Origin: Halosolutus amylolyticus
GTDB taxonomy: Archaea; Halobacteriota; Halobacteria; Halobacteriales; Natrialbaceae
Reading direction: 5' to 3'
NCBI RefSeq assembly: GCF_023566055.1
Contig: NZ_JALIQP010000008.1
Span: 1-64,000 of the forward strand
Length of the DNA: 64,000 nucleotides
In this document: positions 1-64,000 of the stretch, piece after piece
Layout of the letters: the number at the start of each line of letters is the position of its first letter
Position numbering within the stretch: position 1 is the first letter of the stretch
Notes under the pieces: model-generated
Told to the model about the DNA's origin: nothing
Seen by the model: only the letters and a program-made list of their open reading frames with translations
Database searches by the model: none
Program-made: the position numbers and the translations under genes

Positions 1-75
1 ACGAAACCCGTACTCGACGTCCACCTGACGAAACCCGTACTCGACGTCCACCTGACGAAACCCCGTACTCGACGC
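1..75. repeat. 27-bp direct tandem repeat at the left edge
   Basis: Two identical 27-bp units (1-27, 28-54) and a third, partial one with an extra C run up to the window edge, so the array probably continues to the left. It lies just before a group of origin boxes and contains no open frame of note. Function unknown. Confidence 0.9.
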
Positions 76-102
76 CGAAGCGATCGCATTTTTCTACGTG
101 AG

Positions 103-382
103 ACACCGTGTTTCCGGTGAACGGTAATCGGTCGGGACACCGTGTTTCCGGTGAAGTTCCGACGACCGGTTCACACCGGGTTTCCAGTGAAAAAGATACG
201 ATTTCCCGATCGAGGACCTCCTATTCGCCCGATCGAAGACTTCCAATTCGGAGCGCAGGGTTCTTGAACAGTCGAAAGACCGTCCCAGACGATCGAATCT
301 GGTGGGCATCGACACGTACGATCGAATCCCGCAGGTGGCGACTCGGTTTGCGCGTGCTAACTGGACACCGGGTTTCCAGTGA
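103..382 (+). repeat. Left cluster of origin recognition boxes (ORBs) downstream of orc1
   Basis: Four boxes in the same orientation lie at 103-121, 137-155, 173-191 and 365-382, each close to acaccgggtttccggtgaa; the last two have CCAGTGA instead of CCGGTGA. A degenerate box is at 448-465. They match the boxes on the other side of orc1, so Orc1/Cdc6 probably binds on both flanks of its own gene. The rest of the 1-677 stretch holds short direct repeats and no believable gene. Confidence 0.75.
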
Positions 383-625
383 CGACGCCGGTCGGAGCGG
401 CCCTTCCCTGGGAATTTGCTCGTTCTGCGGCGATTCGCAGTGAAGGAGTGTATTTCCGGTGTAATCCGTACACCGATCGATCGAATCACCCGATTCGAGG
501 GGGTCGACTGGCCTCGTCCGATCGAGCGTGAGTGATTTCGGTTGAGCGAGCACGGGTAATATCGGCTGATCGAGCGTGAGTGATGACCAATTGCGATCGG
601 TCAGAATCGACTTTCTAGGAAGGGG

Positions 626-690
626 ACGAGTCGACCGAATTTCGGGAACGTTACGAGTCGACCGAATTTCGGGAACATTACGAGTCGACT
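626..690. repeat. 27-bp tandem repeat overlapping the orc1 stop codon
   Basis: Units at 626-652 and 653-679 differ at one base, and a third begins at 680. The stop codon of orc1 (678-680, read on the minus strand) lies inside the array, so the last residues of Orc1 are encoded at its edge. Confidence 0.85.
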
Positions 691-1898
691 GGTTCGGACT
701 CTCCGGTTTCGACGAGGACCTTCCGAACGACGTCGGGATCCTCCAGGAGTTGGTGTTCCGTGTAGCTTCCTTCGGCACTACCACCGCTCTGTCGTGACTG
801 TTCGATGATATCCAGAAACGCGTGTTCTTTCAGGAGATCACGAACACGGCGAAGCGAGAGCGAGTCGGACCCCTCCTGCCGACAGATCTCCTCGTAGACG
901 TCGTAGATCCGCGTCGTCCGGAAGCCGTCCTCGTCCGGCGTATTCAACGAGAGGACGGCGAGAGCCTGGAGCACGTACCGGGAGTGTGGCGTCGAACCGC
1001 GAATGAGTTCTCGGAACCGATCGGTCTCCGCCCGTTCTCGGGCCTGGACGACGAACTCCTCGCGAACGCGTTCGCTTCCGTTCGACTGGGCGATCTCCCC
1101 TGCGTACCGGAGGATGTCGATCGCCTTCCGGGCGTCGCCGTGTTCCCGGGCCGCGAGTGCGGCGGCGCGCGGGATTACCGACGGTTCGAGGACGTCGTCT
1201 TTGAACGCGTCACTGCGCGCCTGCATGATGTCCCGAAGCTGGTTTGCGTCGTACGGTGGGAAGACGAATTCGCGCTCGCAGAGACTCGATTTGACGCGCT
1301 CGTCCATCCGATCTTTGTACTTGATCTTGTTGCTGATCCCGATGACGCCGATTTTGCAGTGATCGAGTTTGCCGGCCTCGCCCGCGCGCGAAAGTTGCAT
1401 CAGAATGTCGTCGTCGTCGAGTTTGTCGACCTCGTCGAGAATGATCAGCACGACATCGTACTGCGAGTCGAGCACCGTCCAGAGCCGTTTGTAGTACGTC
1501 GACGTACTCAACCCCTTGTCGGGAATCTTGACGTCGGTGATCTCGGCGTCGTTTAGCGAGTGAGCGATCGTCTGGACCGCCTGGGTCTCGGTGCTGTCCT
1601 GGGCGCAGTCGACGTACGCGAACTCCGCCGTGACGCCCTCGTCCTTCGCGACCCGGACGAGCCGTTCGGAGATGTGCTTGGCACAGAGTGACTTTCCGGT
1701 TCCCGTCTTGCCGTAGATGAGGAGATTGCTCGGACTCTGCCCGAAGATCGCGGGGTTGACCGCGTTCGCGAGATCAGAGATTTCGTCGTCCCGGCCGACG
1801 ATACGACCTTCCTCGGGAAGATGATTGATCTCGAGTAGCTCTTTGTTTTCGAAGATCGGATCGTCTCGAGTGAAGAGGTCGTCGCCGGAACTCGACAT
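678..1898 (-). CDS. orc1: Orc1/Cdc6 family replication initiator
   Basis: This 406-aa protein is the archaeal origin-recognition and MCM-loading AAA+ ATPase. Walker A (GKTGTGKS) is at residues 63-70 and Walker B (LIILDEVDKL) at about 151-160. Arg-rich sensor regions follow, and the C-terminal ~90 residues form the winged-helix DNA-binding domain. The frame runs 95 codons further upstream, but that extension crosses two origin boxes and is Pro/His-rich, so the ATG giving MSSSGDD is chosen. The length is normal for haloarchaeal Orc1 (about 400 aa). One origin box sits 10 bp upstream of the ATG, which suggests autoregulation. The adjoining oriC makes this likely an origin-linked paralogue; which paralogue number it is cannot be told by eye. 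Confidence 0.95.
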   Translation of the reverse strand: MSSSGDDLFTRDDPIFENKELLEINHLPEEGRIVGRDDEISDLANAVNPAIFGQSPSNLLIYGKTGTGKSLCAKHISERLVRVAKDEGVTAEFAYVDCAQDSTETQAVQTIAHSLNDAEITDVKIPDKGLSTSTYYKRLWTVLDSQYDVVLIILDEVDKLDDDDILMQLSRAGEAGKLDHCKIGVIGISNKIKYKDRMDERVKSSLCEREFVFPPYDANQLRDIMQARSDAFKDDVLEPSVIPRAAALAAREHGDARKAIDILRYAGEIAQSNGSERVREEFVVQARERAETDRFRELIRGSTPHSRYVLQALAVLSLNTPDEDGFRTTRIYDVYEEICRQEGSDSLSLRRVRDLLKEHAFLDIIEQSRQSGGSAEGSYTEHQLLEDPDVVRKVLVETGESEPVDS

Positions 1899-1907
1899 TG
1901 GTCTCAG

Positions 1908-1926
1908 ACACCACGTTTCCGGTGAA
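1908..1926 (+). promoter_or_regulatory. ORB in the leader of orc1
   Basis: The box acaccacgtttccggtgaa lies 10 bp upstream of the orc1 start codon. A TATA-like ggttattaatg lies beyond it at about 1970-1980. Bound Orc1 would therefore sit across its own 5' leader. Confidence 0.75.
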
Positions 1927-2042
1927 ACGTCTTTACTGTTTGGACTTGCGTGGCGGCAGTCGGTGAAAAGGTTATTAATGGGAGTTTGAGGGCCTGAAAC
2001 GCGTTTGGGAACAACAGTGGGGATCGGTGGGATAGTTGGAGC

Positions 2043-2077
2043 ACACACACACCGGGTTTCCGGTGAAATGGGGTGAG
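2043..2077 (+). repeat. Left arm of a perfect 35-bp inverted repeat (extended ORB)
   Basis: A full ORB with a CA-dinucleotide run on one side and a G-string (TGGGG) on the other. Its reverse complement occurs without mismatch at 2784-2818, so the arms are 706 bp apart and flank the AT-rich stretch. Confidence 0.9.
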
Positions 2078-2111
2078 GGTGGGGGTGGTGCAGTTGAAGC
2101 GGGGGTCGTGA

Positions 2112-2130
2112 TTCAGCGGAAACGTGGTGT
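2112..2130 (-). repeat. ORB, variant
   Basis: A minus-orientation box, ttcagcggaaacgtggtgt, with one change in the TTCACCGGAAA core. It faces the left arm of the 35-bp inverted repeat. Confidence 0.6.
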
Positions 2131-2177
2131 GTGCCCGATCGGAGAGAAGGAAGATCTGATCGAAGAACACAGGTGTT

Positions 2178-2301
2178 AACCATAGAACTAGCAGATTTCG
2201 ACTATAGAACAGCGGGGTTCAACCATAGTACCCAGCAAACGTTGACCATAGATCTCGGTGAACATAGACCACAGAACCGGCGGACATAGACCACAGAACC
2301 G
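2178..2301. repeat. Irregularly spaced ACCATAGAAC-like repeats inside oriC
   Basis: Six related words (ccatagaac, ctatagaac, ccatagtac, ccatagatc and acatagacc twice) occur 15-25 bp apart. The last two belong to a direct repeat of about 21 bp (gacatagaccacagaaccg). They lie between the left ORBs and the AT-rich stretch. No known factor is recognised. Confidence 0.6.
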
Positions 2302-2440
2302 AATTATGCCAGGATCATCAACCGCGCAGAGGGGTCATACTGACGAAGATTGAGAAGACGCACTGAGGACCTTTCATGTCGGTGAGTGCGAACTCAGAAT
2401 TTCGGTAACCCGGTAACGAATATTCTTGAGCTCCGATCGA

Positions 2441-2455
2441 CGTTTCCGGTGGAAG
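2441..2455 (+). repeat. Mini-ORB at the edge of the AT-rich stretch
   Basis: Only the core cgtttccggtggaag is present, without the CACC arm. It abuts the presumed unwinding element. Confidence 0.5.
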
Positions 2456-2460
2456 CCTTT

Positions 2461-2551
2461 TGTCGACTACTGCTAGTAATTCTAATTCGATCTAGTCAAT
2501 GGACTATACTCCTTACTATGACTTATTAGTTACTATTCTGGTTTAGTTTCC
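2461..2551. other. Putative duplex unwinding element
   Basis: This ~90-bp stretch is markedly AT-rich compared with the GC-rich surroundings, with runs such as ctagtaattctaattcg and acttattagttactatt. It is flanked by inwardly facing ORBs, the expected place for origin melting. Confidence 0.65.
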
Positions 2552-2639
2552 CCTGGATCAGCAATGTGTTTTGATTCCTAGTCGGACACGGCTTCGGGAA
2601 TCCTGGCGCTTCAAATCTTCCGGACACCACCAAACTACT

Positions 2640-2770
2640 ATCCGTCCAGCTACCACCACCTGTCCAGCTACCACCACCCGTCCAGTCACCACCATTTCAC
2701 CGGAAACCCGGTGTGTGCGCGCGGCATCTTTTTCTTCACCAGTTCGAATTCTTCACCAGTTCGAATCGAG
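2640..2770. repeat. Short direct repeats in oriC
   Basis: A tgtccagctaccaccacc-like unit of about 18 bp is repeated three times (about 2640-2692). An 18-bp unit, ttcttcaccagttcgaat, is present twice (about 2731-2767). An ORB separates them at 2696-2714. Confidence 0.75.
2696..2714 (-). repeat. ORB on the right side of the origin
   Basis: Exact minus-orientation box ttcaccggaaacccggtgt, the nearest full box on the right side of the AT-rich stretch. Confidence 0.8.
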
Positions 2771-2783
2771 ACCATCCCACCTG

Positions 2784-2818
2784 CTCACCCCATTTCACCG
2801 GAAACCCGGTGTGTGTGT
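2784..2818 (-). repeat. Right arm of the perfect 35-bp inverted repeat (extended ORB)
   Basis: Exact reverse complement of 2043-2077, including the C-string (cccc) and the GT run. Conservation over 35 bp, beyond the 19-bp core, points to an extended initiator-binding site. Confidence 0.9.
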
Positions 2819-3122
2819 CTCCTCGAGTGACTGTCACAGTTTGGTATCTATCGTTCTTCAGTACCCGCGTTAAGTACCTCTTGGTTCCCATTGCTCGTTG
2901 TTTCGCAGTGGGGAACCAGAAACGCGACTCGTGTGGCCCGCCCAGTCGTTCAGATCGGATCGGTGACTGTCTCTTCGATGGGTACGGAACTCGGGCGAGA
3001 TTCGTTTCGACTCGACCTCTCTCTCTTTCGCTACTCTACTTCATCCGTCTTTCACTACTGACGAGTTCGTCGTAATCAGTCGCCCGTCGTAATCAACCGT
3101 CTGGATAGCGGAATCGTCCCAA

Positions 3123-3141
3123 TTCACCGGAAACGTAGTGT
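3123..3141 (-). repeat. ORB, distal right
   Basis: Box ttcaccggaaacgtagtgt, same orientation as the other right-side boxes. Confidence 0.7.
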
Positions 3142-3227
3142 GTGTCGATTACTAGTACACAGTTTTTCGAACTTTCCGGACTGTTTCGGGACCAACATTG
3201 TTCCAGACGTATTCGTTCTGCGTCGTA

Positions 3228-3246
3228 TTCACCGGAAATACGGTGT
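3228..3246 (-). repeat. ORB, distal right
   Basis: Box ttcaccggaaatacggtgt, one base off the consensus core. Confidence 0.65.
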
Positions 3247-3346
3247 GTGTTTCGAACCACCGGGAAGTGTGCGTTTCGAACGTCGCACCAATCCTCTCCG
3301 CCTATCGCTTCATCACCTCACCGTTCGCACCATCACTTCTTCTACG

Positions 3347-3391
3347 TTCACCGGAAAACCACTTCTTCTACGTTCACCGGAAACGTGGTGT
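3347..3391 (-). repeat. Half ORB followed by a full ORB
   Basis: A truncated box (ttcaccggaaaacc, 3347-3360) lies 12 bp before a full one (ttcaccggaaacgtggtgt, 3373-3391). Both are preceded by the same cttcttctacg word, so this looks like a small local duplication. Confidence 0.65.
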
Positions 3392-3424
3392 GTCCCTCCA
3401 CCTTAATCACGTGCTCCACCCTGG

Positions 3425-3506
3425 GGATGAAGAGATCGAGCATCGATTCTAGGGATGAAGAGATCGAGCATCGATTCTAGGGATGAAGAGACCGAGCATC
3501 GATTTG
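3425..3506. repeat. 28-bp tandem repeat, three copies
   Basis: Units at 3425-3452 and 3453-3480 are identical; the third (3481-3506) differs slightly. Each full unit contains a CTAG and two TCGA words. It lies between the last two ORBs, in non-coding DNA. Confidence 0.9.
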
Positions 3507-3634
3507 CCCTCTATCGAAACTTCCTGTGGAACCTTCCTCCGGGACTATCGAAACTTCTTGTGGGACCAGTGCTCCGGATGCAACCATCGATCGAGGGACC
3601 TGGAGACGAGGCTCCAGTAACGGCTGTCAAGCAC

Positions 3635-3653
3635 TTCACCGGAAACCCGGTGT
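3635..3653 (-). repeat. Rightmost ORB
   Basis: Exact box ttcaccggaaacccggtgt, about 1 kb from the AT-rich stretch. It marks the right edge of the recognisable origin. Confidence 0.75.
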
Positions 3654-3828
3654 GTCTTTCCCCGATACAGACGTCCGGAACCCCGTTGCCCCGTAGAGAA
3701 ATCCGGTCGCCGTGTCTCCGGCAGTCCGTGTCTCCGACAGTCCGTGTCTCCGACAGTGGGGAACCGCCGCAAACGTACTGGATCCGAGGCCCGTCTCCGC
3801 TACAACCGTCTACTCTCCGCCGTGGGAC

Positions 3829-4002
3829 TCAATAGTAGTAGAGTTCGAGTTCGTGGCCGCAGTTTCCACAGGTAGTCTCTTTTCCCTGTAGCCGGTTGGA
3901 ATTTTCACCGCCGATCCCGGGACCGGGCGGGACGGTCGTGGAAACGTCAGTATCGCACTCCGGGCATCCAATCGTCATCCCTGATTGGTTCGCACGAGAC
4001 AT
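3829..4002 (-). CDS. 57-aa zinc-ribbon protein
   Basis: Reading the minus strand from the ATG at 4002 gives a 57-aa protein with two CxxC knuckles: CPEC near residues 13-16 and CGNC near 45-48. This is the pattern of the tiny CPxCG zinc-finger proteins common in haloarchaea. The C-terminus is HELELYYY. A TATA-like element, cttagtataactaac on the minus strand (about 4029-4040), is centred some 32 bp before the ATG, which fits a leaderless transcript. A single rubredoxin-like or zinc-ribbon fold is likely; partner and role are unknown. It lies between oriC and the metal cluster and shows no link to either. Confidence 0.7.
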   Translation of the reverse strand: MSRANQSGMTIGCPECDTDVSTTVPPGPGIGGENSNRLQGKETTCGNCGHELELYYY

Positions 4003-4276
4003 GACCCGTACGTTGTCGACGTCACCCGTTAGTTATACTAAGCGTACGACGTTACTTGGGTCCGATTTCCACTGTTCACGTGTCCTACGGAGAGATTAAT
4101 TCGATCCGATCGGCCTAAACGGTGCCACCACTAGTTCGAACAGTGCCGCCACCAGTTGCTAGTCAGTTCGACTGATCGTCGGCCATTTCGAAGAACGGCC
4201 TTTGTGCGCACTGACCGATCGGTCAGCGTCCGTTCCCCGGAGCACCGAACTGGGCGATCACACCGGATACCCGCGA

Positions 4277-5401
4277 TCACACCGAATACGTGACGTCTTC
4301 GAAGTCGAAAAATGCCGTTTCGTAACCGTCGTGGCGCGATACCTGTGGCGGGGTGTCGATCGAAACCGTGATTTCGTCACCCGACTCGAGTCGATCGAGT
4401 CCCGTCCCGTAGTGGTGTCCGAACTCGTCGTCGAGCGTCTCGCTGAGCGTCCCCTCGTGGACCACTGTTCCCTCGCGTTCGATCGCGACGGACAGCGAGG
4501 TAAACGGCAGGATAACGTCGTTGTACGGCGTCCGGGGGCAGACTGCCAGCGACGTCGAGCCGTCGGAGTACCGATCGTCGTCGGTGACGACGGCGGAAAT
4601 CTTCGCGTCCCCGCTTCGCTCGGTGCCGAGCACGTCCCCGGGGAGGTCGTCGATCGACGGTCCCCGTGACGTCGGTGCGGGGCCGACGTCGTGATCGCTA
4701 GAGTGGTCGTCGTGATCGGTCTCACTCCCCGATTCGTGGTGGCCGTGCTCCATCAGCGGGAGCGCGTCTCGCGTCCCCCGCCGTTCCTCGTCGATCAGTT
4801 CTACCTCGATGTCGTGAACGTCCGACTCTGCGTACTCGAAGTCGACCGTAAGCGTCGCGGTCGTGTCGAGACGGCCCTCGAATGCGCCGGTCCGGACCGC
4901 GTCGACGGGCCCGACCCTGGCACGGACCGTGTACGAACCTTCGTCGGGCAACGGAACGTTGTCTCCGTAGTGAAATCCCATCCGCTGGGCGAGCATCGGC
5001 CACGGCGAGTTCCCAACGCCGTCGATCGGGTCGCCGTCCCGGAGGATCTCGTACTGCACGTTCACCGGAAGGACGGTGTCCGTCTCGCGATCCCAGACGG
5101 TGAGCATCAGGTGAAGACTGTCGTCGGGGTCGACGTCGACGAGACTGCCGCCTTCGCCCGGAATCCAGAATCGGTGTGGAATCGTGTACGTTACCTCGAG
5201 GGCGACGTCGCCGTCGGCCGCCCGTCCGTACGTGTCCATCATCTCACTGCCAGCGGGGAGGTAGACGGCGTCGGGTCGATCCTCGACGATCGGCGGATTC
5301 GCCCAGGCCGACTGTTCTTCGAAGCCGAGGCGTTCGAGACAGCCGGCGGTCGCGACCCCGCCAGCGACGGCCGTTCCACGGAGAAAGCCCCGACGATTCA
5401 T
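4277..5401 (-). CDS. P19-like metal-binding exported lipoprotein
   Basis: This 374-aa protein starts with a twin-arginine signal (MNRRGFLRG) ending in a lipobox (TAGC, Cys about 20), so it should be anchored on the outer face of the membrane. The first half has the beta-sandwich features of the P19/Tp34 periplasmic iron/copper-binding family, including PHRFWIPGEGG and an RMGFHYGDN segment with conserved Met/His. A His/Asp-rich linker (HGHHESGSETDHDDHSSDHD) leads to a second, related domain (VCPRTPYNDVILPF, EFGHHYGTG), so the protein looks like a tandem duplication. Haloarchaeal relatives are labelled iron transporter or DUF7350. Divergence from a SCO1-TlpA-CcdA operon makes copper handling for oxidase assembly as likely as iron. 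The ATG at 5401 is chosen because the upstream extension is only the 36-bp tandem repeat read in frame. Confidence 0.75.
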   Translation of the reverse strand: MNRRGFLRGTAVAGGVATAGCLERLGFEEQSAWANPPIVEDRPDAVYLPAGSEMMDTYGRAADGDVALEVTYTIPHRFWIPGEGGSLVDVDPDDSLHLMLTVWDRETDTVLPVNVQYEILRDGDPIDGVGNSPWPMLAQRMGFHYGDNVPLPDEGSYTVRARVGPVDAVRTGAFEGRLDTTATLTVDFEYAESDVHDIEVELIDEERRGTRDALPLMEHGHHESGSETDHDDHSSDHDVGPAPTSRGPSIDDLPGDVLGTERSGDAKISAVVTDDDRYSDGSTSLAVCPRTPYNDVILPFTSLSVAIEREGTVVHEGTLSETLDDEFGHHYGTGLDRLESGDEITVSIDTPPQVSRHDGYETAFFDFEDVTYSV

Positions 5402-5439
5402 TGTCGACGGATTGGAAGCGCCCGAAAAAACGCCTGTCG

Positions 5440-5676
5440 GTTCGATCGTCGAAAGCGAGGTGAAATCGCCTGACAGTTCGATCGTTGAAAGCGAGATAAA
5501 ATCGCCTGACAGTTCGATCGTTGAAAGCGAGATAAAATCGCCTGACAGTTCGATCGTTGAAAGCGAGATAAAATCGCCTGACAGTTCGATCGTTGAAAGC
5601 GAGATAAAATCGCCTGACAGTTCGATCGTTGAAAGCGAGATAAAATCGCCTGACAGTTCGATCGTTGAAAGCGAAC
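5440..5676. repeat. 36-bp tandem repeat between divergent metal/redox genes
   Basis: Copies start at 5440, 5476, 5512, 5548, 5584 and 5620 and are nearly identical (the first has three changes); a seventh partial copy is at 5656-5676. Every full copy contains gataaaatcgcc and tcgatcgttgaaa. The array fills the intergenic space between the P19-like gene and the SCO1 operon, so it probably holds the promoters or operators of one or both. It can be read in frame in several frames, but those peptides merely mirror the repeat. Confidence 0.95.
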
Positions 5677-5733
5677 GAGAGCGTTCGTCGATCGAACCAA
5701 TGACCATTTGGCGTTCCCATCCTAGGCTGAACT

Positions 5734-6537
5734 ATGGAACGGCGGACCTATCTACGCTCACTCGGGGTTGCAGGCCTCGCCGGCGTCGCCGGCTGTCTCG
5801 ACGACGGACTCGCTGGAATCGGCTCGAACGACGAGACGGTCCTCGACCCGCCCGAGGTGAACCGCGGTGATCCGTCACATCCGATCCACGGCGAGGAGTT
5901 CCCGTCGTTTTCGATTCCCGATCCGATCACCGGCGAGATGGTCTCGCGGGACGATTTCGTCGGCGAAACGCCGTTCGTGATGACGTACTTCTACTCGTCC
6001 TGCCCGGACGGTGCCTGTCCGGCCCTGCTCTTGCGACTGCGGCGGATCCAGGAGGACGCCGCGGAACGGGGCTACGAGGACGACGTCGGCCTCCTCGCGG
6101 TGACGTTCGACCCCGAACGGGATACGGGGGAGACCTTAGAGCAGTACGCCGTCGAACAGGGCGTCGACCTCGACGCTGGAAACTGGCACTTCCTTCGGCC
6201 CGAGGGCGAGGACGAGGCCAGAGCGGTCATCTACGAGGATTTCGGAATGCGATACGAACGCGTCGACGACATGGACGAACTCGAGGACGGGTCCCACGAC
6301 GCGAACGACGGGGACGCGGACGGAAACGAAAGCGAGCAGGGATCCCACGGAAACGAGACCGGAAGCGACCACGACGAACACGATCACGGCGAGTACATGT
6401 TCACCCACTACAACCTGATCACGCTCGTCAACGAGGACGGGATCGTCGAACGCGCCTATCCGAACGCGATCGCCGATCGCGAGGACGTCAGTATCGAGAC
6501 GATCGTCGAAGACACGCGAACGGTGGTGACCGACTGA
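5734..6537 (+). CDS. SCO1/SenC/PrrC family copper chaperone, lipoprotein
   Basis: A 267-aa protein with a Tat/lipobox N-terminus (MERRTYLRS to VAGCLDD). SCO proteins are extracytoplasmic thioredoxin-fold copper chaperones or thiol reductases that deliver Cu to the CuA site of cytochrome oxidase. The metal/thiol site here is SCPDGACP (about residues 89-96), with four residues between the cysteines instead of the usual three. The conserved distal His is probably in MFTHYNLITLV. A His/Asp-rich insertion (about 190-222, ending HDEHDHGEYMFTH) may bind extra metal. It is the first gene of a three-gene run: the next start codon follows the stop by one base. Confidence 0.85.
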   Translation: MERRTYLRSLGVAGLAGVAGCLDDGLAGIGSNDETVLDPPEVNRGDPSHPIHGEEFPSFSIPDPITGEMVSRDDFVGETPFVMTYFYSSCPDGACPALLLRLRRIQEDAAERGYEDDVGLLAVTFDPERDTGETLEQYAVEQGVDLDAGNWHFLRPEGEDEARAVIYEDFGMRYERVDDMDELEDGSHDANDGDADGNESEQGSHGNETGSDHDEHDHGEYMFTHYNLITLVNEDGIVERAYPNAIADREDVSIETIVEDTRTVVTD

Positions 6538-6538
6538 G

Positions 6539-7132
6539 ATGCGACGGCGAGAGGCCCTCGCGGGGATCGCCAGTGGGGGTGTTATCGCCGCGGGGGGTGC
6601 GATCGCTATCCTCGGACTTCCCTCGGGCGAGGACCTGCCCGGTGATTTCGGATCGTCCGATGACGGGTCGTACGAGGTGCCCGACGACCCACTTGCGATC
6701 GAGACCGTCGACGCGCCGGGAAGCGAGGCCGGGGAGGTGCTCGTGCCGTCTCCGGATCGTGCAACGTTCGTCGACATTTTCGGCACCTGGTGTCCGCCGT
6801 GTATCGAGCAAATGCCGGCACTCGCCGAGGCACACGATCGGATCGGCGACGAGGTCCTGTTCATCTCGGTGACGAACGAATCGGTCGGCGAAGACCGAGC
6901 GATCACCGAGGCCGAACTCGTCGACTGGTGGGACGAACACGGAGGGAACTGGACGCTCGGCCTCGATCCCCGCGCGGAACTGACGGAACGGTACCTGGAT
7001 GGTGGCTACCCCACGGCTGCGGCCATCGACGCCACGGGGACGGTCCAGTGGTCGGGTTCCGGGGTCAAGTCGGCGGACGAACTCGTCGCCGGAATCGAGC
7101 AGGCACTCTCCGCTGGGGAGGACGGAACATGA
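6539..7132 (+). CDS. TlpA/ResA-like exported thioredoxin
   Basis: A 197-aa protein with an N-terminal RRREALAG signal or anchor segment followed by a thioredoxin fold. The redox motif is FGTWCPPCIEQMPAL (WCPPC near residues 83-87), typical of TlpA/ResA disulfide reductases that keep SCO or apocytochrome cysteines reduced outside the membrane. A cis-Pro loop is visible in DGGYPTAAAIDATG. It sits between SCO1 and CcdA with one-base spacing before it and a 4-bp overlap after it, so the three are almost certainly translated from one mRNA. It could alternatively serve c-type haem attachment; no haem gene is nearby. Confidence 0.85.
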   Translation: MRRREALAGIASGGVIAAGGAIAILGLPSGEDLPGDFGSSDDGSYEVPDDPLAIETVDAPGSEAGEVLVPSPDRATFVDIFGTWCPPCIEQMPALAEAHDRIGDEVLFISVTNESVGEDRAITEAELVDWWDEHGGNWTLGLDPRAELTERYLDGGYPTAAAIDATGTVQWSGSGVKSADELVAGIEQALSAGEDGT

Positions 7133-7869
7133 TCGCGGCGGTTTCAGGACCTGCGGTCATGGCGAGTTTGGCAGCAGTCCCCGACGCGGCGTTGCTGACC
7201 TCGGACGCGGCACTGTTAACGACGCTCGTATTCGCGCTCACGGCGGGCGTTGCAACCTTCTTCTCTCCCTGTGCGTTTCCGCTGTTACCCGGGTACGTCG
7301 GTTTCTACGTGAGTCAGACGGAGGGCGACGACGCGTCGCTCGGCGGTGCCGTCAGTCGCGGCCTCGTCGCGGGCGTGGGCGTTCTCGCCACGTTCGTCGC
7401 CCTGGTCGGGGCGGCCTACTGGATCGGTCACACGACGCTGTCGAACGTGGTCGTGTTCGAACCGATCGTCGGGGCCGTGCTCGTCGTCCTCGGCGTCCTC
7501 GTCGTCCTCGATCGCGCGCCGACGCTGTCCGTTCGCCTCCCGAAGCGGCGATCGAACGTCCTCGGGTTCGGGATCTTCGGCGCTGGCTACGCGCTCGCGG
7601 CGGCCGGCTGTGTCGCGCCGCTTTTCGTCGGCGTGGTGGGGCGGGCGCTGTCGTATCCGCCGGCGGAAGCGGCGCTCGTCGTCGGCACGTACGTCGGGAT
7701 CGTCGTCCTCCTCATGGTGTCGCTGACGGTCGCGACCGGCATGGGGCTGGTCGCTGGCGGTCGGCTGGTTACCCACAGCAAGACGATCAAGCAGATCGCC
7801 GGTGCCGTGATGATCGTCGCCGGGCTGGGGCAGCTGTACCTCGCCATCTTCGTGCTCGACGTGCTCTGA
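7129..7869 (+). CDS. ccdA: CcdA/DsbD-family thiol transporter
   Basis: A 246-aa polytopic protein with about six hydrophobic segments. CcdA passes electrons from cytoplasmic thioredoxin across the membrane to outward-facing thioredoxins. The two membrane cysteines are seen in FFSPCAFPLLPGY and AAAGCVAPLF. The ATG at 7129 overlaps the stop of the TlpA-like gene (ATGA), its most likely direct partner. An upstream in-frame extension is out of step with this arrangement and was not used. A hairpin follows at 7892-7927, ending the operon. The SCO1-TlpA-CcdA order strongly suggests CuA or cytochrome maturation. Confidence 0.88.
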   Translation: MIAAVSGPAVMASLAAVPDAALLTSDAALLTTLVFALTAGVATFFSPCAFPLLPGYVGFYVSQTEGDDASLGGAVSRGLVAGVGVLATFVALVGAAYWIGHTTLSNVVVFEPIVGAVLVVLGVLVVLDRAPTLSVRLPKRRSNVLGFGIFGAGYALAAAGCVAPLFVGVVGRALSYPPAEAALVVGTYVGIVVLLMVSLTVATGMGLVAGGRLVTHSKTIKQIAGAVMIVAGLGQLYLAIFVLDVL

Positions 7870-7891
7870 TACGGTTTACTGTAGGTCATTT

Positions 7892-7927
7892 CCGGCGCAA
7901 CCGCCGCCCGGATCGCGGTTGCGCCGG
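7892..7927 (+). terminator. Hairpin after the SCO1-TlpA-CcdA operon
   Basis: A perfect 13-bp inverted repeat (ccggcgcaaccgc / gcggttgcgccgg) with a 10-bp loop begins 22 bp after the ccdA stop. No T-run follows, so it may protect the 3' end of the mRNA rather than terminate. Confidence 0.5.
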
Positions 7928-8071
7928 TACATCGGTACAGCAATCCGTATGAGTTCCGACTCCCTCCTGGGACGATCGGCCTCGTCCGTTCACGGGCGAG
8001 CACGGATCCGGTTCGGCCGGCAGGGGCAGGTCCGGGATGTATTGGGATCCCCGACGAAGTGCCACCGAGAA

Positions 8072-8491
8072 ATGTACCAGGACCTGTTGATCGCGACCGA
8101 CGACAGTGACGGGTCTCGACGGGCGACCGAACACGCGATCGCCCTCGCCGACCAGCTCGGCGCGAGGCTTCACGTCTTGTCGGTCTCCGAGGAGGGACCC
8201 CACAGTACGGAGAAGAAGGACAAACTGCGATCGGATCCCGAGAGCGAAGCACACCGGGCCGTCGAGCACGCCGCGGAGATGGCGTCGGAACGGGGCGTCG
8301 AGGCGACGACCGACGTCCGTCAGGGCGTCCCACAGGAGCAGATCGTCGACTTCGCCGAGACGAACGGCGTCGACATGATCGTCGTCGGGACGGTCGGCCG
8401 CAGCGGTCTCGATCACCTCGTCGTCGGCAGCGTCGCCGAAGAGGTCGTTCGCGAGGCGACGATGCCCGTGGTGACGGTCCGGGAGACGTGA
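8072..8491 (+). CDS. Universal stress protein, UspA family
   Basis: A 139-aa single-domain Usp. It begins with the typical strand MYQDLLIATDDSDGS (Asp for ATP) and ends with the ATP-binding signature GTVGRSGLDHLVVGSVAEEV, which fits G-2x-G-9x-G-S/T. The frame is open for another 51 codons upstream, but the ATG at 8072 gives the normal family start and length. Usp proteins are cytoplasmic, dimeric, nucleotide-binding factors; the specific role here is unknown. It stands alone between the ccdA hairpin and the Bat-like gene. Confidence 0.9.
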   Translation: MYQDLLIATDDSDGSRRATEHAIALADQLGARLHVLSVSEEGPHSTEKKDKLRSDPESEAHRAVEHAAEMASERGVEATTDVRQGVPQEQIVDFAETNGVDMIVVGTVGRSGLDHLVVGSVAEEVVREATMPVVTVRET

Positions 8492-8904
8492 CGGACCGCG
8501 AGACGTGACGGGCCGCGAGGCGCCCGCGTAACGGCCCGGCCAGCGCCGCATTCTGATCAGTCACGTCCGGTACCGACTGTTCGGCGGTCGGACGCGAATT
8601 CTGCCCGATTCCGGCCCTTCGGAAGCCGGCCCGGTCCGAGTCCGACCTCGGCCCCGTTCGGGTCCGACCGATCGTCAGTCATCGGGACACGAATTCGGTA
8701 AGACAGTGTTACTCACGAATACGGAATCGATAATTAACGGCACGGGCCGCCAAGCACGGCTATCGTGGCTGTCCGTCTCGGCGTCGCGCGCCGATCGCCG
8801 ATCGGCGTCGGTTCGTTCGTCCGGGGGAGCCGGCTGGAGACCCCGACCGCGACCGTTCTCGGCCCTGGCCTCCGGTCCGATCGGCGTTCGGAGGTGATCG
8901 CTCC
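8492..8904. other. Intergenic region before the Bat-like gene
   Basis: About 410 bp. A TATA-like ataattaacgg lies near 8732. The start is rich in repeats of gacgtgacgg. No convincing gene; a 42-codon minus-strand frame (stop near 8555, ATG near 8681) has no recognisable features. Confidence 0.6.
8890..8899 (+). promoter_or_regulatory. Full-length Shine-Dalgarno before a GTG start
   Basis: ggaggtgatc is complementary to the archaeal 16S 3' tail over its full length and lies 5 bp before the GTG at 8905. This fixes the start of the 1052-aa regulator. Confidence 0.8.
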
Positions 8905-11900
8905 GTGAGTGACAGCGGCGCAACCGTGGTCGGTGACGTGGTCCGCGTGCTCGTCGTCGGGGAATCGGACCGGATCGACGCGACGGCGACCGCGCTGTCG
9001 TCGGCGTTCGAACCCGTCTCACTGCTTCGCGAACGGACGGTCGCGGACGCCCGACAGCGACTTGCGGCGACCGACGTTCACTGTCTCGTCTGCGCGTACG
9101 ATCGGTCGGGCGAGGAGTCCCCCCTCGATCGGTTGCTCGAGGCTGACGGCGACGTTCCGATCGTCGCGGTCACCGACGAGTCCTTCGCCGAAGCGGCGAT
9201 CGAGGCGGGTGCGACCGACGTGATCGATCCGTCGTCCCCGGGCCGACTCGTCGCGACGCGCGTCAGGAACGCCGCCGAACGGTACCGGCTCGAGACGGAA
9301 GCGACTGGACCGACGGAGCGTCGCTATCGGTCGATTCTCGAGGGGTCGACCGCACTCGTCTGCGTCGTCGACGAGTCGGGGGCGATCGACTACGTGAACC
9401 CGGCGGTCGACGACAGGATGGGGTACACGCCGGCGGAACTCGAACGAACGACGCTTTTCAGACTGGTCCACCCCGACGATCGATCGCTCGCCCGTGAGAC
9501 CCTCTCGGCGGCGGCCGACGGATCGCTGGGCGCGACGGAACGGACGACGCTTCGGCTGGGCCACGCGGACGGCACGTGGCACGTCTCGGATCTCGCCGTC
9601 GTCAACCGCGAATCGGATCCGAACGTCGACGGACTCGTCGTGACCGTCACGAACGCCACGCCGGACGGGCTGGCGGACGACGCGCTCGCGGACGCGATCG
9701 ACCGACTCGATGCCGCGTTCTTCGCGGTCGGCTCCCGATGGGAGTTACAGTTGTTCAACGAGCGGGCGAGCGCGCTGTTTACGGCCGCGACCCCGGAGCC
9801 GGGAACCGTCGTCTGGGACGCGTTGCCCGAGTCGGTTCGCGGCGAGTTCGCCGATCGGCTTCGTGAGGCGGCGGCGACGGGCTCGGCGGTCGCGTTCGAG
9901 ACGACGCATCCGGCCGTCGACGAGCGGCTCGTGGTCGAGGCTCATCCCTCGGAGAGCGGCGTCTCCGTGACCGCACGGCCGGGAGCCGAGGCGACGACGC
10001 CCGCTGCCGAGCGGGAGCGACTCGAGCAGTTCGAAGCGATCGTCGACGCCCTCGAGGACGGGATCGCGGTCCTGGAGGGGTCGACCATCACCGACGCGAA
10101 TCCCGCGCTGTTCGATCTCGCTGACGCCGAGACACTCGTCGGGCGCGATATCGAGACGCTCGTCGACGACGATCTCGCGGCCGGGATCCGGGAGCGAGCC
10201 GACTCCCCGCTCGTGCGGTGGATGGAGCCGCTCACCGGCACGCTAGAGACCGACGGCGACCGGCGGCCGGTCGACGTCTCCGTCGTGTCGCTCGGATCGG
10301 CCGACGGCGATCGAACGTGCTGTGTCGTTCGCGATCGACGGGGGTCGCCGTCTGCGGCCGTCTCGACGCTCGCGAAGACCGCCACGTCGCTCCGACGAGC
10401 CGAGAGCCGACCCGACGTTCGCGAGGCGATCGTCGACGCAGTGGGATCGTATTCGGCTGCCGACGTGGTCGTCTGGTACGAGGTCGACGAATCGGTGATC
10501 CGGCCGGCGTCCGTCTCCGCGTCGGCCCCGGGCGACGCGGATCTGCCGACGATCGATCGCCGTGACGACCCGTTCGCGGGGGTGCTCGATGCCGACGGTG
10601 CCAGCGTCGCCGACCCTGACGAACTCGAGCCGGTTCTCTTGCGGTCGGGAATCCGGGCCGAGCGAGTGCTCACCGTCCCGATCGACGGGGCAGGGATCCT
10701 GCTCGCGACCAGTTCGGATCCGATGGGGTTCGAGGGGATCGACCTCGCGCCGATCGAGACGCTGGCGACGATGGCCGCCACCGCGCTCGACTGGCTCGCG
10801 GCGGAGAGCCGACGCCGGACCCTCGAGCGCGGTCGAGCGGATTTCGAGGGACTCGTCGAGCGGGCGGACGCGGTCCTGGACCTCGAACGGGATCTGTTCG
10901 CGGCGAGTACCCGGCCGGCCGTCGAGCAACGACTGGCGTCGGGACTCGTCGACCTCGACACCGGCACCGGGTCGATCGAACTCGCCTGGATCGGCGAGGC
11001 CGCCGTCGGGAGCGACGCGGTGACGCTGCGAACGTGGGCCGGCCGGGACGGATCGCACCTCGAATCCCTCTCCCTCTCGGTCGATCCGGAGACGGGAGAA
11101 CCGGCCGGTCGGACGGCTGCCAGCCGCGAGCCGACCCTCGTCGAGGATCTCGAGGCGGTCGAGCCGGACCGATGGCAACGGCTCGCGCTCGAGCGCGATT
11201 TCCACGCGGTCATGAGCGTTCCGCTCGGCTACGACGAGTTGTCGTACGGGACGGTGACGGTGTACGCCGATCGGCCGGGGGCGTTCGACGAGCGAACGCG
11301 GGCGATCTGCGAGCACCTGGCGACGGTCGCCGGGTACGTGATCACGGCCATCGAACGCAAACGCGCGCTGGTCAGCGACAGCGTCACCGAACTCGAGGTC
11401 GCCGTCCCAGCCGAATCGGATCCGTTGACGATGCTCGCCGATCGGCTCGACCGTCGGCTCGACGTCCGGACCGTCGTCCCGCGGTCGTCCGGCGGGACCA
11501 CGGTGTTCTGTACGATTCCGGACGCAGACGAGGCGGCGATTCGCGACGCCGTGGCCGCGATCGACGCGATCGAACGATCCCGGTTCGTCGGCGACGGGGC
11601 GACCGACTCGCTCGTGGAACTCGGCTGTGCAGGCGAGACCGTCGCGGAGACGCTCGCAGAGCACGGGGCCATCCTCAGGTCTCTTTCACCGAGTGAGGAT
11701 CGGTCTCGCCTCGTGATCGACCTCTCGAGTACCGTCGACGTGCGATCGTTCGTGGGAATGCTCGATCGGAAGTTCTCCGGCGCGGAACTGACTGCGCGCC
11801 GCGAACACGACCGGACCGGACGGGCCGATCGGTCGTTCGACGCGGAACTTCGCGACCAGCTCTCGGAACGGCAGTTACGAACGCTCGAGGCGGCCTACTA

Positions 11901-12063
11901 CAGCGGCTTCTTCGAGTGGCCCCGGGAGAGTACCGGCGAGGAGGTCGCCGAGTCGATCGGGGTCTCCCAGCCGACGTTCAGCCGTCACTTCCGGCTGGCC
12001 CAGCAGAAGGTGTTCACGCTCCTGTTCGAGGAGTCGGACGGGACGACCGCCAACGAGACGTAA
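8905..12063 (+). CDS. Bat-like multidomain sensor and transcription regulator
   Basis: A 1052-aa protein of the bacterio-opsin-activator type. Residues about 10-120 are a receiver-like domain (VRVLVVGESDRID) that lacks a clear phospho-Asp. PAS domains follow at about 137-250 (RYRSILEGSTALVCVVDESG), 262-370 and 380-475. GAF-type domains lie at about 490-610 and 640-800, the second being the Bat GAF. The Bat regulatory stretch precedes a C-terminal HTH_10 domain (LSERQLRTLEAAYYSGFFEWPR, then a helix-turn-helix ending SQPTFSRHFRLAQQK). Such proteins sense redox, light or small molecules and activate transcription; Bat itself controls bacteriorhodopsin synthesis, but no opsin or carotenoid gene is nearby, so the target is unknown. 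It is unusually long for the family. Confidence 0.88.
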   Translation: MSDSGATVVGDVVRVLVVGESDRIDATATALSSAFEPVSLLRERTVADARQRLAATDVHCLVCAYDRSGEESPLDRLLEADGDVPIVAVTDESFAEAAIEAGATDVIDPSSPGRLVATRVRNAAERYRLETEATGPTERRYRSILEGSTALVCVVDESGAIDYVNPAVDDRMGYTPAELERTTLFRLVHPDDRSLARETLSAAADGSLGATERTTLRLGHADGTWHVSDLAVVNRESDPNVDGLVVTVTNATPDGLADDALADAIDRLDAAFFAVGSRWELQLFNERASALFTAATPEPGTVVWDALPESVRGEFADRLREAAATGSAVAFETTHPAVDERLVVEAHPSESGVSVTARPGAEATTPAAERERLEQFEAIVDALEDGIAVLEGSTITDANPALFDLADAETLVGRDIETLVDDDLAAGIRERADSPLVRWMEPLTGTLETDGDRRPVDVSVVSLGSADGDRTCCVVRDRRGSPSAAVSTLAKTATSLRRAESRPDVREAIVDAVGSYSAADVVVWYEVDESVIRPASVSASAPGDADLPTIDRRDDPFAGVLDADGASVADPDELEPVLLRSGIRAERVLTVPIDGAGILLATSSDPMGFEGIDLAPIETLATMAATALDWLAAESRRRTLERGRADFEGLVERADAVLDLERDLFAASTRPAVEQRLASGLVDLDTGTGSIELAWIGEAAVGSDAVTLRTWAGRDGSHLESLSLSVDPETGEPAGRTAASREPTLVEDLEAVEPDRWQRLALERDFHAVMSVPLGYDELSYGTVTVYADRPGAFDERTRAICEHLATVAGYVITAIERKRALVSDSVTELEVAVPAESDPLTMLADRLDRRLDVRTVVPRSSGGTTVFCTIPDADEAAIRDAVAAIDAIERSRFVGDGATDSLVELGCAGETVAETLAEHGAILRSLSPSEDRSRLVIDLSSTVDVRSFVGMLDRKFSGAELTARREHDRTGRADRSFDAELRDQLSERQLRTLEAAYYSGFFEWPRESTGEEVAESIGVSQPTFSRHFRLAQQKVFTLLFEESDGTTANET

Positions 12064-12400
12064 TCGCGGTGGGCTTCGGACGACCGTGGGCGCCATCCCA
12101 CGCGCCGAAGCGAACCTCTGACGGAGCGATGGACGGGGATGACGTTCCGTCGGAGTAGTCCTGCCTTACCGGGCGAAATCGACGGGTAACACGGGATTTC
12201 TCCGCGTCGAAATCGGCACTCGGGCCACGCCCTGATCCGTCGGATAGTCGACCGATGAATAGATATTGACGACAGCAAACTGATCGATTTCGTATCTAGC
12301 GTCTACGATCATGTACTCGGGGTGGAAAGGGGCTGTTAATGAGTGAGTTCGTGGTAAGCCAGTCTTACACCGGCCGTTCATCCGGACGGCGGATGCCGCA
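12064..12400. other. Intergenic region before the second HTH_10 gene
   Basis: About 340 bp with no convincing gene. AT-rich words (gaatagatattgacgac near 12258) could hold a promoter. A 48-codon minus-strand frame (12166-12312) exists but has no support. Confidence 0.5.
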
Positions 12401-13123
12401 GTGAGCATCGAAATCGCCGACGCCGAACGCCCCGCCACGACGGAGCGGACCGGGGTGCGTTCGGTGGCCGACGGCGGAATCGTCGCTCAACTCCGTCTCG
12501 ATCACCCGGCGCTGTTCCTCCAGCCGACCCTGCGACGCGAACGGGACGTGACGGTGGAACCCGACTACTGGACCACCACCGAGACGGGCCGAACGCTCGT
12601 CTTCGTCACCGCGTACGGCTCCGAGGGCGACTTCGATCGGTTCGAGTCCAGTCTCGAGATGGACCCGACCGTCTCCGATCCGGTCTGTGTCGATCGCTAC
12701 CCGGATCGACGCGTCTACCGGGTCGCAATCGCCGATCGGACGATCCGCGTCGTGTCGAAGACCGCCGAATTCGACGGGCGCCTCCTCGACTGCTGTAGCA
12801 GCCGCGACGGCTGGCTGGTGCAACTCCGGTTCCCGGACCGGGACGCACTCGTGGACTTCAACGAGTTCTGTCGGGAACAGGACGTCTCGGTCGCGGTCGA
12901 GCACCTGCGCGTCTCCGACGACGGGGACGACGGCGTCGTCGCCCTGACGGAGAAACAACAGGAGTTGCTCACCGTCGCCCACGAGGAGGGGTACTTCGAC
13001 GTTCCCCGGGGCATCTCGCAGGACGAACTGGCCGATCGCCTCGGCGTCTCGAAGTCGGCGATCTCCCAGCGACTCCGGCGTGCGATCGGTGCGCTCTGTA
13101 CGTCCTCGCTGTCCGCCCGGTAG
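12401..13123 (+). CDS. HTH_10 (bacterio-opsin activator HTH) regulator
   Basis: A 240-aa protein without a sensor of known type. The N-terminal ~150 residues resemble the small regulatory domain found before HTH_10 in haloarchaea (strands such as GGIVAQLRLDHPALFLQPTL). The C-terminus carries the HTH_10 domain: LTEKQQELLTVAHEEGYFDVPRG is the family hallmark, and SQDELADRLGVSKSAISQRLRR is the recognition region. It starts with GTG at 12401; the closest ATG upstream runs straight into a stop. It lies directly after another HTH_10 protein but 338 bp away, so it is probably transcribed on its own. Target unknown. Confidence 0.85.
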   Translation: MSIEIADAERPATTERTGVRSVADGGIVAQLRLDHPALFLQPTLRRERDVTVEPDYWTTTETGRTLVFVTAYGSEGDFDRFESSLEMDPTVSDPVCVDRYPDRRVYRVAIADRTIRVVSKTAEFDGRLLDCCSSRDGWLVQLRFPDRDALVDFNEFCREQDVSVAVEHLRVSDDGDDGVVALTEKQQELLTVAHEEGYFDVPRGISQDELADRLGVSKSAISQRLRRAIGALCTSSLSAR

Positions 13124-13184
13124 TCGGAACTGTCGGTCCGATCGGTGGCCAGAGGACGGCCGAACCTGGCCGCGTGACCCACCG

Positions 13185-13226
13185 TACTGTTTCGCGGGAG
13201 TCAGATACTGTTTCGCAGGAGTCAGA
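13185..13226. repeat. 21-bp direct repeat, two copies
   Basis: The 21-bp unit tactgtttcgcRggagtcag plus one A occurs at 13185-13205 and 13206-13226 with one mismatch, in the gap after the HTH_10 gene. Confidence 0.9.
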
Positions 13227-13375
13227 ACTGAATCGTGTCGCCCCGCGTCCGTGATCTGTGGCTCAAAACCGAGCCACGATCGAGACGCTGGTCGCTGACG
13301 AACTACTGGTAGCGCACGCGAAACGGTCTACATCGGGTACCGAGAAATCCTGAACTGAGTCGTGACCGCGACGAG

Positions 13376-13561
13376 TTAGTCGTCCGACTCGTCGTCTTTC
13401 ATCGAGCCGAGCTGGGAGACGAGTTCGTCCGTCGTGACGTCGGACTCGAAGGACATCTGTCCGTCGTGATCGTTTTCGTGGACGTTGACGGCCTCTACGT
13501 CGTCCTCGTCGTCGGCCGTCTGTTGCTGTTGTTCGGATTCGTCGTAGCTACCAAAACCCAT
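13376..13561 (-). CDS. DUF5786 family small acidic protein
   Basis: A 61-aa highly acidic protein beginning MGFGSYDESEQQQQ and ending KDDESDD. The start, the Gln run and the FESDVTTDELVSQLGSMK segment recall a short family found throughout haloarchaea (DUF5786). No cysteine, signal or membrane segment is present. Function unknown. It faces the HTH_10 gene convergently. The longer frame upstream is Arg-rich and unlike the protein, so the ATG at 13561 is preferred. Confidence 0.8.
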   Translation of the reverse strand: MGFGSYDESEQQQQTADDEDDVEAVNVHENDHDGQMSFESDVTTDELVSQLGSMKDDESDD

Positions 13562-14530
13562 ATCCACACGTGCGACCCCGACGGTCAAAGGCGTGCCGGT
13601 TCGGAGCGTCCCCGCGATTCGTTGACGTCCGTGCCCGTTCGCCGATCGTACGTCCCGGCCAGGACGACCTCGGTATCTGCGGAGTCTTCCACGACCCGTC
13701 CAATCACGGAGCCGACGACCGCCGCCGTGATAGCCGTTCTCTACGGCCCGATCGGGCGGTCGAACTGTCGCGATGGTCCGGCCCGATCGGGACTGCCGTC
13801 GAAGTACCGTCGAAGAAGGCGGATCGAACGGTGGCAGTCGGAGGAATTTCGACCCGGCAGCCTCGATGTGAGCCGGTGGCCGATCCACTATAGAACTCGA
13901 CGACCGTTCACGGATATCCATTGAGGAAACACCTTCCAGGTGTTATCCGAGACGAAATCGAAAATAAGTGGATGCTTGTGCGGTACAGGTACGACGACCG
14001 GCCGAAATAGTCCGCTTCGATCGAGTCCCCGGATCGCTGCCGGGGTGGACTCGATACCCCGTGTGACGTTCCATACTGGCAGTTCAACTGATGCTACAGC
14101 CGGGCGGTCGGGTCGACGACGAATCGTTGGGACGACATACTGTGTGTTTTCGATCGTTCGTAACGTGATATACACACGATTTCACGGAGAACTGAACGTT
14201 TCACGCAAAAATCGTTCTGAACGTATCACAGTCTTCGTTACGGTATGGACACGGTGTGAAGACGGAGTTCCCGTTTTATCCGGTAACTACGGCTTCTGGT
14301 AGCCCGTCTATAGTAATGGATTCGTGCCTGCTTCCCTGTAGCATGTCCGTGCACCGGTCGCCGTCTCGACGGGTCTTCACGGACGATCAACTGACCATGA
14401 CACGACCACGATTGTCACGGGCGACGGTTCGACGTTGGCGGCTTCACGTCTCTCCACGCGCCAGTCTCGATTCGACGACTGACCGCTCTCTGCGGCCAAT
14501 CGACCCCACGGTGGGCGGGAGGTAGTTCCG
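13562..14530. other. Long intergenic region between DUF5786 and glmS
   Basis: About 970 bp with no supported gene. Frames on both strands are Arg/Ser-rich and lack family features. The central part (about 13930-14300) is less GC-rich and may carry degraded sequence. No hairpin or repeat of note was seen. Confidence 0.6.
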
Positions 14531-16345
14531 ATGTGTGGAATTATCGGCCGGGTGGGATCCGGTGACGCGATCGAGACGCTCCTGACGGGACTCGAGAACC
14601 TCGAGTACCGTGGCTACGATTCTGCCGGCGTCGCCGTCCAGAACGGATCGGGTATCGCCGTCCAGAAACGCTCCGGAAAGGTCGAGGAACTCAAGGCGTC
14701 GATCGACGACCGCCCGCTCGAGGGGGAGGTGGGTATCGGCCACACGCGTTGGAGCACCCACGGCCCGCCGACGGACGAGAACGCCCATCCCCACACCGAC
14801 GGGACCGAGGACGTGGCGGTCGTCCACAACGGGATCATCGAGAACTACGCCGAACTGAAGTCCTGGCTCCGCGATCGAGGCCACGCGTTCACCAGCGACA
14901 CCGACACCGAGGTCATCCCGCACCTCGTCCAGTACTACCTCGACGAGGGCTTTCCGAACGAAACCGCGTTCCGGCGGGCGATCGACGACCTCGAGGGGAG
15001 TTACGCCGTCACTGCCATGTTCTCCGGCGAACACGTCCTCTACGCCGCGCGGCAGGGCTCACCGCTGGTCGTCGGCATGGAGGACGGCGAATACTTCCTC
15101 GCCAGCGACGTCCCCGCGTTCCTCGAGTACACCGAGACCGTCGTCTATCTCGAGGACGGCGACGTCGTGATCGTCGACGAGGACGGGGTCGAGTTCACCG
15201 ACCTCGAGGGAAACCCCGTCTCCCGCAACCCGGAGACCGTCGAGTGGGACCCGGAACAGGCTGGCAAGGGCGAGTACGATCACTTCATGCACAAGGAGAT
15301 CCACGAACAGCCGACCGCGCTGGCCCAGGCGATCGAGGGCCGGATCGATCACGGCTCCGGCCGGATCGCCCTCGAGGACTTCGAACCCGGGACGTTCGAG
15401 GGGATCGAGAGCGTCCAGCTGGTTGCCTGTGGCACGTCCTACCACGCTGCACTGTACGGCTCGCTCGCCCTGAACGCGGCCGGCATTCGTGCGACAGCGC
15501 TGCTGGCGAACGAGTACAGCGTGTCGGCACCGCCGGTCGACGACGACACGCTGGTCATCGCGGTCTCCCAGAGCGGCGAGACGGCGGACACACTGAACGC
15601 CCTCCGGCAGGCTCGCGCCAGCGGTGCCAGGACGCTCACGCTCACCAACGTGGTCGGGTCGACCGCCGCACGCGAGGCCGACGACGCACTCTTCATCCGC
15701 GCGGGGCCGGAGATCGGCGTCGCCGCGACCAAGACGTTCTCGTCCCAGGCCGTCATGTTGCTCTTGCTCGCCCAGCGACTGGCCGACGACGTCCGCGGTG
15801 AGCCCCACGCCGATCTCGACTCGCTCCTGCCGGAACTCGCCGCCATGCCCGACCGAATCGACGCGATACTCGAAGCCTCGACGGCCGATCGGGTCGCGAG
15901 GCGGTACGCAGACAGCGAGTCGTACTTCTTCATCGGCCGAGGGCTGGGCTTCCCGGTCGCCCTCGAGGGGGCGCTGAAGTTCAAGGAGATCACCTACGAG
16001 CACGCCGAAGGGTTTGCGTCGGGCGAACTCAAACACGGGCCGCTCGCGCTCGTGACCCCGGAGACGCCGGTCTTCGCGATCTTCACCGGGGAGGAAGACG
16101 AGAAGACGCTGAAGAACGCCGAGGAGGCCCAGACTCGCGGTGCGCCGGTCGTCGCGGTCTGCCCCGAGGACCACCGGGCGGTCGCGGTCGCCGACGACCA
16201 CCTCCGGATTCCCGAGACGGATGCGGACCTCGCGGGACTGCTCGCGAACGTCCAGCTCCAGCTCCTGTCGTACCACGCGGCGGACCTCCTCGATCGGCCG
16301 ATCGACAAGCCGCGGAACCTCGCGAAGAGCGTCACCGTCGAGTAG
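14531..16345 (+). CDS. glmS: Glutamine--fructose-6-phosphate aminotransferase (isomerizing)
   Basis: A 604-aa, full-length cytoplasmic enzyme that makes glucosamine-6-phosphate from fructose-6-phosphate and glutamine, the first committed step to UDP-GlcNAc. The N-terminal class II glutaminase domain starts MCGIIGRVG, with the catalytic Cys2 exposed after Met removal. GHTRWSTHG and VVHNGIIENY are also typical. Two SIS sugar-isomerase domains follow at about 285-420 (VACGTSYHAALYG, SQSGETADT) and 455-590. The C-terminus, DKPRNLAKSVTVE, is canonical. It is convergent with glmU, so both pathway ends are encoded together but on opposite strands. It would supply amino sugars for the surface-glycan genes downstream. 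Confidence 0.97.
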   Translation: MCGIIGRVGSGDAIETLLTGLENLEYRGYDSAGVAVQNGSGIAVQKRSGKVEELKASIDDRPLEGEVGIGHTRWSTHGPPTDENAHPHTDGTEDVAVVHNGIIENYAELKSWLRDRGHAFTSDTDTEVIPHLVQYYLDEGFPNETAFRRAIDDLEGSYAVTAMFSGEHVLYAARQGSPLVVGMEDGEYFLASDVPAFLEYTETVVYLEDGDVVIVDEDGVEFTDLEGNPVSRNPETVEWDPEQAGKGEYDHFMHKEIHEQPTALAQAIEGRIDHGSGRIALEDFEPGTFEGIESVQLVACGTSYHAALYGSLALNAAGIRATALLANEYSVSAPPVDDDTLVIAVSQSGETADTLNALRQARASGARTLTLTNVVGSTAAREADDALFIRAGPEIGVAATKTFSSQAVMLLLLAQRLADDVRGEPHADLDSLLPELAAMPDRIDAILEASTADRVARRYADSESYFFIGRGLGFPVALEGALKFKEITYEHAEGFASGELKHGPLALVTPETPVFAIFTGEEDEKTLKNAEEAQTRGAPVVAVCPEDHRAVAVADDHLRIPETDADLAGLLANVQLQLLSYHAADLLDRPIDKPRNLAKSVTVE

Positions 16346-16831
16346 GCTCGACGGGTGGCGGGGCGCTTCTGTTCCCGATCGACGCCCGGTTCGTTTTCGG
16401 ACCGGCACGGTTTCGTGTCGGTCGCGTCGGATACCGGACTCGTTGCCGGGTATCGACGTCGCTCACCGGTAATCAATAGCATCCCGGAACCTCGATCGAG
16501 TACGAATCATCGAGGTCGAAGGACCACGGGACCACCCCCATAGTCCCGGGTCCACACGACCTCGGTGACGATTCGCACTCGAACGACGTCGGAATCGTAC
16601 CTGGAGGGGCAGTGGCGATCGAACAACGTGTGGTACCGATCGATTCCCTCCAGTTGGACTAGCTATTCCCGGTCTTATAAATCCCACACCTGATAACTAC
16701 GGCCTCGTCTACAAGTTTCACGGACCGAATGCGAATCCACCCGAGTCACGCGATCTGACACCGGTCGAGACGAGTCGGCCGATCGATCGGTCGTTCGAGC
16801 GGGACGGCGCCGGAGCGTCGCCCGTCGCTCG
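16346..16831. other. Convergent intergenic region glmS-glmU
   Basis: About 490 bp between two convergent stop codons. A TATA-like tcttataaatccc (about 16673-16685) lies in it but no gene follows. Nothing else recognised. Confidence 0.5.
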
Positions 16832-18013
16832 TCAGCGATCGCGGTCGACGACTTCGCCGGGATGGGTCGTCGCGCCGGTCGAGAGTTTCAGACCGGGCGT
16901 GAGGCTGGTGTTGATCCCGGTCTTGACGCCGTCGCCCGCGACGACCCCGAACTTCCGTCGGTCCGTCGAGACGCGGTCGCCTTTGACGGTAAACCGGACG
17001 TCCCCGTCGTCGTGTCGGAGGTTCGCGACGGTCGTCCCCGCACCGAAGTTCACGTCCCGTCCGAGGACGCTGTCACCCACGTACGAGAGGTGGTTGACGG
17101 CGGCTCCCGGGGAGAGGACGCTGTTTTTCACCTCGACGCCGTTGCCGACCGACGCGTTCCGATCGATCAGCGTCGCGCCCCGAACGTAGGCGTTCGGCCC
17201 GACGGACGCGCCCGATCTGATCAGGGCCGGACCCTCGACGAGGACGCCCGGTTCGATCGTGGCTCCGGACTCGACCACCACGTTCCCCTCCAGGTGGGCC
17301 GCGTCGCTCACCTCGCCGTCGATTCGTCGGTCCAGGTCGGCGAGTTTCCACTCGTTGGCCTCCAGCAGTTCCCACGGTCGACCGACGTCGAGCCACCGAT
17401 CGAGGGTGATCGGCGTGACGGCGAACCGGCCGACGACGGTCGCGAGGACGTCCGTGATCTCGTGTTCGCCCCGTTCGCTCGCGGGCACGTCGAGCCACTC
17501 GGCCGCCCGTTCCGGGAACGCGTACGCCCCGGCGTTCGCGAGGTTCGTCGGGGGATCCGCCGGTTTCTCGACGATGTCCGTGACGGTGCCGTCGGCAGTG
17601 CTGAGGACGCCGTAGTTGCTGGGGTCCGGCACTTCGACGGCACAGACTGCCGGACAGGCGTCGAACAGCCGTTCGATCGCGGCCGGATCGTAGAGGTTGT
17701 CCCCGTTCAGGACCGCGAACGGGCCGTCGAGGCGATCGCTCGCGGTTTCGACTGCGTCGGCCGTGCCGGCCTGCTCGTGCTGTTCGGCGTAGGTGACCGG
17801 GACGCCGCGGTACTCCGTCCCGAAGTAGTCCCGGACCGTCTCCCCCTCGTAGCCGACGACCAGGACGATCTCGTCCGCCCCGGCGTCGATCGCTGCGTCG
17901 ACCGTGTGGGCCACGAGCGGCCTGTCCGCGACGGGCAACATCGGTTTCGGCATCGATTCGGAGAGCGGTCGAATCCGGGTTCCCTGACCGGCTGCGAGAA
18001 CGACGGCTTGCAT
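16832..18013 (-). CDS. glmU: GlmU-type sugar-1-phosphate nucleotidylyltransferase / acetyltransferase
   Basis: A 393-aa two-domain protein. Residues 1 to about 230 are a nucleotidyltransferase with the signature LAAGQGTRIRPL, SMPKPMLPVADRPL and a metal-binding NGDNL. Residues about 245-393 are a left-handed beta-helix of hexapeptide repeats (VVESGATIEPGVLVEGPALIR). Archaeal members of this type make UDP-GlcNAc from glucosamine-1-phosphate by acetylation and uridylylation. The facing glmS supports that reading; a glucose- or other sugar-1-phosphate specificity is possible. A TATA-like tgtatagtaatc on the minus strand (18043-18054) lies about 35 bp before the ATG. Confidence 0.85.
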   Translation of the reverse strand: MQAVVLAAGQGTRIRPLSESMPKPMLPVADRPLVAHTVDAAIDAGADEIVLVVGYEGETVRDYFGTEYRGVPVTYAEQHEQAGTADAVETASDRLDGPFAVLNGDNLYDPAAIERLFDACPAVCAVEVPDPSNYGVLSTADGTVTDIVEKPADPPTNLANAGAYAFPERAAEWLDVPASERGEHEITDVLATVVGRFAVTPITLDRWLDVGRPWELLEANEWKLADLDRRIDGEVSDAAHLEGNVVVESGATIEPGVLVEGPALIRSGASVGPNAYVRGATLIDRNASVGNGVEVKNSVLSPGAAVNHLSYVGDSVLGRDVNFGAGTTVANLRHDDGDVRFTVKGDRVSTDRRKFGVVAGDGVKTGINTSLTPGLKLSTGATTHPGEVVDRDR

Positions 18014-18263
18014 GGCGATTGCTGACGGCGATCGAGGGGATTACTATACAGCCACTACTCACCGACCGTCGGTCCGGATCTCGTTCGCTCGGGCGAGTGG
18101 CTCGAATCCGCCCGCTGACGGACATTAAACTGCGTGTTACTGTCTATAAACGATGGATTTCTCGCGATGTGAACCGTAACACTGCCGATCTCTGAACTGT
18201 GTCGTTTGGCGGTTAATTCGGGTTGAAACGTTCCACTACGGTACTCGTCGCGAGTTATGCGGT

Positions 18264-18275
18264 CTATATTAAATA
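18264..18275 (+). promoter_or_regulatory. TATA box of the small zinc-protein gene
   Basis: ctatattaaata is centred about 30 bp before the ATG at 18300, the spacing expected for a leaderless haloarchaeal transcript. Confidence 0.6.
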
Positions 18276-18299
18276 CCGTTCTGTGGCTACGCGTTGGTG

Positions 18300-18509
18300 A
18301 TGTCGACTGAACCAACCGACGCCAAGTGGACGCCGATGACGTCCGGTCAGCAAACGAGCGCCCCCCGCTGTGTCAACTGTGGTCACCAGGTCACCCGTCA
18401 GTTCGCCCGCGTGTTCGGAGACAACCGCGACGTGGTCCACGCCTGTCCCGAGTGTGCGACCTACCGCGAGATGAAGACCTCCGACTTCATCCCGAAAGAA
18501 CGTCGCTAG
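18300..18509 (+). CDS. Small zinc-finger protein (DUF7563-like)
   Basis: A 69-aa protein with two knuckles, CVNCGHQV (about residues 24-31) and CPECATYREM (about 49-58), followed by a basic tail KERR. This is a conserved haloarchaeal type of unknown function, likely a single zinc ribbon binding nucleic acid or protein. In-frame TTG and GTG codons stand immediately before the ATG; the ATG is preferred because the TATA box spacing puts the transcript start right at it. It is divergent from glmU, with 286 bp shared upstream. Confidence 0.8.
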   Translation: MSTEPTDAKWTPMTSGQQTSAPRCVNCGHQVTRQFARVFGDNRDVVHACPECATYREMKTSDFIPKERR

Positions 18510-19382
18510 TCGCGGATCGACGACTCCCGGATCGGTGGCCCGGCCGACTGCGCGTTCGGCCGGATCGACTGCTGGTCGGGTTAGAACTGGGTTGCGGTGT
18601 AGCGACGGGGAATCCATATTCAGGGAATCGGAATGACGGCGTGTCCGTCCCCATCGCCCGTCGCGACCTCGGTCGACCCCGACAGGAACCGGTTGCCTCG
18701 CCGACGGACGTCTCGGCGGCGTCCACCGCCCGTTCTCGTCCCGTCACCCTGCGTGCGGTTGCGTGTCCCCCGCACGGATCGGTGGCGGCCGCATCCGGTT
18801 CGAGTCGCCGACGTCGTATTGGCTGGGGACCGACCGACGTCGATGGCTCCCGCTGGTGACGGTTTACCGTGAGCGCCTCGGTGAGCAGTCGACCGCTGGC
18901 GCGAGCGTCTCGTCCCACCACGCGGCCCCATCGGAGGCGACTGCGACCTGCGCGAGTGCGAGTTCGGCGGTGACAGCCGCTCCGACTGGCGTCCGGATCA
19001 CGCTCGTCCGGACCGGTGTGCCCGTTCTCGCACTCACTCGCGATACTACGGAGTGCCTACCGGGACGCCGGGGCGGGTCCAGCGAAGGCGCGTACGGGAC
19101 GGTTTCGTCTCGCGGGAGGGTATTTTGTTCCCGTTATTCCGGTGGGACGATCGTCCGCAATAGTGGTGAACGTTCACGTGGCGATTAGTCACGACCTATA
19201 TTTTTGAACGTTCGTCATCGTATAACCGTCTCACTCACCCACGATTGCGTACACATGGCTTCGCCAGCATCCCTCCGCTCGACCTCGGGTCCCGCCACGG
19301 GTCGGGCACGATCGCAGTCGCGACGCGAATCGTCCCGATCGACTCCGACGCGAGACGATCACGGTGGCCGATCGGGGCAACG
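18510..19382. other. Long intergenic region before the winged-helix gene
   Basis: About 870 bp. Most of it has Arg/Ser-rich frames only. The last 220 bp carry a promoter-like element and palindromes (see 19166-19214). A 43-codon frame starting ATG at 19255 ends across the next start codon (overlap 19383-19386); it might be a leader peptide but has no other support. Confidence 0.55.
19166..19214 (+). promoter_or_regulatory. Promoter with paired TGAACGTTC operators
   Basis: The 12-bp palindrome gtgaacgttcac (19166-19177) and a near copy tgaacgttcg (19205-19214) are 38 bp apart. They bracket a TATA-like ctatattttt (19197-19206). Placement around the TATA suggests a repressor site, possibly for the winged-helix protein encoded downstream (inference). 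Confidence 0.45.
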
Positions 19383-19643
19383 ATGAGCACGTCCGAACAC
19401 GAGTCCGACCTCGAGGGAGACACACCGGCCCCCTCGATCGGCGAACTTCCACCCAGTTCGAAACTCGTCTACAAGGTCCTCGAGTACGAGGGACAGCTGA
19501 CACAGGACGAGATCGCACGGGAGTCACGACTGTGCGCCCGGACGGTTCGCTACGCGCTCGGGAAACTCGAGGGGGCGGACCTCGTCGCCAGTCGGGTCTG
19601 TCTGAACGACGCCCGGAAGTCCACGTACTGGATCGAGGAGTGA
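19383..19643 (+). CDS. Winged-helix DNA-binding protein
   Basis: An 86-aa protein with one helix-turn-helix/winged-helix domain: PPSSKLVYKVLEYEGQLTQDEIARESRLCARTVRYALGKLEGADLVASR matches the MarR/TrmB-like pattern, and the final strand DARKSTYWIEE forms the wing. The length is normal for the small haloarchaeal regulators of this type. The ATG at 19383 is preferred over an upstream in-frame start at 19245 because the extension is Arg-rich and lacks a fold. No effector domain is present. The palindromes upstream make autoregulation possible. Confidence 0.8.
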   Translation: MSTSEHESDLEGDTPAPSIGELPPSSKLVYKVLEYEGQLTQDEIARESRLCARTVRYALGKLEGADLVASRVCLNDARKSTYWIEE

Positions 19644-19704
19644 GCGTCCCGTCGGACGCAGTCCCGAGACCACGGTTCTCGGTTGGGACGGGCGGTGTCC
19701 GCGC

Positions 19705-20715
19705 TCACTGACGTTTGCGATACGTATCGATCACGAGGTCGACTCCGAACGACCCGGCCGTGATGGTGTAGTTCGTCTCGAGTCGCGGGTTGAACTTCGC
19801 CTTGTACCGGTTGATGCTCGGGACGCCGGCCCCGACGAGGTCGTACCGTTCGATCCCCGATCGGAGCCCGTCGCGCATGACGTGCCAGTCCAGCAGGTCG
19901 TTGACGGCCAGGTCGACGTCCGCGTCCGGCTTGACGCCGCCTTGCCACCGGTAGCGCGTTCGATCGGATTCGACGACGAGGATGCCGCCCAGAAAATCGC
20001 CGTCGACGCGACAGACGTACGGTCGGATCGCGCCGTCGGGAAGGGTCTCGTACATCGACCGGGCGAACCCGGTTCCCAGATGGAACGATCGGCCCTGGTT
20101 CTCGTAGCGCCGCCGGACCTGTTCGACGATCCGCTCGACGTCGTCGGCGGTGCCCTCCTGAATCGTGTAGGCGTCTTCGTCTGCGTTGCGGACGTTACTC
20201 CGGGCGTCGCTGCTGAACCGATCGAGCAGGTCCGCCGCGGAGCCCTCGAGGTCGACGACGTAGGTGTACTCCGGTTCGACGTCGTACTCGTTCCAGACGA
20301 ACGGGCGCACGTCGTCGAACTCGGCGGCCACGATCCTGGTGTACAGCGGCGCGATCTCGTCGTCGATCCACTCGAGACAGCCGTCGATGAACCCCCGGAT
20401 CCGCCGATCGGCCGTCCGCCGTTTGAGTGTGGCGACGTTGAGGACCGACGGACCCAGGTAGCACGACCACGACCGCGGTGCGGGGGAGAACGCCCCGGTG
20501 ACCGGTCCCTTCGAGTACTCGAAGACCGGAAAGAGCCCGACTGGCTCGTGGCCCTTGAACCCGGCCAGGAGGTGCGGCGTCGTCCCGGTGTCCTCGGCCT
20601 GCAACCGGAGCGCCTCGGCCCGACAGAACGGGTTCGTCCCGTCCGATCGCTCCACGTACCGGTTCCACGCCTCCGCGTCGTCCCGCGGATCGAGGACTGT
20701 CACCTCGACACTCAT
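19705..20715 (-). CDS. FemAB-like / GNAT acyl- or aminoacyltransferase
   Basis: A 336-aa protein with the double-GNAT architecture of the FemX/BioF2-like family. The N-terminal half contains NPFCRAEALRLQAEDTGTTPHLLAGF and a GLFPVFEY strand. The second half has SSDARSNVRNADEDAYTIQEG and the substrate-loop signature GGVKPDADVDLAVNDLLDWHVMRDG. Family members transfer aminoacyl or acyl groups to sugars of cell-wall precursors or exopolysaccharide. Archaea lack peptidoglycan, so the acceptor here is probably a surface glycan sugar (inference). Its start codon is 2 bp after the stop of the phosphodiesterase gene, and the two share a promoter. Confidence 0.8.
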   Translation of the reverse strand: MSVEVTVLDPRDDAEAWNRYVERSDGTNPFCRAEALRLQAEDTGTTPHLLAGFKGHEPVGLFPVFEYSKGPVTGAFSPAPRSWSCYLGPSVLNVATLKRRTADRRIRGFIDGCLEWIDDEIAPLYTRIVAAEFDDVRPFVWNEYDVEPEYTYVVDLEGSAADLLDRFSSDARSNVRNADEDAYTIQEGTADDVERIVEQVRRRYENQGRSFHLGTGFARSMYETLPDGAIRPYVCRVDGDFLGGILVVESDRTRYRWQGGVKPDADVDLAVNDLLDWHVMRDGLRSGIERYDLVGAGVPSINRYKAKFNPRLETNYTITAGSFGVDLVIDTYRKRQ

Positions 20716-20717
20716 CG

Positions 20718-22343
20718 TTACAGGTACCCGAGATCCGACAGCCGGTCCTCGACGGTTGCGTCGTCCGTAGCCGCGATCGCGTCCCCGTCGTAGGCCCGGT
20801 ACTCCCGTATCGCGCTCCCGTCGACGATCGGTAACGGGCGGCCGTCCATCGCGGCGTCGACGGGGACGTCGAAGACCGAACAGATCGTCGGCGCGACGTC
20901 GAAGATCGACGCGTCGGTGAGCGAGGCGGACTCGTCAAACGCCGGTCCGACGGCGGCGATCACGCCGGTCAGCTTGTGATTCCACGGCTCCATCGGTTCG
21001 CCGAACGTTCCCGTTCCGAGGTCGGCGGCGATCGCGTTGTCGAACGCCGTCGGCACCGTCACGATGTCCGGGGCGGCCTCGACGTGGGGCCCATCGAAGA
21101 CGGTCTCTCTCGGCGCGACGGTTTCGAACATCGGCTCGCCGTCGGGCGTCTCGACGGCCGACAACTCCTCGACGAGTTCGTCTCGAACCCGGTCGTACTC
21201 TTCCCGGTGGACCTGCCCGTTCGGTTCTCGACCCTCGAGGTTGATCCGAACGCCGAGTTCACTTTTCGATCGGACGTACGCGCGCGAGTGACGGAAGTCG
21301 ACCTGTTCGCTCGCAGCCCTGATCGCGTCGTTCGGAACGCGACTGCCGATCGGTTCCTTCAGGCCGACCAGGTCCAGTGCGGCGGCGACCCGCTGTGTCG
21401 TGAGTCCGACCGTCGCGGCGGCGTTCATCGCTCGCTGGAGGGGCCCCGGATCGCGGTCGCTCGCGTCCTCGCCCTTCAGGAGGTCGTTCTCCCAGGCTGT
21501 CGTCCAGTTGGGCATGCCCTCGCCGCCGCTCCGGGCGCTGACGTACCCCTGTTCGCGGAGGAACTCGTTGACCCGGAACTCGTGGCCCTCGACTTTCCCC
21601 ATGCCGTGATCGCTGACGACGAGGACGTTTTCGGGATCGATCTCCGCCATCGTCTCGGCGATCTGTCGATCGACCGCGGCGTAGACCGCTTCGATCGCCC
21701 GCCTGTCGCCGGGGCGTTCGTGGAAGACCGAATCCGTGAGCTGGAACTGGAGGAAACCGAACTCGGGATCGAACCGGTCGCAGAGGTACCTGAACGCCGC
21801 TCCCCGACCCGCGATCGTTCGCTCGTATCCCTCGACCGATCGATCGGGTTCCGGGCCGCTCTGGGGGTAGATCCGGTACTCGCCGCAGGCTTGCTCGACG
21901 TCCGCGAGGATGCCCTCGGGGTGACAGACCGGCTCCTCGGGTGCCGTCAGTCCGGGAATCAGTGCGCCGTCGAACTCGCGCGCTGGGTGGGTGACCGGGA
22001 GGTTGACGACGACGCTCGTCCGTCCGTGATCGCTCAGCAGTTCCCAGATCGTCCGTTCCCTGACGTAGGTCGAATTGACGACGTCCCAGTCGTAGCCGTC
22101 GAACGAGAGAAAGTCGTAAACACCGTGTTTCCCGGGGTTCTTCCCCGTGTACAGCGACGGCCACGCGCTCGCCGTCCACGGCGGAATCCCCGATTCGAGC
22201 GGGCCGCTCGTTCCCCCGTCGAACAGTCGCCTGACGGTCGGCATCACCCCCGACTCGAACAGCGGCTCGAGGACCGGTCGACAGCCGGCGTCCAGCCCGA
22301 TCACGAGGAGCCGAACGCCGTCGTCGTCCGTCGCACGTTCCAT
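20718..22343 (-). CDS. Alkaline-phosphatase-superfamily phosphodiesterase/nucleotide pyrophosphatase
   Basis: A 541-aa cytoplasmic-looking protein of the type I phosphodiesterase family. The metal-binding start VIGLDAGCRPVLEPL, the nucleophile region PPWTASAWPSLYTGKNPGKHG (Thr/Ser nucleophile) and VVSDHGMGKVEGHEF are all present. Such enzymes cleave phosphodiester bonds in nucleotide sugars or phospholipid-linked glycans. In haloarchaea they recur in glycosylation islands; the substrate is unknown. The C-terminus, VEDRLSDLGYL, is shared with the phosphodiesterase at 44502-46094. The ATG at 22343 is preferred to a longer frame because a WTAACAAAG promoter lies 24 bp upstream. It is the first gene of a two-gene unit with the FemAB-like gene. 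Confidence 0.88.
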   Translation of the reverse strand: MERATDDDGVRLLVIGLDAGCRPVLEPLFESGVMPTVRRLFDGGTSGPLESGIPPWTASAWPSLYTGKNPGKHGVYDFLSFDGYDWDVVNSTYVRERTIWELLSDHGRTSVVVNLPVTHPAREFDGALIPGLTAPEEPVCHPEGILADVEQACGEYRIYPQSGPEPDRSVEGYERTIAGRGAAFRYLCDRFDPEFGFLQFQLTDSVFHERPGDRRAIEAVYAAVDRQIAETMAEIDPENVLVVSDHGMGKVEGHEFRVNEFLREQGYVSARSGGEGMPNWTTAWENDLLKGEDASDRDPGPLQRAMNAAATVGLTTQRVAAALDLVGLKEPIGSRVPNDAIRAASEQVDFRHSRAYVRSKSELGVRINLEGREPNGQVHREEYDRVRDELVEELSAVETPDGEPMFETVAPRETVFDGPHVEAAPDIVTVPTAFDNAIAADLGTGTFGEPMEPWNHKLTGVIAAVGPAFDESASLTDASIFDVAPTICSVFDVPVDAAMDGRPLPIVDGSAIREYRAYDGDAIAATDDATVEDRLSDLGYL

Positions 22344-22367
22344 GGGCTGGTGGTGCGTCCGTTCGGG

Positions 22368-22376
22368 CTTTGTTAT
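22368..22376 (-). promoter_or_regulatory. WTAACAAAG promoter element (phosphodiesterase unit)
   Basis: gcATAACAAAGcccg on the minus strand, 24 bp before the start codon. This is TATA-box spacing for a leaderless mRNA. First of 12 similar sites in the surface-glycan regions. Confidence 0.65.
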
Positions 22377-22450
22377 GCAACCGCTTTGCGCGGCTGTATG
22401 CCGCCGCTTCGTGCTCGCCGTCGACGAGCGGATCCGCGAGCGTGCCGCGG

Positions 22451-22536
22451 CTACAGTAGCCACCGAAACCGTTCACACACCGATCGCACGACGGCTGTAC
22501 GATCGGGTGTGCGCTGGCTGTCGGTGGCTACTGTAG
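22451..22536. repeat. 84/86-bp palindromic element, copy 1
   Basis: The terminal arms ctacagtagccaccga and its complement at the other end enclose inner arms around cacaccgatcgcacg / gatcgggtgtgcg. The whole element can fold as one long hairpin. It is more diverged than copies 2 and 3 (CTACAG in place of CTATAG ends). It lies in the 306-bp space between the divergent phosphodiesterase and aminotransferase genes; apart from this and the promoter, that space is empty. Confidence 0.85.
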
Positions 22537-22649
22537 GCTCTGCCTGTCGCCGTCGGGCGTCGTGTACTCTGTGCATCACTAATCCCCCTGCTGGCAACTG
22601 ACAACGTCGTGACGGTACCGTCGTACTCATCGGCCGGCCGTTCGACAGG

Positions 22650-23768
22650 ATGATCCGCAACTCGCCGCCCCTGTTCGAGGGGGCCACGATCGATCGGTCG
22701 CCGGCCGGCATCGAGGGGATGCTCGACCGGCACGCACGCGAGGCCACGTTCTACGGATCCGGCAAGGTCGCGCTCCGGGACGGCCTCGCCGCGCTCGTCG
22801 AGTCGGGGGACACCGTCCTCGTTCCGGCCTACCTTCCGGACGCGGTCGTCGAACCGCTCCACGATCTCGGCCTCGTGTCGCGGTACTACGCCGTCGAGGA
22901 GACTCTCGCACCGGACCTTGCGGATCTCGAGTCCAGGATCGACCACCGGACGGCCGCTGTCGTGTCGGTCAACTACTTCGGGTTTCCCATGCCGGGGCTC
23001 GGGGAGTTCAGGGCGCTCGTCGAGGAGTACGACTGCTACCACGTCGACGACAACGCGCACGGCCCGATAAGCGTCGACGATGGGACCCTCCTCGGGACGC
23101 GGGGCCACCTCGGCGTCACGAGTCTGTGGAAGCTGTTGCCGATCCCCGACGGCGCGGTGCTCTACTGCAACGACGACGACGTCGCCGAGGTCTACACGCC
23201 CTCCCACTGTGCCGGCGTTCGCGATCGGCTGACCGCGGCCGACGTCCGGTACGTCCTCACGTCGCTCGTCTCGGAGGTGCTCGATCGCGACGGTCGATTT
23301 CGGGAGGTGATCGACGCGATCGTCCCCGACCGGGTTCGGCCGTCCGTTCCCGGCCCGCGGGAGCGATACGAAGCGGGCAAAGCCCCCATGTCGAAGCTCT
23401 CGGCGTGCGTGATCGCCGACGCGGATCTGCAGGCCATCCGCCGCGCCCGCCGTGAGAACTATCGTGCGTGGCATCGGGTCCTCGATCCGTACGACGACGT
23501 CGACCCCCTGTACGAGTCGCTCCCACCGGGAATCTGTCCACAGGTGTATCCCGTCAGGGCGTCGGATCCCGGACGATTCCGGGAGACACTCGATCGCTGT
23601 GGCGTCTCGAACCCGAAGACGTGGCCGCGTCTCTCGCCCCCAGTCGTGGGGGATCCCCAGTACGAGACCGCACAGCGACTGGCCCGGGAGGTCGTCGTCC
23701 TCCCGGTTCACCAGGGCCTCGACCCGACGACGATCGAGGCGGTGGGGAAGCGCCTCCCCGAATCGTGA
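22650..23768 (+). CDS. DegT/DnrJ/EryC1/StrS-type PLP-dependent aminotransferase
   Basis: A 372-aa fold-type I PLP enzyme related to sugar aminotransferases. ATFYGSGKVALRDGLAAL is the cofactor-phosphate loop. HVDDNAHG carries the Asp that pairs with the pyridine nitrogen. TSLWKLLPIPDGAV provides the Schiff-base Lys at about residue 161. The sequence departs from textbook DegT proteins (no GEGG after the Lys), so the substrate could be a sugar or another carbonyl compound. It is divergent from the phosphodiesterase unit and convergent with the HerA-like gene, and would make amino-sugar building blocks for surface glycans (inference). Confidence 0.78.
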   Translation: MIRNSPPLFEGATIDRSPAGIEGMLDRHAREATFYGSGKVALRDGLAALVESGDTVLVPAYLPDAVVEPLHDLGLVSRYYAVEETLAPDLADLESRIDHRTAAVVSVNYFGFPMPGLGEFRALVEEYDCYHVDDNAHGPISVDDGTLLGTRGHLGVTSLWKLLPIPDGAVLYCNDDDVAEVYTPSHCAGVRDRLTAADVRYVLTSLVSEVLDRDGRFREVIDAIVPDRVRPSVPGPRERYEAGKAPMSKLSACVIADADLQAIRRARRENYRAWHRVLDPYDDVDPLYESLPPGICPQVYPVRASDPGRFRETLDRCGVSNPKTWPRLSPPVVGDPQYETAQRLAREVVVLPVHQGLDPTTIEAVGKRLPES

Positions 23769-23855
23769 CGGTCTCGTACGGACTGCTGTACGTCGTTCCC
23801 GGAGCGACCCGAGGCATGCTCCGGTCGCTCGGGAATACAGTTACAGCAGACCATC

Positions 23856-25529
23856 TCAGTCCCCGGCGATCGCCGCCCGCAGTTTCGATCGGGTCGTCTC
23901 GCTCAGCGTGTACGTTCGTTCTGCGGGCCGGTCGAGGACGGACTCGGTACGCAGTTCCGAGAGGAGACTCTGGACGGCGACCGGCGACCGCCCGACGGTC
24001 CGTGCGACCGCTTCCGACTGGAGCGATCCCGATCGGGCGAGTTCGGTCACGACCTCTCGTGCGGTCGGTTCCGAACACTGCGAATTCTCGCACGCGCGCG
24101 TGATCCGCTCGTCGAGCCACGTCAGCCCGAATTCGTCGGGACCGTCCGATCCGGCGTCGGCGACGAGGATCTCACCGTCCGGCCCCAGTTCCGCCTCGCT
24201 CGTGTAACCGAACTCGTGATCGTCGCCGGCAGCCTGGACGATCCCGTCCTCGGCCGTATCGCGTTCGGAGTCGCCGCCGGCGTCACTCCTCGCGTCCTCG
24301 AGTCGGTTCCGGAGCCGATCGTTCTCGGCGCGCAGTCGATCGACCTCCGCTTCGAGGTCGTCGATCCGGTCGGCCCGATCGGCGAGTTCGTCTTCGAGTG
24401 CGTCCCGCTCGGCCGCCAGGTCGTCGCGCTCCGCCTCGAGTTCGGCCAGTTCCTCGTGGAGTCGCCGCCGATCCTCGTCGGTGTTCGGGAGGTGGGTCTG
24501 GACGGTTTCGGGCCGGGTCAGCGCGTCGGCCATCTGCTTGGCCGCACTCGAGACGTCCCGCGCGGATTCGAGTTCGTCCTCGAGGGTCTCGATGCGTTTT
24601 TCTTTCTTCTCGAGTTCGTTCTCCAGTTCGACGATCCGGTTTTCCTCCCGCTCCTTGCGCTCCGAGATGTCCTGGAGGTCGCCGACGAGGGCGTCGGAGA
24701 CGGACTTCAGTTCGGGCCGTTCGAAGTCGTCGAGCCCCGGCGTCGCCCCGGCGTCGAAGGTTCGCTTGCGGCGGAACTGCACCTTCCGGACGTCGAGTTC
24801 GGTCCAGTCGGTCTGGACGAACGCCTGACCGTCGTTCAGGTCCGAGACGACCTCCGAGTACTCGGTGTCGATGATTCGGCCGACGACTTTCGTGTCGTTG
24901 TCCCAGGTCAGCCGGTGCCAGACGAGCCAGTTCGCTTGCGTGATGAAGTCCTTCTTGACGTCCGCCGGCCGCTGGCTGATCCCCAGGATTCCGAGGCCGT
25001 GTTTCCGGCCGCGCTTGCTGATCTTGATCAGGAGTTTGCCCGTTTCGCCGACGCCACCCCCTTCCGGGATGTACTCGTGGACCTCCTCGACGATCAGCAG
25101 GAACGGCTTCTTCAGCTTCTTCTCCTTGACGAACAGCTGGCGGGCGATCTTCCGGAGGAGTTCGTCGGCCACCTCCTCGTCGAGGTAGCCGGAGACGTCG
25201 AGGATGACCGGGACGTTCTCCTCGAGCGCGAGGCTGGCCATCTGTTCGGCGTGTTCCGGCCCGATCTGGATGTCACACTCCTCGTCGGCTCCAGCGTGGA
25301 GCATCTCGTACTCCTCCTTGAGCCCGTAGTACTCGCCGTCGGTGTCGACGATCAGCAGGGGAAAGCCCGCGTCGAGCAACTCCTCGGCCAGGACGGAGGC
25401 CGTGTTCGACTTTCCCGACCCCGATTTCCCGGTGACGAACCCGCGACCGGTCAGGATCTCGACGACGGGCAGGTGCAGGTCGGTGCCGTCGGCGCTCTCG
25501 CCGACGTGAATCTCCCGCTGCTCGCTCAC
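23856..25529 (-). CDS. HerA-like ATPase (DUF87) with coiled coil and winged helix
   Basis: A 557-aa protein of the HerA/FtsK superfamily of hexameric DNA-pumping ATPases. The start HVGESADGTDLHLPV is a HAS-barrel-like segment. Walker A is GKSGSGKS (34-41). Walker B with the HerA hallmark is LLIVEEVHEYIP (about 144-155), and KHGLGILGISQRP is the sensor region. A long, heptad-rich coiled coil spans about 285-420 (LENELEKKEKRIETLEDEL). The last ~90 residues form a winged-helix domain (EVVTELARSGSLQSEAVARTVGRSP). HerA partners NurA in end resection, but no nurA is adjacent. Instead parA lies divergently across the 9-bp repeat array, so a role in DNA segregation or transport is attractive (inference). 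Confidence 0.85.
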   Translation of the reverse strand: MSEQREIHVGESADGTDLHLPVVEILTGRGFVTGKSGSGKSNTASVLAEELLDAGFPLLIVDTDGEYYGLKEEYEMLHAGADEECDIQIGPEHAEQMASLALEENVPVILDVSGYLDEEVADELLRKIARQLFVKEKKLKKPFLLIVEEVHEYIPEGGGVGETGKLLIKISKRGRKHGLGILGISQRPADVKKDFITQANWLVWHRLTWDNDTKVVGRIIDTEYSEVVSDLNDGQAFVQTDWTELDVRKVQFRRKRTFDAGATPGLDDFERPELKSVSDALVGDLQDISERKEREENRIVELENELEKKEKRIETLEDELESARDVSSAAKQMADALTRPETVQTHLPNTDEDRRRLHEELAELEAERDDLAAERDALEDELADRADRIDDLEAEVDRLRAENDRLRNRLEDARSDAGGDSERDTAEDGIVQAAGDDHEFGYTSEAELGPDGEILVADAGSDGPDEFGLTWLDERITRACENSQCSEPTAREVVTELARSGSLQSEAVARTVGRSPVAVQSLLSELRTESVLDRPAERTYTLSETTRSKLRAAIAGD

Positions 25530-25672
25530 CGATCACCCACCCCGGTTGGGCGCGACTTGTTCATGTTATCCATACAGTCCCATCACGTGACCTTGAATAT
25601 TGGCCCCGATTTCCCTCCGATCGTTCCGATATCGCGCCCGTCGATCGCCTTTCGACCCGGGAAACCAGTCCT

Positions 25673-25717
25673 TCACGGTTTGCACTTTCTACACCGTACA
25701 CACTGTGTAGAACGTTT
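25673..25717. repeat. 9-bp repeat run A (5 units)
   Basis: tcacggttt, gcactttct, acaccgtac, acactgtgt and agaacgttt follow each other without gaps. Confidence 0.75.
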
Positions 25718-25781
25718 CCGTCGCCTCGAGTTCTTCATCGCCGTTCGACGCCGACTCCTGACGGCCCGCGATGACGTTTAT

Positions 25782-25835
25782 ACACCGTGTTCACAGTCTG
25801 CGATGTTCACACAGTGTGAACTGTAGACACGTTTC
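25782..25835. repeat. 9-bp repeat run B (6 units)
   Basis: acaccgtgt, tcacagtct, gcgatgttc, acacagtgt, gaactgtag and acacgtttc are consecutive. Confidence 0.75.
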
Positions 25836-25898
25836 ATCCGATCCGCCACGTGTGGTCGTCATCCGAACACACGATTCCTTGCTCCCTCGTTGCGGCCC

Positions 25899-25943
25899 GA
25901 ACTGTGTAAAACGTATACACTGTCTGAACAGTGTATACGGTCC
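25899..25943. repeat. 9-bp repeat run C (5 units)
   Basis: gaactgtgt, aaaacgtat, acactgtct, gaacagtgt and atacggtcc are consecutive. Confidence 0.8.
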
Positions 25944-25991
25944 GATCGTTACCTCCGTCCCGGCCGATCGTCGCGACCCGGGTTCGGTGTC

Positions 25992-26090
25992 GAACGGTCT
26001 ACGATGCGTTCCCAGTGCAGGAATCCTACACGGTGTACACGGTGTAAACTGTCTATATGGTGTACGACGCTTGAACCGTAGGCACAGTGC
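25992..26090. repeat. 9-bp repeat run D (11 units)
   Basis: Eleven units in one register, with two identical acacggtgt units at 26028-26045. Units 2-4 are the most degenerate. Confidence 0.8.
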
Positions 26091-26146
26091 CATTCTCGAT
26101 CGCCGGTCGAATACGCCCGTTTCATGGCATCACTGGGGGGTTGTGT

Positions 26147-26209
26147 GGACGGTGTAGAATGTGTACACCGTCTATACTGTTTGAACGATGTAGGAGGTGT
26201 AGAAAGTTT
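26147..26209. repeat. 9-bp repeat run E (7 units)
   Basis: ggacggtgt, agaatgtgt, acaccgtct, atactgttt, gaacgatgt, aggaggtgt and agaaagttt in unbroken register. Confidence 0.8.
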
Positions 26210-26291
26210 CCGCTACTGTTAAGTTATCTCATGGGTATCGTAGACGTGTCAGTCGTCGCGTCCGACCGATCGAGCTGACAGCCGATCCAGG

Positions 26292-26462
26292 AGAATGTGC
26301 ACACCGTGTCAACGGTCCCGACGGCTGGGATCCAGAAGACTGTTCGAACTGTCCACGCGGAGCAGGCGGTCTCGACCGCTTGCACTTCCTAACACGTTCG
26401 AACATTGTGAACTGTTTAGACGGTTTAGGAGGCTTAGGAGGTTTAGACAGTCTCGACGTTTC
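26292..26462. repeat. 9-bp repeat run F (19 units)
   Basis: 171 bp equals exactly 19 units, from agaatgtgc to cgacgtttc. Some inner units are degenerate, but the register never slips. The last eight (gaacattgt onward) are rich in TTTAGAC/TTTAGGA. Confidence 0.8.
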
Positions 26463-26524
26463 AGTGGGGTGCGGCATGGTGGCGTCGCGGCCGGTTCCGA
26501 TCGCGATCGCGCTTCTGGGATTCA

Positions 26525-26749
26525 ACACGGTGTACACAGTATCTACAGTGTACAGCGTTTACACAGTGTAGATGGTTCACACGGGGACGACGGTCCGGGC
26601 CGCACGGGTGGCTCGCGAATCGGGCCCGGTCCACGCCGTGGACGCCGTGCACAACACCTGTACCTCGGAAACTGTTCGCACGGTCTACACAGTGTCGACT
26701 TTTTACACGACGAGCACGGTGGACGCAGTCTCGACGGTGGACGCGGCGG
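26525..26749. repeat. 9-bp repeat run G (25 units, leading up to parA)
   Basis: The first eight units (acacggtgt to cgacggtcc) and the last nine are clear; the centre (26597-26668) is degenerate but in register. The run ends at the Shine-Dalgarno of parA. It is offset by one base relative to run F. Confidence 0.7.
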
Positions 26750-26761
26750 AGGTGATTCAAC

Positions 26762-27589
26762 GTGACAGACCCACGCGCCGTCAGCGTCGCCCTGCAGAAG
26801 GGCGGCGTTGGCAAGACGACCCTCGCGATCAACCTCGCGGAACGGCTCGCCAACCGATCGAACGACGTGTTGTTGGTCGATCTCGACCAGCAGGGCAACG
26901 CCACGGAGGGCGTCGGCCTGAGCGACGCCTACACGGGCGAGGTCCACATCGGCGACGTCCTCGAGGACGGCTCCGACGTGACCCTCGGGGACGTGGTCCG
27001 ATCGACGGACGCGTTCGACGTTCTGCCGGCCCACGAGGACTTAGATAGCGTCGAGAACAGCATCCGGAGCGCGACCTTCGGCGAACTCTGGATCAGAAAC
27101 GAGATCGTCGACCCGGTGCTCGGCGACACCTACGACTACGTGGTCGTCGACTCTCCGCCGAACCTGGGACCGCTCGCGGACGCCTCGCTGATCTCGACCC
27201 AGAACGTCATCGTCCCGCTGCGGATGAGCGAACCCAGCGTGAGCGGCTTCGAACGGATGTACACCCAGCAGATCGGCCCGATCCGCAAGGAGATCGACCT
27301 CGACATCCTCGCGATCGTCCCGAACTCGCTGTCGGGCGACAACGAGGAAAAGCGGATCATCGGCGACCTCGAAGCGTCGCAGTTCGGGGAGTATCTCCCC
27401 GAGTTCGGTCGATCGGCTCACTTCGACGATCCGGATTCGCCTGGCCCGGGCCTGCGCGAACGGATCGCGTTCCGCCGGGCGTGGCGCGAGGGCGTCCCGC
27501 TCGCGGAGTACGATCCGGACAGCGACATGCTCGAACGACTCGACGAACTGGCCGCGATCGTCGAGCGTGGAGGTGTCGACGATGCCTGA
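26762..27589 (+). CDS. parA: ParA/Soj-family partition ATPase
   Basis: A 275-aa deviant-Walker ATPase. KGGVGKTT at 13-20 has the signature first lysine. LLVDLDQQGNATEGVG is the A' motif and DYVVVDSPPNLGPLADASL the Walker B region. ParA proteins bind DNA non-specifically as ATP dimers and are released by a centromere-binding partner, moving chromosome or plasmid DNA. There is no N-terminal HTH, as in type Ib plasmid ParA (ParF, delta) and chromosomal Soj. The GTG at 26762 is fixed by ggaggtgat at 26748-26756. It overlaps the next gene by 8 bp and lies immediately downstream of the 9-bp array, which probably serves as its operator and centromere. Confidence 0.9.
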   Translation: MTDPRAVSVALQKGGVGKTTLAINLAERLANRSNDVLLVDLDQQGNATEGVGLSDAYTGEVHIGDVLEDGSDVTLGDVVRSTDAFDVLPAHEDLDSVENSIRSATFGELWIRNEIVDPVLGDTYDYVVVDSPPNLGPLADASLISTQNVIVPLRMSEPSVSGFERMYTQQIGPIRKEIDLDILAIVPNSLSGDNEEKRIIGDLEASQFGEYLPEFGRSAHFDDPDSPGPGLRERIAFRRAWREGVPLAEYDPDSDMLERLDELAAIVERGGVDDA

Positions 27590-28064
27590 CGACAACCGGT
27601 TCGCGGGCCTGAGCGAGGCGGTCGGGGAGGACGGCGAGACGAGTCCGGCGGACGGCGAGGCCGAGAACGAGACGGGGGTGGACGACGAAATCGACGAACC
27701 GGGGACCGGGTCGGACGCATCGGCACCGGAGACGGACGCGACGACCGATGCCGAGACCGTCCTGGAGACCGGGACCGGTGACGATCGGGACGGCGATGAC
27801 GGTGGGTCCGATTCCGCGTCCGATGCGTCCGACGGGGATCCGACTGCGTTCGCGTTCGACGAGACGACGAAGAAGACGGTCTACGTTCGCCCCGGGACGC
27901 TCGACGAACTCGAGGACGCCCGCGCGCTGGTCGACGCCCAGTTGCGAACCCAGCACGACGTGCGGGACCTGACGGGTCGGGAGTTCTACGACGCGGCCTT
28001 CCGACTCGCCGCCGCCGATACGGACGGCCTGATCGACGAGATTCTGGCGGCTCGAGACGAGTAG
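27582..28064 (+). CDS. Small acidic protein with C-terminal ribbon-helix-helix-like domain (candidate centromere-binding protein)
   Basis: A 160-aa protein. Residues 1 to about 95 are an unstructured Asp/Glu/Thr/Gly-rich tail. Residues about 98-160 look folded: a short strand KKTVYVR, then helices TLDELEDARALVDAQL and TGREFYDAAFRLA, the strand-helix-helix layout of RHH repressors. Type Ib partition systems pair ParA with such a dimeric RHH protein (ParG, omega) that binds short tandem repeats and stimulates ParA through its flexible N-terminus. The 8-bp overlap with parA and the adjacent 9-bp array fit that role. The RHH call is by eye. The ATG at 27582 is preferred to a GTG at 27567; ggaggtg is at 27569-27575. 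Confidence 0.7.
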   Translation: MPDDNRFAGLSEAVGEDGETSPADGEAENETGVDDEIDEPGTGSDASAPETDATTDAETVLETGTGDDRDGDDGGSDSASDASDGDPTAFAFDETTKKTVYVRPGTLDELEDARALVDAQLRTQHDVRDLTGREFYDAAFRLAAADTDGLIDEILAARDE

Positions 28065-28635
28065 CCGTCGCTGGATCGTGATCGGTTCTCGAGAGATCTG
28101 GCGAGCGTTCACTGCGCGATCGACCGGCGGCCCCGGTCGTTCCGGTGTCTTGGTCCCTGTGAACACACCTCGGTAACAATTATGTCATCGACGCCGGATG
28201 TATACGATACGTTCCGACCGATGATCCCGACTCTTCCATCGACTCGCGTTCCGGCACTCACGCTCGCCGGGAAGCGCGTCCTCGCGTCCAGCCCGAATCG
28301 CGCTGGGTTCGCGATCGGTGGTCGTGGACGGGATCTCGCCCGCTCCGGTACGACGGGGCCGGTCGGATCCGCCGCCGTCCACGCCGCGTAATCTCGCGCC
28401 CGGCCGGACGGCGACACTGTTTTTGGACACGTCTCGACGCGTGTGCAAGGAGTGTGCTGCGAGTCCGGTGCGAGCGCCTCACGTGGTGTGGGTCTCCCCG
28501 ATGTCTACTGTCGGTTGCCGCCTGTGTGGTGGATCGTCGGTCGCTCCCGACGAATCCCGGTCCAGCCGACGTAGCGGGACCGGCCGGACTCAGTATCGGG
28601 TCCGGCCGTCGAGTTCGACTCTCGACGGGGGGCTC
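28065..28635. other. Intergenic region after the par operon
   Basis: About 570 bp. A 70-codon plus-strand frame at 28182-28391 lacks recognisable features. A TATA-like aacaattatg (about 28174) and a gacactgtttttgg stretch (28411-28424) are the only AT-rich points. No repeat of the 9-bp type continues here. Confidence 0.5.
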
Positions 28636-28965
28636 ATGAACAGTACCAGTACCGTCGTCACCGCGACGCTCACCGTTCGCGTCCCGTTGCGCGCATCCGG
28701 TGACCTCGCGGACGGCGCACGACGTATCGTCGAACGAACCGACGCGGTCGATCGACTCGAACGCGCGACCGTCCGGGGCGTCTCGCCCGGCCTGAACGAC
28801 ACGACCGTCGATCTGCACGCCCGGGTCGCACTCGACGGCACCGATCGAGGTGCCGACGAGGCGGTCCTGCGACGCGACCTCGAGCGCGGGGCCGGCGTCG
28901 TCAGCGTCGACGCCGTCGAGTCGGCCGACGCCGAGACGCAACCGATCGAGGCGGAAGTCGGCTAG
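28636..28965 (+). CDS. Conserved haloarchaeal hypothetical protein
   Basis: A 109-aa acidic protein, MNSTSTVVTATLTVRVPL onward. The alternation of a strand, helix (DGARRIVERTDAVDRLERA), strands (TTVDLHARVAL) and helix suggests a small alpha/beta sandwich, perhaps a BON- or KH-like fold, but no family is recognised with certainty. No signal or membrane segment. Its stop codon overlaps that of the convergent helicase gene by 4 bp. The longer upstream frame is Arg-rich, so the ATG at 28636 is used. Confidence 0.65.
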   Translation: MNSTSTVVTATLTVRVPLRASGDLADGARRIVERTDAVDRLERATVRGVSPGLNDTTVDLHARVALDGTDRGADEAVLRRDLERGAGVVSVDAVESADAETQPIEAEVG

Positions 28966-30884
28966 CGGTCCTCGCGATCGCCGTCGCGGTCTACGGTTTC
29001 TTCGCGGACCGTGATCCCCTTGCGCCCGAGATGCTGGAGCTGGCGGCGTGCGAAGTCCTCCTCGCGGGTGCCACGCGTCGCGAGGACGTACACGAGCGCG
29101 CCGCCGGCGGGGCGCATCGTTCGGCCGGCGCGCTGGGTGCCCTGTCGGCGCGACCCGCCGAGTCCGGAGGCGACGATCGCCAGGTCGGCGGTCGGCAGGT
29201 CGATCCCCTCGTCGCCGACCCGCGAGACGACGAGCAGGTCGCGTTCGGTCCGGCGGAACTCGTCGAGCAAGCGTCGCCGCTCGTGGTGTGGCGTCTCCCC
29301 GCTGAGGAAAGGGACGTCGAGGGCGGCCGCGATGTCCCGGCCCTGTTCGAGGTAGTCGACGAAGACGAGCGCCTTCGAGTCGGGGTGGGCCGACAGCAGG
29401 TATCTCACTTCGTCGACCTTGCCCCGGTTCCGGGCGGCGATCCGGTACTTTTCGCGGCCCTCCGCCGACGCGTAGGCGTTGGCCTGTTCCTCGTCGCCCC
29501 ACGGGACGTACCGGATCTCGAGTTCCGGTTCGGCGACGAAGCCGGCCTCGAACAGCGCCTCCCAGTCGGTGCCGATCGGCGGGCCGACGAGGGTGAAGAT
29601 CTCCTGCTGGCGATCGTCCTCCCGGATCGGACTCGCGGAGAGGCCGAGTCGGTGCCGCGACTGGAGGTGGGTGCTCCGCCGGTAGACGTCCGAGGGGACG
29701 TGCTGGCACTCGTCGAAGATCACGAGGCCCCACTCGCGGTCGTCGAACAGCGATCGGTGTCGATCCATCCCCGCGATCTGGTAGGTCGCGATCGTCACGG
29801 GGCGGACCTCCTTCCGGCCGCCGTGGTACTGGCCGATCTGGTGGGGTTCGAGCGAGGTGAAGTCGGCGATCGTCTCGGCCCACTGTCGGGCCAGGTCCCG
29901 ACTCGGCACGAGCACGAGCGTCTCGCCCTCGACGTGGGCCATCGCGCCCATGGCCGCGACGGTCTTGCCGCTGCCCGGCGGGCCGACGAAGACGCCCTCG
30001 CCCGCCTCGGCGAACCGATCGACCCACGTCCGCTGGTAGTCCCGGAGCCGAACCTCGAGGTCGATCGGGAGCGCCTCGCCGGACTCCAGGTCCCGGTGGT
30101 CCTGGACCGGGTAGCCCGCCTCGTAGAGGATCCGCTTGATCGCGGCTTCCGCTCCCTCGCGAACCCAGTCCTCCGTGTCGGAGATCGGCGCGTGGACGTG
30201 CTCCTCGTCGAGTTTCTGGCGGGCGACGTTCCCCATGATCTCGGCACTCCTGGCCTTGAGGACGGTGTAGCCCTCCTCGTGGGTCGTCAGTCGGAACTGG
30301 TGGGCCCGGTCCCACTGGCTCTGGACCCAGTCCTCGAGCGCGTCCGATCGCTCTCCGATCGCCTGCCGCATCGTTCGACGGAGGGCGTCGAAGCTGTCGT
30401 GGGGCGTCCCCCAGACGTCCTCGGGCCTGACGACGTAGCGGTAGCCGTCGTCGCCGTTGGCGTCCGCGAGGTGGGCGAACTGGGAGAGTTGCGCGCGCGT
30501 AAACTGGGCGGGTCGATCGACGACGATCTCGCGGCGCTTCGGGAACACGACCACGCGCTCCCGATCGGTCAGGTCCTCCAGTTCGCTGGGGTACCAGACG
30601 ACGGGATCGGTCCCGACCGAGAGCCGCTGGAGGTCGCCGCCGTCGGCGAGGTTCTCGAGCGCCTCGCTGGCCGCCTCGTGGGTGAGATCGAGCGCGCGGG
30701 AGACGGCGGCCGCGGTCAGTACCGGTCGGCCGACCTCCTGGGAGGCGTCGTGAAAGTCCGCGATCGAGAGCCGATCGGTCGCGTCGCTGGCCTCGGTCTC
30801 CTCGGATGACGCTTCCCTGCTCGCTGACTGCTCGCTGTCGGGCGATTCGTCGGGATCGGCTGGCGAGGACCGGTCGTCAGTCAC
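28962..30884 (-). CDS. XPB/Rad25-type DEAD/DEAH-box DNA helicase
   Basis: A 640-aa superfamily 2 helicase. The acidic N-terminal tail is followed by a winged-helix-like segment (SRALDLTHEAASEALENLADGGDLQRL) and a damage-recognition-like part. RecA domain 1 has Walker A GPPGSGKT (about 301-308) and DECQ (about 391-394). Domain 2 carries LVFVDYLEQGRDIAAAL and QRAGRTMRPAG. Archaeal XPB-like proteins act in DNA repair and strand opening. The chosen start is GTG at 30884. The first ATG upstream (30962) lies inside a palindromic repeat element and would add a 26-residue Pro/Ala stretch, so it is less likely. Confidence 0.87.
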   Translation of the reverse strand: MTDDRSSPADPDESPDSEQSASREASSEETEASDATDRLSIADFHDASQEVGRPVLTAAAVSRALDLTHEAASEALENLADGGDLQRLSVGTDPVVWYPSELEDLTDRERVVVFPKRREIVVDRPAQFTRAQLSQFAHLADANGDDGYRYVVRPEDVWGTPHDSFDALRRTMRQAIGERSDALEDWVQSQWDRAHQFRLTTHEEGYTVLKARSAEIMGNVARQKLDEEHVHAPISDTEDWVREGAEAAIKRILYEAGYPVQDHRDLESGEALPIDLEVRLRDYQRTWVDRFAEAGEGVFVGPPGSGKTVAAMGAMAHVEGETLVLVPSRDLARQWAETIADFTSLEPHQIGQYHGGRKEVRPVTIATYQIAGMDRHRSLFDDREWGLVIFDECQHVPSDVYRRSTHLQSRHRLGLSASPIREDDRQQEIFTLVGPPIGTDWEALFEAGFVAEPELEIRYVPWGDEEQANAYASAEGREKYRIAARNRGKVDEVRYLLSAHPDSKALVFVDYLEQGRDIAAALDVPFLSGETPHHERRRLLDEFRRTERDLLVVSRVGDEGIDLPTADLAIVASGLGGSRRQGTQRAGRTMRPAGGALVYVLATRGTREEDFARRQLQHLGRKGITVREETVDRDGDREDR

Positions 30885-30950
30885 TGCCGAGGCTAACGGC
30901 GGTGGGGGTAAACCGATTTCGCTCGCCGGTACGGGAGCGGTCGCTCGGGG

Positions 30951-31034
30951 TATAGTAGCCACTGAAAGTCAATGCACACCTGATCGCAGGACGGCTGTGC
31001 GATCAGTGTGTAAATCGTTTCAGTAGCTACTATA
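30951..31034. repeat. 84-bp palindromic element, copy 2
   Basis: Ends tatagtagccactgaaa and ttcagtagctactata; inner arms gcacacctgatcgca / tgcgatcagtgtgt. The complete element folds as a hairpin with a short GGCTG-type loop. It lies upstream of the helicase gene. Confidence 0.9.
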
Positions 31035-31310
31035 ACCGAGAGACTGATGCGTCGATCGGCCGGCGACGCGAAAATCCTCGCCCGGTCGGTGACCGGACGG
31101 GTGCGGTAGTGGTGAGCGGATACCGCGTTCGACGGTTGCGATGCAAAATCAATAACTATTATGGTAGTACTATCGGAAACCGACCGCCGGCGCGGCCGGT
31201 CGAGTTGTCACGGACCGGTTCGATCTCCGGGGTAGGGGAATCGAACGGGGATCGGTTCGATCGCGATCGATCGTCCGTCCCCCTGCTCCCGTGTTGCGGT
31301 CCGGTCGCGC

Positions 31311-31394
31311 TATAGTAGCCACTGAAACGATTTACACACTGATCACAAAGTCGTCCTGCGATCAGGTGTGCATCGACTTTCAGTGGCTACTATA
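31311..31394. repeat. 84-bp palindromic element, copy 3 (opposite orientation to copy 2)
   Basis: The reverse complement of this copy differs from copy 2 at about six of 84 positions, so the two lie as inverted copies around a 276-bp gene-free spacer. The spacer carries an AT-rich ataactattatggtagtac (31151-31170). Confidence 0.9.
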
Positions 31395-31469
31395 GAGGGT
31401 GTCGCCGCGAAACCCAGATGCTGGCTTCTCGCCCGACAGTATATCCACACGGGCGGTGTACGAAAGCGC

Positions 31470-31646
31470 ATGTTCCGTGCGATCCTCCCGGAGGGACAGA
31501 TCACCTGTGAGCGGTACGAACAGGTGGCGGAAGGAGTCGAACTGTACGACGAGCACGACCAGTTTATCGCCTTCGTTCCGTACGACAACCTCCACGCGGT
31601 AGTCGACGAGGACACCTACTTGCGGGACGATCGATCGATCATGTAG
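31470..31646 (+). CDS. Conserved small haloarchaeal protein
   Basis: A 58-aa protein, MFRAILPEGQITCERYEQV through AFVPYDNLHAVVDED. The compact strand-rich sequence with no motif for catalysis recalls a small family widespread in haloarchaea with no assigned role. The ATG at 31470 is chosen over an upstream in-frame start (31368) that lies within the palindromic element. Its 3' end overlaps the convergent TFB gene by 8 bp. Confidence 0.75.
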   Translation: MFRAILPEGQITCERYEQVAEGVELYDEHDQFIAFVPYDNLHAVVDEDTYLRDDRSIM

Positions 31647-32589
31647 CCGGCGATTGATCGATCGCCTCGAGCTGTTCGCGATACCGGTTCCTGACCGTGA
31701 CGACCGTCGTCTGGGCGGTGTCGGCGACCGCACGCTGCGGGATCGTCTCGTCACAGAGCAGGCCGGCGGCGTAGATCGCGGCGGCGGCGAACCCGGTCGG
31801 CGATTTGCCCGAGTGGAGCCCCTGTTCGGTCGTCTCGTCGATGATCTCGACCGCCTTGGTCTCGACGTCCTTGTCGACGTCGAGTTCCGAACAGAACCGC
31901 GGCACGAACTGCCGGGGGTTCGTCGGCTCCAGGTTGATGCCGAGTTCGTCGGCGATGTACCGGTACGTGCGGCCGATCTCGCGCTGGTCGACCCTGGAGA
32001 CGGAGGTAACCTCCTCGAGACTGCGCGGAATGCCCTCCTTCCTGCAGGCCGTATAGAGCGCGCTGGTCGCGACCCCCTCGATCGATCGGCCGCGAATGAG
32101 GTCCTGTTCGAGCGCCTGCCGGTAGATGACGCTCGCCGTCTCCTTGACCGGTTTCGGGACCCCGAGCGCGCTGACCATCCGATCGATCTCGGACAGGGCG
32201 TACTTGAGGTTCCGTTCGCCGGCGTTTTTCGTCCTGATTCGTTCCTGCCAGACGCGGAGCCGGTGGAGTTGGCCGTGCTTGTCGGCCGACATCGAGTGGC
32301 CGTTCGCGTCCCGGTTGCGCCAGTCGATGGTCGTCGTCAGCCCCCGATCGTGCATCGACTGGGTGAGCGGTGCGCCGACGCGGGAGAGTTCGTCGTGCTC
32401 CTGTGCGTTGAAGGCGCGCCACTCCGGACCGTAGTCGATCGGATCCTCCGTGAGGACGAGCCCACACTCTTCACAGACACGTTCGCTTCGGTCCGGGTCG
32501 TGGACGATCGTGTCGGTTTCGCAGTCGGGACACAGGCCGGGCTCCGTCTCCTCGGATTCGGTCCTGGTGTCGATTATAGACCGCGTCAT
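31639..32589 (-). CDS. tfb: Transcription initiation factor IIB
   Basis: A 316-aa TFB. The N-terminal zinc ribbon has CPDCETDTIVHD and CEECGLVL (about residues 20-48). The B-reader/linker follows (EWRAFNAQEHDELSRVGAPL). Two cyclin-fold repeats occupy about 115-205 (ASVIYRQALEQDLIRGRSIEGVATSALYTACR) and 210-300 (SPTGFAAAAIYAAGLLCDE). It recruits RNA polymerase to TBP-bound promoters. Haloarchaea encode several TFBs with different promoter preferences, so this is one paralogue of unknown number. The ATG at 32589 fits the conserved start; the longer frame upstream has no family features. Confidence 0.95.
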   Translation of the reverse strand: MTRSIIDTRTESEETEPGLCPDCETDTIVHDPDRSERVCEECGLVLTEDPIDYGPEWRAFNAQEHDELSRVGAPLTQSMHDRGLTTTIDWRNRDANGHSMSADKHGQLHRLRVWQERIRTKNAGERNLKYALSEIDRMVSALGVPKPVKETASVIYRQALEQDLIRGRSIEGVATSALYTACRKEGIPRSLEEVTSVSRVDQREIGRTYRYIADELGINLEPTNPRQFVPRFCSELDVDKDVETKAVEIIDETTEQGLHSGKSPTGFAAAAIYAAGLLCDETIPQRAVADTAQTTVVTVRNRYREQLEAIDQSPAT

Positions 32590-33322
32590 CAGTACCGGGT
32601 GAAAACCGTGCAGGCACTGTAAGGGGTTCACATGGTTTCGCGGGAAACCCCGACTTACTGTGAACCGCAAAGAGAGGAGGAAGATGACCGACACGCCCGT
32701 TCGAGCCGCCCGTTCGAGGCGGTCGACGATCGTGTCGAAATCGTGTCCCATCGGGTCGTCCGGGCGCGACGGACCGATCGACGATCCGTCGCCCCAGCGT
32801 GAGCGACGTGAACGTGGCACATGAAACGTTTCCATCGTTCCAGCGAGGTCACGAAGTAAACCGAGTGTTCATCGCGTAAATGGGTGTTTCCAGGACGAAC
32901 CGACGTTTGCTTTTATGTCGCTGCAGTCGAATGTTCTCTACCAGTGCCGTGTTGCCGATCTGCCCGCCGGACCGTGGTCGACGGCCGCATCCTCGGGTCC
33001 GCCAGCGACGTACGCGAACGATACGTTCACACAATCGTTCGATACCGCCAGTCGTCTCGCTCTGCGGCCCGCGACGTCGCTCGCGTTCGCGGACTTCGAG
33101 CGGGTGTACCTCCCGAAGACGATCCGTACCGCGTTTGCAGCCGGTGCAAAACGTGGCCGTGCTTAAGAGTGTCTCTGTTGGTGTACAACTTGGTGTGTCA
33201 ATCGTGATTGCGAGCCCAACGAACGTACAACGGTCACTGTCGGTCCGCCAGCCCGGGGATCTTTTCGATCGTCGACTCTGGGACTGCTGGCGTGGACGAC
33301 GGTCGTCCGGAGGTCAGCGATA
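32590..33322. other. Divergent intergenic region tfb / DUF7344
   Basis: About 730 bp with no supported gene. Two plus-strand frames (32884-33207 and 32915-33166) are Arg/Ser-rich and overlap each other. A split inverted pair, ggttcacatggtttcgcg / cttactgtgaacc (about 32626-32664), lies upstream of tfb. Confidence 0.5.
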
Positions 33323-33919
33323 ATGTCCTCGATCGATACATCGTTGCCCGACGAGATTGCCTCGGTCGCGGATTCCGACGAAGACGAGCGACTCTCGAAG
33401 GACGTCATTTTCGAACTCCTGAAGAACCGCCGCCGCCGGGAAGTCCTTACGTACCTGCTCGAGGCCGACGAGACGGTCACGCTCGGCGAACTCGCCGAAC
33501 AGATCGCCGCCTGGGAGAACGATACGGAGGTCAACGCCCTCAGTTCGGACCAGCGTAAACGGGTGTACGTCGCCCTCTACCAGACCCACCTCCCGAAGAT
33601 GGACGACGCCGGAATCGTCGAGTACGACCAGGACCGGGGCCTGATCTCGCTTTCGGATAACGCCGACCTGTTGATGATGTACCTGGATACGGACACCCAT
33701 CGCCAGGACCGCTGGGATCGATGGTACGCCCTGCTCAGCGTGGTCGGAGCGACCCTCGTCGGTGCCGCGTTTCTCGGCGCTCCGGTGCTGTCCGCGATAC
33801 CCACGATCGCGATCGCGGGCGTCGTCGTCGCGGCGTTTTTCGTGCTCTCGGTGGCCCACGTCGTGACGAACCGGGAACGCGAGCGGACCGTCGACGGGAA
33901 ACTGTCCCGGATCGAGTGA
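33323..33919 (+). CDS. DUF7344-type winged-helix protein with two membrane helices
   Basis: A 198-aa protein. Residues about 22-110 form the haloarchaeal winged-helix domain: LSKDVIFELLKNRRRREVLTYLLEAD is the recognisable start, TLGELAEQIAAWEN the second helix and KRVYVALYQTHLPKMDDAGIVEYD the recognition part. Two hydrophobic helices at about 135-180 (VVGATLVGAAFLGAPV, IAIAGVVVAAFFVLSV) would anchor it in the membrane with the DNA-binding domain in the cytoplasm. Such proteins recur near secreted and surface-glycan genes in haloarchaea; here it opens the large surface region. Target unknown. Confidence 0.82.
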   Translation: MSSIDTSLPDEIASVADSDEDERLSKDVIFELLKNRRRREVLTYLLEADETVTLGELAEQIAAWENDTEVNALSSDQRKRVYVALYQTHLPKMDDAGIVEYDQDRGLISLSDNADLLMMYLDTDTHRQDRWDRWYALLSVVGATLVGAAFLGAPVLSAIPTIAIAGVVVAAFFVLSVAHVVTNRERERTVDGKLSRIE

Positions 33920-34202
33920 CTCCCGAACGATTCGATGGACCGGCACCGATCGCTCTTTCCAGCCTCCTCGCGTCGCCGGAAGCGCCCCCTCTAACTCCGG
34001 GAAGGACTTTTACTGCGAGCACCCGTACGCTCGATCGGCTCCCGGTGACCGTCAGCCAGTACTGGAACGGTTCGCGTGCCAGCTCGCCGTTCCGTGCGCG
34101 GGAGCCACCCTTGCTTTCGAGTGCTGACGCCGGATCCGATCGGGCAGACTCGTCTCCAGTACTCGAGGACGCGACGGAAACGCGCAGAACCCGTGAGCCG
34201 AG

Positions 34203-36002
34203 CTACCGGTTGCGTGCGTTGTGCTGGACGTCGACGGTCGCGTCACCGACGAGCGTGAACTCCTCGATGTTCCCGTCGAACCAGTAGGCGTCGAGCCAGT
34301 CCCCGACGACGCCGCGAACGGCCGATCCCTCGACGACGTCTTCGTCGTCGATCGACGCGCCGCGATAGTCGGATCGGACGACCGAGCCGCTGGCTTCGAA
34401 GGCGTAACTCGAGGCGCCGTCGGATTCGGTGCCGTCGATGACCAGCGCGTGTGGCAGGAATTCGTGTTCGCCGTACTCGTCGACGTCGATCGCCTCGCCG
34501 TCGAGGAAGACGTCGGCGTCGCCGTCGGTGAACGTCACGTCGGTCAGCGCACCGGCAAATCGGAACGTCTGGGTCTCGTCGACGATCGAACTCTGGACGG
34601 TCGATCCCGAAACCGTGGTGACGTCGTCGTCGGGGTCCGCTTCCCCATCGAGTTCGATCGTCCCGTCGACAGTGATCTCGTAACTCGCCGGCGTCCCGTC
34701 TCCCTCCACTTCGAGGACGTGGGGCAGGTCGGGCCCGAATTCGGCCGGATCGACTTCGTCGCCGTTGACCAGGACCGTCCCCGGTCCGTCGACGGTCAGC
34801 GCTTCGAGGTCGCCGCTGAACCGGAACGCGTCCTTCCAGTCGGCGACGACGCCCTGGACGACGCCGTCCTCGACGGTGTCTTCCTCGTCGATCGAGGCAC
34901 CCTCGGCGTTCGACTTCTCCACTGCGCCATCGACCTCGAACTCGTAGCGGGTCACGTCCGAGCTGTCGCCGTCGATCAGGACGACGTTTTCGAGTTCCCG
35001 GACCTCGTCTGCGTCCGCGCTGTCGGACGTGACGGCACTCGTTCCGCCGCTCCCGCCCGAAGCGGCGTCTTCCGCGGATGTCGGGACGCCTTCGGGGATC
35101 GAGAGGTCAGGATCGCGCGAGACGCCGCTGGCGACGCTCACGGTGGAACCGCTCGCTCGCTGGATCGTACCGCGGTAGCCGCCGCTCTCGAAGTTCGCAC
35201 GGCCGGGCGACCCGTTGGCCCCGGCGACCATCGCGTACGGGTACGGTCCGTCGGCGAAGTGGGAGTCGCGGATCGTGACGGCTCCGCCGTTCCAGACCCA
35301 GACCGGACGGCCGCTCGTCTCGCTGAACCCGCCGTAGCCGGGGCCGTAGTCGGTGGTGTCGTTGTACGCGACGCAGTCGACGATCTCGTCGTTGCCGCCC
35401 GCACACCGGAACGTCGAGACGCCGTTGTTCTTGCCGAAACAGTTCTCGAAGCGGACGCTGCCGCCGTAGGCGGTGTTGGAACAGTAAAAGCCGTTGTTCG
35501 GGAATCCCTGCACGTTACAGCGGCGGAAGGTCAGGTCCGCGTTACTGTTCTTGTGCATGAAAACGGCACCGGGACCGTGGACGAAACTCGACCCCTCTTT
35601 GGTCGCCCCGTCGCCGAGGTAGACGTTCTCGACGAGGACGTCGCCGCTGCCGGCGGTGATCGAGATCACGAACTGGCTGCCGCGGTAGAGTCCCTCGAAC
35701 CCGACGTTCCGGATCGTGGCGTCGCCGCCCTCGACGAGAATCAGGAAGTCGTTCCCGGTCGTGAAATCGATCAGTTTGTTCTCGTAGGTTTCGCCGGAAC
35801 CGACCCGGACGATCTGGCCGCGTGCTTCCACCACCTCGTAGTCGTCGTTCGCGCCGGCGGTGCCGGCCAGGGCCGTTGCTGCAGTCGTCGCTCCGGCGAT
35901 CTTCATGTACGATCGCCGGTGCAGTAATCCGTCGTTACCCTGCTCGTCGGCCGACTCGGCGTCGGCATCCGCGTCGTTCAGTACCGAAGGTTCGCGTGCC
36001 AT
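34203..36002 (-). CDS. Tat-exported right-handed beta-helix protein with triplicated C-terminal module (paralogue 1)
   Basis: A 599-aa secreted protein. After an acidic lead, LHRRSYMKIAGATTAATALAGTAGA is a Tat signal. Residues about 60-330 form a parallel beta-helix of pectate-lyase type, with rungs such as ENVYLGDGA, FRRCNVQGFPNNGFY and VTIRDSHF and several Cys. A Gly/Ser linker is followed by three copies of a ~80-aa module (VLIDG..YEFEVDGAVEKS..DAFRFSGDLEALTVDG..VLVNGDEVD; VEGDGT..ITVDGTIELD; VIDGTESDGASSYAFEASGSVVRSD). Beta-helix proteins bind or cleave polysaccharide; no catalytic site is evident. The promoter resembles that of paralogue 2. Confidence 0.75.
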   Translation of the reverse strand: MAREPSVLNDADADAESADEQGNDGLLHRRSYMKIAGATTAATALAGTAGANDDYEVVEARGQIVRVGSGETYENKLIDFTTGNDFLILVEGGDATIRNVGFEGLYRGSQFVISITAGSGDVLVENVYLGDGATKEGSSFVHGPGAVFMHKNSNADLTFRRCNVQGFPNNGFYCSNTAYGGSVRFENCFGKNNGVSTFRCAGGNDEIVDCVAYNDTTDYGPGYGGFSETSGRPVWVWNGGAVTIRDSHFADGPYPYAMVAGANGSPGRANFESGGYRGTIQRASGSTVSVASGVSRDPDLSIPEGVPTSAEDAASGGSGGTSAVTSDSADADEVRELENVVLIDGDSSDVTRYEFEVDGAVEKSNAEGASIDEEDTVEDGVVQGVVADWKDAFRFSGDLEALTVDGPGTVLVNGDEVDPAEFGPDLPHVLEVEGDGTPASYEITVDGTIELDGEADPDDDVTTVSGSTVQSSIVDETQTFRFAGALTDVTFTDGDADVFLDGEAIDVDEYGEHEFLPHALVIDGTESDGASSYAFEASGSVVRSDYRGASIDDEDVVEGSAVRGVVGDWLDAYWFDGNIEEFTLVGDATVDVQHNARNR

Positions 36003-36671
36003 ATAGGCGGTAATTCGAGACTACCTGCATAAACTTTCCGCTATTCTAACCCTAAAATTAACAGACTGTAATAGTTATCTCAGTATTCGTTACGTATTCT
36101 ATGACTGTTTGCCGGTGGAAACATCGGTGTTTGAAATTCAGGGTAGCAGTCGAGTAACTCGATATTACTCGATCCCGTCGGTCCAGCGGCCTCTCGAGAG
36201 CCGCTGCTCGGCCGTATTCACGGTGGAGAAGCGCTACCGATCGCTCTGCAACCGGTCTATGTCCCGAGAGGTCACTCGTTCGATCGGCGGTAATACAGCA
36301 TTACTCCTGCGAGGGCGACTGTACTCCTGGACCGTCCGTACTCCCGGACCCGTTTCGTCCGCGCTCCCGCAACCGGGTCGTCGATCCCCGGCCGAAACCG
36401 ATCGCGTCCGACGTCGCGTGGTGGAACTGCGGTGACGAGAAAAGCGGATCGGACGAGACGCGACCCGGGACGAGGGAAGCGTCGGCAAAACGATGTCGGC
36501 GGCAAGCAAACGAAACGTCGGGAGGACCGCACGGCGTCGGCGGGGAGTTCTGCTGGGCCGATGCGTCGGCGGGGATCGGCGGCGGGTGCGTCAGCGGGGA
36601 GCGGTGGAGGAAGCGTCAGCGGGACCCTCGGGAAATCTCGACGAGGGGCCTATCGTCGCGGCGGCTCCTCG
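36003..36671. other. Intergenic region between beta-helix paralogues 1 and 2
   Basis: About 670 bp. The first 70 bp hold the paralogue 1 promoter and an AT-rich stretch. The remainder has Arg-rich frames only, and no gene is supported. Confidence 0.6.
36028..36070 (-). promoter_or_regulatory. Promoter region of beta-helix paralogue 1
   Basis: On the minus strand a TATA-like gaaagtttatg (36028-36038) lies 25 bp before the ATG. About 20 bp further upstream is tacagtctgttaatttta. The same two words in the same order precede paralogue 2. Confidence 0.6.
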
Positions 36672-37619
36672 TTACTCGCCGGAGCCGCTGGCGGCTTCTT
36701 CGGGGGAGGTCGGGACGCCCTCCGGCATGAACGCCTCGGGATCGGTGCCGACGTCGTCCTCGAGCTGGACGGTCGAACCGGCGTGTTCGGCGATACCGGC
36801 CTGTTCGTCGTAGTCGGAGTCGCGGACGGAGACGGTCGTCGCGCTCCCGTTCGCGCCGGCGTCGATCGCCGTGTTCTGGCCGTTCATCTCGATCTGGCAG
36901 CCCTCGACCTCGATCGTGCCGGGTGCCCACGCCCAGACCCCACGGCCGGCGTACCCCTCCTCGTCGACGTAGATGCTGGAGTTGGTGACCTTGCTGCCCT
37001 CGGTTGCGAGCCGGAAGTGCGAGACGTAACAGTTGGCGGCGAAACTGCTGTCGATGTGGACCGTCCCGCCGCCGCCCGTCCCGGGCGCGGACGCGTAGAT
37101 CGCGTTGTCCGCGTAGCCCTGGATGTTGACGTTCTGGATGTCGAGGTGGCCGCTGTGGTCGGGGTGGACCCAGAACGCGGTCTGGCCGTGACCGCTCGAA
37201 CTCGCGTTTCGGTCGTCGGCGCCGTCGCCGAGGTAGACGTTCTCGACGGTACTCGTGTTCCCACCCGTGTCGGCGACCCCGAACGTCGCGGAGCCGGTCC
37301 CGGAGGTGTTCTTGCCCTTGAACCCGACGTTGCGGATCGTCCAGTCGGTTCCCTGGGCCGTAATGACGATGTCCTGGCCTGTGGTGAGGTCGATCAGCTT
37401 GTTCTCCCAGGTCTCTCCATCGCCGATGTCGATGGTCTGGCCCTCGGCCGGGATTTCCTCGTACTCCTCGTCGGCCGCTGCGGAGCCGGCCGCGCCGGCG
37501 GTGACCGTCGCGGCTGCGGCGGTCGCGATCGTTCGCACGTAGTTGCGGCGGGTTAATCGCGTGTTACGGCCGTTGTTCGGAGCGGTGTCCGCTTCGGACG
37601 TACGGGGATTCTGCGCCAT
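36672..37619 (-). CDS. Tat-exported beta-helix protein without the C-terminal modules (paralogue 2)
   Basis: A 315-aa secreted protein. RLTRRNYVRTIATAAAATVTAGAAGSAAA is a Tat signal with a cleavage site near residue 48. The beta-helix rungs closely follow paralogue 1: YEEIPAEGQTIDIGDGETWENKLIDLTTG, IRNVGFKG, VENVYLGDGA, IQNVNIQGYADNAIY. It stops just after VPTSPEEAASGSGE, where paralogue 1 continues into its module repeats, so this is the short form, not an obvious truncation by frameshift. The second of two close ATGs (37619) is used. Confidence 0.75.
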   Translation of the reverse strand: MAQNPRTSEADTAPNNGRNTRLTRRNYVRTIATAAAATVTAGAAGSAAADEEYEEIPAEGQTIDIGDGETWENKLIDLTTGQDIVITAQGTDWTIRNVGFKGKNTSGTGSATFGVADTGGNTSTVENVYLGDGADDRNASSSGHGQTAFWVHPDHSGHLDIQNVNIQGYADNAIYASAPGTGGGGTVHIDSSFAANCYVSHFRLATEGSKVTNSSIYVDEEGYAGRGVWAWAPGTIEVEGCQIEMNGQNTAIDAGANGSATTVSVRDSDYDEQAGIAEHAGSTVQLEDDVGTDPEAFMPEGVPTSPEEAASGSGE

Positions 37620-37931
37620 ACACATCCGTAACTTCGGCTTACACTCATAAACTTTTCTTTGCCGATATGGATTAAATTTACAGAATGTGTTCTCAACGCT
37701 ATAGAAACGGTCAGAATGTACGACGAAATCGTTCCAAAGTTATGACTGTAGACGCTGAACTGAAGCGATCGATCGCCACGACAAACTCCATGTTACCCGG
37801 GTAAATACCTCACTACTACCCCAATTCGGCTGTTTGACCGGCTGTGTGGCCCCGATCGGTAGCGTCAGATATTGCCGAGAAACGGTCGACCGAATCGGGC
37901 AGTCACGGATTACGATCGGCAGAATCGGTCG
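37620..37931. other. Intergenic region upstream of beta-helix paralogue 2
   Basis: About 310 bp. It contains the paralogue 2 promoter (37646-37689) and the 3' flank of the GNAT gene; nothing else is visible. Confidence 0.6.
37646..37689 (-). promoter_or_regulatory. Promoter region of beta-helix paralogue 2
   Basis: Minus-strand aaaagtttatg (37646-37656) lies 26 bp before the ATG, preceded by cacattctgtaaatttaat (37671-37689). This matches the paralogue 1 arrangement. Confidence 0.6.
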
Positions 37932-39161
37932 TTACCACGCCCGGTCGGCGTACGCGAGCGACCAGTTCGACGGGTCGACGATCGCTCTCCCCGCGACGGT
38001 CCACTCGTGACCGTCGCCGTCGGTGGCGAGCGGCACAGTCAGTTGCATCGTCGGCGAGGTGACCCGCGAGAGCGGGCCCGAGTCGTCGGCGACGAACCCG
38101 CACTGGCCGAGCACCGGGCCGGGCATCGCGGTACCGCTCGCGGCGAGGAGGTCGACGTCTCGGCGATCCGCGACGACGCGATCGAGGATCGCCCGGAGCC
38201 CGTCGGCCCGGCGTCGCGTGGATGCGAGGGGTGCGACCTCGAAGAGGCAGGTCAGCTCCGTCCCGTCGCGTTCGGTCTTCGTTCCCGTGATGACGCCCGC
38301 GATCGGGTCGCCCCGGCGGGTCGCGAGGTACGCGTCGATCGACCAGAGCGGGTTCCGGAACCGCCACTCGTAGAACCGCTCATCCCGGGTCGCGTGCAGC
38401 GCCCCCGGCGACGCCTGGTCCGCGAGCGTCACGAACTGACGAACGGGAACGTCGGCGAACCGATGGACAGTCACGTCCGCCGGCCGCTCGGCAAGTCGCT
38501 CGCATGCGCGGTGATACACTAGCGCCAGCGGACGGGCAACGCGCGAGAGCTGCGCCGATCGCTCCCCGCCGCCGAGCATCGCGGTCGGTCGTTGTAGCCG
38601 GTAGTACGTCGGGACCGTTCCGACCGGTTCCCAGCCGCGTTCTCGTCGCGTCGCGACGTCCCTGCCGCTTGTGACGGTCGTACAGAGATCGAGGTCATGG
38701 GTCCGGCAGTGAGTTTCGAGCCGTCCGAGAAGCTGCGACTCGAGCCCCTGGTCGCGCTCGTCGGGCCGAATCTCGACGTCTGCGGGCTGGCCCACGCGGA
38801 GTCGTCGCTCGTCGACCGAGAACGAGAGCGAAAAACACGGTGCAGCGCCGACGATCTCGCCGTTGCGGTCCGCGACGACCATCGGGACGCCGTCGGCGTA
38901 CGGGTTCTCCTCGTACTTCCACCGGAACCACGCCTCGACCGCCCGTCGTCCGCTCGATTCGTACAGCGCGAGGACGTCGTCCCGATCGGCGGTCGTGTAC
39001 GGTCTGACGTCGAGGTCGTCTCTCGTCGATGCAGTCGGCTGGTCGATCGATCGGTCCGGCCCACGATCGCGTTCCGCCGTGCGATCGGTCTCGGTGGCCG
39101 ATCCGCGGGTGGATTCCGGTTCCGGGCTGGTCGATCGGCTCACTGACTCGTCCCTGGCCAT
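37932..39161 (-). CDS. GNAT-family acetyltransferase
   Basis: A 409-aa protein with a ~65-residue charged N-terminal tail. A GNAT domain lies at about 70-210: VRPYTTADRDDVLALYESSG, VVADRNGEIVGAAPCFSLSF and the acetyl-CoA region RPDERDQGLESQLLGRLETHC. A second half with a degenerate GNAT fold follows (FYEWRFRNPLWSIDAYLATRRGDPIAGVITG). Double-GNAT proteins of this sort occur in polysaccharide clusters and probably N-acylate or O-acylate sugars; the substrate is unknown. A WTAACAAAG promoter variant lies 36 bp upstream, inside the 62-bp gap to the membrane-protein gene, so it has its own promoter. Confidence 0.78.
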   Translation of the reverse strand: MARDESVSRSTSPEPESTRGSATETDRTAERDRGPDRSIDQPTASTRDDLDVRPYTTADRDDVLALYESSGRRAVEAWFRWKYEENPYADGVPMVVADRNGEIVGAAPCFSLSFSVDERRLRVGQPADVEIRPDERDQGLESQLLGRLETHCRTHDLDLCTTVTSGRDVATRRERGWEPVGTVPTYYRLQRPTAMLGGGERSAQLSRVARPLALVYHRACERLAERPADVTVHRFADVPVRQFVTLADQASPGALHATRDERFYEWRFRNPLWSIDAYLATRRGDPIAGVITGTKTERDGTELTCLFEVAPLASTRRRADGLRAILDRVVADRRDVDLLAASGTAMPGPVLGQCGFVADDSGPLSRVTSPTMQLTVPLATDGDGHEWTVAGRAIVDPSNWSLAYADRAW

Positions 39162-39197
39162 GGTAACTCGGTGAACCGGACCGAGGACCGGTGCGGG

Positions 39198-39206
39198 CTT
39201 TGTTAG
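39198..39206 (-). promoter_or_regulatory. WTAACAAAG promoter element (GNAT gene)
   Basis: ctcCTAACAAAGcccgc on the minus strand, 36 bp before the start codon. It shares the AAAGCCCG flank with the sites at 22368 and 47378. Confidence 0.6.
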
Positions 39207-39223
39207 GAGCGTCCTTGGATCGG

Positions 39224-41026
39224 TTACGACGCGTCGGGCGGGTCGCCGTCGACGGCGTACAGGCGGAACTCGTCGTTGGAGATCACCTTGTTCGCGCCCG
39301 GATCGGCCTCCAGTCCGGCCATCCCGTCCTCGCTGTAGTGGAGTTCGTTGTAGACGCCGATCTCGCGGGTTTCGTCCCACTCGGTGACGGAGAGGTAGTA
39401 GTCGACACCGTGGTAGGCCCCGCTGTAGTTCCCGGCTTCGAACTCGGTGGCGTTGACCTCGCCGCTCGCGGCCGACGCCCCGCTCAGCACTCCTTCGCGT
39501 TCGACGCCGTTGATTCCGTGGTCGTACCGGTACGGGTCGTAGCCGAGGCCGACGTGTGGACGGTCCTCGACGTCGTGCTCGAAGGCGGATTCGTAGCCGC
39601 TGAACTGTTCGTCGGTCACGTGCTGGCCGGGATCGTAGATGATCGGCGACGAGAAGACCGTCATCAGCCCGAGGACGAGACAGGCCCCGAGCACCACCGC
39701 CGCGATCGCGTTCGCGCCGGGACGCGAGACGACCCTGGAGAGGCCGCCGATCGCCCGTGCGACGGCGATCCCCGCGAGGATCGTCACGAGGACGAAGATG
39801 AACCCGATCTGGCGAAACGCCATCGTCGGCGTGCCGAGCATGTAGACCAGGAAGATTCCGCCGAGCGGCACCAGCGCGAGGCCGAAGTAGGTGACGAACG
39901 ACTTCGTCTCTCGATCGAGTTTCGTCCGGCCGATCCACGTCGCGAGGACGAACAGGCCGACGACCAGGGCGATCAGCGCCATCTCGAAGAACAGTTTGAC
40001 GAACAGTTCGCCGAGACTGCCGCCGATATCCGTCAGCGACGACTCGGTCTGATCGACTTCGGCGCCGGCGCCGACGTCCGACGAGAAGAGTCCGTAGACG
40101 AGGCCGCGGGCGGCGCGCCTGAACGTCTCGTTGGTCATCGCCCAGAGGGCAAACAGCGCCCCGAGGACGACCGTGTGGGCGTAGGTCGTCGGGTGCTCGA
40201 CGATCGGGTGGTCGTCGTACCGCCTGCGGGCGAGGAACTGGATGCCGGCGATCGCCCCGAGCAGGACGACCACGTTGAGCATCTGCTGGGGGTGAACGAA
40301 CAGGAGCGTGAGCCCGGTCAGGTAGATGAGGAGGCTGAATGGCGAGAGACCGAACGGTAGCCGTTCGATCGTCGCCCGCCGCCGGAGGTACGCGACGAAC
40401 GCGAAGATGACGACGGGTGCCAGGAAGAGCGCGTTCGAGTTCGTGTGCACCCCCATGTGCGTCGCGATGTTGTTGATCGGCAGGATCATCCAGGAGACGA
40501 TCGCCGCGACGCCGATCGCCAGTTCGTCGCCGGTCACGTCCCGGACGACGAGGGGGACGAACAGCAGGAACGGGACGAACAGCGCGACCACGGACAGGAG
40601 CAAGCCGCGCTCGATCGGGACGCCGCCGACGAAGTGAAAGACCGACGCCAGCGAGTGGACGCCCGGATAGAACAGCTCGTGCGGCGCGACCTGCCCCTCG
40701 ACGATGTCGCGCGTCCACCCCAGGTGCGTCAGCGCGTCACCCATGCCGGAAAAGCGGTAGTTCCTGATCAGCGGCAGGCTCACGATCGCCGTCGTCGTCA
40801 GCGCACCCAGTCCGATCCCGATCGCCTGCGGGCGGCCGCGACAGGCCAGAGCCGTACTGACGGCGACCGCGAGCGCGATCGCGAACGCGGCCCACGTCAC
40901 CGTCGGCGTCGCCGCGTACAGCGACGCCTCGTACGCCGTCGCCGGGTTGGCCCGTGCGACGAGGATGCCGATCGCGACGGCGGCGAACCCCGCGGCGAAG
41001 GTGCCGTCGAGCCTCGATCGTCTCAT
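39224..41026 (-). CDS. Multi-pass membrane protein, GT-C-like glycosyltransferase or polymerase (paralogue A)
   Basis: A 600-aa protein with about 12-13 predicted membrane helices and a soluble C-terminal domain of about 120 residues. The first large loop has YRFSGMGDALTHLGWTRDI, an acidic-residue loop of the kind that holds the catalytic Asp in GT-C enzymes such as oligosaccharyltransferases and polyprenyl-phosphate-dependent transferases. Helix VHSLASVFHFVGGVPIERG follows. The extracellular tail ends ANKVISNDEFRLYAVDG. It is paralogous over its length to the protein at 50448-52247. A lipid-linked-sugar-dependent transferase or O-antigen-polymerase role fits the cluster (inference). Confidence 0.7.
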   Translation of the reverse strand: MRRSRLDGTFAAGFAAVAIGILVARANPATAYEASLYAATPTVTWAAFAIALAVAVSTALACRGRPQAIGIGLGALTTTAIVSLPLIRNYRFSGMGDALTHLGWTRDIVEGQVAPHELFYPGVHSLASVFHFVGGVPIERGLLLSVVALFVPFLLFVPLVVRDVTGDELAIGVAAIVSWMILPINNIATHMGVHTNSNALFLAPVVIFAFVAYLRRRATIERLPFGLSPFSLLIYLTGLTLLFVHPQQMLNVVVLLGAIAGIQFLARRRYDDHPIVEHPTTYAHTVVLGALFALWAMTNETFRRAARGLVYGLFSSDVGAGAEVDQTESSLTDIGGSLGELFVKLFFEMALIALVVGLFVLATWIGRTKLDRETKSFVTYFGLALVPLGGIFLVYMLGTPTMAFRQIGFIFVLVTILAGIAVARAIGGLSRVVSRPGANAIAAVVLGACLVLGLMTVFSSPIIYDPGQHVTDEQFSGYESAFEHDVEDRPHVGLGYDPYRYDHGINGVEREGVLSGASAASGEVNATEFEAGNYSGAYHGVDYYLSVTEWDETREIGVYNELHYSEDGMAGLEADPGANKVISNDEFRLYAVDGDPPDAS

Positions 41027-41099
41027 CTCGCCTCCCTCCCGGCGCGATCCGATGGGTTGTCGATACGCATGTGTCGAGCGGAGCCACGTTCATCGTGCG

Positions 41100-41108
41100 G
41101 TTTGTTAT
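41100..41108 (-). promoter_or_regulatory. WTAACAAAG promoter element (membrane protein A)
   Basis: actATAACAAAccgc on the minus strand, 73 bp before the start codon. This spacing implies a leader of about 45 nt. Confidence 0.5.
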
Positions 41109-41311
41109 AGTGCTCTTACGCACGCGAGCCGAATTCGCCGTCTCTGGACGCTCGATCGGCCGCTCCGCCGATCAGTCGGTCGACGCCTGTACGGGATCCC
41201 TGACGGCCCGGCGCGTGTGGCTACGAGTCGGTTTCTGCGCCACCGGGGATTCAACGGTGGTGGCGATTTTTGTACGCGTTCGTGATCCGTCCAGGGCGAA
41301 CGCGACCCCCA

Positions 41312-42652
41312 ATGTCCTTCACGATCACCGATCTCACGGCCGACGGGACGATCCTCGAGTGTACGGTCCGGGCGTCACCCGATCTCCGGCGGTTTCTCAC
41401 CGGTGAACCGTTCAGAACCAGCTACGACGTCCCGATCGAGGACGTTCCCGAGGGTGTGCTCGCCGTGCCCGTGCTCGCACAGCTCTGTCCCGTCGCGTGG
41501 GCCAACGGGGCCGACGTTTACGTCGACGAGGTGGACGCGACGTTCGCCCGGGCGCTCGAGGACGTCAAGGCCACGTTGCTCTCGATGTACGACTTCATGG
41601 AGGGCGGACAGCTCTACGCCCGCCGGACGATCGATCCGGACCCGATTCACGGGGCCGGCGCACCCGATTCGGATCGCGCCGGGGATGCGGACGGCGGGAG
41701 CGGCCTGCTGTTCACTGGCGGCGTCGATTCGACGTGTTCGTACGTCCGCCACCGGGAGGACTCCCCGACCCTGATCAGCGTTCGCGGCTGGACGATCACG
41801 CCCGATCGGAGCGACGACGAGAAGTGGAATCAGCTACGCACGCGCGTTACTCGGTTCGCCGACGACCACGGCCTCGACACGGCGTTCGTCGAGTCGAACA
41901 TGCTCGCCGCGCTGGACCACCCGATGTTGCTGGCCCACTACAAGCGGTTCGTCGACGGTGCGTGGTACAGTTCCGTCGGCCACGGAATCGGCCTGCTCGG
42001 CCTCTGTGCGCCGCTCGCCTACGCGCGCGGAATGAACGACGTTTACGTCGCCGCGACCCACTGGGAGGGAATCGACCTCGAGTGGGGTTCCCGGCCGGAC
42101 ATCGACGACTACGTCCGGTGGACCGGCACGCAGTGTCACCACGACGGCTACGAACTCACCCGGCAGGAACGGGTGGACGTGATCGCGGACTACGTTCGCG
42201 AGGCTGACCCCGACCTCCAGTTGCAGACCTGCAACGATCGCATGGACGGCAACTGCGGGGAGTGTGAGAAGTGTTACCGGACCGCGATCGGGCTTCGGCT
42301 CTCGGGACTCGATCCGACCGATCACGGCTACCCCTTCGACGACGCGGACTACCGCGACGTTCGCCGATCGCTCGATCGTGGCGAGTGGGTGCTCGGCCAG
42401 GACGAGCGGTACATGTGGGAGGACATCCGCGATCGGATTCGGGAGACCGAACCGACCTCGCCGCCCGAGCGTGCCTTTTTCGAGTGGCTCGTCGACGCCG
42501 ACCTCGACGACCTCGTCGCGGAGTCGTCCCCGCCGCTTCTCGATCGTCTCCTCCGTGCGAGTGCGCGAAACGCTCCGAATAGCGCCTACAACGCCCTCTA
42601 TCCAGCCTACTCGACGGCGAAGTCCGGGCTCGAGCGAGTCCGTTCTCGGTGA
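41312..42652 (+). CDS. PP-loop ATP-pyrophosphatase (ExsB/QueC/asparagine-synthase-like)
   Basis: A 446-aa protein. The PP-loop FTGGVDSTCS is at residues 134-143, the N-type ATP-pyrophosphatase motif that adenylates a carbonyl or carboxyl before amidation or thiolation. A cysteine cluster near 304-321 (CNDRMDGNCGECEKCYRT) could bind zinc or an iron-sulfur cluster, as in QueC or TtuA-type enzymes. The N-terminal ~110 residues look like a separate domain. The setting among glycosyltransferases suggests it amidates or modifies a sugar acid or peptide of the surface glycan, rather than tRNA (inference). The ATG at 41312 is chosen over 41270 because the extension is not protein-like. Confidence 0.75.
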   Translation: MSFTITDLTADGTILECTVRASPDLRRFLTGEPFRTSYDVPIEDVPEGVLAVPVLAQLCPVAWANGADVYVDEVDATFARALEDVKATLLSMYDFMEGGQLYARRTIDPDPIHGAGAPDSDRAGDADGGSGLLFTGGVDSTCSYVRHREDSPTLISVRGWTITPDRSDDEKWNQLRTRVTRFADDHGLDTAFVESNMLAALDHPMLLAHYKRFVDGAWYSSVGHGIGLLGLCAPLAYARGMNDVYVAATHWEGIDLEWGSRPDIDDYVRWTGTQCHHDGYELTRQERVDVIADYVREADPDLQLQTCNDRMDGNCGECEKCYRTAIGLRLSGLDPTDHGYPFDDADYRDVRRSLDRGEWVLGQDERYMWEDIRDRIRETEPTSPPERAFFEWLVDADLDDLVAESSPPLLDRLLRASARNAPNSAYNALYPAYSTAKSGLERVRSR

Positions 42653-42753
42653 GCGTCGTCGGCGTGTTCTCCCGTCACCGCGTCCCGTTATCGGCGAGGA
42701 TCGACGGGACCCGACGGCGAGCGAACACGACAGGCGGGGAGACGAGCGGACCG

Positions 42754-44136
42754 CTATTTCCCGACCGACGCGTCGACGACGTCCGAGAGGTCGAAGAGGC
42801 GGACGTCGTCGCGACGGCCGGCGGTCCGCCGGAGGTCGTTCGTGTACCCGCTTCGGCTGAACAGGACGTACTGCGTCGTCGCGTCCGCGGGTTCGTCGGA
42901 CCAGCGTACCTGGTCTACGGTTCGTTCGAGATCGGCGAGGACGCCCTCGCTCACGGGTGACGAGGTGAACTTGCACTCGCCAGCGACGAGTCCGCTCTCG
43001 GTCAGCCCGAGCACGTCCAGTTCGTGCTCTCTGAACCACCACTGGCCGACGTCGTGGAAGCGTCGATCCACGAGGTCCGGCAGTACGCGCTGACAGAGCC
43101 GTTCGAACAGCGGACTGACGTAATCGGCCAGTTCGGATGCGACGATATCGTCGAAGGCGTCGTCCTCGAGTAGCCGCAGTCGGTCCTGGTTCCCGTACAC
43201 GAACCGGAACCAGAACCGGAACAGCGGTGCGGCGAGTCGATAGCGGCCGCGTTTCGACGACGTCGGCGATTCCGTCACCGGAATGTGGCGCTCGACGAGT
43301 CTGAGGCGGCGAAGTTTCTGGAGGTACGTGCTGAGCGACCCCGACTCGATGCCTGCCATGCCGGCGATCTCGTTCGGCGTGCGCCGACCGTGTGCCAGCG
43401 CCCGGAGGACGCTAAAGTAGGTGTTCGGCTGTCGCAGTTCCGTTCGCAGGAGGAACTCGGGCTCGGAGTACAGGAGACCCCGCTCCGAGAGGATCGACGC
43501 CCGAACGTTCTCCGCGATCGATCGATCCGGATCGATCGTCTGGAGGTAGTACGGCGTCCCGCCGTAGATCGCCCACGCGATGATCGCGGTCTCGTCGTCG
43601 TAGTTCGGATAGAACTGCGCCGCGTCACCCATCGAGAGCGGCTGGAGGTCGATCGTCGCCGTCCGTCGACCGTACAGCGGGCTCCCGCCCGCGAGGACCT
43701 CGTCTTCCATCACGCTGATCGACGACCCGACCAGGACGAGGGTCGTCTCCGTCTCCTGGAGGCGCGTGTCCCAGACGCGTTGTACCCGTGACGGGAGTGA
43801 GCCGTCTTCCTCGAGCAGAAACGGGAACTCGTCGATCACCACGATCGCGTCCCGGTCGCCGAGCGCGCCCAGCAGGGCCTCCCAGTCGCGCCGGACGTCT
43901 CTCAGCGCGGGGAACGCGTCCGACGCCGCGTCGACGAACCCCTCGAGCTGATTCTGCGCGGTCGACTCGATCGCCTGGTAGTAGACCGCGTCGTCCCGGT
44001 CGGCGATCGACCGGCGAACGAGTTCGCTCTTTCCGAGTCGCCGACGCCCGTAGAGGACGACGAACTCGGCGCGATCGGCATCGTATCGCGACTCAAGGTC
44101 GTCGAGTTCGCGCTCTCGATCGACGAACGTATCCAT
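42754..44136 (-). CDS. Archaeal AAA ATPase fused to DUF234 nuclease-like domain
   Basis: A 460-aa protein. The ATPase domain begins FVDRERELDDLESRY. Walker A is GRRRLGKSEL (about 30-39) and Walker B IVVIDEFPFLLEE (about 98-110). Sensor region LVGSSISVMEDEVL follows. A winged helix (TPNEIAGMAGIESGSLSTYLQKLRRL) precedes the C-terminal DUF234 domain, a PD-(D/E)xK-type nuclease fold with ELDVLGL and GECKF as the likely active-site residues. The family is widespread in archaea, often multi-copy and mobile, with poorly known function. It interrupts the glycan region and has a 9-bp repeat run about 200 bp upstream of its start. Confidence 0.87.
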   Translation of the reverse strand: MDTFVDRERELDDLESRYDADRAEFVVLYGRRRLGKSELVRRSIADRDDAVYYQAIESTAQNQLEGFVDAASDAFPALRDVRRDWEALLGALGDRDAIVVIDEFPFLLEEDGSLPSRVQRVWDTRLQETETTLVLVGSSISVMEDEVLAGGSPLYGRRTATIDLQPLSMGDAAQFYPNYDDETAIIAWAIYGGTPYYLQTIDPDRSIAENVRASILSERGLLYSEPEFLLRTELRQPNTYFSVLRALAHGRRTPNEIAGMAGIESGSLSTYLQKLRRLRLVERHIPVTESPTSSKRGRYRLAAPLFRFWFRFVYGNQDRLRLLEDDAFDDIVASELADYVSPLFERLCQRVLPDLVDRRFHDVGQWWFREHELDVLGLTESGLVAGECKFTSSPVSEGVLADLERTVDQVRWSDEPADATTQYVLFSRSGYTNDLRRTAGRRDDVRLFDLSDVVDASVGK

Positions 44137-44330
44137 GGGTACCACTCGCTCGCGCTCGATATGGGTGTTACGATTTTGGAAACCGCGATTTCTGAAATCG
44201 TAATTTCTTCTCTGTGGGGCCGGGTTCTGGGACAGCTACCAGGCATCGTTCGACGACGCCCGACTGTAAATTCGTCTCCGAGACACCCGAGACACGACGA
44301 ACGCCGGCGGTGACGGACCGTCACGCTTGT

Positions 44331-44375
44331 AGAACGTTTAGAATGTGTAGACTGTGTAGGTCGTTTAGAACGTCG
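44331..44375. repeat. 9-bp repeat run H, outlying array
   Basis: agaacgttt, agaatgtgt, agactgtgt, aggtcgttt and agaacgtcg are consecutive and match the units of run E and run F in the parA locus 18 kb away. It lies in the 365-bp space between the AAA-DUF234 start and the phosphodiesterase stop (44137-44501); the rest of that space holds no gene. Confidence 0.8.
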
Positions 44376-44501
44376 CGGTCGGCGTCACGATCGGGGTACT
44401 CGGAACGGACAGCGCGGTGGTGCGTTCTGATCCGAAGACGATCCGTGTGGCGGACAGATCGGGTCCGAACGAAGACTCTCCCGCGTCCGAACGGCCTGCC
44501 G

Positions 44502-46094
44502 TCACTCCATGTAGCCGAGTCCCTTCAGCCGATCCTCGACGTCGGTGAAATCGTCGTCGACCGAATCGGCCTGTTCGCGACGCGTTACGTCGATTCGGTC
44601 GACTTTCGTCGTCGACGGCGTCGCGTCCGGGTCGAACGCGTCGAACAGCACCCGCCCGTCGGCGTTGCTCGGGACCGGTTCGCCGATCCCGTGCAGGAGC
44701 GTCGGTGCGACGTCGACGACGCGTGCGCCGCGCAACGTCGCCCCCGGGTCGATCGACGGGCCGCGGCAGAGAACGATCCCGTCCATACGGTGGCTCGCTG
44801 CGGTCGATCCCGTGTCGCCGAACGGTTCGTCCGTGATCGAGTTGCGCGCCTCGTAGCCGTCGATGCCGTTGACGATGAGATCGGGGGAGTCCTCGTCGGT
44901 GGGGAACAGTTCGTCGCCGTCGAAGACCTCGAGGACGGACCTGCCGTCCTCGTCGGTGACCGACTCGAAGAGGTCGGTGAGTTCCGCCTTGAGGGTCGGG
45001 ATGTCGCCCGGATCGACGACGCCGTCCTCGAAGCGGTCGGTGTCGTTGACGTAGACGTTGCCGGCGTCGTGGACGAACGCCCTGGTTCGATCGTAATCGA
45101 CGTCGTAGAGCGCGTGATCGCCCGGGATCTGTTCGGCGACCGAGTCGACGAGTCGCCGCGGGAGCGTCGAGACGATCACCTCCTCGGAGATGCCCACTCG
45201 ATCGAGCGCGTCCGTGATCCGATCCCGGGAGATCCCGAGACTCGCGAGCGCACCCCGCGTCCCGTCGTCTTCCTCACGGAACAGGTAGCCGTTCCGCTCG
45301 AGGAAGTGATTGACGTAGACCAGTTCGTGGATCGGACCGAAGCCGTGATCGGAGACCACGTAGAGGTCGGCGTCGTGGTCGTCCGTGTAGGCCATGACTT
45401 CGCCCAGCAGGTCGTCGAGCAGTTCGTAATGCTCGAGCAACAGGTCCTCGTCCCAGACGAGGTGCTGGAAGCGATCGGGTGCCGTGAAGACGAAGAAGAA
45501 CAGTCGCCAGTCGTCGCCCGCCTCCTCCATCTGCAGCCGGAGGAGTTCCCGGCGCTTCGCGAGCATCTCCGCGACGGCATCCCGGAACTCGTCGAGGCGA
45601 CCGGCGTAATCGGGGTAGTCCAGGCTGATCTCGTAGTCCGGGATCCGATCGTCGATCGCGTCGCGGAGTTCGGGGGGATGGGTGAACTCCCGATCCGTCG
45701 ACGGCGTCATCATCCCCGTCACCATGGTGCCGTCGATTTCGCGTGCGGGGTAGGTCATCGGGACGTTCCCGACGTGGGCCGGGCCGACCTGCTCCCAGAG
45801 CGTCGGTTGTCGGACGTCGTAACCCGTGTACATCTCGTGGGAGTACTCCGCCGAGAGGTTCTGGAACCCGTAGATGCCGTGTTTGTCGGGCCATACGCCC
45901 GTCGCGATCGACGGCCACGCGAGCGGGGTCGTCGGCGGGCGGGTGCTCTCAAGCGATCCGGAAGCACCCTCCTCGCGCAGTCGGGCGAAGTTGGGGAGCT
46001 CACCGCTCTCGCTCCACTGTTCGATGAGTCGCCACGGTACGCCGTCGAGACCGAGTACGAACGCTCGCTCGGCCGTCTGTGAGGATCCGCTCAT
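44502..46094 (-). CDS. Alkaline-phosphatase-superfamily phosphodiesterase (second)
   Basis: A 530-aa enzyme of the same family as 20718-22343. It has VLGLDGVPWRLIEQW, the nucleophile region PPTTPLAWPSIATGVWPDKHG, and VVSDHGFGPIHELV with metal-binding Asp-His. DHALYDVDYDRTRAFVHDAGNVYVNDTDRF is the second metal segment. No signal peptide. It ends FTDVEDRLKGLGYME, nearly the tail of its paralogue, which suggests a conserved docking or regulatory end. It is divergent from the deacetylase, and both carry WTAACAAAG promoters. Likely acts on nucleotide-sugars or lipid-phosphate sugars in the glycan pathway (inference). Confidence 0.88.
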   Translation of the reverse strand: MSGSSQTAERAFVLGLDGVPWRLIEQWSESGELPNFARLREEGASGSLESTRPPTTPLAWPSIATGVWPDKHGIYGFQNLSAEYSHEMYTGYDVRQPTLWEQVGPAHVGNVPMTYPAREIDGTMVTGMMTPSTDREFTHPPELRDAIDDRIPDYEISLDYPDYAGRLDEFRDAVAEMLAKRRELLRLQMEEAGDDWRLFFFVFTAPDRFQHLVWDEDLLLEHYELLDDLLGEVMAYTDDHDADLYVVSDHGFGPIHELVYVNHFLERNGYLFREEDDGTRGALASLGISRDRITDALDRVGISEEVIVSTLPRRLVDSVAEQIPGDHALYDVDYDRTRAFVHDAGNVYVNDTDRFEDGVVDPGDIPTLKAELTDLFESVTDEDGRSVLEVFDGDELFPTDEDSPDLIVNGIDGYEARNSITDEPFGDTGSTAASHRMDGIVLCRGPSIDPGATLRGARVVDVAPTLLHGIGEPVPSNADGRVLFDAFDPDATPSTTKVDRIDVTRREQADSVDDDFTDVEDRLKGLGYME

Positions 46095-46156
46095 GATTGA
46101 GTAGTGAGTATTGAATCGGGAGACTGCCTGCTGGAAAGCAGGTGGCGAGACGAGCG

Positions 46157-46165
46157 CTTTGTTAT
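46157..46165 (-). promoter_or_regulatory. WTAACAAAG promoter element (second phosphodiesterase)
   Basis: ctATAACAAAGcgc on the minus strand, 62 bp before the start codon. Confidence 0.55.
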
Positions 46166-46310
46166 AGAGAGGTAACAGCCCCCTGTGGTCGCCCGGCGAG
46201 GGGTGTTCGCTCCCCCTACCGACCGACGCACATTAACGTTGTGTCCGTTCCGTCCTCTGATTCTCCTTACTGGGACACTCTCCGCCGTCGTTAGGATCGA
46301 AAAGTGATCA

Positions 46311-46319
46311 ATAACAAAA
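46311..46319 (+). promoter_or_regulatory. WTAACAAAG promoter element (deacetylase)
   Basis: tcaATAACAAAAcgac, 44 bp before the GTG at 46364. The longest open frame (ATG 46304) would start upstream of this element, which is why the later start is preferred. Confidence 0.6.
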
Positions 46320-46363
46320 CGACCGAACCGAATTCGACACGGGTATGTCATACCGTAACCAGG

Positions 46364-47323
46364 GTGGGTGCCGTGGGTAGCGTCGTGCTCTCGCTCGATG
46401 CCGAACTCGGGTGGGGGTTTCACGACTTCACGTCGCCGCCGCCGCGACGGGTCGAGGCGGGCCGTCGCGGCTGGGCGACCATGCTTTCGTTGCTGGACGA
46501 GTTCGAGATTCCCGCGACCTGGGGCGTGGTTGGCCACCTGATGCTCTCGTCCTGTGACGGTCGCCACGCCGATCACCCTGCGCCCGACGGCTGGTTCGAG
46601 CGCGAGCGGACGGACTGGCGCGATCGGGAGGACCTCCGGTTCGGCCCCGACCTCGTGACGGATCTGCTCGAGGCCGACGTCGACCACGAGTTCGCCAGTC
46701 ACTCCTTCTCACACGTCCTGTTCGGGCACCCGAAGACGGACCGCGAACTCGCGGTCGCCGAACTCGAGCGGAGCCGCGAGATCGCGGCCGAGTGGGATCG
46801 GACGATCGACTCGTTCATCTACCCGCGCAACGACGTCGGCCACCGCGACGTCCTGGCCGAACAGGGGCTGACCGCGTACCGCGGCCGAACGCCGAACCGC
46901 CACGGGGCCCGCGCCGTCTTCGACTCGACGGTCCGCGACCGATCGTTCCTCGTCGAACCGCTCGTCGACGAGTACGGGCTGGTGAACGTCCCGGCATCGC
47001 TGTTCCTCTTCGGGTTCGAGGGGGCCGCACGGACCGTTGCCGAGTCGATCTGGACGGATCCGATGGTGATGGTCGCGCGGCGGGGGATCGACGAAGCGGT
47101 GCGATCGGACGGCATCTTCCACATGTGGCTCCATCCGAACAATCTCACGCACGAGCGCGACGATCGCCGGATGCGGACGATCCTCTCGTATCTCGACCGG
47201 AAGCGCGCCGAGACTGATCTCACGATCGAGACGATCGGCGACGTCGCGCGCCGCGTCGACGTCCCCAGGGGGGTCGATGGAACCGTAAGCCCGGTCAACA
47301 GCCAGCCGATGAGCGGCTATTGA
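46364..47323 (+). CDS. Polysaccharide deacetylase (NodB-like)
   Basis: A 319-aa protein of carbohydrate esterase family 4 type. VVLSLDAELGWGFHDF holds the first catalytic Asp. HEFASHSFSHVLFG holds the metal-binding His pair. FIYPRNDVGHRDVLAEQGLTAYRGRTPNRHG follows the family's third motif. FHMWLHPNNLTHE is the final His motif. It removes acetyl groups from N-acetyl sugars, probably in a surface polymer or lipid-linked precursor; no signal peptide is seen, which favours action on a cytoplasmic precursor. The start is uncertain: GTG at 46364 or 46373. It is divergent from the second phosphodiesterase. Confidence 0.82.
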   Translation: MGAVGSVVLSLDAELGWGFHDFTSPPPRRVEAGRRGWATMLSLLDEFEIPATWGVVGHLMLSSCDGRHADHPAPDGWFERERTDWRDREDLRFGPDLVTDLLEADVDHEFASHSFSHVLFGHPKTDRELAVAELERSREIAAEWDRTIDSFIYPRNDVGHRDVLAEQGLTAYRGRTPNRHGARAVFDSTVRDRSFLVEPLVDEYGLVNVPASLFLFGFEGAARTVAESIWTDPMVMVARRGIDEAVRSDGIFHMWLHPNNLTHERDDRRMRTILSYLDRKRAETDLTIETIGDVARRVDVPRGVDGTVSPVNSQPMSGY

Positions 47324-47377
47324 GCGCCTGCGATCGGAACTGTGGGCTACAGCGACGGCACTCGCTGTACGACGATG

Positions 47378-47386
47378 ATAACAAAG
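47378..47386 (+). promoter_or_regulatory. WTAACAAAG promoter element (oxidoreductase operon)
   Basis: gatgATAACAAAGcccgc, 26 bp before the ATG at 47413: textbook TATA spacing for a leaderless transcript. Confidence 0.65.
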
Positions 47387-47412
47387 CCCGCCGACGCCCC
47401 GTTCTCGGGCAG

Positions 47413-48513
47413 ATGAGAGCACGACTTTTCGACCGGCGTTCCGACTCCAGCGCGCTCACCGTCGGCGTGCTGGGGGTCGGGAACATCGGCATGGTCCACC
47501 TGCAATCGGCGCTCGCGATGCCGGACGTCTCGGTCGTCGCCGCCGCCGACGCTCTGTCGGAAAATCGGGACCGCGCGGAGCGCGCCGGGGTTCCGCGAAC
47601 GTACGACGATTACGTCGATCTCCTCGAGAGCGAGACGATCGACGCGGCGATCGTGGCGTTGCCGCCGTTCCTCCACGCCGACGCCGTCAGCCACGCCGCC
47701 GACGCCGGCGTCGACGTCTTCGTCGAGAAGCCGCTCGCTCGCTCGACCGAGGAGGCGGACGAGATGCTCGCGGCCGCCGATCGCGGGGGGATCGCTGTCG
47801 GCGTCGACCATACCCTCCGCTACCAGACCGATATGCGCGGCGTCCGGCGGGCCTACGAGGAGGGTCGCGTCGGCCACGTTCCCTACGCCTCGATGACGCG
47901 TCTCAACGACAGCCCGCTCGGTCGGCCGCCCGCCGAGGACGACCCGCCCGCCTGGCCCCACGACCCCGACGCCGCGGGCGGCGGGTCCCTGTTCGAACTC
48001 GGCATTCACTGCTTCGACCTCCTTGAGTGGATCTTCGGCGACCTCGAGGTCCGCGACGCGGCGACGGGCCACTCGCTCGACGTGCCGGTCGAGGACGCGG
48101 CCACCGTCCTCCTGCGATCGCCGGCGACGGAGACCATGATCACCCTCCACTGTGGCTCCTACCAGTGGGAGGAACTCCCCGAGGTGAATACCCGCCTCCG
48201 CCTCGAGGGGATTACGGGGTCGATCAGCAACGACCAGTTCCTCCCCGAGAACTTCTATGCGAGTGCCGCTCGCGCCGCCCTCGAAAACGTCGCGAAGCGA
48301 TTCACCGGCGAGGAGCCGGACGTTTTCGCCCCGACGTTCTACCTCGAGGCGCACTACGACGCGCTGGCGGACTTCTGTGACGCGATCCGTGCGAACGAAC
48401 GCCCGCCGATCGGCGGCGCGGACGGACGACGGGCGCTCGAACTGGCGGAGGCGGCCTACGACTGCGTGAGGACGGACGAGACGGAGACGGAACTGTCGGA
48501 GGTGATGCCGTGA
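47413..48513 (+). CDS. Gfo/Idh/MocA-family NAD(P)-dependent sugar oxidoreductase
   Basis: A 366-aa enzyme. The Rossmann start VGVLGVGNIGMVHLQSAL binds NAD(P). DVFVEKPLARSTEEA contains the conserved EKP motif with the catalytic Lys. GGGSLFELGIHCFDLLEWIFG carries the active-site His of the C-terminal sandwich domain. Family members oxidise or reduce hydroxyls of nucleotide sugars or inositols. Start is ATG 47413; an upstream in-frame start would lie ahead of the promoter. It is the first gene of a three-gene operon whose coding regions overlap by 4 bp each (47413-50401). Confidence 0.88.
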   Translation: MRARLFDRRSDSSALTVGVLGVGNIGMVHLQSALAMPDVSVVAAADALSENRDRAERAGVPRTYDDYVDLLESETIDAAIVALPPFLHADAVSHAADAGVDVFVEKPLARSTEEADEMLAAADRGGIAVGVDHTLRYQTDMRGVRRAYEEGRVGHVPYASMTRLNDSPLGRPPAEDDPPAWPHDPDAAGGGSLFELGIHCFDLLEWIFGDLEVRDAATGHSLDVPVEDAATVLLRSPATETMITLHCGSYQWEELPEVNTRLRLEGITGSISNDQFLPENFYASAARAALENVAKRFTGEEPDVFAPTFYLEAHYDALADFCDAIRANERPPIGGADGRRALELAEAAYDCVRTDETETELSEVMP

Positions 48514-49430
48514 GCACCGTCCGTGGCGTCACGATCGACGAACACGAACGCGGCCGCGGCTGGACGCCGGAGGTCGACGCACGCATGGCGGCCCTCGAGA
48601 CGCCGATCCGTCGCCTGCTCGAGCCACGCACCGCGTCGCTGGCCGACGCCGACAGGATCACGCTCGTTCCCGACGCACACTACCCGTTCCACCCGTCGTC
48701 CGGCGTGGTCACCGATCCGGCCGTGATCGGGGCGCTCGTCGCCTATCTCGAACGCGAGACGAGCGCCGCCATCGCCGTCGCCGGATCGAGCGAGTACGTC
48801 TCCGCGGAGCGAACGGGCGAGTACCTCGGCTACGACGACGTCCTCGAGCGGTTCGACGCGTCGCTGTTCGACCCTGCCGACGCTCCCAGGAACGACGAGA
48901 CCGTCCGACTCGGCGACCAGCCCGTCGCCCTCGCGGTCCCGGATCGACTGGCGTCGGGGTCCGTGATCCCGGTCCCGGCGCTGCGACCGACCCGGGACGG
49001 CCCGATCGCCGGCGGGATGCGAACGCTCGCCCGCCACGTCGACTGCTCGATCGACGGGGGCGTCGCCGGGGCCGCGGCCGCGGCCGTCGTCGACCCCGAA
49101 CTCGCCGTGCTCGACGCGACGATCGCGTACGCGGGTGAGCCGTACGCGGCCGAGACGCTGTTCGCCGGGCCGACCGCGGCGGTCGACGCCGTCGGGGCCA
49201 GGCTGCTCGATCGATCGCTCGCCGACGACGAGGCGCTCGAGTACGGGCTCGGGGCCGGGGACCCCGACGGGATCCGTGTCGACGGCGTCGACGTGGCGGC
49301 GCTCCGCGATCGGTGTCCCTCCGGCGAGTTACCGCCGCCCACCGATCCGCACCCGGCTGTCTCGATCGCCTACCGGACCTACGCGGCCGTCAGCGGCGAC
49401 GGTGTGCCGCCACAGCTCGACGGTCGATGA
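48510..49430 (+). CDS. DUF362-like protein in a sugar operon
   Basis: A 306-aa protein beginning with GTG in the stop of the previous gene. The sequence DADRITLVPDAHYPFHPSSGVVTDPAVIGALVAYLERET and VAGSSEYVSAERTGEYLGYDDVL follow the DUF362 pattern (no ferredoxin-type cysteines in this short form). DUF362 proteins have no settled enzyme activity. Ala-rich segments (GGVAGAAAAAVVDPELAVLDATIAYAG) suggest a buried helix. Fixed position between an oxidoreductase and an NAD-epimerase implies a part in the same sugar conversion. Confidence 0.7.
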   Translation: MSTVRGVTIDEHERGRGWTPEVDARMAALETPIRRLLEPRTASLADADRITLVPDAHYPFHPSSGVVTDPAVIGALVAYLERETSAAIAVAGSSEYVSAERTGEYLGYDDVLERFDASLFDPADAPRNDETVRLGDQPVALAVPDRLASGSVIPVPALRPTRDGPIAGGMRTLARHVDCSIDGGVAGAAAAAVVDPELAVLDATIAYAGEPYAAETLFAGPTAAVDAVGARLLDRSLADDEALEYGLGAGDPDGIRVDGVDVAALRDRCPSGELPPPTDPHPAVSIAYRTYAAVSGDGVPPQLDGR

Positions 49431-50401
49431 CCATGATGGGAACGAAGACCGCGGCCGTCACCGGCGCGACCGGCTTTCTGGGCACCCACCTCTGCGATCG
49501 ACTGCTCGCGGACGGCTGGACGGTCCGGGGCCTCAGCCGGGCCACCTCCGACCGGGAGCGACGCGAAGACGTCGAGTGGTACGTCGGCGACCTGTTCGAC
49601 GAGGGTACGCTTCGATCGCTCGTCGACGGGGCCGACGTCGTCTTCCACCTCGCGGGCGTCGGACTCTGGAGCGCCGGCCCGGAGACGGTCGAGCGCGTCA
49701 ACCGGGACGGGACGCGGGCCGTCGTCGAGGCCTGTGGGGCATGTGACACTGGTCGACTCGTTTTCACGAGCACCGCCGGGACGCGCCGCCCGAAGACCGA
49801 GGGTGAGGTCGCCGACGAGACCGACGTCGCCGAACCGATCGGGGCCTACCAGTCCGCGAAGGCGGCGGCGGAGGATCTCGTCGACGAGTACGCCGCGACT
49901 GGCGACGCCGTGACCGTCCATCCGACGTCGATATTCGGTCCCGGCGACGACGCGTTCACGGCCCAGTTGATCGCGATGGGGTACGAGTCGACGATGCCCG
50001 CGCGCCTTCCGGGGGGCCTCAGCATCGTCGGCGTCGACGACGTCGTCGACGGCCTGCTCGCGGCCGCCGCGAACGGGGTGTCCGGGGAGCACTACATCCT
50101 CGGCGGTGAGAATTTGAGCTACGATCGGGCCGTCTCGCGAATCGCCGAGTACACCGGCGGCTCCCCCGCCCGCGTTCGGGTTCCCGCGACGGCGATCCAC
50201 GCCGCCGGTCCGGTCGCCGAAGCCGCACGGGCCGTCGGCGATCGACACGTGTTCCCGTTCGATCGGGAGATGGCACGGCTCGCCACGCGACGGCTCTTTT
50301 ACACCTCCCGGAAGGCCCACGAGGACCTGGGCTACACCTACCGGCCGATCGAGGCGCACCTGCCGGCGACGATGGAGTGGTACCGATCGGAACTGCAGTA
50401 G
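49427..50401 (+). CDS. NAD-dependent epimerase/dehydratase (extended SDR)
   Basis: A 324-aa Rossmann enzyme. GATGFLGTHLCDRL (about 12-25) binds the dinucleotide and HLAGVGLWSAGPETVERVN is typical of the extended SDR family. The catalytic Tyr-x3-Lys is YQSAK, preceded by a Ser/Thr-rich segment (FTSTAGTRRPK). It resembles the dihydroflavonol-reductase-like branch, which acts on nucleotide sugars as well as other carbonyls. The ATG overlaps the DUF362 stop (ATGA). It is the last gene of the operon and convergent with membrane protein B. Confidence 0.87.
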   Translation: MTMMGTKTAAVTGATGFLGTHLCDRLLADGWTVRGLSRATSDRERREDVEWYVGDLFDEGTLRSLVDGADVVFHLAGVGLWSAGPETVERVNRDGTRAVVEACGACDTGRLVFTSTAGTRRPKTEGEVADETDVAEPIGAYQSAKAAAEDLVDEYAATGDAVTVHPTSIFGPGDDAFTAQLIAMGYESTMPARLPGGLSIVGVDDVVDGLLAAAANGVSGEHYILGGENLSYDRAVSRIAEYTGGSPARVRVPATAIHAAGPVAEAARAVGDRHVFPFDREMARLATRRLFYTSRKAHEDLGYTYRPIEAHLPATMEWYRSELQ

Positions 50402-50447
50402 CGCGGTCGTTGCGGTCGTACGTCACGCGCCGACGTCTTTCGCGCGG

Positions 50448-52247
50448 CTACTCGGCCCGACCGTGGACGTAGTACAGTTCGAACTCCCCGTTCGACTGTA
50501 CCTTGTCGACGCCTGGCTGGCCCGATATCGAGTTCAGCTGGTCCCGAGAGTAGCGTAACTCCTGGTAGGCGACCACCTCCCGATCGCGATCGTTCTGTGT
50601 CACGGTGAGATACCGGTCCGCCGAGTACTGTGACGCGATGCCCTCGTCGATTTCCTCGCCGGTCACGGCTCCTTTGTGTCCACGGGTGTGCTGGAGTCGT
50701 CCGTTCGACGCGTCCATGTACCGGTTGGGTCCAGCCCGGATGCCGACGAACGTGACGTCCTCGTCCGCGTGTTCGAACGCCGATTCGTGACCGTGCATGG
50801 ACATCTCGGTCACGTGGGGCGAACTCTTGTAGATGTATGGTGACGGGAACACGGCGAGCAACGACGCCAGTAACAGGACCACGATCCCGGCGATCGCGAT
50901 CCCGTGGACGATACCCGCGGCGTGTCTCCGGGACGGGAGGGACAGCCCGTACGAGATCGCGACGGCACCAGCTATCGTCCCGAACAGCATCATCAGCCCG
51001 AACACGCGGAAGTACATCTGTGAGACGTTGCCGACGTAGTAGACCCCGGCGAGTACGCCCAGGCCCGCAAGGCCCACGACGAAGTACGGGATCGTTCCGC
51101 TCGTCTCGTCGGTGAGCCGATCGCCGAACGGCGTCATCGTCGGCAGCGCGATCAGTCCCGTCAGCCCGAGATACACCATGCTGGCTCCGAACAGTTTGAC
51201 GAACAGTTCGACGACGCTCGCTCCCAGCTCGGCCAGCGACGCACTCTGGGAACCGACGGCTTCGGACGCGTCCCCGTCACCCGCGAAGTAGTCGACGACG
51301 TTCGAGAACGTGAACTCGATCACGTCGACCACGAGTCCGTGCTTCGAGGCCCAGAGGGCGAACGCGGCCACGAGCACGAGGGTCTGGCCGTACATCCGGC
51401 GGTGAGATGCGATCGGGTGCTCGGGCCGGAACCGTCGGGCGAGGTACTGGACGACGCATATGCTGACGAGAAAGACGAGCAGGTGGGCCGCAAGCTGGGG
51501 GTGGTACACGACGGTCGACACGAGCGTGAGGGCGAGTACGGCCCCCGTCGCGGATCGAACGGCGGCGGGTGAGGGGTCCTCGAGGTACGTAAACAGGAGG
51601 TACGTGATGACGGCCGAGAACAGGATTCCCTGGGTCATCGGGTGGATGACGACGAACGTACTCAGGTTGGTGATCGGGAGGAGGAGAAACGCGGAGAACG
51701 TGCCGACGATCGAGCTGTAGGGACTCTCGAAGAGCCGTGACGTCGTCGCCGCGACGAACACGAAGAAGAGGACGGATAGCGCGACGACGACGATGAGCGC
51801 AGCCTGAGCGAGGTCGATCCCGAACGTTACCCCGACGAGCGTCGCGATCGTGTGGACGGCCGGGTAGTACAGTTCGCTCGGGTGAAACGCGCCGGCTTCG
51901 ATGCCTCGCATCCAGCCGAGGTGTGTGAGCGCGTCGCCGGCGCCGTAGTACTGGTACCCCCGGATGACCGGGAGCCCGACGAACGCCGCGAGGGCGATGC
52001 CGCCGAGTCCCAGCGCGATGCGGCGGAGCCAGCCGACGGACGTCTGTAGCGAGACGAGCAACGAGACGAGCAGTGAACACCCGAGCAACGCCCAGAACGC
52101 ACGGGGCGCCGTCGCGTACGGGGAGAGTTCGTACCCCGTCGCCGGTGTCCGATGCGCAACGAGCACGGCACTGGTCACGGAGAGAAATCCGACGACGACG
52201 AGGACACTCTCGACCAACCGCGGCGACGCTGTTCTCGCGTGCGACAT
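50448..52247 (-). CDS. Multi-pass membrane protein, GT-C-like glycosyltransferase or polymerase (paralogue B)
   Basis: A 599-aa protein, the same length as paralogue A, with about 12-13 membrane helices. The first loop YQYYGAGDALTHLGWMRGI matches paralogue A at GDALTHLGW, and PSELYYPAVHTIATLVG matches its following helix. The soluble C-terminus GQPGVDKVQSNGEFELYYVHG is the counterpart of A's tail. The two probably use different donors or acceptors in the same glycan pathway. A WTAACAAAG element lies 25 bp upstream. It is divergent from the GT4 gene. Confidence 0.7.
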   Translation of the reverse strand: MSHARTASPRLVESVLVVVGFLSVTSAVLVAHRTPATGYELSPYATAPRAFWALLGCSLLVSLLVSLQTSVGWLRRIALGLGGIALAAFVGLPVIRGYQYYGAGDALTHLGWMRGIEAGAFHPSELYYPAVHTIATLVGVTFGIDLAQAALIVVVALSVLFFVFVAATTSRLFESPYSSIVGTFSAFLLLPITNLSTFVVIHPMTQGILFSAVITYLLFTYLEDPSPAAVRSATGAVLALTLVSTVVYHPQLAAHLLVFLVSICVVQYLARRFRPEHPIASHRRMYGQTLVLVAAFALWASKHGLVVDVIEFTFSNVVDYFAGDGDASEAVGSQSASLAELGASVVELFVKLFGASMVYLGLTGLIALPTMTPFGDRLTDETSGTIPYFVVGLAGLGVLAGVYYVGNVSQMYFRVFGLMMLFGTIAGAVAISYGLSLPSRRHAAGIVHGIAIAGIVVLLLASLLAVFPSPYIYKSSPHVTEMSMHGHESAFEHADEDVTFVGIRAGPNRYMDASNGRLQHTRGHKGAVTGEEIDEGIASQYSADRYLTVTQNDRDREVVAYQELRYSRDQLNSISGQPGVDKVQSNGEFELYYVHGRAE

Positions 52248-52272
52248 TATCGAGCAGTCCGTCGGGACCGTC

Positions 52273-52280
52273 CTTGTTAT
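52273..52280 (-). promoter_or_regulatory. WTAACAAAG promoter element (membrane protein B)
   Basis: agcATAACAAGgac on the minus strand, 25 bp before the start codon. Confidence 0.6.
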
Positions 52281-52492
52281 GCTGGCGATTACGGCGGTAG
52301 TACCGATCTATGGGTTTCGTTCGGCTTTCGAAACCGAGCCAGGTTCCACGGCGGGGTTCGGGGTCGATCGCCGCTGGAACGCTCCGTGCCTGCATTGGCC
52401 AGCCGTCGAGCGTCCCGCCCGTTCGTCCACAGCTGGATCGTCGACGGGTCCGCCAGCGGTGGTATCCCGGCCGTCCGCCGCCCAGTTGATGC

Positions 52493-52501
52493 ATAACAAA
52501 G
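52493..52501 (+). promoter_or_regulatory. WTAACAAAG promoter element (GT4 gene)
   Basis: tgcATAACAAAGtccc, 37 bp before the ATG at 52539. It forms a divergent pair with the site at 52273. Confidence 0.6.
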
Positions 52502-52538
52502 TCCCGAGACGCGAATCCTGGGAATAACTCTCTTTCAG

Positions 52539-53510
52539 ATGAACGTTTTGCATCTCACGGCCAAGGAGAACTCGCCACCGTTCAGAACGCAGGTACGAGC
52601 GCTCGAGAAGCGCGGTATCGACTGTACGACGATCTCCGTCCCCGGTGCGGTGACGGCGGATACGAGTCGATCGGTCCTCGATTACGTTCGGTTTCACCCG
52701 ACGGTGCTTTCGGAATCGTTCGGTTCGTACGATCTCGTGCACGCGAACTACGGGCTGACGGCACCGTTCGCGCTCGCGCAACCGAACCTCCCGGTCGTGC
52801 TGTCGCTGTGGGGGACCGACCTCGACGGTGAACTCGGCTGGCTAAGCAAACTGTGTGCGAAACGCTGTGACGCAACGATCGTCATGTCCGAGAGAATGAA
52901 GCGTGAACTGGGGCAGGACAGTCACGTCATCCCGCACGGGATCGACGTGGACCTGTTCGAACCGATGCCCCAGTCCGAGGCGATCGATCGCCTCGGCTGG
53001 GACCCGGACGCGAAACACGTGCTCTTCCCGTACAAGGCCGAACGTGAGGTGAAAAACTATCCCCGGGCGGAACGGATCGTCGAGGCGGTTCGCGACGACG
53101 TCTCGAACCCAGTCCGTCTCCAGACGGCCCGTGACGTCCCACACGAGCGGATGCCACGCTACATGAACGCCGCGGACTGTCTCCTGCTCACGTCCGATCG
53201 CGAGGGATCGCCGAACGTCGTCAAGGAGGCGATGGCGTGTAACCTCCCGGTCGTCTCCGTCGACGTCGGCGACGTCCGTGAGCGTCTCGACGGCGTCTCA
53301 CCCTCGGAAGTCTGTCGTACCGACGCCGAACTCCGGCGCGCGCTCGCCACCGTTCTCGACCGGGGAACGCGATCGAACGGCCGTGAACTGGCCGATAGAA
53401 TCAGCACGGACCGGATGGCAGCCCGGATCCACGAGGTCTACCGGGACGTCTGTGCCGGGCAGCCGTCGGCCGAACGGGATCGATCGAATCGGTTGACAAG
53501 TCACCCGTAG
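52539..53510 (+). CDS. GT4-type glycosyltransferase
   Basis: A 323-aa GT-B fold enzyme, slightly shorter than usual. The N-terminal domain has MNVLHLTAKENSPPFRTQVRALEKRGID and HANYGLTAPFALAQPNLPVVLSLWGTDLDG. The C-terminal half has VIPHGIDVDLFEPMP, the hinge that marks GT4, and LLTSDREGSPNVVKEAMACNLPVVSVDVGD, the nucleotide-sugar EX7E-like motif. It would transfer a sugar from a nucleotide donor on the cytoplasmic side. Product and linkage are not predictable. Confidence 0.88.
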   Translation: MNVLHLTAKENSPPFRTQVRALEKRGIDCTTISVPGAVTADTSRSVLDYVRFHPTVLSESFGSYDLVHANYGLTAPFALAQPNLPVVLSLWGTDLDGELGWLSKLCAKRCDATIVMSERMKRELGQDSHVIPHGIDVDLFEPMPQSEAIDRLGWDPDAKHVLFPYKAEREVKNYPRAERIVEAVRDDVSNPVRLQTARDVPHERMPRYMNAADCLLLTSDREGSPNVVKEAMACNLPVVSVDVGDVRERLDGVSPSEVCRTDAELRRALATVLDRGTRSNGRELADRISTDRMAARIHEVYRDVCAGQPSAERDRSNRLTSHP

Positions 53511-53708
53511 TACCGACACGCTCGAACCACCTGAACGGTCACCCGTAGTACCGACACGCTTCGTCGACGTTCTGTGTCGTCCGCCACGTTGCTGTCGATA
53601 GCTCGTCAGTACTCGTCTCGCTCCGCTCTTTCTCTCGCCGGGTCACGAACTGCTGAAAAAACGAGCCTGATGCGTTCGTCGGTCCGGGACGCGATCGACT
53701 CCGATCGG

Positions 53709-54788
53709 CTACGATCGGTATCGTGCGACGAGCGCCGCGAGTATCGCGGCGAGTGCAGCTGCCGTGACACCGAAGCCGGGGAGTTCGTCGTCGTCGCCTC
53801 CGCCCTCGTCTCCCACTGTTATCTCGGCAGACTCGTCGACGACGCCGATCGTATAGGTACCGCGCTCGTCGAGTTCGAGTGACGTCGACACCGTGGTCGA
53901 TTCACCTGCCTCCAGCGAGATTTCTTTCTCGGCGACGGTTTCGCCGTCGAGCGTGAACCGAACGGGGTACGTCTCGTTGCTGGACCCCTCGTTCTGTATG
54001 GTCGCCTCGACCTCGGTCGTCTCGCCGGGCGCGACCGTGTCGTCGTAGTCGAGATCCGTGACCGTGTACGAACTACAGCTCTCGGACGTGATCCTGATCG
54101 GCCGGTCCATGTTCAGCGAGTGGCGTTCGGTATCGTGTTCGGGGCCGGAGATCACTTCCCAGTCGCTCACCTCGCCGTCGTAGACGCCGGACAGGGTGGC
54201 CTGTTCGTTGAACGAAGGGTAGATCTCGATGTCGAACTCGTCGTCCAGGCCGCCGTTGAACGCGGCGCCGTCGGTCCGGTTCGCGGACCACGCCCAGGAG
54301 ATCCGACTCGACGTCTCGCGGTGGTCCCACTCGGTTTCGCCGTCACTGTAGTTGTCGTCCTCGACGACCCACTCGCCTTCTTCGGGGAGGTTGCTGATCT
54401 GGAACGTCGCCGCACCACCATCGGAACTACCATCGTACTGATCGTGAACCATCACGAGACTGAGCCCGTCGGCGCTCTCGTGCAGGAAGAGGATACTCGT
54501 ATCGTCCTCCTGGAATTGTGTCGTTCCGTGGGAACTGTACGTCGTCCCGCTACGTATCGTCTCCGTCACGTTCTCCGGCGTTCGATAGTCGTAGTACTCC
54601 TCGGTCGTCTGGTGGCCGAACCCGAGCGGTTCGATCGGGATACACTCGTCTCCTTGCACGACCGCGTACTCGTCGTCGATCGGGGGTGCGGTATTCGCCG
54701 TAACGCTTCCGGCGCCAACCGTCGCACTGACCACGAGCGCGGCGACGACGGCGAGCGTAGTGATGGCCGTGATGATTCGCTGTGTCAT
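53709..54788 (-). CDS. Secreted surface protein with PGF-CTERM anchor
   Basis: A 359-aa protein. The Sec-type signal RIITAITTLAVVAALVVSATVGAG is at the start. The middle is strand-rich and acidic. A CARDB-like Ig domain follows at about 245-325 (VTDLDYDDTVAPGETTEVEATIQNEGSSNETYPVRF). The end DDDELPGFGVTAAALAAILAALVARYRS is the PGF-CTERM tripartite signal processed by archaeosortase with lipid anchoring. Asn-x-Ser/Thr sequons (ENVT, NYSDG, SSNETY) are available for glycosylation, so it could be a substrate of the surrounding glycan machinery. The second ATG (54788) is preferred because the promoter element lies too near the first (54809). Confidence 0.8.
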   Translation of the reverse strand: MTQRIITAITTLAVVAALVVSATVGAGSVTANTAPPIDDEYAVVQGDECIPIEPLGFGHQTTEEYYDYRTPENVTETIRSGTTYSSHGTTQFQEDDTSILFLHESADGLSLVMVHDQYDGSSDGGAATFQISNLPEEGEWVVEDDNYSDGETEWDHRETSSRISWAWSANRTDGAAFNGGLDDEFDIEIYPSFNEQATLSGVYDGEVSDWEVISGPEHDTERHSLNMDRPIRITSESCSSYTVTDLDYDDTVAPGETTEVEATIQNEGSSNETYPVRFTLDGETVAEKEISLEAGESTTVSTSLELDERGTYTIGVVDESAEITVGDEGGGDDDELPGFGVTAAALAAILAALVARYRS

Positions 54789-54823
54789 TATTCGCCTCAG
54801 CACTGTCATTGCCGAGTTCGCAA

Positions 54824-54832
54824 TTTGTTATA
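54824..54832 (-). promoter_or_regulatory. WTAACAAAG promoter element (PGF-CTERM gene)
   Basis: gaTATAACAAAttgc on the minus strand, 35 bp before the ATG at 54788. Confidence 0.55.
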
Positions 54833-55126
54833 TCACAGTTTCCGAACGGGGATATGTACCTACAGCTGGTAGTTCGCTTTCCCAAAACGACAATCGGGTC
54901 GAACGGTCAGTGTACGATCAGAGTTCCGTCGGCGGTTCCAGCCGGGTCTGCGGGTCGTGTCTCGATCACGCGTCCGTAGGGTATCGGTACGGCATCGATC
55001 GATGCTGCTTCGACCACGTGTTACTCCGTCCATCGGGTGTCCCGGTCGCTCTGCGGTCTCCCCGATCGATCACGACGCTCCCGTGTGTCGCAACTGTTGG
55101 TCGGCGGTCGCTTCGAGGGATCGCGT

Positions 55127-56203
55127 TCATTCGTCCGCTCCGTCGTCGGTATCGTCTGCTCCGTCGTCGGTAGCTCCGTCGCTCCCATCTGTCACCGCCG
55201 TCCAGAAGTACGTGTGACGATAGGCGTCCTCCTGCGTCGGCGTCTCGGGGACGTCGTCCTGGTAGACCTGCACCGAGATTCGGACTGTTCCGTTCTCCGC
55301 GACCGGGGTGATCTCCCGCTCGCCGTACCCGGTCCCACCGTCAGTGAGGACGTAGTCGATCCGGCGTAACTCCGTGCGTTCGACGACGTCGCCGTCCTCG
55401 ATGCGCTGTTCCTGGACGACGACGGTGTAGTTCATCTCCTCCTGTTCCTGGTTCTCGACCGCGATGACGAGCGGGATCGACTCACCGGGGCTGATCTCGT
55501 CGGGATACCCGCCAGCGACGAGTTCGCCCGACTCGTCCTCCGTGAGCAGTTGCAGGTTCGTGTACTCCTCGCCCTGCTGGGGAGCAACCAGTGCGTAGCC
55601 CACAGTCGTTACCGCGAGGATCATGCTGAGCACGATCGCGACGTTGATGGCGGTGTGGACCGGCGATCGGGTCTCGAATATCGCCGCGCGAGCGGCGTCG
55701 AATCGACGAGCGAACCCCACGTGGTATCGATCGACGGATGGCACGGCCAACCGGCGGCCGATCGCGAGACAGGTGCCGACCAGCGCGAGGCCGCCGATCA
55801 CTCCGAGGACGGTTCCGTCGGTCACCCCCCACGGCGTGGACGCGACTACCAGTCCCAGCAGGGGCAGGAGAGCAAAACTCGTCCCGAACGACAGGGCGAC
55901 GCGCCCGGCGTCGTCGATCGACCGGGTCTGTACGAACAGCGTCGGCCGATCGGTAGCCGTCGCCGTGACGGGCGTCGATCGCGGGAAACACAGCGAGACG
56001 AGGACGTACCCCGGGACGAAAAACAGCAGTGGCCCGGCGATCGCTGCCCGCACGAGCGAGGACGAGACGCTCCCGACTCCCAGCACGACCATTGCGACGA
56101 GGACGAACCCCGCGACGACCAGCAGGTCACCCGGGACACCGCCCAGAAGCTGTCGGCCGCGTCGCTGCAGGGCTGCGAACGGTTTGGTCAAGACGTCTTT
56201 CAT
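55127..56203 (-). CDS. DUF1616 membrane protein
   Basis: A 358-aa protein with five or six membrane helices in the first ~215 residues (LLVVAGFVLVAMVVLGVG, VRAAIAGPLLFFVPGYVLVSL, ALLPLLGLVVAST). A large extracytoplasmic domain of strands follows, beginning QQGEEYTNLQLLTEDESGELVAGGYP, and the tail is Asp-rich. This is the DUF1616 architecture, common in archaeal surface-polysaccharide clusters with unknown function. FFVPGYVL is the family's best-known word. A WTAACAAAG-like element lies 37 bp upstream. The 338-bp gap between its stop and the PGF-CTERM gene (54789-55126) contains no gene. Confidence 0.83.
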   Translation of the reverse strand: MKDVLTKPFAALQRRGRQLLGGVPGDLLVVAGFVLVAMVVLGVGSVSSSLVRAAIAGPLLFFVPGYVLVSLCFPRSTPVTATATDRPTLFVQTRSIDDAGRVALSFGTSFALLPLLGLVVASTPWGVTDGTVLGVIGGLALVGTCLAIGRRLAVPSVDRYHVGFARRFDAARAAIFETRSPVHTAINVAIVLSMILAVTTVGYALVAPQQGEEYTNLQLLTEDESGELVAGGYPDEISPGESIPLVIAVENQEQEEMNYTVVVQEQRIEDGDVVERTELRRIDYVLTDGGTGYGEREITPVAENGTVRISVQVYQDDVPETPTQEDAYRHTYFWTAVTDGSDGATDDGADDTDDGADE

Positions 56204-56240
56204 AGAGCGTGGGAACTATCGATTCCTCGACCGAGCCAGC

Positions 56241-56249
56241 TATTGTTAG
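56241..56249 (-). promoter_or_regulatory. WTAACAAAG-like promoter element (DUF1616 gene)
   Basis: gaCTAACAATAgct on the minus strand, 37 bp before the start codon; the weakest member of the set. Confidence 0.4.
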
Positions 56250-56408
56250 TCGTCGGGTAACCGCTGGAGCGCCCAATGGCCGGTGAACGGGAACCGTGAG
56301 CGACGGATCGACTCCGTCTCTCCCGACGTCAGTGCTGACCGGCGGCTGGCGACTCGACGGCGCGAGTTGCATCGCTGAAACCGTCGATCGGCGACCAGCA
56401 GTGGGCCG

Positions 56409-57878
56409 TCAGCTCAGCAGTGAGAGCGTCTCTCGAACGTCGAGAAGGCCACTGACCGTCGCGAGGGTACCCCATACGGCGACGCCGAGGCCGACGACAG
56501 CCGCCAGCGATACCAGTCCCGTGATGTGCGCCGACGCCGCCACGACGATTCCGCCCATCACGACCGAGATGACGGTCGCGCCGGCACCGATCTTGACGAG
56601 CCGATCGTACTGTAGCGGCAGTTCGACGTGCATGATGTAGACGTTCGTCATCGTGTACAGGCCGAACGTGAACACGGTCGCGACGGCCGCGCCGACGACG
56701 CCGATCGTCGGGATGAGAACGATGTTGAGGAGGAGGTTTCCGGCCGACGTGACCGCTTTCGCAACGGCCCGAAATCGCGCCCGGCCGAGATAGTCGATCG
56801 CCTGCTGTGTAACGCTGTTGATTGCCTTGCACAACACGAAGAGGCTGAGCACTTGCAAGACCGGAACGGCCTCGGCGTAATCCGAACCGAAAATGAACCG
56901 GACGGTCGGATCGGCGACCAGTATCAGTCCGACCACGGCCGGGACGTACAGTAACAACACGTACTGTAGCGAGGATTCGTAGATCCGTGCGGCACGTACC
57001 AGCCGATCGTTGGCCTTGTCCTCACCGTAACTGGGAGAGAGTGCGAATCCCACGGAATCCGCGGGTGCGATGACGAAATCTGAAATCTGCTTTGCAAGCG
57101 TGTAGAATCCCACGGCCACCGGATTGAGAAAGAACCCGATGAGAATGATGTCGACCCGGCGATCGATGATGTTTGCGCTCCGAGACGCTGTCAGTGGCAC
57201 GCTGTACTCGAGTATCCGACGCTGGAGGCCGTCCTGAATCGTTTCGGCCGCGTCGAACGATCGGTAGAATCGGAGGTAGAGAAAAATCAGCCCGAATGTG
57301 GCCGCGATCGCGCCGCTCACGACGTATCCGGTGAGGGCCCCGAGAACGCCCCAGCCGAGGGAGACGAAGAGGAGAATGAACGCGATTCTGCCGACGTGGT
57401 CGACGATCGACACGACGGCGCTGTACTGGACTGCGTTGAATCCCTGGAAGACCGTGATGTTGAAGTTGTTAATCGACTGGACCGCGAGATATCCGGTTCC
57501 GACGACCAGCAACGTGGCGAGTTCCGGTTCGTCGAGAATCGCGGCAACGAACTCACGGCTCGCGACGAGAGTCACTGCGACCAGGCCGATGAGTAGCAAC
57601 CGGTACCGTAGCGAGGACGTCAGGATGTGTGGTACTTGCCTGGGATCCGTTTCTTTGAACTCGGAGACGTACCGTGCAGCCGAGCGAGCGATGCCCAGAT
57701 CGGCGAGGAGCTGTGAGACGGCGAGGATCGAGAGCGTGAGAAACAGGATACCGTACCCACTCGGCCCGAGAAGGAATCGACTGAGCAGAACGATCAGGAG
57801 TCCGTTCGCGACCAGATTGACCGTCCGAGACACGAACGTGGCTTTGATCCCCCGGACCAGTTGGTCGGAATCCGTCAT
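56409..57878 (-). CDS. Polysaccharide flippase (Wzx / RfbX-type, MOP superfamily)
   Basis: A 489-aa protein with about 14 membrane helices. SDQLVRGIKATFVSRTVNLVANGLLIVLLSRFLLGPSGYG is the typical N-terminus, and repeated helices such as VPLTASRSANIIDRRVDIILIGFFLNPVAVGFYTLAKQISDF continue through both halves. MOP-family flippases move lipid-linked oligosaccharides across the membrane for N-glycosylation (AglR-like) or polymer export. This is the only flippase in the window, and with GT-C-like and cytoplasmic transferases around it, it supports a lipid-linked glycan pathway. Confidence 0.88.
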   Translation of the reverse strand: MTDSDQLVRGIKATFVSRTVNLVANGLLIVLLSRFLLGPSGYGILFLTLSILAVSQLLADLGIARSAARYVSEFKETDPRQVPHILTSSLRYRLLLIGLVAVTLVASREFVAAILDEPELATLLVVGTGYLAVQSINNFNITVFQGFNAVQYSAVVSIVDHVGRIAFILLFVSLGWGVLGALTGYVVSGAIAATFGLIFLYLRFYRSFDAAETIQDGLQRRILEYSVPLTASRSANIIDRRVDIILIGFFLNPVAVGFYTLAKQISDFVIAPADSVGFALSPSYGEDKANDRLVRAARIYESSLQYVLLLYVPAVVGLILVADPTVRFIFGSDYAEAVPVLQVLSLFVLCKAINSVTQQAIDYLGRARFRAVAKAVTSAGNLLLNIVLIPTIGVVGAAVATVFTFGLYTMTNVYIMHVELPLQYDRLVKIGAGATVISVVMGGIVVAASAHITGLVSLAAVVGLGVAVWGTLATVSGLLDVRETLSLLS

Positions 57879-58005
57879 CCGTGGGCTACATGTAGACTCG
57901 ATCGGTTCGTGAACGAAGTACCCACCCGCACCGGAAGAACGAATCGACGGCAGGTCGGCTGGCGATGGAGCGTCACAGTCTACTCCCGCCTGCTATCGAA
58001 CGCGT

Positions 58006-58014
58006 CTTTGTTAA
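58006..58014 (-). promoter_or_regulatory. WTAACAAAG promoter element (flippase)
   Basis: gcTTAACAAAGacgc on the minus strand, 127 bp before the start codon, so the leader would be long. Confidence 0.4.
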
Positions 58015-58218
58015 GCAGGTGATTCCGGCCGGTGAGTGGACCGATCGAGGGGCGGACGACGACCCTGGGGCGTCAGTTCGGGCCAGTTCTCCCGGCCGGT
58101 CCCGCTGAATCCGTTCTGTGCGTTTCGAAATACAGTCTCCACGAAACAACTTATAGCCGAGAATCACCGACCGTTCGGCCAGTAACTGCAGACATACTGT
58201 ACGTTTCCTGAGTGGTTT

Positions 58219-58269
58219 TGAAAAAAGAACTCGTGAAGGCCAGTCGCTAACGGTAGCCCGTTTCTCTGG
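58219..58269 (+). promoter_or_regulatory. Conserved upstream block of beta-helix paralogue 3
   Basis: About 50 bp, from an A-run through cgtgaaggYcaRtc and taacggtaSYccgtttctctgg, match the block before paralogue 4 with one inserted base and about seven changes. The match ends near the start codon. Confidence 0.7.
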
Positions 58270-58276
58270 TCGGTCG

Positions 58277-59257
58277 ATGAAAGATACTCAGTCGCAGTCC
58301 GAGACGCGAGACGATAACCGACTCACGCGGCGGACGTTCGTTTCCGGATCGGCAGCAGCAGTCGGTTCACTGGGTCTGCTCAACGTCTTTAGCGGAACCG
58401 GATCGGCCGACGAGTACGAGACGATTACCGTCCCCTCGGGAGAGGTTCATCAGATCAGTCTCGGTGACGGCGACGTCCTCGAAAACGTTCTCATCGACCT
58501 GTCGGCCCCGAATACGGGCTACAATATCAGCGCCAACGGAACCGGCTGGGCGATCCGCAACCTCGGTATCCGTGGCGAGTTCGACAACGGTGAACACACG
58601 CCGTTCCACGTCCGGGACACCAGCCCGGACGGCGAGTCGGTGATCGAGAACGTCTACCTCGGCGACGGCGCTACCGACGACCACCAGCGAAACGTCCATC
58701 AGGTGACGGGTATCTACGCCCACGCGGACCACGCTGGCGACCTCCTGATCGACAACGTCCACGTCAACGAATTCCGGGATAACGCGATTTACGGCTCCGA
58801 TCCCGGTCACCCGCACTTCGACTATTCCGAGTACGGGACCGTCCGGATCGAGAACTCGTTCGCCCGCAACGGCGGGTTCAACTTCCGCATCTCGACGGAG
58901 GGGTCCTACTGTGACAACTGCGTCTCCGTAATTACGGAGCCGTACAACACCGGTGAGCCGCGACTGTTCTACGACTACTTCTCGCGCGGCGTCGAGTTCC
59001 GAGATTGCGACGCCGCCGGCTCCAGCGACTACATCGGCTGGGGTAACGGGAGTACGTCCTGGCCCGAGTACACCGAAGACAGTGAGGTCGCCCTCGAGGG
59101 GTGTAACGCCAACGTCGGGCAACTTGTCGGCGGCGAACACCCCGAGCAGTGGACCGGTGAGAAACCCGGTTCGGACCCGCGCGACTCGCCTGAAGACGTC
59201 GACGGTGTTCCGCTGTCGGCCGAGGCGGCGGCTAGCGGTGTCGATCGCATCGAGTAA
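58277..59257 (+). CDS. Tat-exported beta-helix protein, short form (paralogue 3)
   Basis: A 326-aa secreted protein. NRLTRRTFVSGSAAAVGSLGLLNVFSGTGSA is a Tat signal. The beta-helix begins YETITVPSGEVHQISLGDGDVLENVLIDL and repeats rungs IRNLGIRGEF, ENVYLGDGA, IDNVHVNEFRDNAIYG and IENSFARNGGFNF. CDNCVS and RDCDAAGSSDY may form disulfides. It ends after VPLSAEAAASGVDRIE, at the point where paralogue 4 begins its extra modules. Its beta-helix half is roughly three-quarters identical to paralogue 4, so the two are a recent tandem duplication. Confidence 0.78.
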   Translation: MKDTQSQSETRDDNRLTRRTFVSGSAAAVGSLGLLNVFSGTGSADEYETITVPSGEVHQISLGDGDVLENVLIDLSAPNTGYNISANGTGWAIRNLGIRGEFDNGEHTPFHVRDTSPDGESVIENVYLGDGATDDHQRNVHQVTGIYAHADHAGDLLIDNVHVNEFRDNAIYGSDPGHPHFDYSEYGTVRIENSFARNGGFNFRISTEGSYCDNCVSVITEPYNTGEPRLFYDYFSRGVEFRDCDAAGSSDYIGWGNGSTSWPEYTEDSEVALEGCNANVGQLVGGEHPEQWTGEKPGSDPRDSPEDVDGVPLSAEAAASGVDRIE

Positions 59258-59372
59258 CTGACGGCCTTCGAGACAGTCTCGATTTCTCGATCGTATTCGA
59301 TTCGAGAACGATCGTTTAGGGATGTATGAAGGCTTCTACTGCCGATATAGCGGTCGAGTATCCCGACTGGGT

Positions 59373-59425
59373 ATTAAAAAAGGAACCCGTGAAGGTCAAT
59401 CCATAACGGTACTCCGTTTCTCTGG
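59373..59425 (+). promoter_or_regulatory. Conserved upstream block of beta-helix paralogue 4
   Basis: Counterpart of 58219-58269, beginning attaaaaaaggaacccg. Conservation of a non-coding block indicates a recent duplication that included the promoter, or a shared leader function. Confidence 0.7.
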
Positions 59426-59433
59426 AATAGCCG

Positions 59434-61257
59434 ATGGAAGATACTGACCGGTTATCCGATAGGCTTCGGGAACGTTCGATCGACCGCCGAACATATCTGA
59501 CGGGAACGGGGGCGGCACTCGGATCGATCGGAGCGTTTGCTGGCTTTGCCGGGACAGGAACGGCCGCAGAGTACGAGACGATCACCGTCCCATCCGGACA
59601 GGTCCACACGATCCAGGTGGGCGACGGCGACGTCCTCGAGAACGTCCTGATCGACATCACGGCTCCCAACTCCGGCTACCAGATCCGGGCCTACGGAACC
59701 GACTGGACGATCCGTAACGTCGGCGTCAAAGGCGAGTTCGACAACGGCGATGACACGCCGTTTCACGTCCGTGACACGGATCCGAACGGCGAGTCGGTGA
59801 TCGAGAACGTTTACCTCGGCGACGGGGCCAACGATTCGTTCCAGTGGAACACTCACCAGGTCACCGGGATCTACGTTCACGCGGACCACGCGGGTGATCT
59901 CCTGATCAAGAACGTTCACGTCAACGAGTTCCGGGACAACGCGTTCTACGGTTCCGATCCCGGCCACCCGTACTTCGACTACTCCGAGTACGGGACCGTC
60001 CGGATCGAGGACTGTTTCGCCCGTAACGGCGGGTTCAACTTCCGTATCTCGACGGAGGGGTCGTACTGCAAGAACTGCGTCTCCGTGATCACTGACTCGT
60101 ACAATACGGGCGGCCCGCGATTGTTCTACGACTACTTCTCGCGGGGAATCGAGTACATCGACTGCGATGCCCAGGGGTACGGCGATCACATCGGCTGGGG
60201 GAACGGCAGCACGTCGTGGTCGCAGTACACCGAGAACGGCGACGTCAAACTCGAGGGGTGTAGCGCGAACGTCGGGCAGACGGTCGGCGGCGAGCATCCC
60301 GGACAGTTGTCCGGCGAGCGACCCAGTTCGAACCCCCGAGATTCCCCCGAAGAGGTCGAAGGCGTTCCGCTATCGGCGGCGGAGGCCGCGAGCGGCACCA
60401 GCGGGTCGGGCGGCCGAGCGGGTATCTCATCCCCGGACTCCGACGACGCCGACGAGGACGACCTCGACAATACCGTCCTGATCGACGGCGTCGGCACGGT
60501 GGGGTCGACGACGTACGAGTTCAGCGTCACCGGCGACGTCGAGAAGTCCACGCACAGCGGCGCGTCGATCGACGGCGAGGACGTCATCGAGAGCGGCCGG
60601 GTCTCCGGCGCGGTCGCCGGTTGGCGCGATGCGTTCCGCTTCAGCGGCGAGGTCGAGGAGTTGACGGTCGACGGATCGGCGCGGGTCCTCGTGAACGGCG
60701 AGCGGGTCGATCCGTCCGAGTACGGCGACGACCTGCCCCACGTCCTCACGATCGTGGGCAACGGCACCGAATCGGCCTACGAGGTGACGGTCGACGGCAC
60801 CATCGATACGCTCGACGAGGAATCGAGCGACGAGATCGAACTGACGTCCGACGCGGCCGCCACGGGTACGATCGAGCGCGGCGTCCACCGACTTCGCTTC
60901 TCGGGTGACCTCGTCGACGTTACGTTCACGGAAGGCGGGACGCAGGTGTACCTCGACCAGGAGCGGATCGACCCCGACGACTACGACGCGGATCGAGAAC
61001 TGCCGCCGCACGCGATCGTGATCGACGGCTCCGACACCGACGGGGCGACGAGCTACTCGTTCACGATCGACGGCGACGTCGTGAAATCGAACTATCGGGA
61101 CGCCTCGATCGACGACGGGGACGAGATCGATGGAACGACCGTCCGCGGGGTCGTCGCCGACTACCTCGACGCCTACTGGTTCGACGGCGACATCGACGAG
61201 TTCCGACTCGCCGGGAACGCCTCGGTCGACGTCGAGTACGACGCCCGCGAGAAGTAA
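59434..61257 (+). CDS. Tat-exported beta-helix protein with triplicated C-terminal module (paralogue 4)
   Basis: A 607-aa secreted protein. SIDRRTYLTGTGAALGSIGAFAGFAGTGTA is a Tat signal. The beta-helix (about 45-320) parallels paralogue 3. After a Gly/Ser linker come three modules of ~80 residues matching paralogue 1: TVLIDGVGTVGSTTYEFSVTGDVEKSTHSGASIDGEDVI; IVGNGTESAYEVTVDGTID; VIDGSDTDGATSYSFTIDGDVVKSNYRDASIDDGDEI. Paralogues 1 and 4 are thus long forms and 2 and 3 short forms. A carbohydrate-binding or glycan-anchoring role for the module is plausible. No Cys, PGF-CTERM or membrane anchor is seen at the C-terminus. Confidence 0.78.
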   Translation: MEDTDRLSDRLRERSIDRRTYLTGTGAALGSIGAFAGFAGTGTAAEYETITVPSGQVHTIQVGDGDVLENVLIDITAPNSGYQIRAYGTDWTIRNVGVKGEFDNGDDTPFHVRDTDPNGESVIENVYLGDGANDSFQWNTHQVTGIYVHADHAGDLLIKNVHVNEFRDNAFYGSDPGHPYFDYSEYGTVRIEDCFARNGGFNFRISTEGSYCKNCVSVITDSYNTGGPRLFYDYFSRGIEYIDCDAQGYGDHIGWGNGSTSWSQYTENGDVKLEGCSANVGQTVGGEHPGQLSGERPSSNPRDSPEEVEGVPLSAAEAASGTSGSGGRAGISSPDSDDADEDDLDNTVLIDGVGTVGSTTYEFSVTGDVEKSTHSGASIDGEDVIESGRVSGAVAGWRDAFRFSGEVEELTVDGSARVLVNGERVDPSEYGDDLPHVLTIVGNGTESAYEVTVDGTIDTLDEESSDEIELTSDAAATGTIERGVHRLRFSGDLVDVTFTEGGTQVYLDQERIDPDDYDADRELPPHAIVIDGSDTDGATSYSFTIDGDVVKSNYRDASIDDGDEIDGTTVRGVVADYLDAYWFDGDIDEFRLAGNASVDVEYDAREK

Positions 61258-61353
61258 TCGCCACGCACGCCAGGGCGTCGGTATCGGGTGCCGGGTCGTC
61301 GGCGAGACGCGATCGATCGTCGATCGATACCGGACATCCGTCCTTCCGCCGGC

Positions 61354-62631
61354 TCAGCCGGCGATCACGTCGGTGGCTTCGAGTTCCGCCCTGACGGCCG
61401 CCTCGAGCGCGTCAACGTCGGCGACGATGTCCGTCCCCTGGTACTCGCACAGCTGATATCGATACCGGAGCCCGCGCTGTTTCGCGAGCACGAAGTACAC
61501 GGGCTGGACGTAGTCCGACCGGAAGAGTTCGATGACGCTCGCGTCGCTGGCGTAGAGGACGTTCGTCAGCCCGGCCCCGTGTGGCGCGACGATCACGTCC
61601 GCCCGGGAGAACAGGGCGACGTCCTCCGCCATCGATCGATCGCTCAGCACGTACTTTTCGAACCCGTAGGGCTCGAGGACGTCGAGGACTTCGTCTTCGT
61701 TGACGACCCGTCGATAGTCGGCGTCCTCCCGGGAGATGTAGACGAGTTCCGGGTCGTCGTCGTCCGTCTCGAATCCCTCAGCCGCGGCCGCCTCGCACAT
61801 CCGATCGTGGAGCCACTGGTGTGCGACCGGGGAGATGTCGGCCCGATTCAGTTCGCGTCTGACCGACGGGACGACCAGTTCGTCGACGCGTCCGTGGTGG
61901 CGATCCCACTCGATCAGGTCCGCGTCCTCGTACCCGAGCAACTCGAGGGACTCGCGCTGGAACGGCGTCGGGTTCGGCCCCACGATCAGTTTCGGCGTCT
62001 CGCCGGTGCGCTCGCGATAGGCTTCGACCCCTTCGAGTCGGGTGAGCGTCTCGACCGTCCAGTGGTAGTAGCCGCGGTTCCACTGGTTGTAGAGGAGCAC
62101 CGCACGATCGATCGATCCGGTATCCGCGTCGGCCCTCCCGGAACCACCCGTCCGTGGCCGGGACGGGGAGAGGGCGCTTCGGGCGGAATTCGCCATGTTC
62201 AACGACAGCACCTCGGGGCTGACGACTGCCTCGAGCACCAGCCGGTAGCGTCGATCGAGCGGGACGGGATACTCCCCGACGAGTCGGACGTCCCGGAGCG
62301 TCCCGACGAACGGCTGCGGGAGCGTCGCAGTTCCGATCCGGGCTTCTACTTCCGTCCCGTGCTGGTCTCCCTCCGGCGGTTCGATCTCGACGATTCGGTC
62401 CCGGTCGTAGTACTCGATCGAGCCGTTCTCGCGGAACCGACGTTCCAGGTCGTCCCGATCGAGGATGAGCGGAGCGCAGTAGTCGACGAACGCGTAGCTC
62501 GCCGGGTGGAAGTACCGCGCGTACGTCTGGGGGTGAAAGACGCGCGAGAGCTTGGTTCCGAGCGTCCCGCTGGCGTTCGATAGAAGAGCATCGAGATCCA
62601 CGGCCGAGGCGAGTTTCGAGACTCCGCTCAT
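61354..62631 (-). CDS. GT61-family glycosyltransferase
   Basis: A 425-aa protein with the GT61/DUF563 pattern. LLYNQWNRGYYHWTVETLTRLEG holds the conserved Tyr-His-Trp, PKLIVGPNPTPFQRESLELLGY follows, VYISREDADYRRVVNEDEVLDVL is the Ser-Arg segment, and VIVAPHGAGLTNVLYASDASVIELF the signature GAGL. GT61 enzymes transfer pentoses or hexoses to glycans; substrate unknown. No signal or membrane helix is obvious. A WTAACAAAG element lies 24 bp upstream. It is divergent from the DUF354-like gene. Confidence 0.85.
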   Translation of the reverse strand: MSGVSKLASAVDLDALLSNASGTLGTKLSRVFHPQTYARYFHPASYAFVDYCAPLILDRDDLERRFRENGSIEYYDRDRIVEIEPPEGDQHGTEVEARIGTATLPQPFVGTLRDVRLVGEYPVPLDRRYRLVLEAVVSPEVLSLNMANSARSALSPSRPRTGGSGRADADTGSIDRAVLLYNQWNRGYYHWTVETLTRLEGVEAYRERTGETPKLIVGPNPTPFQRESLELLGYEDADLIEWDRHHGRVDELVVPSVRRELNRADISPVAHQWLHDRMCEAAAAEGFETDDDDPELVYISREDADYRRVVNEDEVLDVLEPYGFEKYVLSDRSMAEDVALFSRADVIVAPHGAGLTNVLYASDASVIELFRSDYVQPVYFVLAKQRGLRYRYQLCEYQGTDIVADVDALEAAVRAELEATDVIAG

Positions 62632-62655
62632 ATACCGTCAAACCGACTTCGGGCG

Positions 62656-62664
62656 GTTTGTTAT
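62656..62664 (-). promoter_or_regulatory. WTAACAAAG promoter element (GT61 gene)
   Basis: ggATAACAAAccgc on the minus strand, 24 bp before the start codon. Confidence 0.6.
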
Positions 62665-62777
62665 CCGTCTCTTTTTCTGAAATTTCTGTCGAGTGCATCT
62701 CTACCCTCAAAATATCGGGTTTCCGTATCACTGTACGTGTAGTATTACAATGGAACGACGGTGCGTATTCCCGCTCG

Positions 62778-63878
62778 ATGCGGATTCTCGTTTTCGCCAA
62801 CACGCCCGCTCACGTTCATCTGTATCGCAACGCTGTCGATCGACTCCAGGACGCCGGCCACGACGTGCTCGTCCTGACCCGGGAGTACGCCTGTACGACG
62901 GACTTACTCGAGTACTTCGGACTCCCCTACCGGGTGTACGGGACCCACGAGACGGCCGGCTACTCGACGCTCGGCTTCGCGCGGGAACTGGGGGGTCAGC
63001 TGGGATCGATCGCGACCGAGACGCTCCGATTCGGACCGGACGTCGTCTTCGGGCGCGGCCCGTACGCGGCGGCCGCCGGAACCCTCTCGCGCACCCCGAT
63101 TGTGCTCGTTCTCGACGACGAACCGGCGGATTTCAACCACACCGTCTCCCGTCCCTTCGCCGACTGTATCCTCTCCCCTGCGGTCACCCGCCGGGACCTC
63201 GGCGACGCCCACTACACGTTCGACGGCTTCAAGGAGTGTGCGTATCTCCACCCCGAGGTCTTCGAACCGGACGGCACCGTCCGCGAGGCGCTCGGCGTCG
63301 GTCCGGACGAGCAGTACGCCCTCGTCCGGTTCAACGCGCTCGACGCCCTGCACGACACCGACCTGGAGGGGTTCTCCCCCGACCAGCGCCGGGACCTGAT
63401 CGATCGACTCGCCGATCGGGCGACCGTCTTCGTCTCCGACGAGGGCGACGAGATGGCGTTCGACGACCTCCCGGCGCGTCCCTACGATCTCCACCCGGCG
63501 CTGATCCACGACGCGATGGCCGAGGCCGCCCTCGTGGTCTCCGACACCGGGACGATGGTCACCGAGGCCGCCCTGCTCGGCACCCCCGCGTTCCGCTACC
63601 GCGGGACCGACGACCACGAGTACGGCGAGTTCCGGGAACTCGAACGCGCCGGCCTCGCCGAACAATTCGACGCCTACGACCGGATCCGCGACCGATCGCT
63701 CGCGATCCTCGCCGACGCCGACGCCGAACGACGCTGGCGAAAGCGACGGCGGGACTACGTCGGCGACCTCGTGAACCTGACCGACGTGCTCGTCGACGTC
63801 GCCGAATCCCGCGGCGCGATCGATCGACTCGAATCCTCGACGCGGCGATCGTTGCGGGCGCGATCGGCGATGACCTGA
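62778..63878 (+). CDS. DUF354-family glycosyltransferase-like protein
   Basis: A 366-aa GT-B-like protein. MRILVFANTPAHVHLYRNAVDRLQDAGHDVLVLTREY is the hallmark DUF354 start. FGPDVVFGRGPYAAAAGTLSRTPIVLVLDDEP follows, and the second domain has LIHDAMAEAALVVSDTGTMVTEAALLGTPAFRYRG, a nucleotide-sugar-binding motif like that of UDP-GlcNAc 2-epimerases and MurG. Archaeal DUF354 proteins occur in surface-glycan clusters, and a transferase or epimerase role is possible. The ATG at 62778 is chosen because the frame upstream (62658) would overlap the GT61 promoter. A TATA-like gtagtattacaatg lies at about 62739-62752. Confidence 0.8.
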   Translation: MRILVFANTPAHVHLYRNAVDRLQDAGHDVLVLTREYACTTDLLEYFGLPYRVYGTHETAGYSTLGFARELGGQLGSIATETLRFGPDVVFGRGPYAAAAGTLSRTPIVLVLDDEPADFNHTVSRPFADCILSPAVTRRDLGDAHYTFDGFKECAYLHPEVFEPDGTVREALGVGPDEQYALVRFNALDALHDTDLEGFSPDQRRDLIDRLADRATVFVSDEGDEMAFDDLPARPYDLHPALIHDAMAEAALVVSDTGTMVTEAALLGTPAFRYRGTDDHEYGEFRELERAGLAEQFDAYDRIRDRSLAILADADAERRWRKRRRDYVGDLVNLTDVLVDVAESRGAIDRLESSTRRSLRARSAMT

Positions 63879-63906
63879 CGATCGCCGCCGAATGCCGTCG
63901 AACCGC

Positions 63907-64000
63907 TCAGTCGTCGATCGCCGACCCGTACGCTAACCGGTTCCTACGGTCACTGCTGTCACTTTTCAGGGAACGATGTTCGGATCTCGAACCCGCCGCC
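63907..64000 (-). CDS. Possible C-terminal end of a gene running off the window
   Basis: On the minus strand the frame is open from the window edge to a TGA at 63907-63909 and ends RNRLAYGSAIDD. Thirty codons are too few to assign a family. It would be convergent with the DUF354-like gene, a sensible arrangement. Confidence 0.25.
   Translation of the reverse strand, partial: AAGSRSEHRSLKSDSSDRRNRLAYGSAIDD

Follow-up and report, generated by a model that had tools for sequence, protein, structure and literature searches.

The window, the 64,000-nucleotide stretch of Halosolutus amylolyticus DNA that was analysed, is part of a circular 229-kb second replicon with its own Orc1. It holds a large array of 9-bp units, placed between a HerA-like gene on one side and parA with the gene of a 160-residue protein on the other. 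The relevant features are the following:

747–1,856, minus strand: Orc1/Cdc6 initiator of the replicon (TIGR02928, 443 bits)
1,905–3,657, no strand: probable replication origin, at least nine ORB-like elements (TTCACCGGAAACCCGGTGTGTG) in both orientations
23,856–25,529, minus strand: HerA-like DUF87 ATPase, a neighbour and probably not a component (DUF87, 5.1e-12; in 120 of 125 genomes irrespective of parA)
25,673–26,749, no strand: candidate centromere and operator, the main array of 9-bp units (11 runs with about 70 units altogether, core A-N-A-C-N-G-T-N-T; array kept upstream of orthologues)
26,762–27,589, plus strand: parA, Walker ATPase of 275 residues without an N-terminal HTH (Pfam AAA_31, 8.6e-35)
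27,582–28,064, plus strand: candidate RHH-like centromere-binding protein, 160 residues (orthologue at the same position in 27 of 27 ParA carriers; alignment; low-confidence model)
44,322–44,375, no strand: satellite array of about 5–6 units, intergenic, with the same gene neighbour as a satellite of another replicon (G015:C3)

Over the 1.1 kb of the main array, self-match is 0.395 at lag 9, 0.39, 0.36 and 0.36 at lags 18, 27 and 36, and about 0.25 at the remaining lags. In 500 Markov-1 simulations, which served as the null, the lag-9 value was 0.254 ± 0.014 with a maximum of 0.293, and none of the remaining 1.1-kb stretches of the window exceeds 0.370. Segmentation by dynamic programming scored 423, compared with at most 168 for shuffled sequence, and divided the array into runs of 5, 6, 5, 3, 7, 8, 4, 14, 8, 4 and 9 contiguous units (73 in total). 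The 9-bp spacing reported for this interval in a preliminary description is borne out by both comparisons, and its estimate of 70–80 units with the core AC-N-GT becomes about 70 units, in runs of 3–14, with the core ANAC-N-GTNT, in which A3, C4, G6 and T7 are the strongest positions. Core bases change about half as often as the others (7.3% vs. 14.2% and 15.2%; p = 6e-4 and 4e-7). ParA orthologues at 80% or above are found in 27 of the 125 genomes of the family (Natrialbaceae); the unit pattern was counted 7–25 times in all 27 carriers and 0–3 times in nearly all other genomes, with a backward control near zero. Chance or a compositional period is ruled out as the source of the array by the simulations, the shuffles and these counts. 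Two known repeat types are likewise rejected: the step is 9 bp and the omega double heptad WATCACW, with two mismatches allowed, has one match, which is the chance level, and the SegB motif TCTAGASTCTAGA was found 9 times with 8.85 expected, again at chance.

An intergenic space holding so large a repeat array, in or near which several deposited circular records start, might be read as an iteron-type replication origin, but Orc1 and the ORB-like elements, the latter at 1.9–3.7 kb, lie 22 kb away on the same replicon, and in four other replicons Orc1 and the main array are likewise tens of kb apart. Such an origin is extremely improbable here, the ORB-like cluster having ruled out the main array in this role.

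In ParA, the KGGVGKT motif lies about 12 residues from the start, and the solved chains nearest to the protein include Soj, 7dut (labelled Soj, and which we take to be SegA) and Delta (2oze). The gene of the 160-residue partner overlaps parA by 8 nt and lies directly 3' of it in 27 of 27 carriers. In the alignment, the partner consists of an invariant N-terminal NRFAGL motif, a variable acidic linker and a C-terminal strand-helix-helix, in agreement with the small strand-helix-helix protein described before; a single-sequence AlphaFold2 model of the C-terminal 79 residues, of low confidence (pLDDT 66), has strands followed by two helices. Sequence searches of Pfam, NCBIfam and the PDB gave no match to the partner, a profile of its alignment, with which homology to SegB was sought, matched no PDB chain, and Foldseek with the low-confidence model returned no meaningful fold match. 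The viral contigs searched hold no partner orthologue, and a search for related loci in genome and viral contigs returned distant ParAs only. From its sequence, we infer that the partner has an RHH fold.

The preliminary description had made a divergent HerA-like pump, with a coiled coil and a winged helix, the third component of the system. Its DUF87/HerA core and its coiled coil stand, and the winged helix has no Pfam match among the matches listed. A single three-component segregation or chromosome-organising machine, in which the pump, ParA and the RHH-like protein act on the array, would fit the adjacency of herA and parA in 25 of the 27 carriers and their sharing of one replicon in every carrier, as well as the two genomes (G001 and G006) in which herA is 54–72 kb from parA, where the array is still at parA and a small array lies just upstream of the distant herA. 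The latter would also be left behind by a rearrangement through the array. Moreover, the HerA-like gene is present in 120 of the 125 family genomes whether parA is there or not and has no array in the parA-less genomes examined, and among the clade-I and clade-II loci examined outside Natrialbaceae, the array-bearing ones of Haloferax included, none has herA nearby. The proposed co-occurrence with the module thus gives way to a near-universal gene, and such a machine is highly unlikely; the HerA-like ATPase is probably not a component, and HerA was rejected as a partner of ParA and the RHH-like protein on gene distribution.

Arrays with a 9-bp step, for which the preliminary description had proposed searching orthologous loci, lie upstream of the close ParA orthologues of all 27 carriers in the family and of the 67–72% orthologues on Haloferax and Salinibaculum plasmids. 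The Haloferax orthologues adjoin msrA, not herA; one orthologous system is that of pHME505 of H. mediterranei, for which satellites are predicted at 188,295, 235,237, 388,679 and 430,530. In a second ParA clade (40–42%), a separate partner goes with 9-bp arrays whose core is different, ACCTATTGY, and ParAs of a third clade (47–53%) have neither partner gene nor array. In some lineages, the clade-I system is found on a chromosome-sized contig with a short array only. Related systems with differently spelled 9-bp units occur across haloarchaea, and in every locus where both are readable the array type agrees with the partner strand. In two natural swaps, a clade-I ParA (G341) is accompanied by the strand QRPLYAR and type-II units, and a clade-II ParA (Halomarina BCD28) by the strand HSVYVR and, weakly, type-I units, which indicates that the core tracks the partner strand, not ParA. 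A constant step of 9 bp, with a core that varies with the predicted DNA-reading strand of the partner, is new here.

The array at 44,322–44,375, which the preliminary description had missed, and a third one elsewhere, at 212.8 kb, are satellites on the same replicon as the main array. Such small satellites, located on the replicon that carries the system, are a further new observation; they were found in nearly all replicons examined, one to four per replicon and intergenic where checked. Some are at conserved positions across replicons, and their neighbours differ between lineages. One satellite of G018 is on a different contig (C4:136078), G008 has orphan satellites without a clade-I ParA, and in G090, a 220-contig assembly, an array lies beside herA and clade-I ParA was not found.

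In one congener, G016, on which the chromosomal comparison rests, most of the 229-kb replicon is collinear with one block of the chromosome that ends at the edge of the array. This system-free chromosomal relative, also new here, has no parA, partner, array, satellites or this Orc1, and it retains the genes flanking the 212.8-kb satellite though the units are gone. The absence of the system from this chromosomal counterpart of most of the replicon is an indirect indication that it may serve to stabilise the replicon.

Omega and ParG systems autoregulate, and the array might accordingly be confined to an operator role, for parA-rhh as an autoregulated operon and for herA, with the satellites as operators of a small regulon. 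The last units of the main array come as close as 13 bp to the start of parA, and the satellites are intergenic. About 70 units over 1.1 kb, however, far exceed what an operator needs, the units vanish with the system in chromosomal DNA where the genes around the 212.8-kb satellite stay, and the neighbours of the satellites vary by lineage, so that a purely regulatory array is distinctly unlikely. Conservation next to parA would also be explained by an operator role alone. A main role of the RHH protein in organising or compacting the replicon, through bridges between the main array and the satellites and with ParA-driven movement being secondary, is also unlikely. SegB, which has many scattered sites, has been linked to chromosome organisation (PMC12284271), and most replicons examined carry satellites, but the system is tied to ParA, is missing in G016, and has one to four satellites, which are few for compaction.

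Most likely, the locus encodes a ParA/RHH partition system resembling type Ib. Of the type Ib hallmarks, it has a ParA-family Walker ATPase without an N-terminal HTH and, as a candidate centromere, tandem short repeats upstream of parA. A conserved gene overlapping parA is the candidate for the RHH partner; its product has a strand and two helices in the weak model and no profile or fold match. A tail with an invariant NRFAGL motif and a variable acidic linker, seen in the alignment, is predicted to activate ParA. The earlier assignment of ParA, RHH-like protein and repeat array to this type, in the manner of ParF/ParG and delta/omega, is well supported, with the RHH fold as its predicted part. 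In the type Ib ParF/ParG system of TP228, the ParG sites are degenerate tetramer boxes, and the mobile N-terminal tail of ParG has been proposed to stimulate the ATPase. The locus resembles it in a ParA without HTH, a partner gene directly downstream and a candidate centromere upstream of parA, and differs in the strict 9-bp step over 1.1 kb, the satellites, and a partner with a longer acidic linker and the conserved NRFAGL motif. AspA-ParB-ParA of Sulfolobus pNOB8 is also an archaeal plasmid partition system with a ParA-family ATPase, with three proteins as opposed to two here; it is covered in PMC5120986.

SegAB of the Sulfolobales is an archaeal ParA/RHH pair with overlapping genes, and SegB binds isolated 13-bp palindromes, TCTAGASTCTAGA, upstream of the operon and scattered elsewhere, mostly within genes (PMC12284271, PMC5120986). 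The present pair likewise has overlapping genes, with candidate sites in front of the operon and at scattered places beyond it; these, in contrast, are tandem arrays on the replicon that carries the system, and intergenic in the cases checked. The type Ib system delta/omega of pSM19035 has a small ParA, a separately encoded dimeric RHH partner and several parS sites per plasmid, which are contiguous 7-bp WATCACW repeats at promoters, 7–10 per site, at least four of which are required for ParA activation (PMC9499535). The small ParA, the separate partner gene (RHH predicted here), contiguous short repeats and several sites per replicon recur in H. amylolyticus, where most runs have 4–14 units; the units, however, are 9-bp pseudo-palindromes, about 70 at the main site, and the partner has no homology to omega detectable by sequence.

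Very probably, then, the locus is the partition system of the circular 229-kb haloarchaeal replicon, with a ParA/RHH pair and an array that is both centromere and operator. Dimers of the RHH-like protein would bind to adjacent 9-bp units, coating contiguous runs, and a partition complex would form at the main array and the satellites of the same replicon. The NRFAGL motif, N-terminal on its flexible acidic linker, would stimulate the ATPase of nucleoid-bound ParA, and a ParA gradient would move the replicon copies apart, while the array adjoining parA would double as operator for parA-rhh. The RHH strand may read the core of the unit as an address of the replicon; further ParA/RHH pairs present in these cells keep the 9-bp step with a different core.

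No published haloarchaeal 9-bp centromere array was found in a search with thin coverage of subscription journals, a result that speaks weakly for novelty. A review of the field names as open questions the way in which halophilic archaea segregate several replicons and the form of archaeal centromeres (PMC5120986). A general haloarchaeal centromere code has about as much for it as against it: each large replicon would have its own ParA/RHH pair and its own 9-bp dialect, with a kilobase-long main site and a few satellites, in some cases close to the origin; the address would be set by the RHH strand alone, so that the replicons of a polyploid cell are sorted independently; an exchange of strands would change the dialect, and a replicon joining the chromosome would lose the module. 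Haloferax is generally regarded as genetically tractable, and its orthologues, including that of pHME505, make the partition idea directly testable. The system offers a defined candidate centromere, a candidate reader and a candidate motor for it, swaps of specificity that occurred in nature, and a relative that is integrated and lacks the system, and its 9-bp step with a changeable core is a simple system for RHH recognition.

The tandem array reported in the preliminary description is real: across 1.1 kb at 25673-26749, base agreement at lag 9 is 0.395, against 0.254 ± 0.014 in simulated sequences of the same dinucleotide make-up. Self-match is 0.39, 0.36 and 0.36 at lags 18, 27 and 36 and near 0.25 at other lags; elsewhere in the window, 1.1-kb stretches reach 0.370 at most. 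Segmentation with a learnt weight matrix (score 423; shuffled sequences reach no more than 168) resolves 73 units in contiguous runs of 5, 6, 5, 3, 7, 8, 4, 14, 8, 4 and 9. The strongest positions are A3, C4, G6 and T7, and the unit, A-N-A-C-N-G-T-N-T, reads identically on either strand. The features concerned, in window coordinates unless another contig is named, are as follows.

747-1856: Orc1, the replicon's own
1905-3657: probable origin, upstream of Orc1, with ORB-like elements (at least nine, in both orientations)
25673-26749: main 9-bp array, from lag-9 self-match and segmentation
26762-27589: parA, starting within 13 bp of the array end
27582-28064: gene of the 160-aa partner, overlapping the parA end by 8 nt
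44322-44375: satellite, a small 9-bp array of about five to seven units
G000:C8 (the window's contig) 212845-212898: satellite of about five to seven units on the same replicon, near an msrA gene

An XPB-like helicase gene (28962-30962, minus strand) adjoins the module; in pHTUR04 the equivalent position holds a DEAD/DEAH helicase.

The HerA-like ATPase had been proposed as a third component, a role that its distribution argues against: a HerA-like gene is present in 120 of 125 genomes of the family, whereas a ParA orthologue (80-93% identity) occurs in 27, the window's own included, and the parA-less genomes examined have no array at the HerA-like gene. The partner gene lies immediately 3' of parA in all 27 carriers, and the 9-bp periodicity expected at orthologous loci was found upstream of parA wherever enough sequence was readable (in G100, where the array spans the contig ends, it was viewed from the side of herA). 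An independent pattern search gave 7-25 matches in every carrier, against 0-3 in nearly all other genomes. In two carriers, G001 and G006, parA and herA are 54 and 72 kb apart; the array remains at parA, and a small array also lies directly upstream of the distant herA. Plasmids of Haloferax gibbonsii, lucentense, mediterranei and larsenii encode a ParA of 67-70% identity, with the array between msrA and parA, a partner gene again overlapping parA by 8 nt, and orc1 near, and have no herA near this system. A partner gene and 9-bp arrays also accompany the ParAs of a second clade (40-42%), which lie on chromosomes as well as plasmids; a third set (47-53%) has neither. From this distribution, therefore, the module is ParA, partner and array, and HerA is a neighbour. 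Clade I, the window's ParA with its close orthologues, is found at class level in 68 of 391 genomes, spanning 22 genera and five families. One exception is a contig start, G090:C134 265-1109, which bears an array beside herA; no clade-I ParA was found in that fragmented assembly (220 pieces).

The window occupies the opening 64 kb of its contig, which comprises 230,102 bases within a 4.59-Mb haloarchaeal genome. The contig's first and last 649 bases are an exact repeat, which therefore indicates a circle of about 229.45 kb; its ParA is 94% identical to that of a 200,542-bp plasmid of Halosolutus gelatinilyticus. The ORB-like cluster at 1905-3657 adjoining Orc1, within which several other short tandem repeats also lie, has the form expected of a haloarchaeal origin and is probably one, so the main array is ruled out as the replication origin. 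A separate repeat at 5426-5674 consists of 6.9 tandem copies (96%) of the 36-bp unit AAAATCGCCTGACAGTTCGATCGTTGAAAGCGAGAT, without spacers.

A single block of the 5.06-Mb chromosome of G016, a genome of the same genus, is collinear with most of the replicon, sharing roughly 85-90% identity. It covers the replicon from about 81 kb to 230 kb and, across the contig ends, up to 25.6 kb, where the match breaks off at C8:25605, the edge of the main array. ParA, partner and array are absent from G016 genome-wide, satellites from the collinear block, and this replicon's Orc1 from the 360-kb stretch searched. In this one case the system goes with the independent state of the replicon; the block may reflect either integration or the reverse. 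Three clade-I parA-partner pairs on chromosome-sized contigs (L378, L379 and L380, in G158, G181 and G268) have a short array only and are perhaps decaying after integration.

Satellites recur beyond this replicon. Four others, scanned whole or nearly so, carry one each; the same scan gave near zero on reversed sequences and no satellite in the 360-kb G016 stretch. A pattern scan found at least one on six of seven named plasmids, and in further genomes they likewise lie on the ParA contig. The 44.3-kb satellite shares a gene neighbour with that of H. gelatinilyticus, those of G022, G100 and G101 have neighbours common across two genera and lie 8-19 kb from Orc1, and that of pHTUR04 lies 5 kb from orc1. 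The msrA gene near 212845-212898, set against the Haloferax order msrA-array-parA, may be left from an earlier arrangement of genes. Exceptions are a clade-I satellite on a different contig from the ParA replicon (G018:C4 136078-136129) and two near-perfect orphans in a genome without clade-I ParA (G008:C2 909024-909066 and 1089479-1089514).

The step is 9 bp in both clades, and the word differs: ACAC-N-GTGT in clade I and ACCTATTGY in the second, cleanly separated when every locus is scored with both matrices. The predicted DNA-reading strand of the partner, KK/QK/AK-T/S-V/I-YVR or RQR/K-PLYAR, respectively, matches array type with no exception among loci where both are readable, and strands QRPFYAR and QKAVYPR pair, as judged by eye, with further words. 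The N-terminal motif instead tracks ParA: clade I has NRFAGL and clade II NPFDDL, a pattern that a predicted ParA contact should show. These pairings are correlations from sequence, and natural swaps provide the best evidence that array type follows the predicted strand. In G341, a clade-I ParA (69%) is paired with a partner whose N-terminus, SRFNGI, is clade-I-like but whose strand is QRPLYAR, and the units are of CCTATT type. On a Halomarina plasmid, the weaker case, ParA (45%) and the N-terminus NPFADL are of the second clade, yet the strand is HSVYVR and the short array scores 18 for type I (4 in shuffles) and 0 for type II. Between close species pairs, core bases differ by 7.3%, against 14.2% at wobble positions 2, 5 and 8 (p = 6e-4) and 15.2% between units (p = 4e-7), which fits selection on binding.

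The closest working model for the module is type Ib partition, where ParA is activated by an RHH protein that coats a contiguous series of repeats. The tetramer boxes of TP228 differ from the 9-bp units in length and form. Repeats of the omega and SegB types were tested for and are absent. The repeats of pSM19035 are heptads, of which no fewer than four must be contiguous (PMC9499535); four units or more are also found in most of the present runs and satellites. SegAB sites, in contrast to these contiguous units, are isolated 13-bp palindromes (PMC12284271). Profile searches with the partner gave no match, and its single-sequence structure model is weak. The partner is best described as a predicted RHH-like protein, and the module would represent a variant of type Ib partition that differs in repeat length and form.
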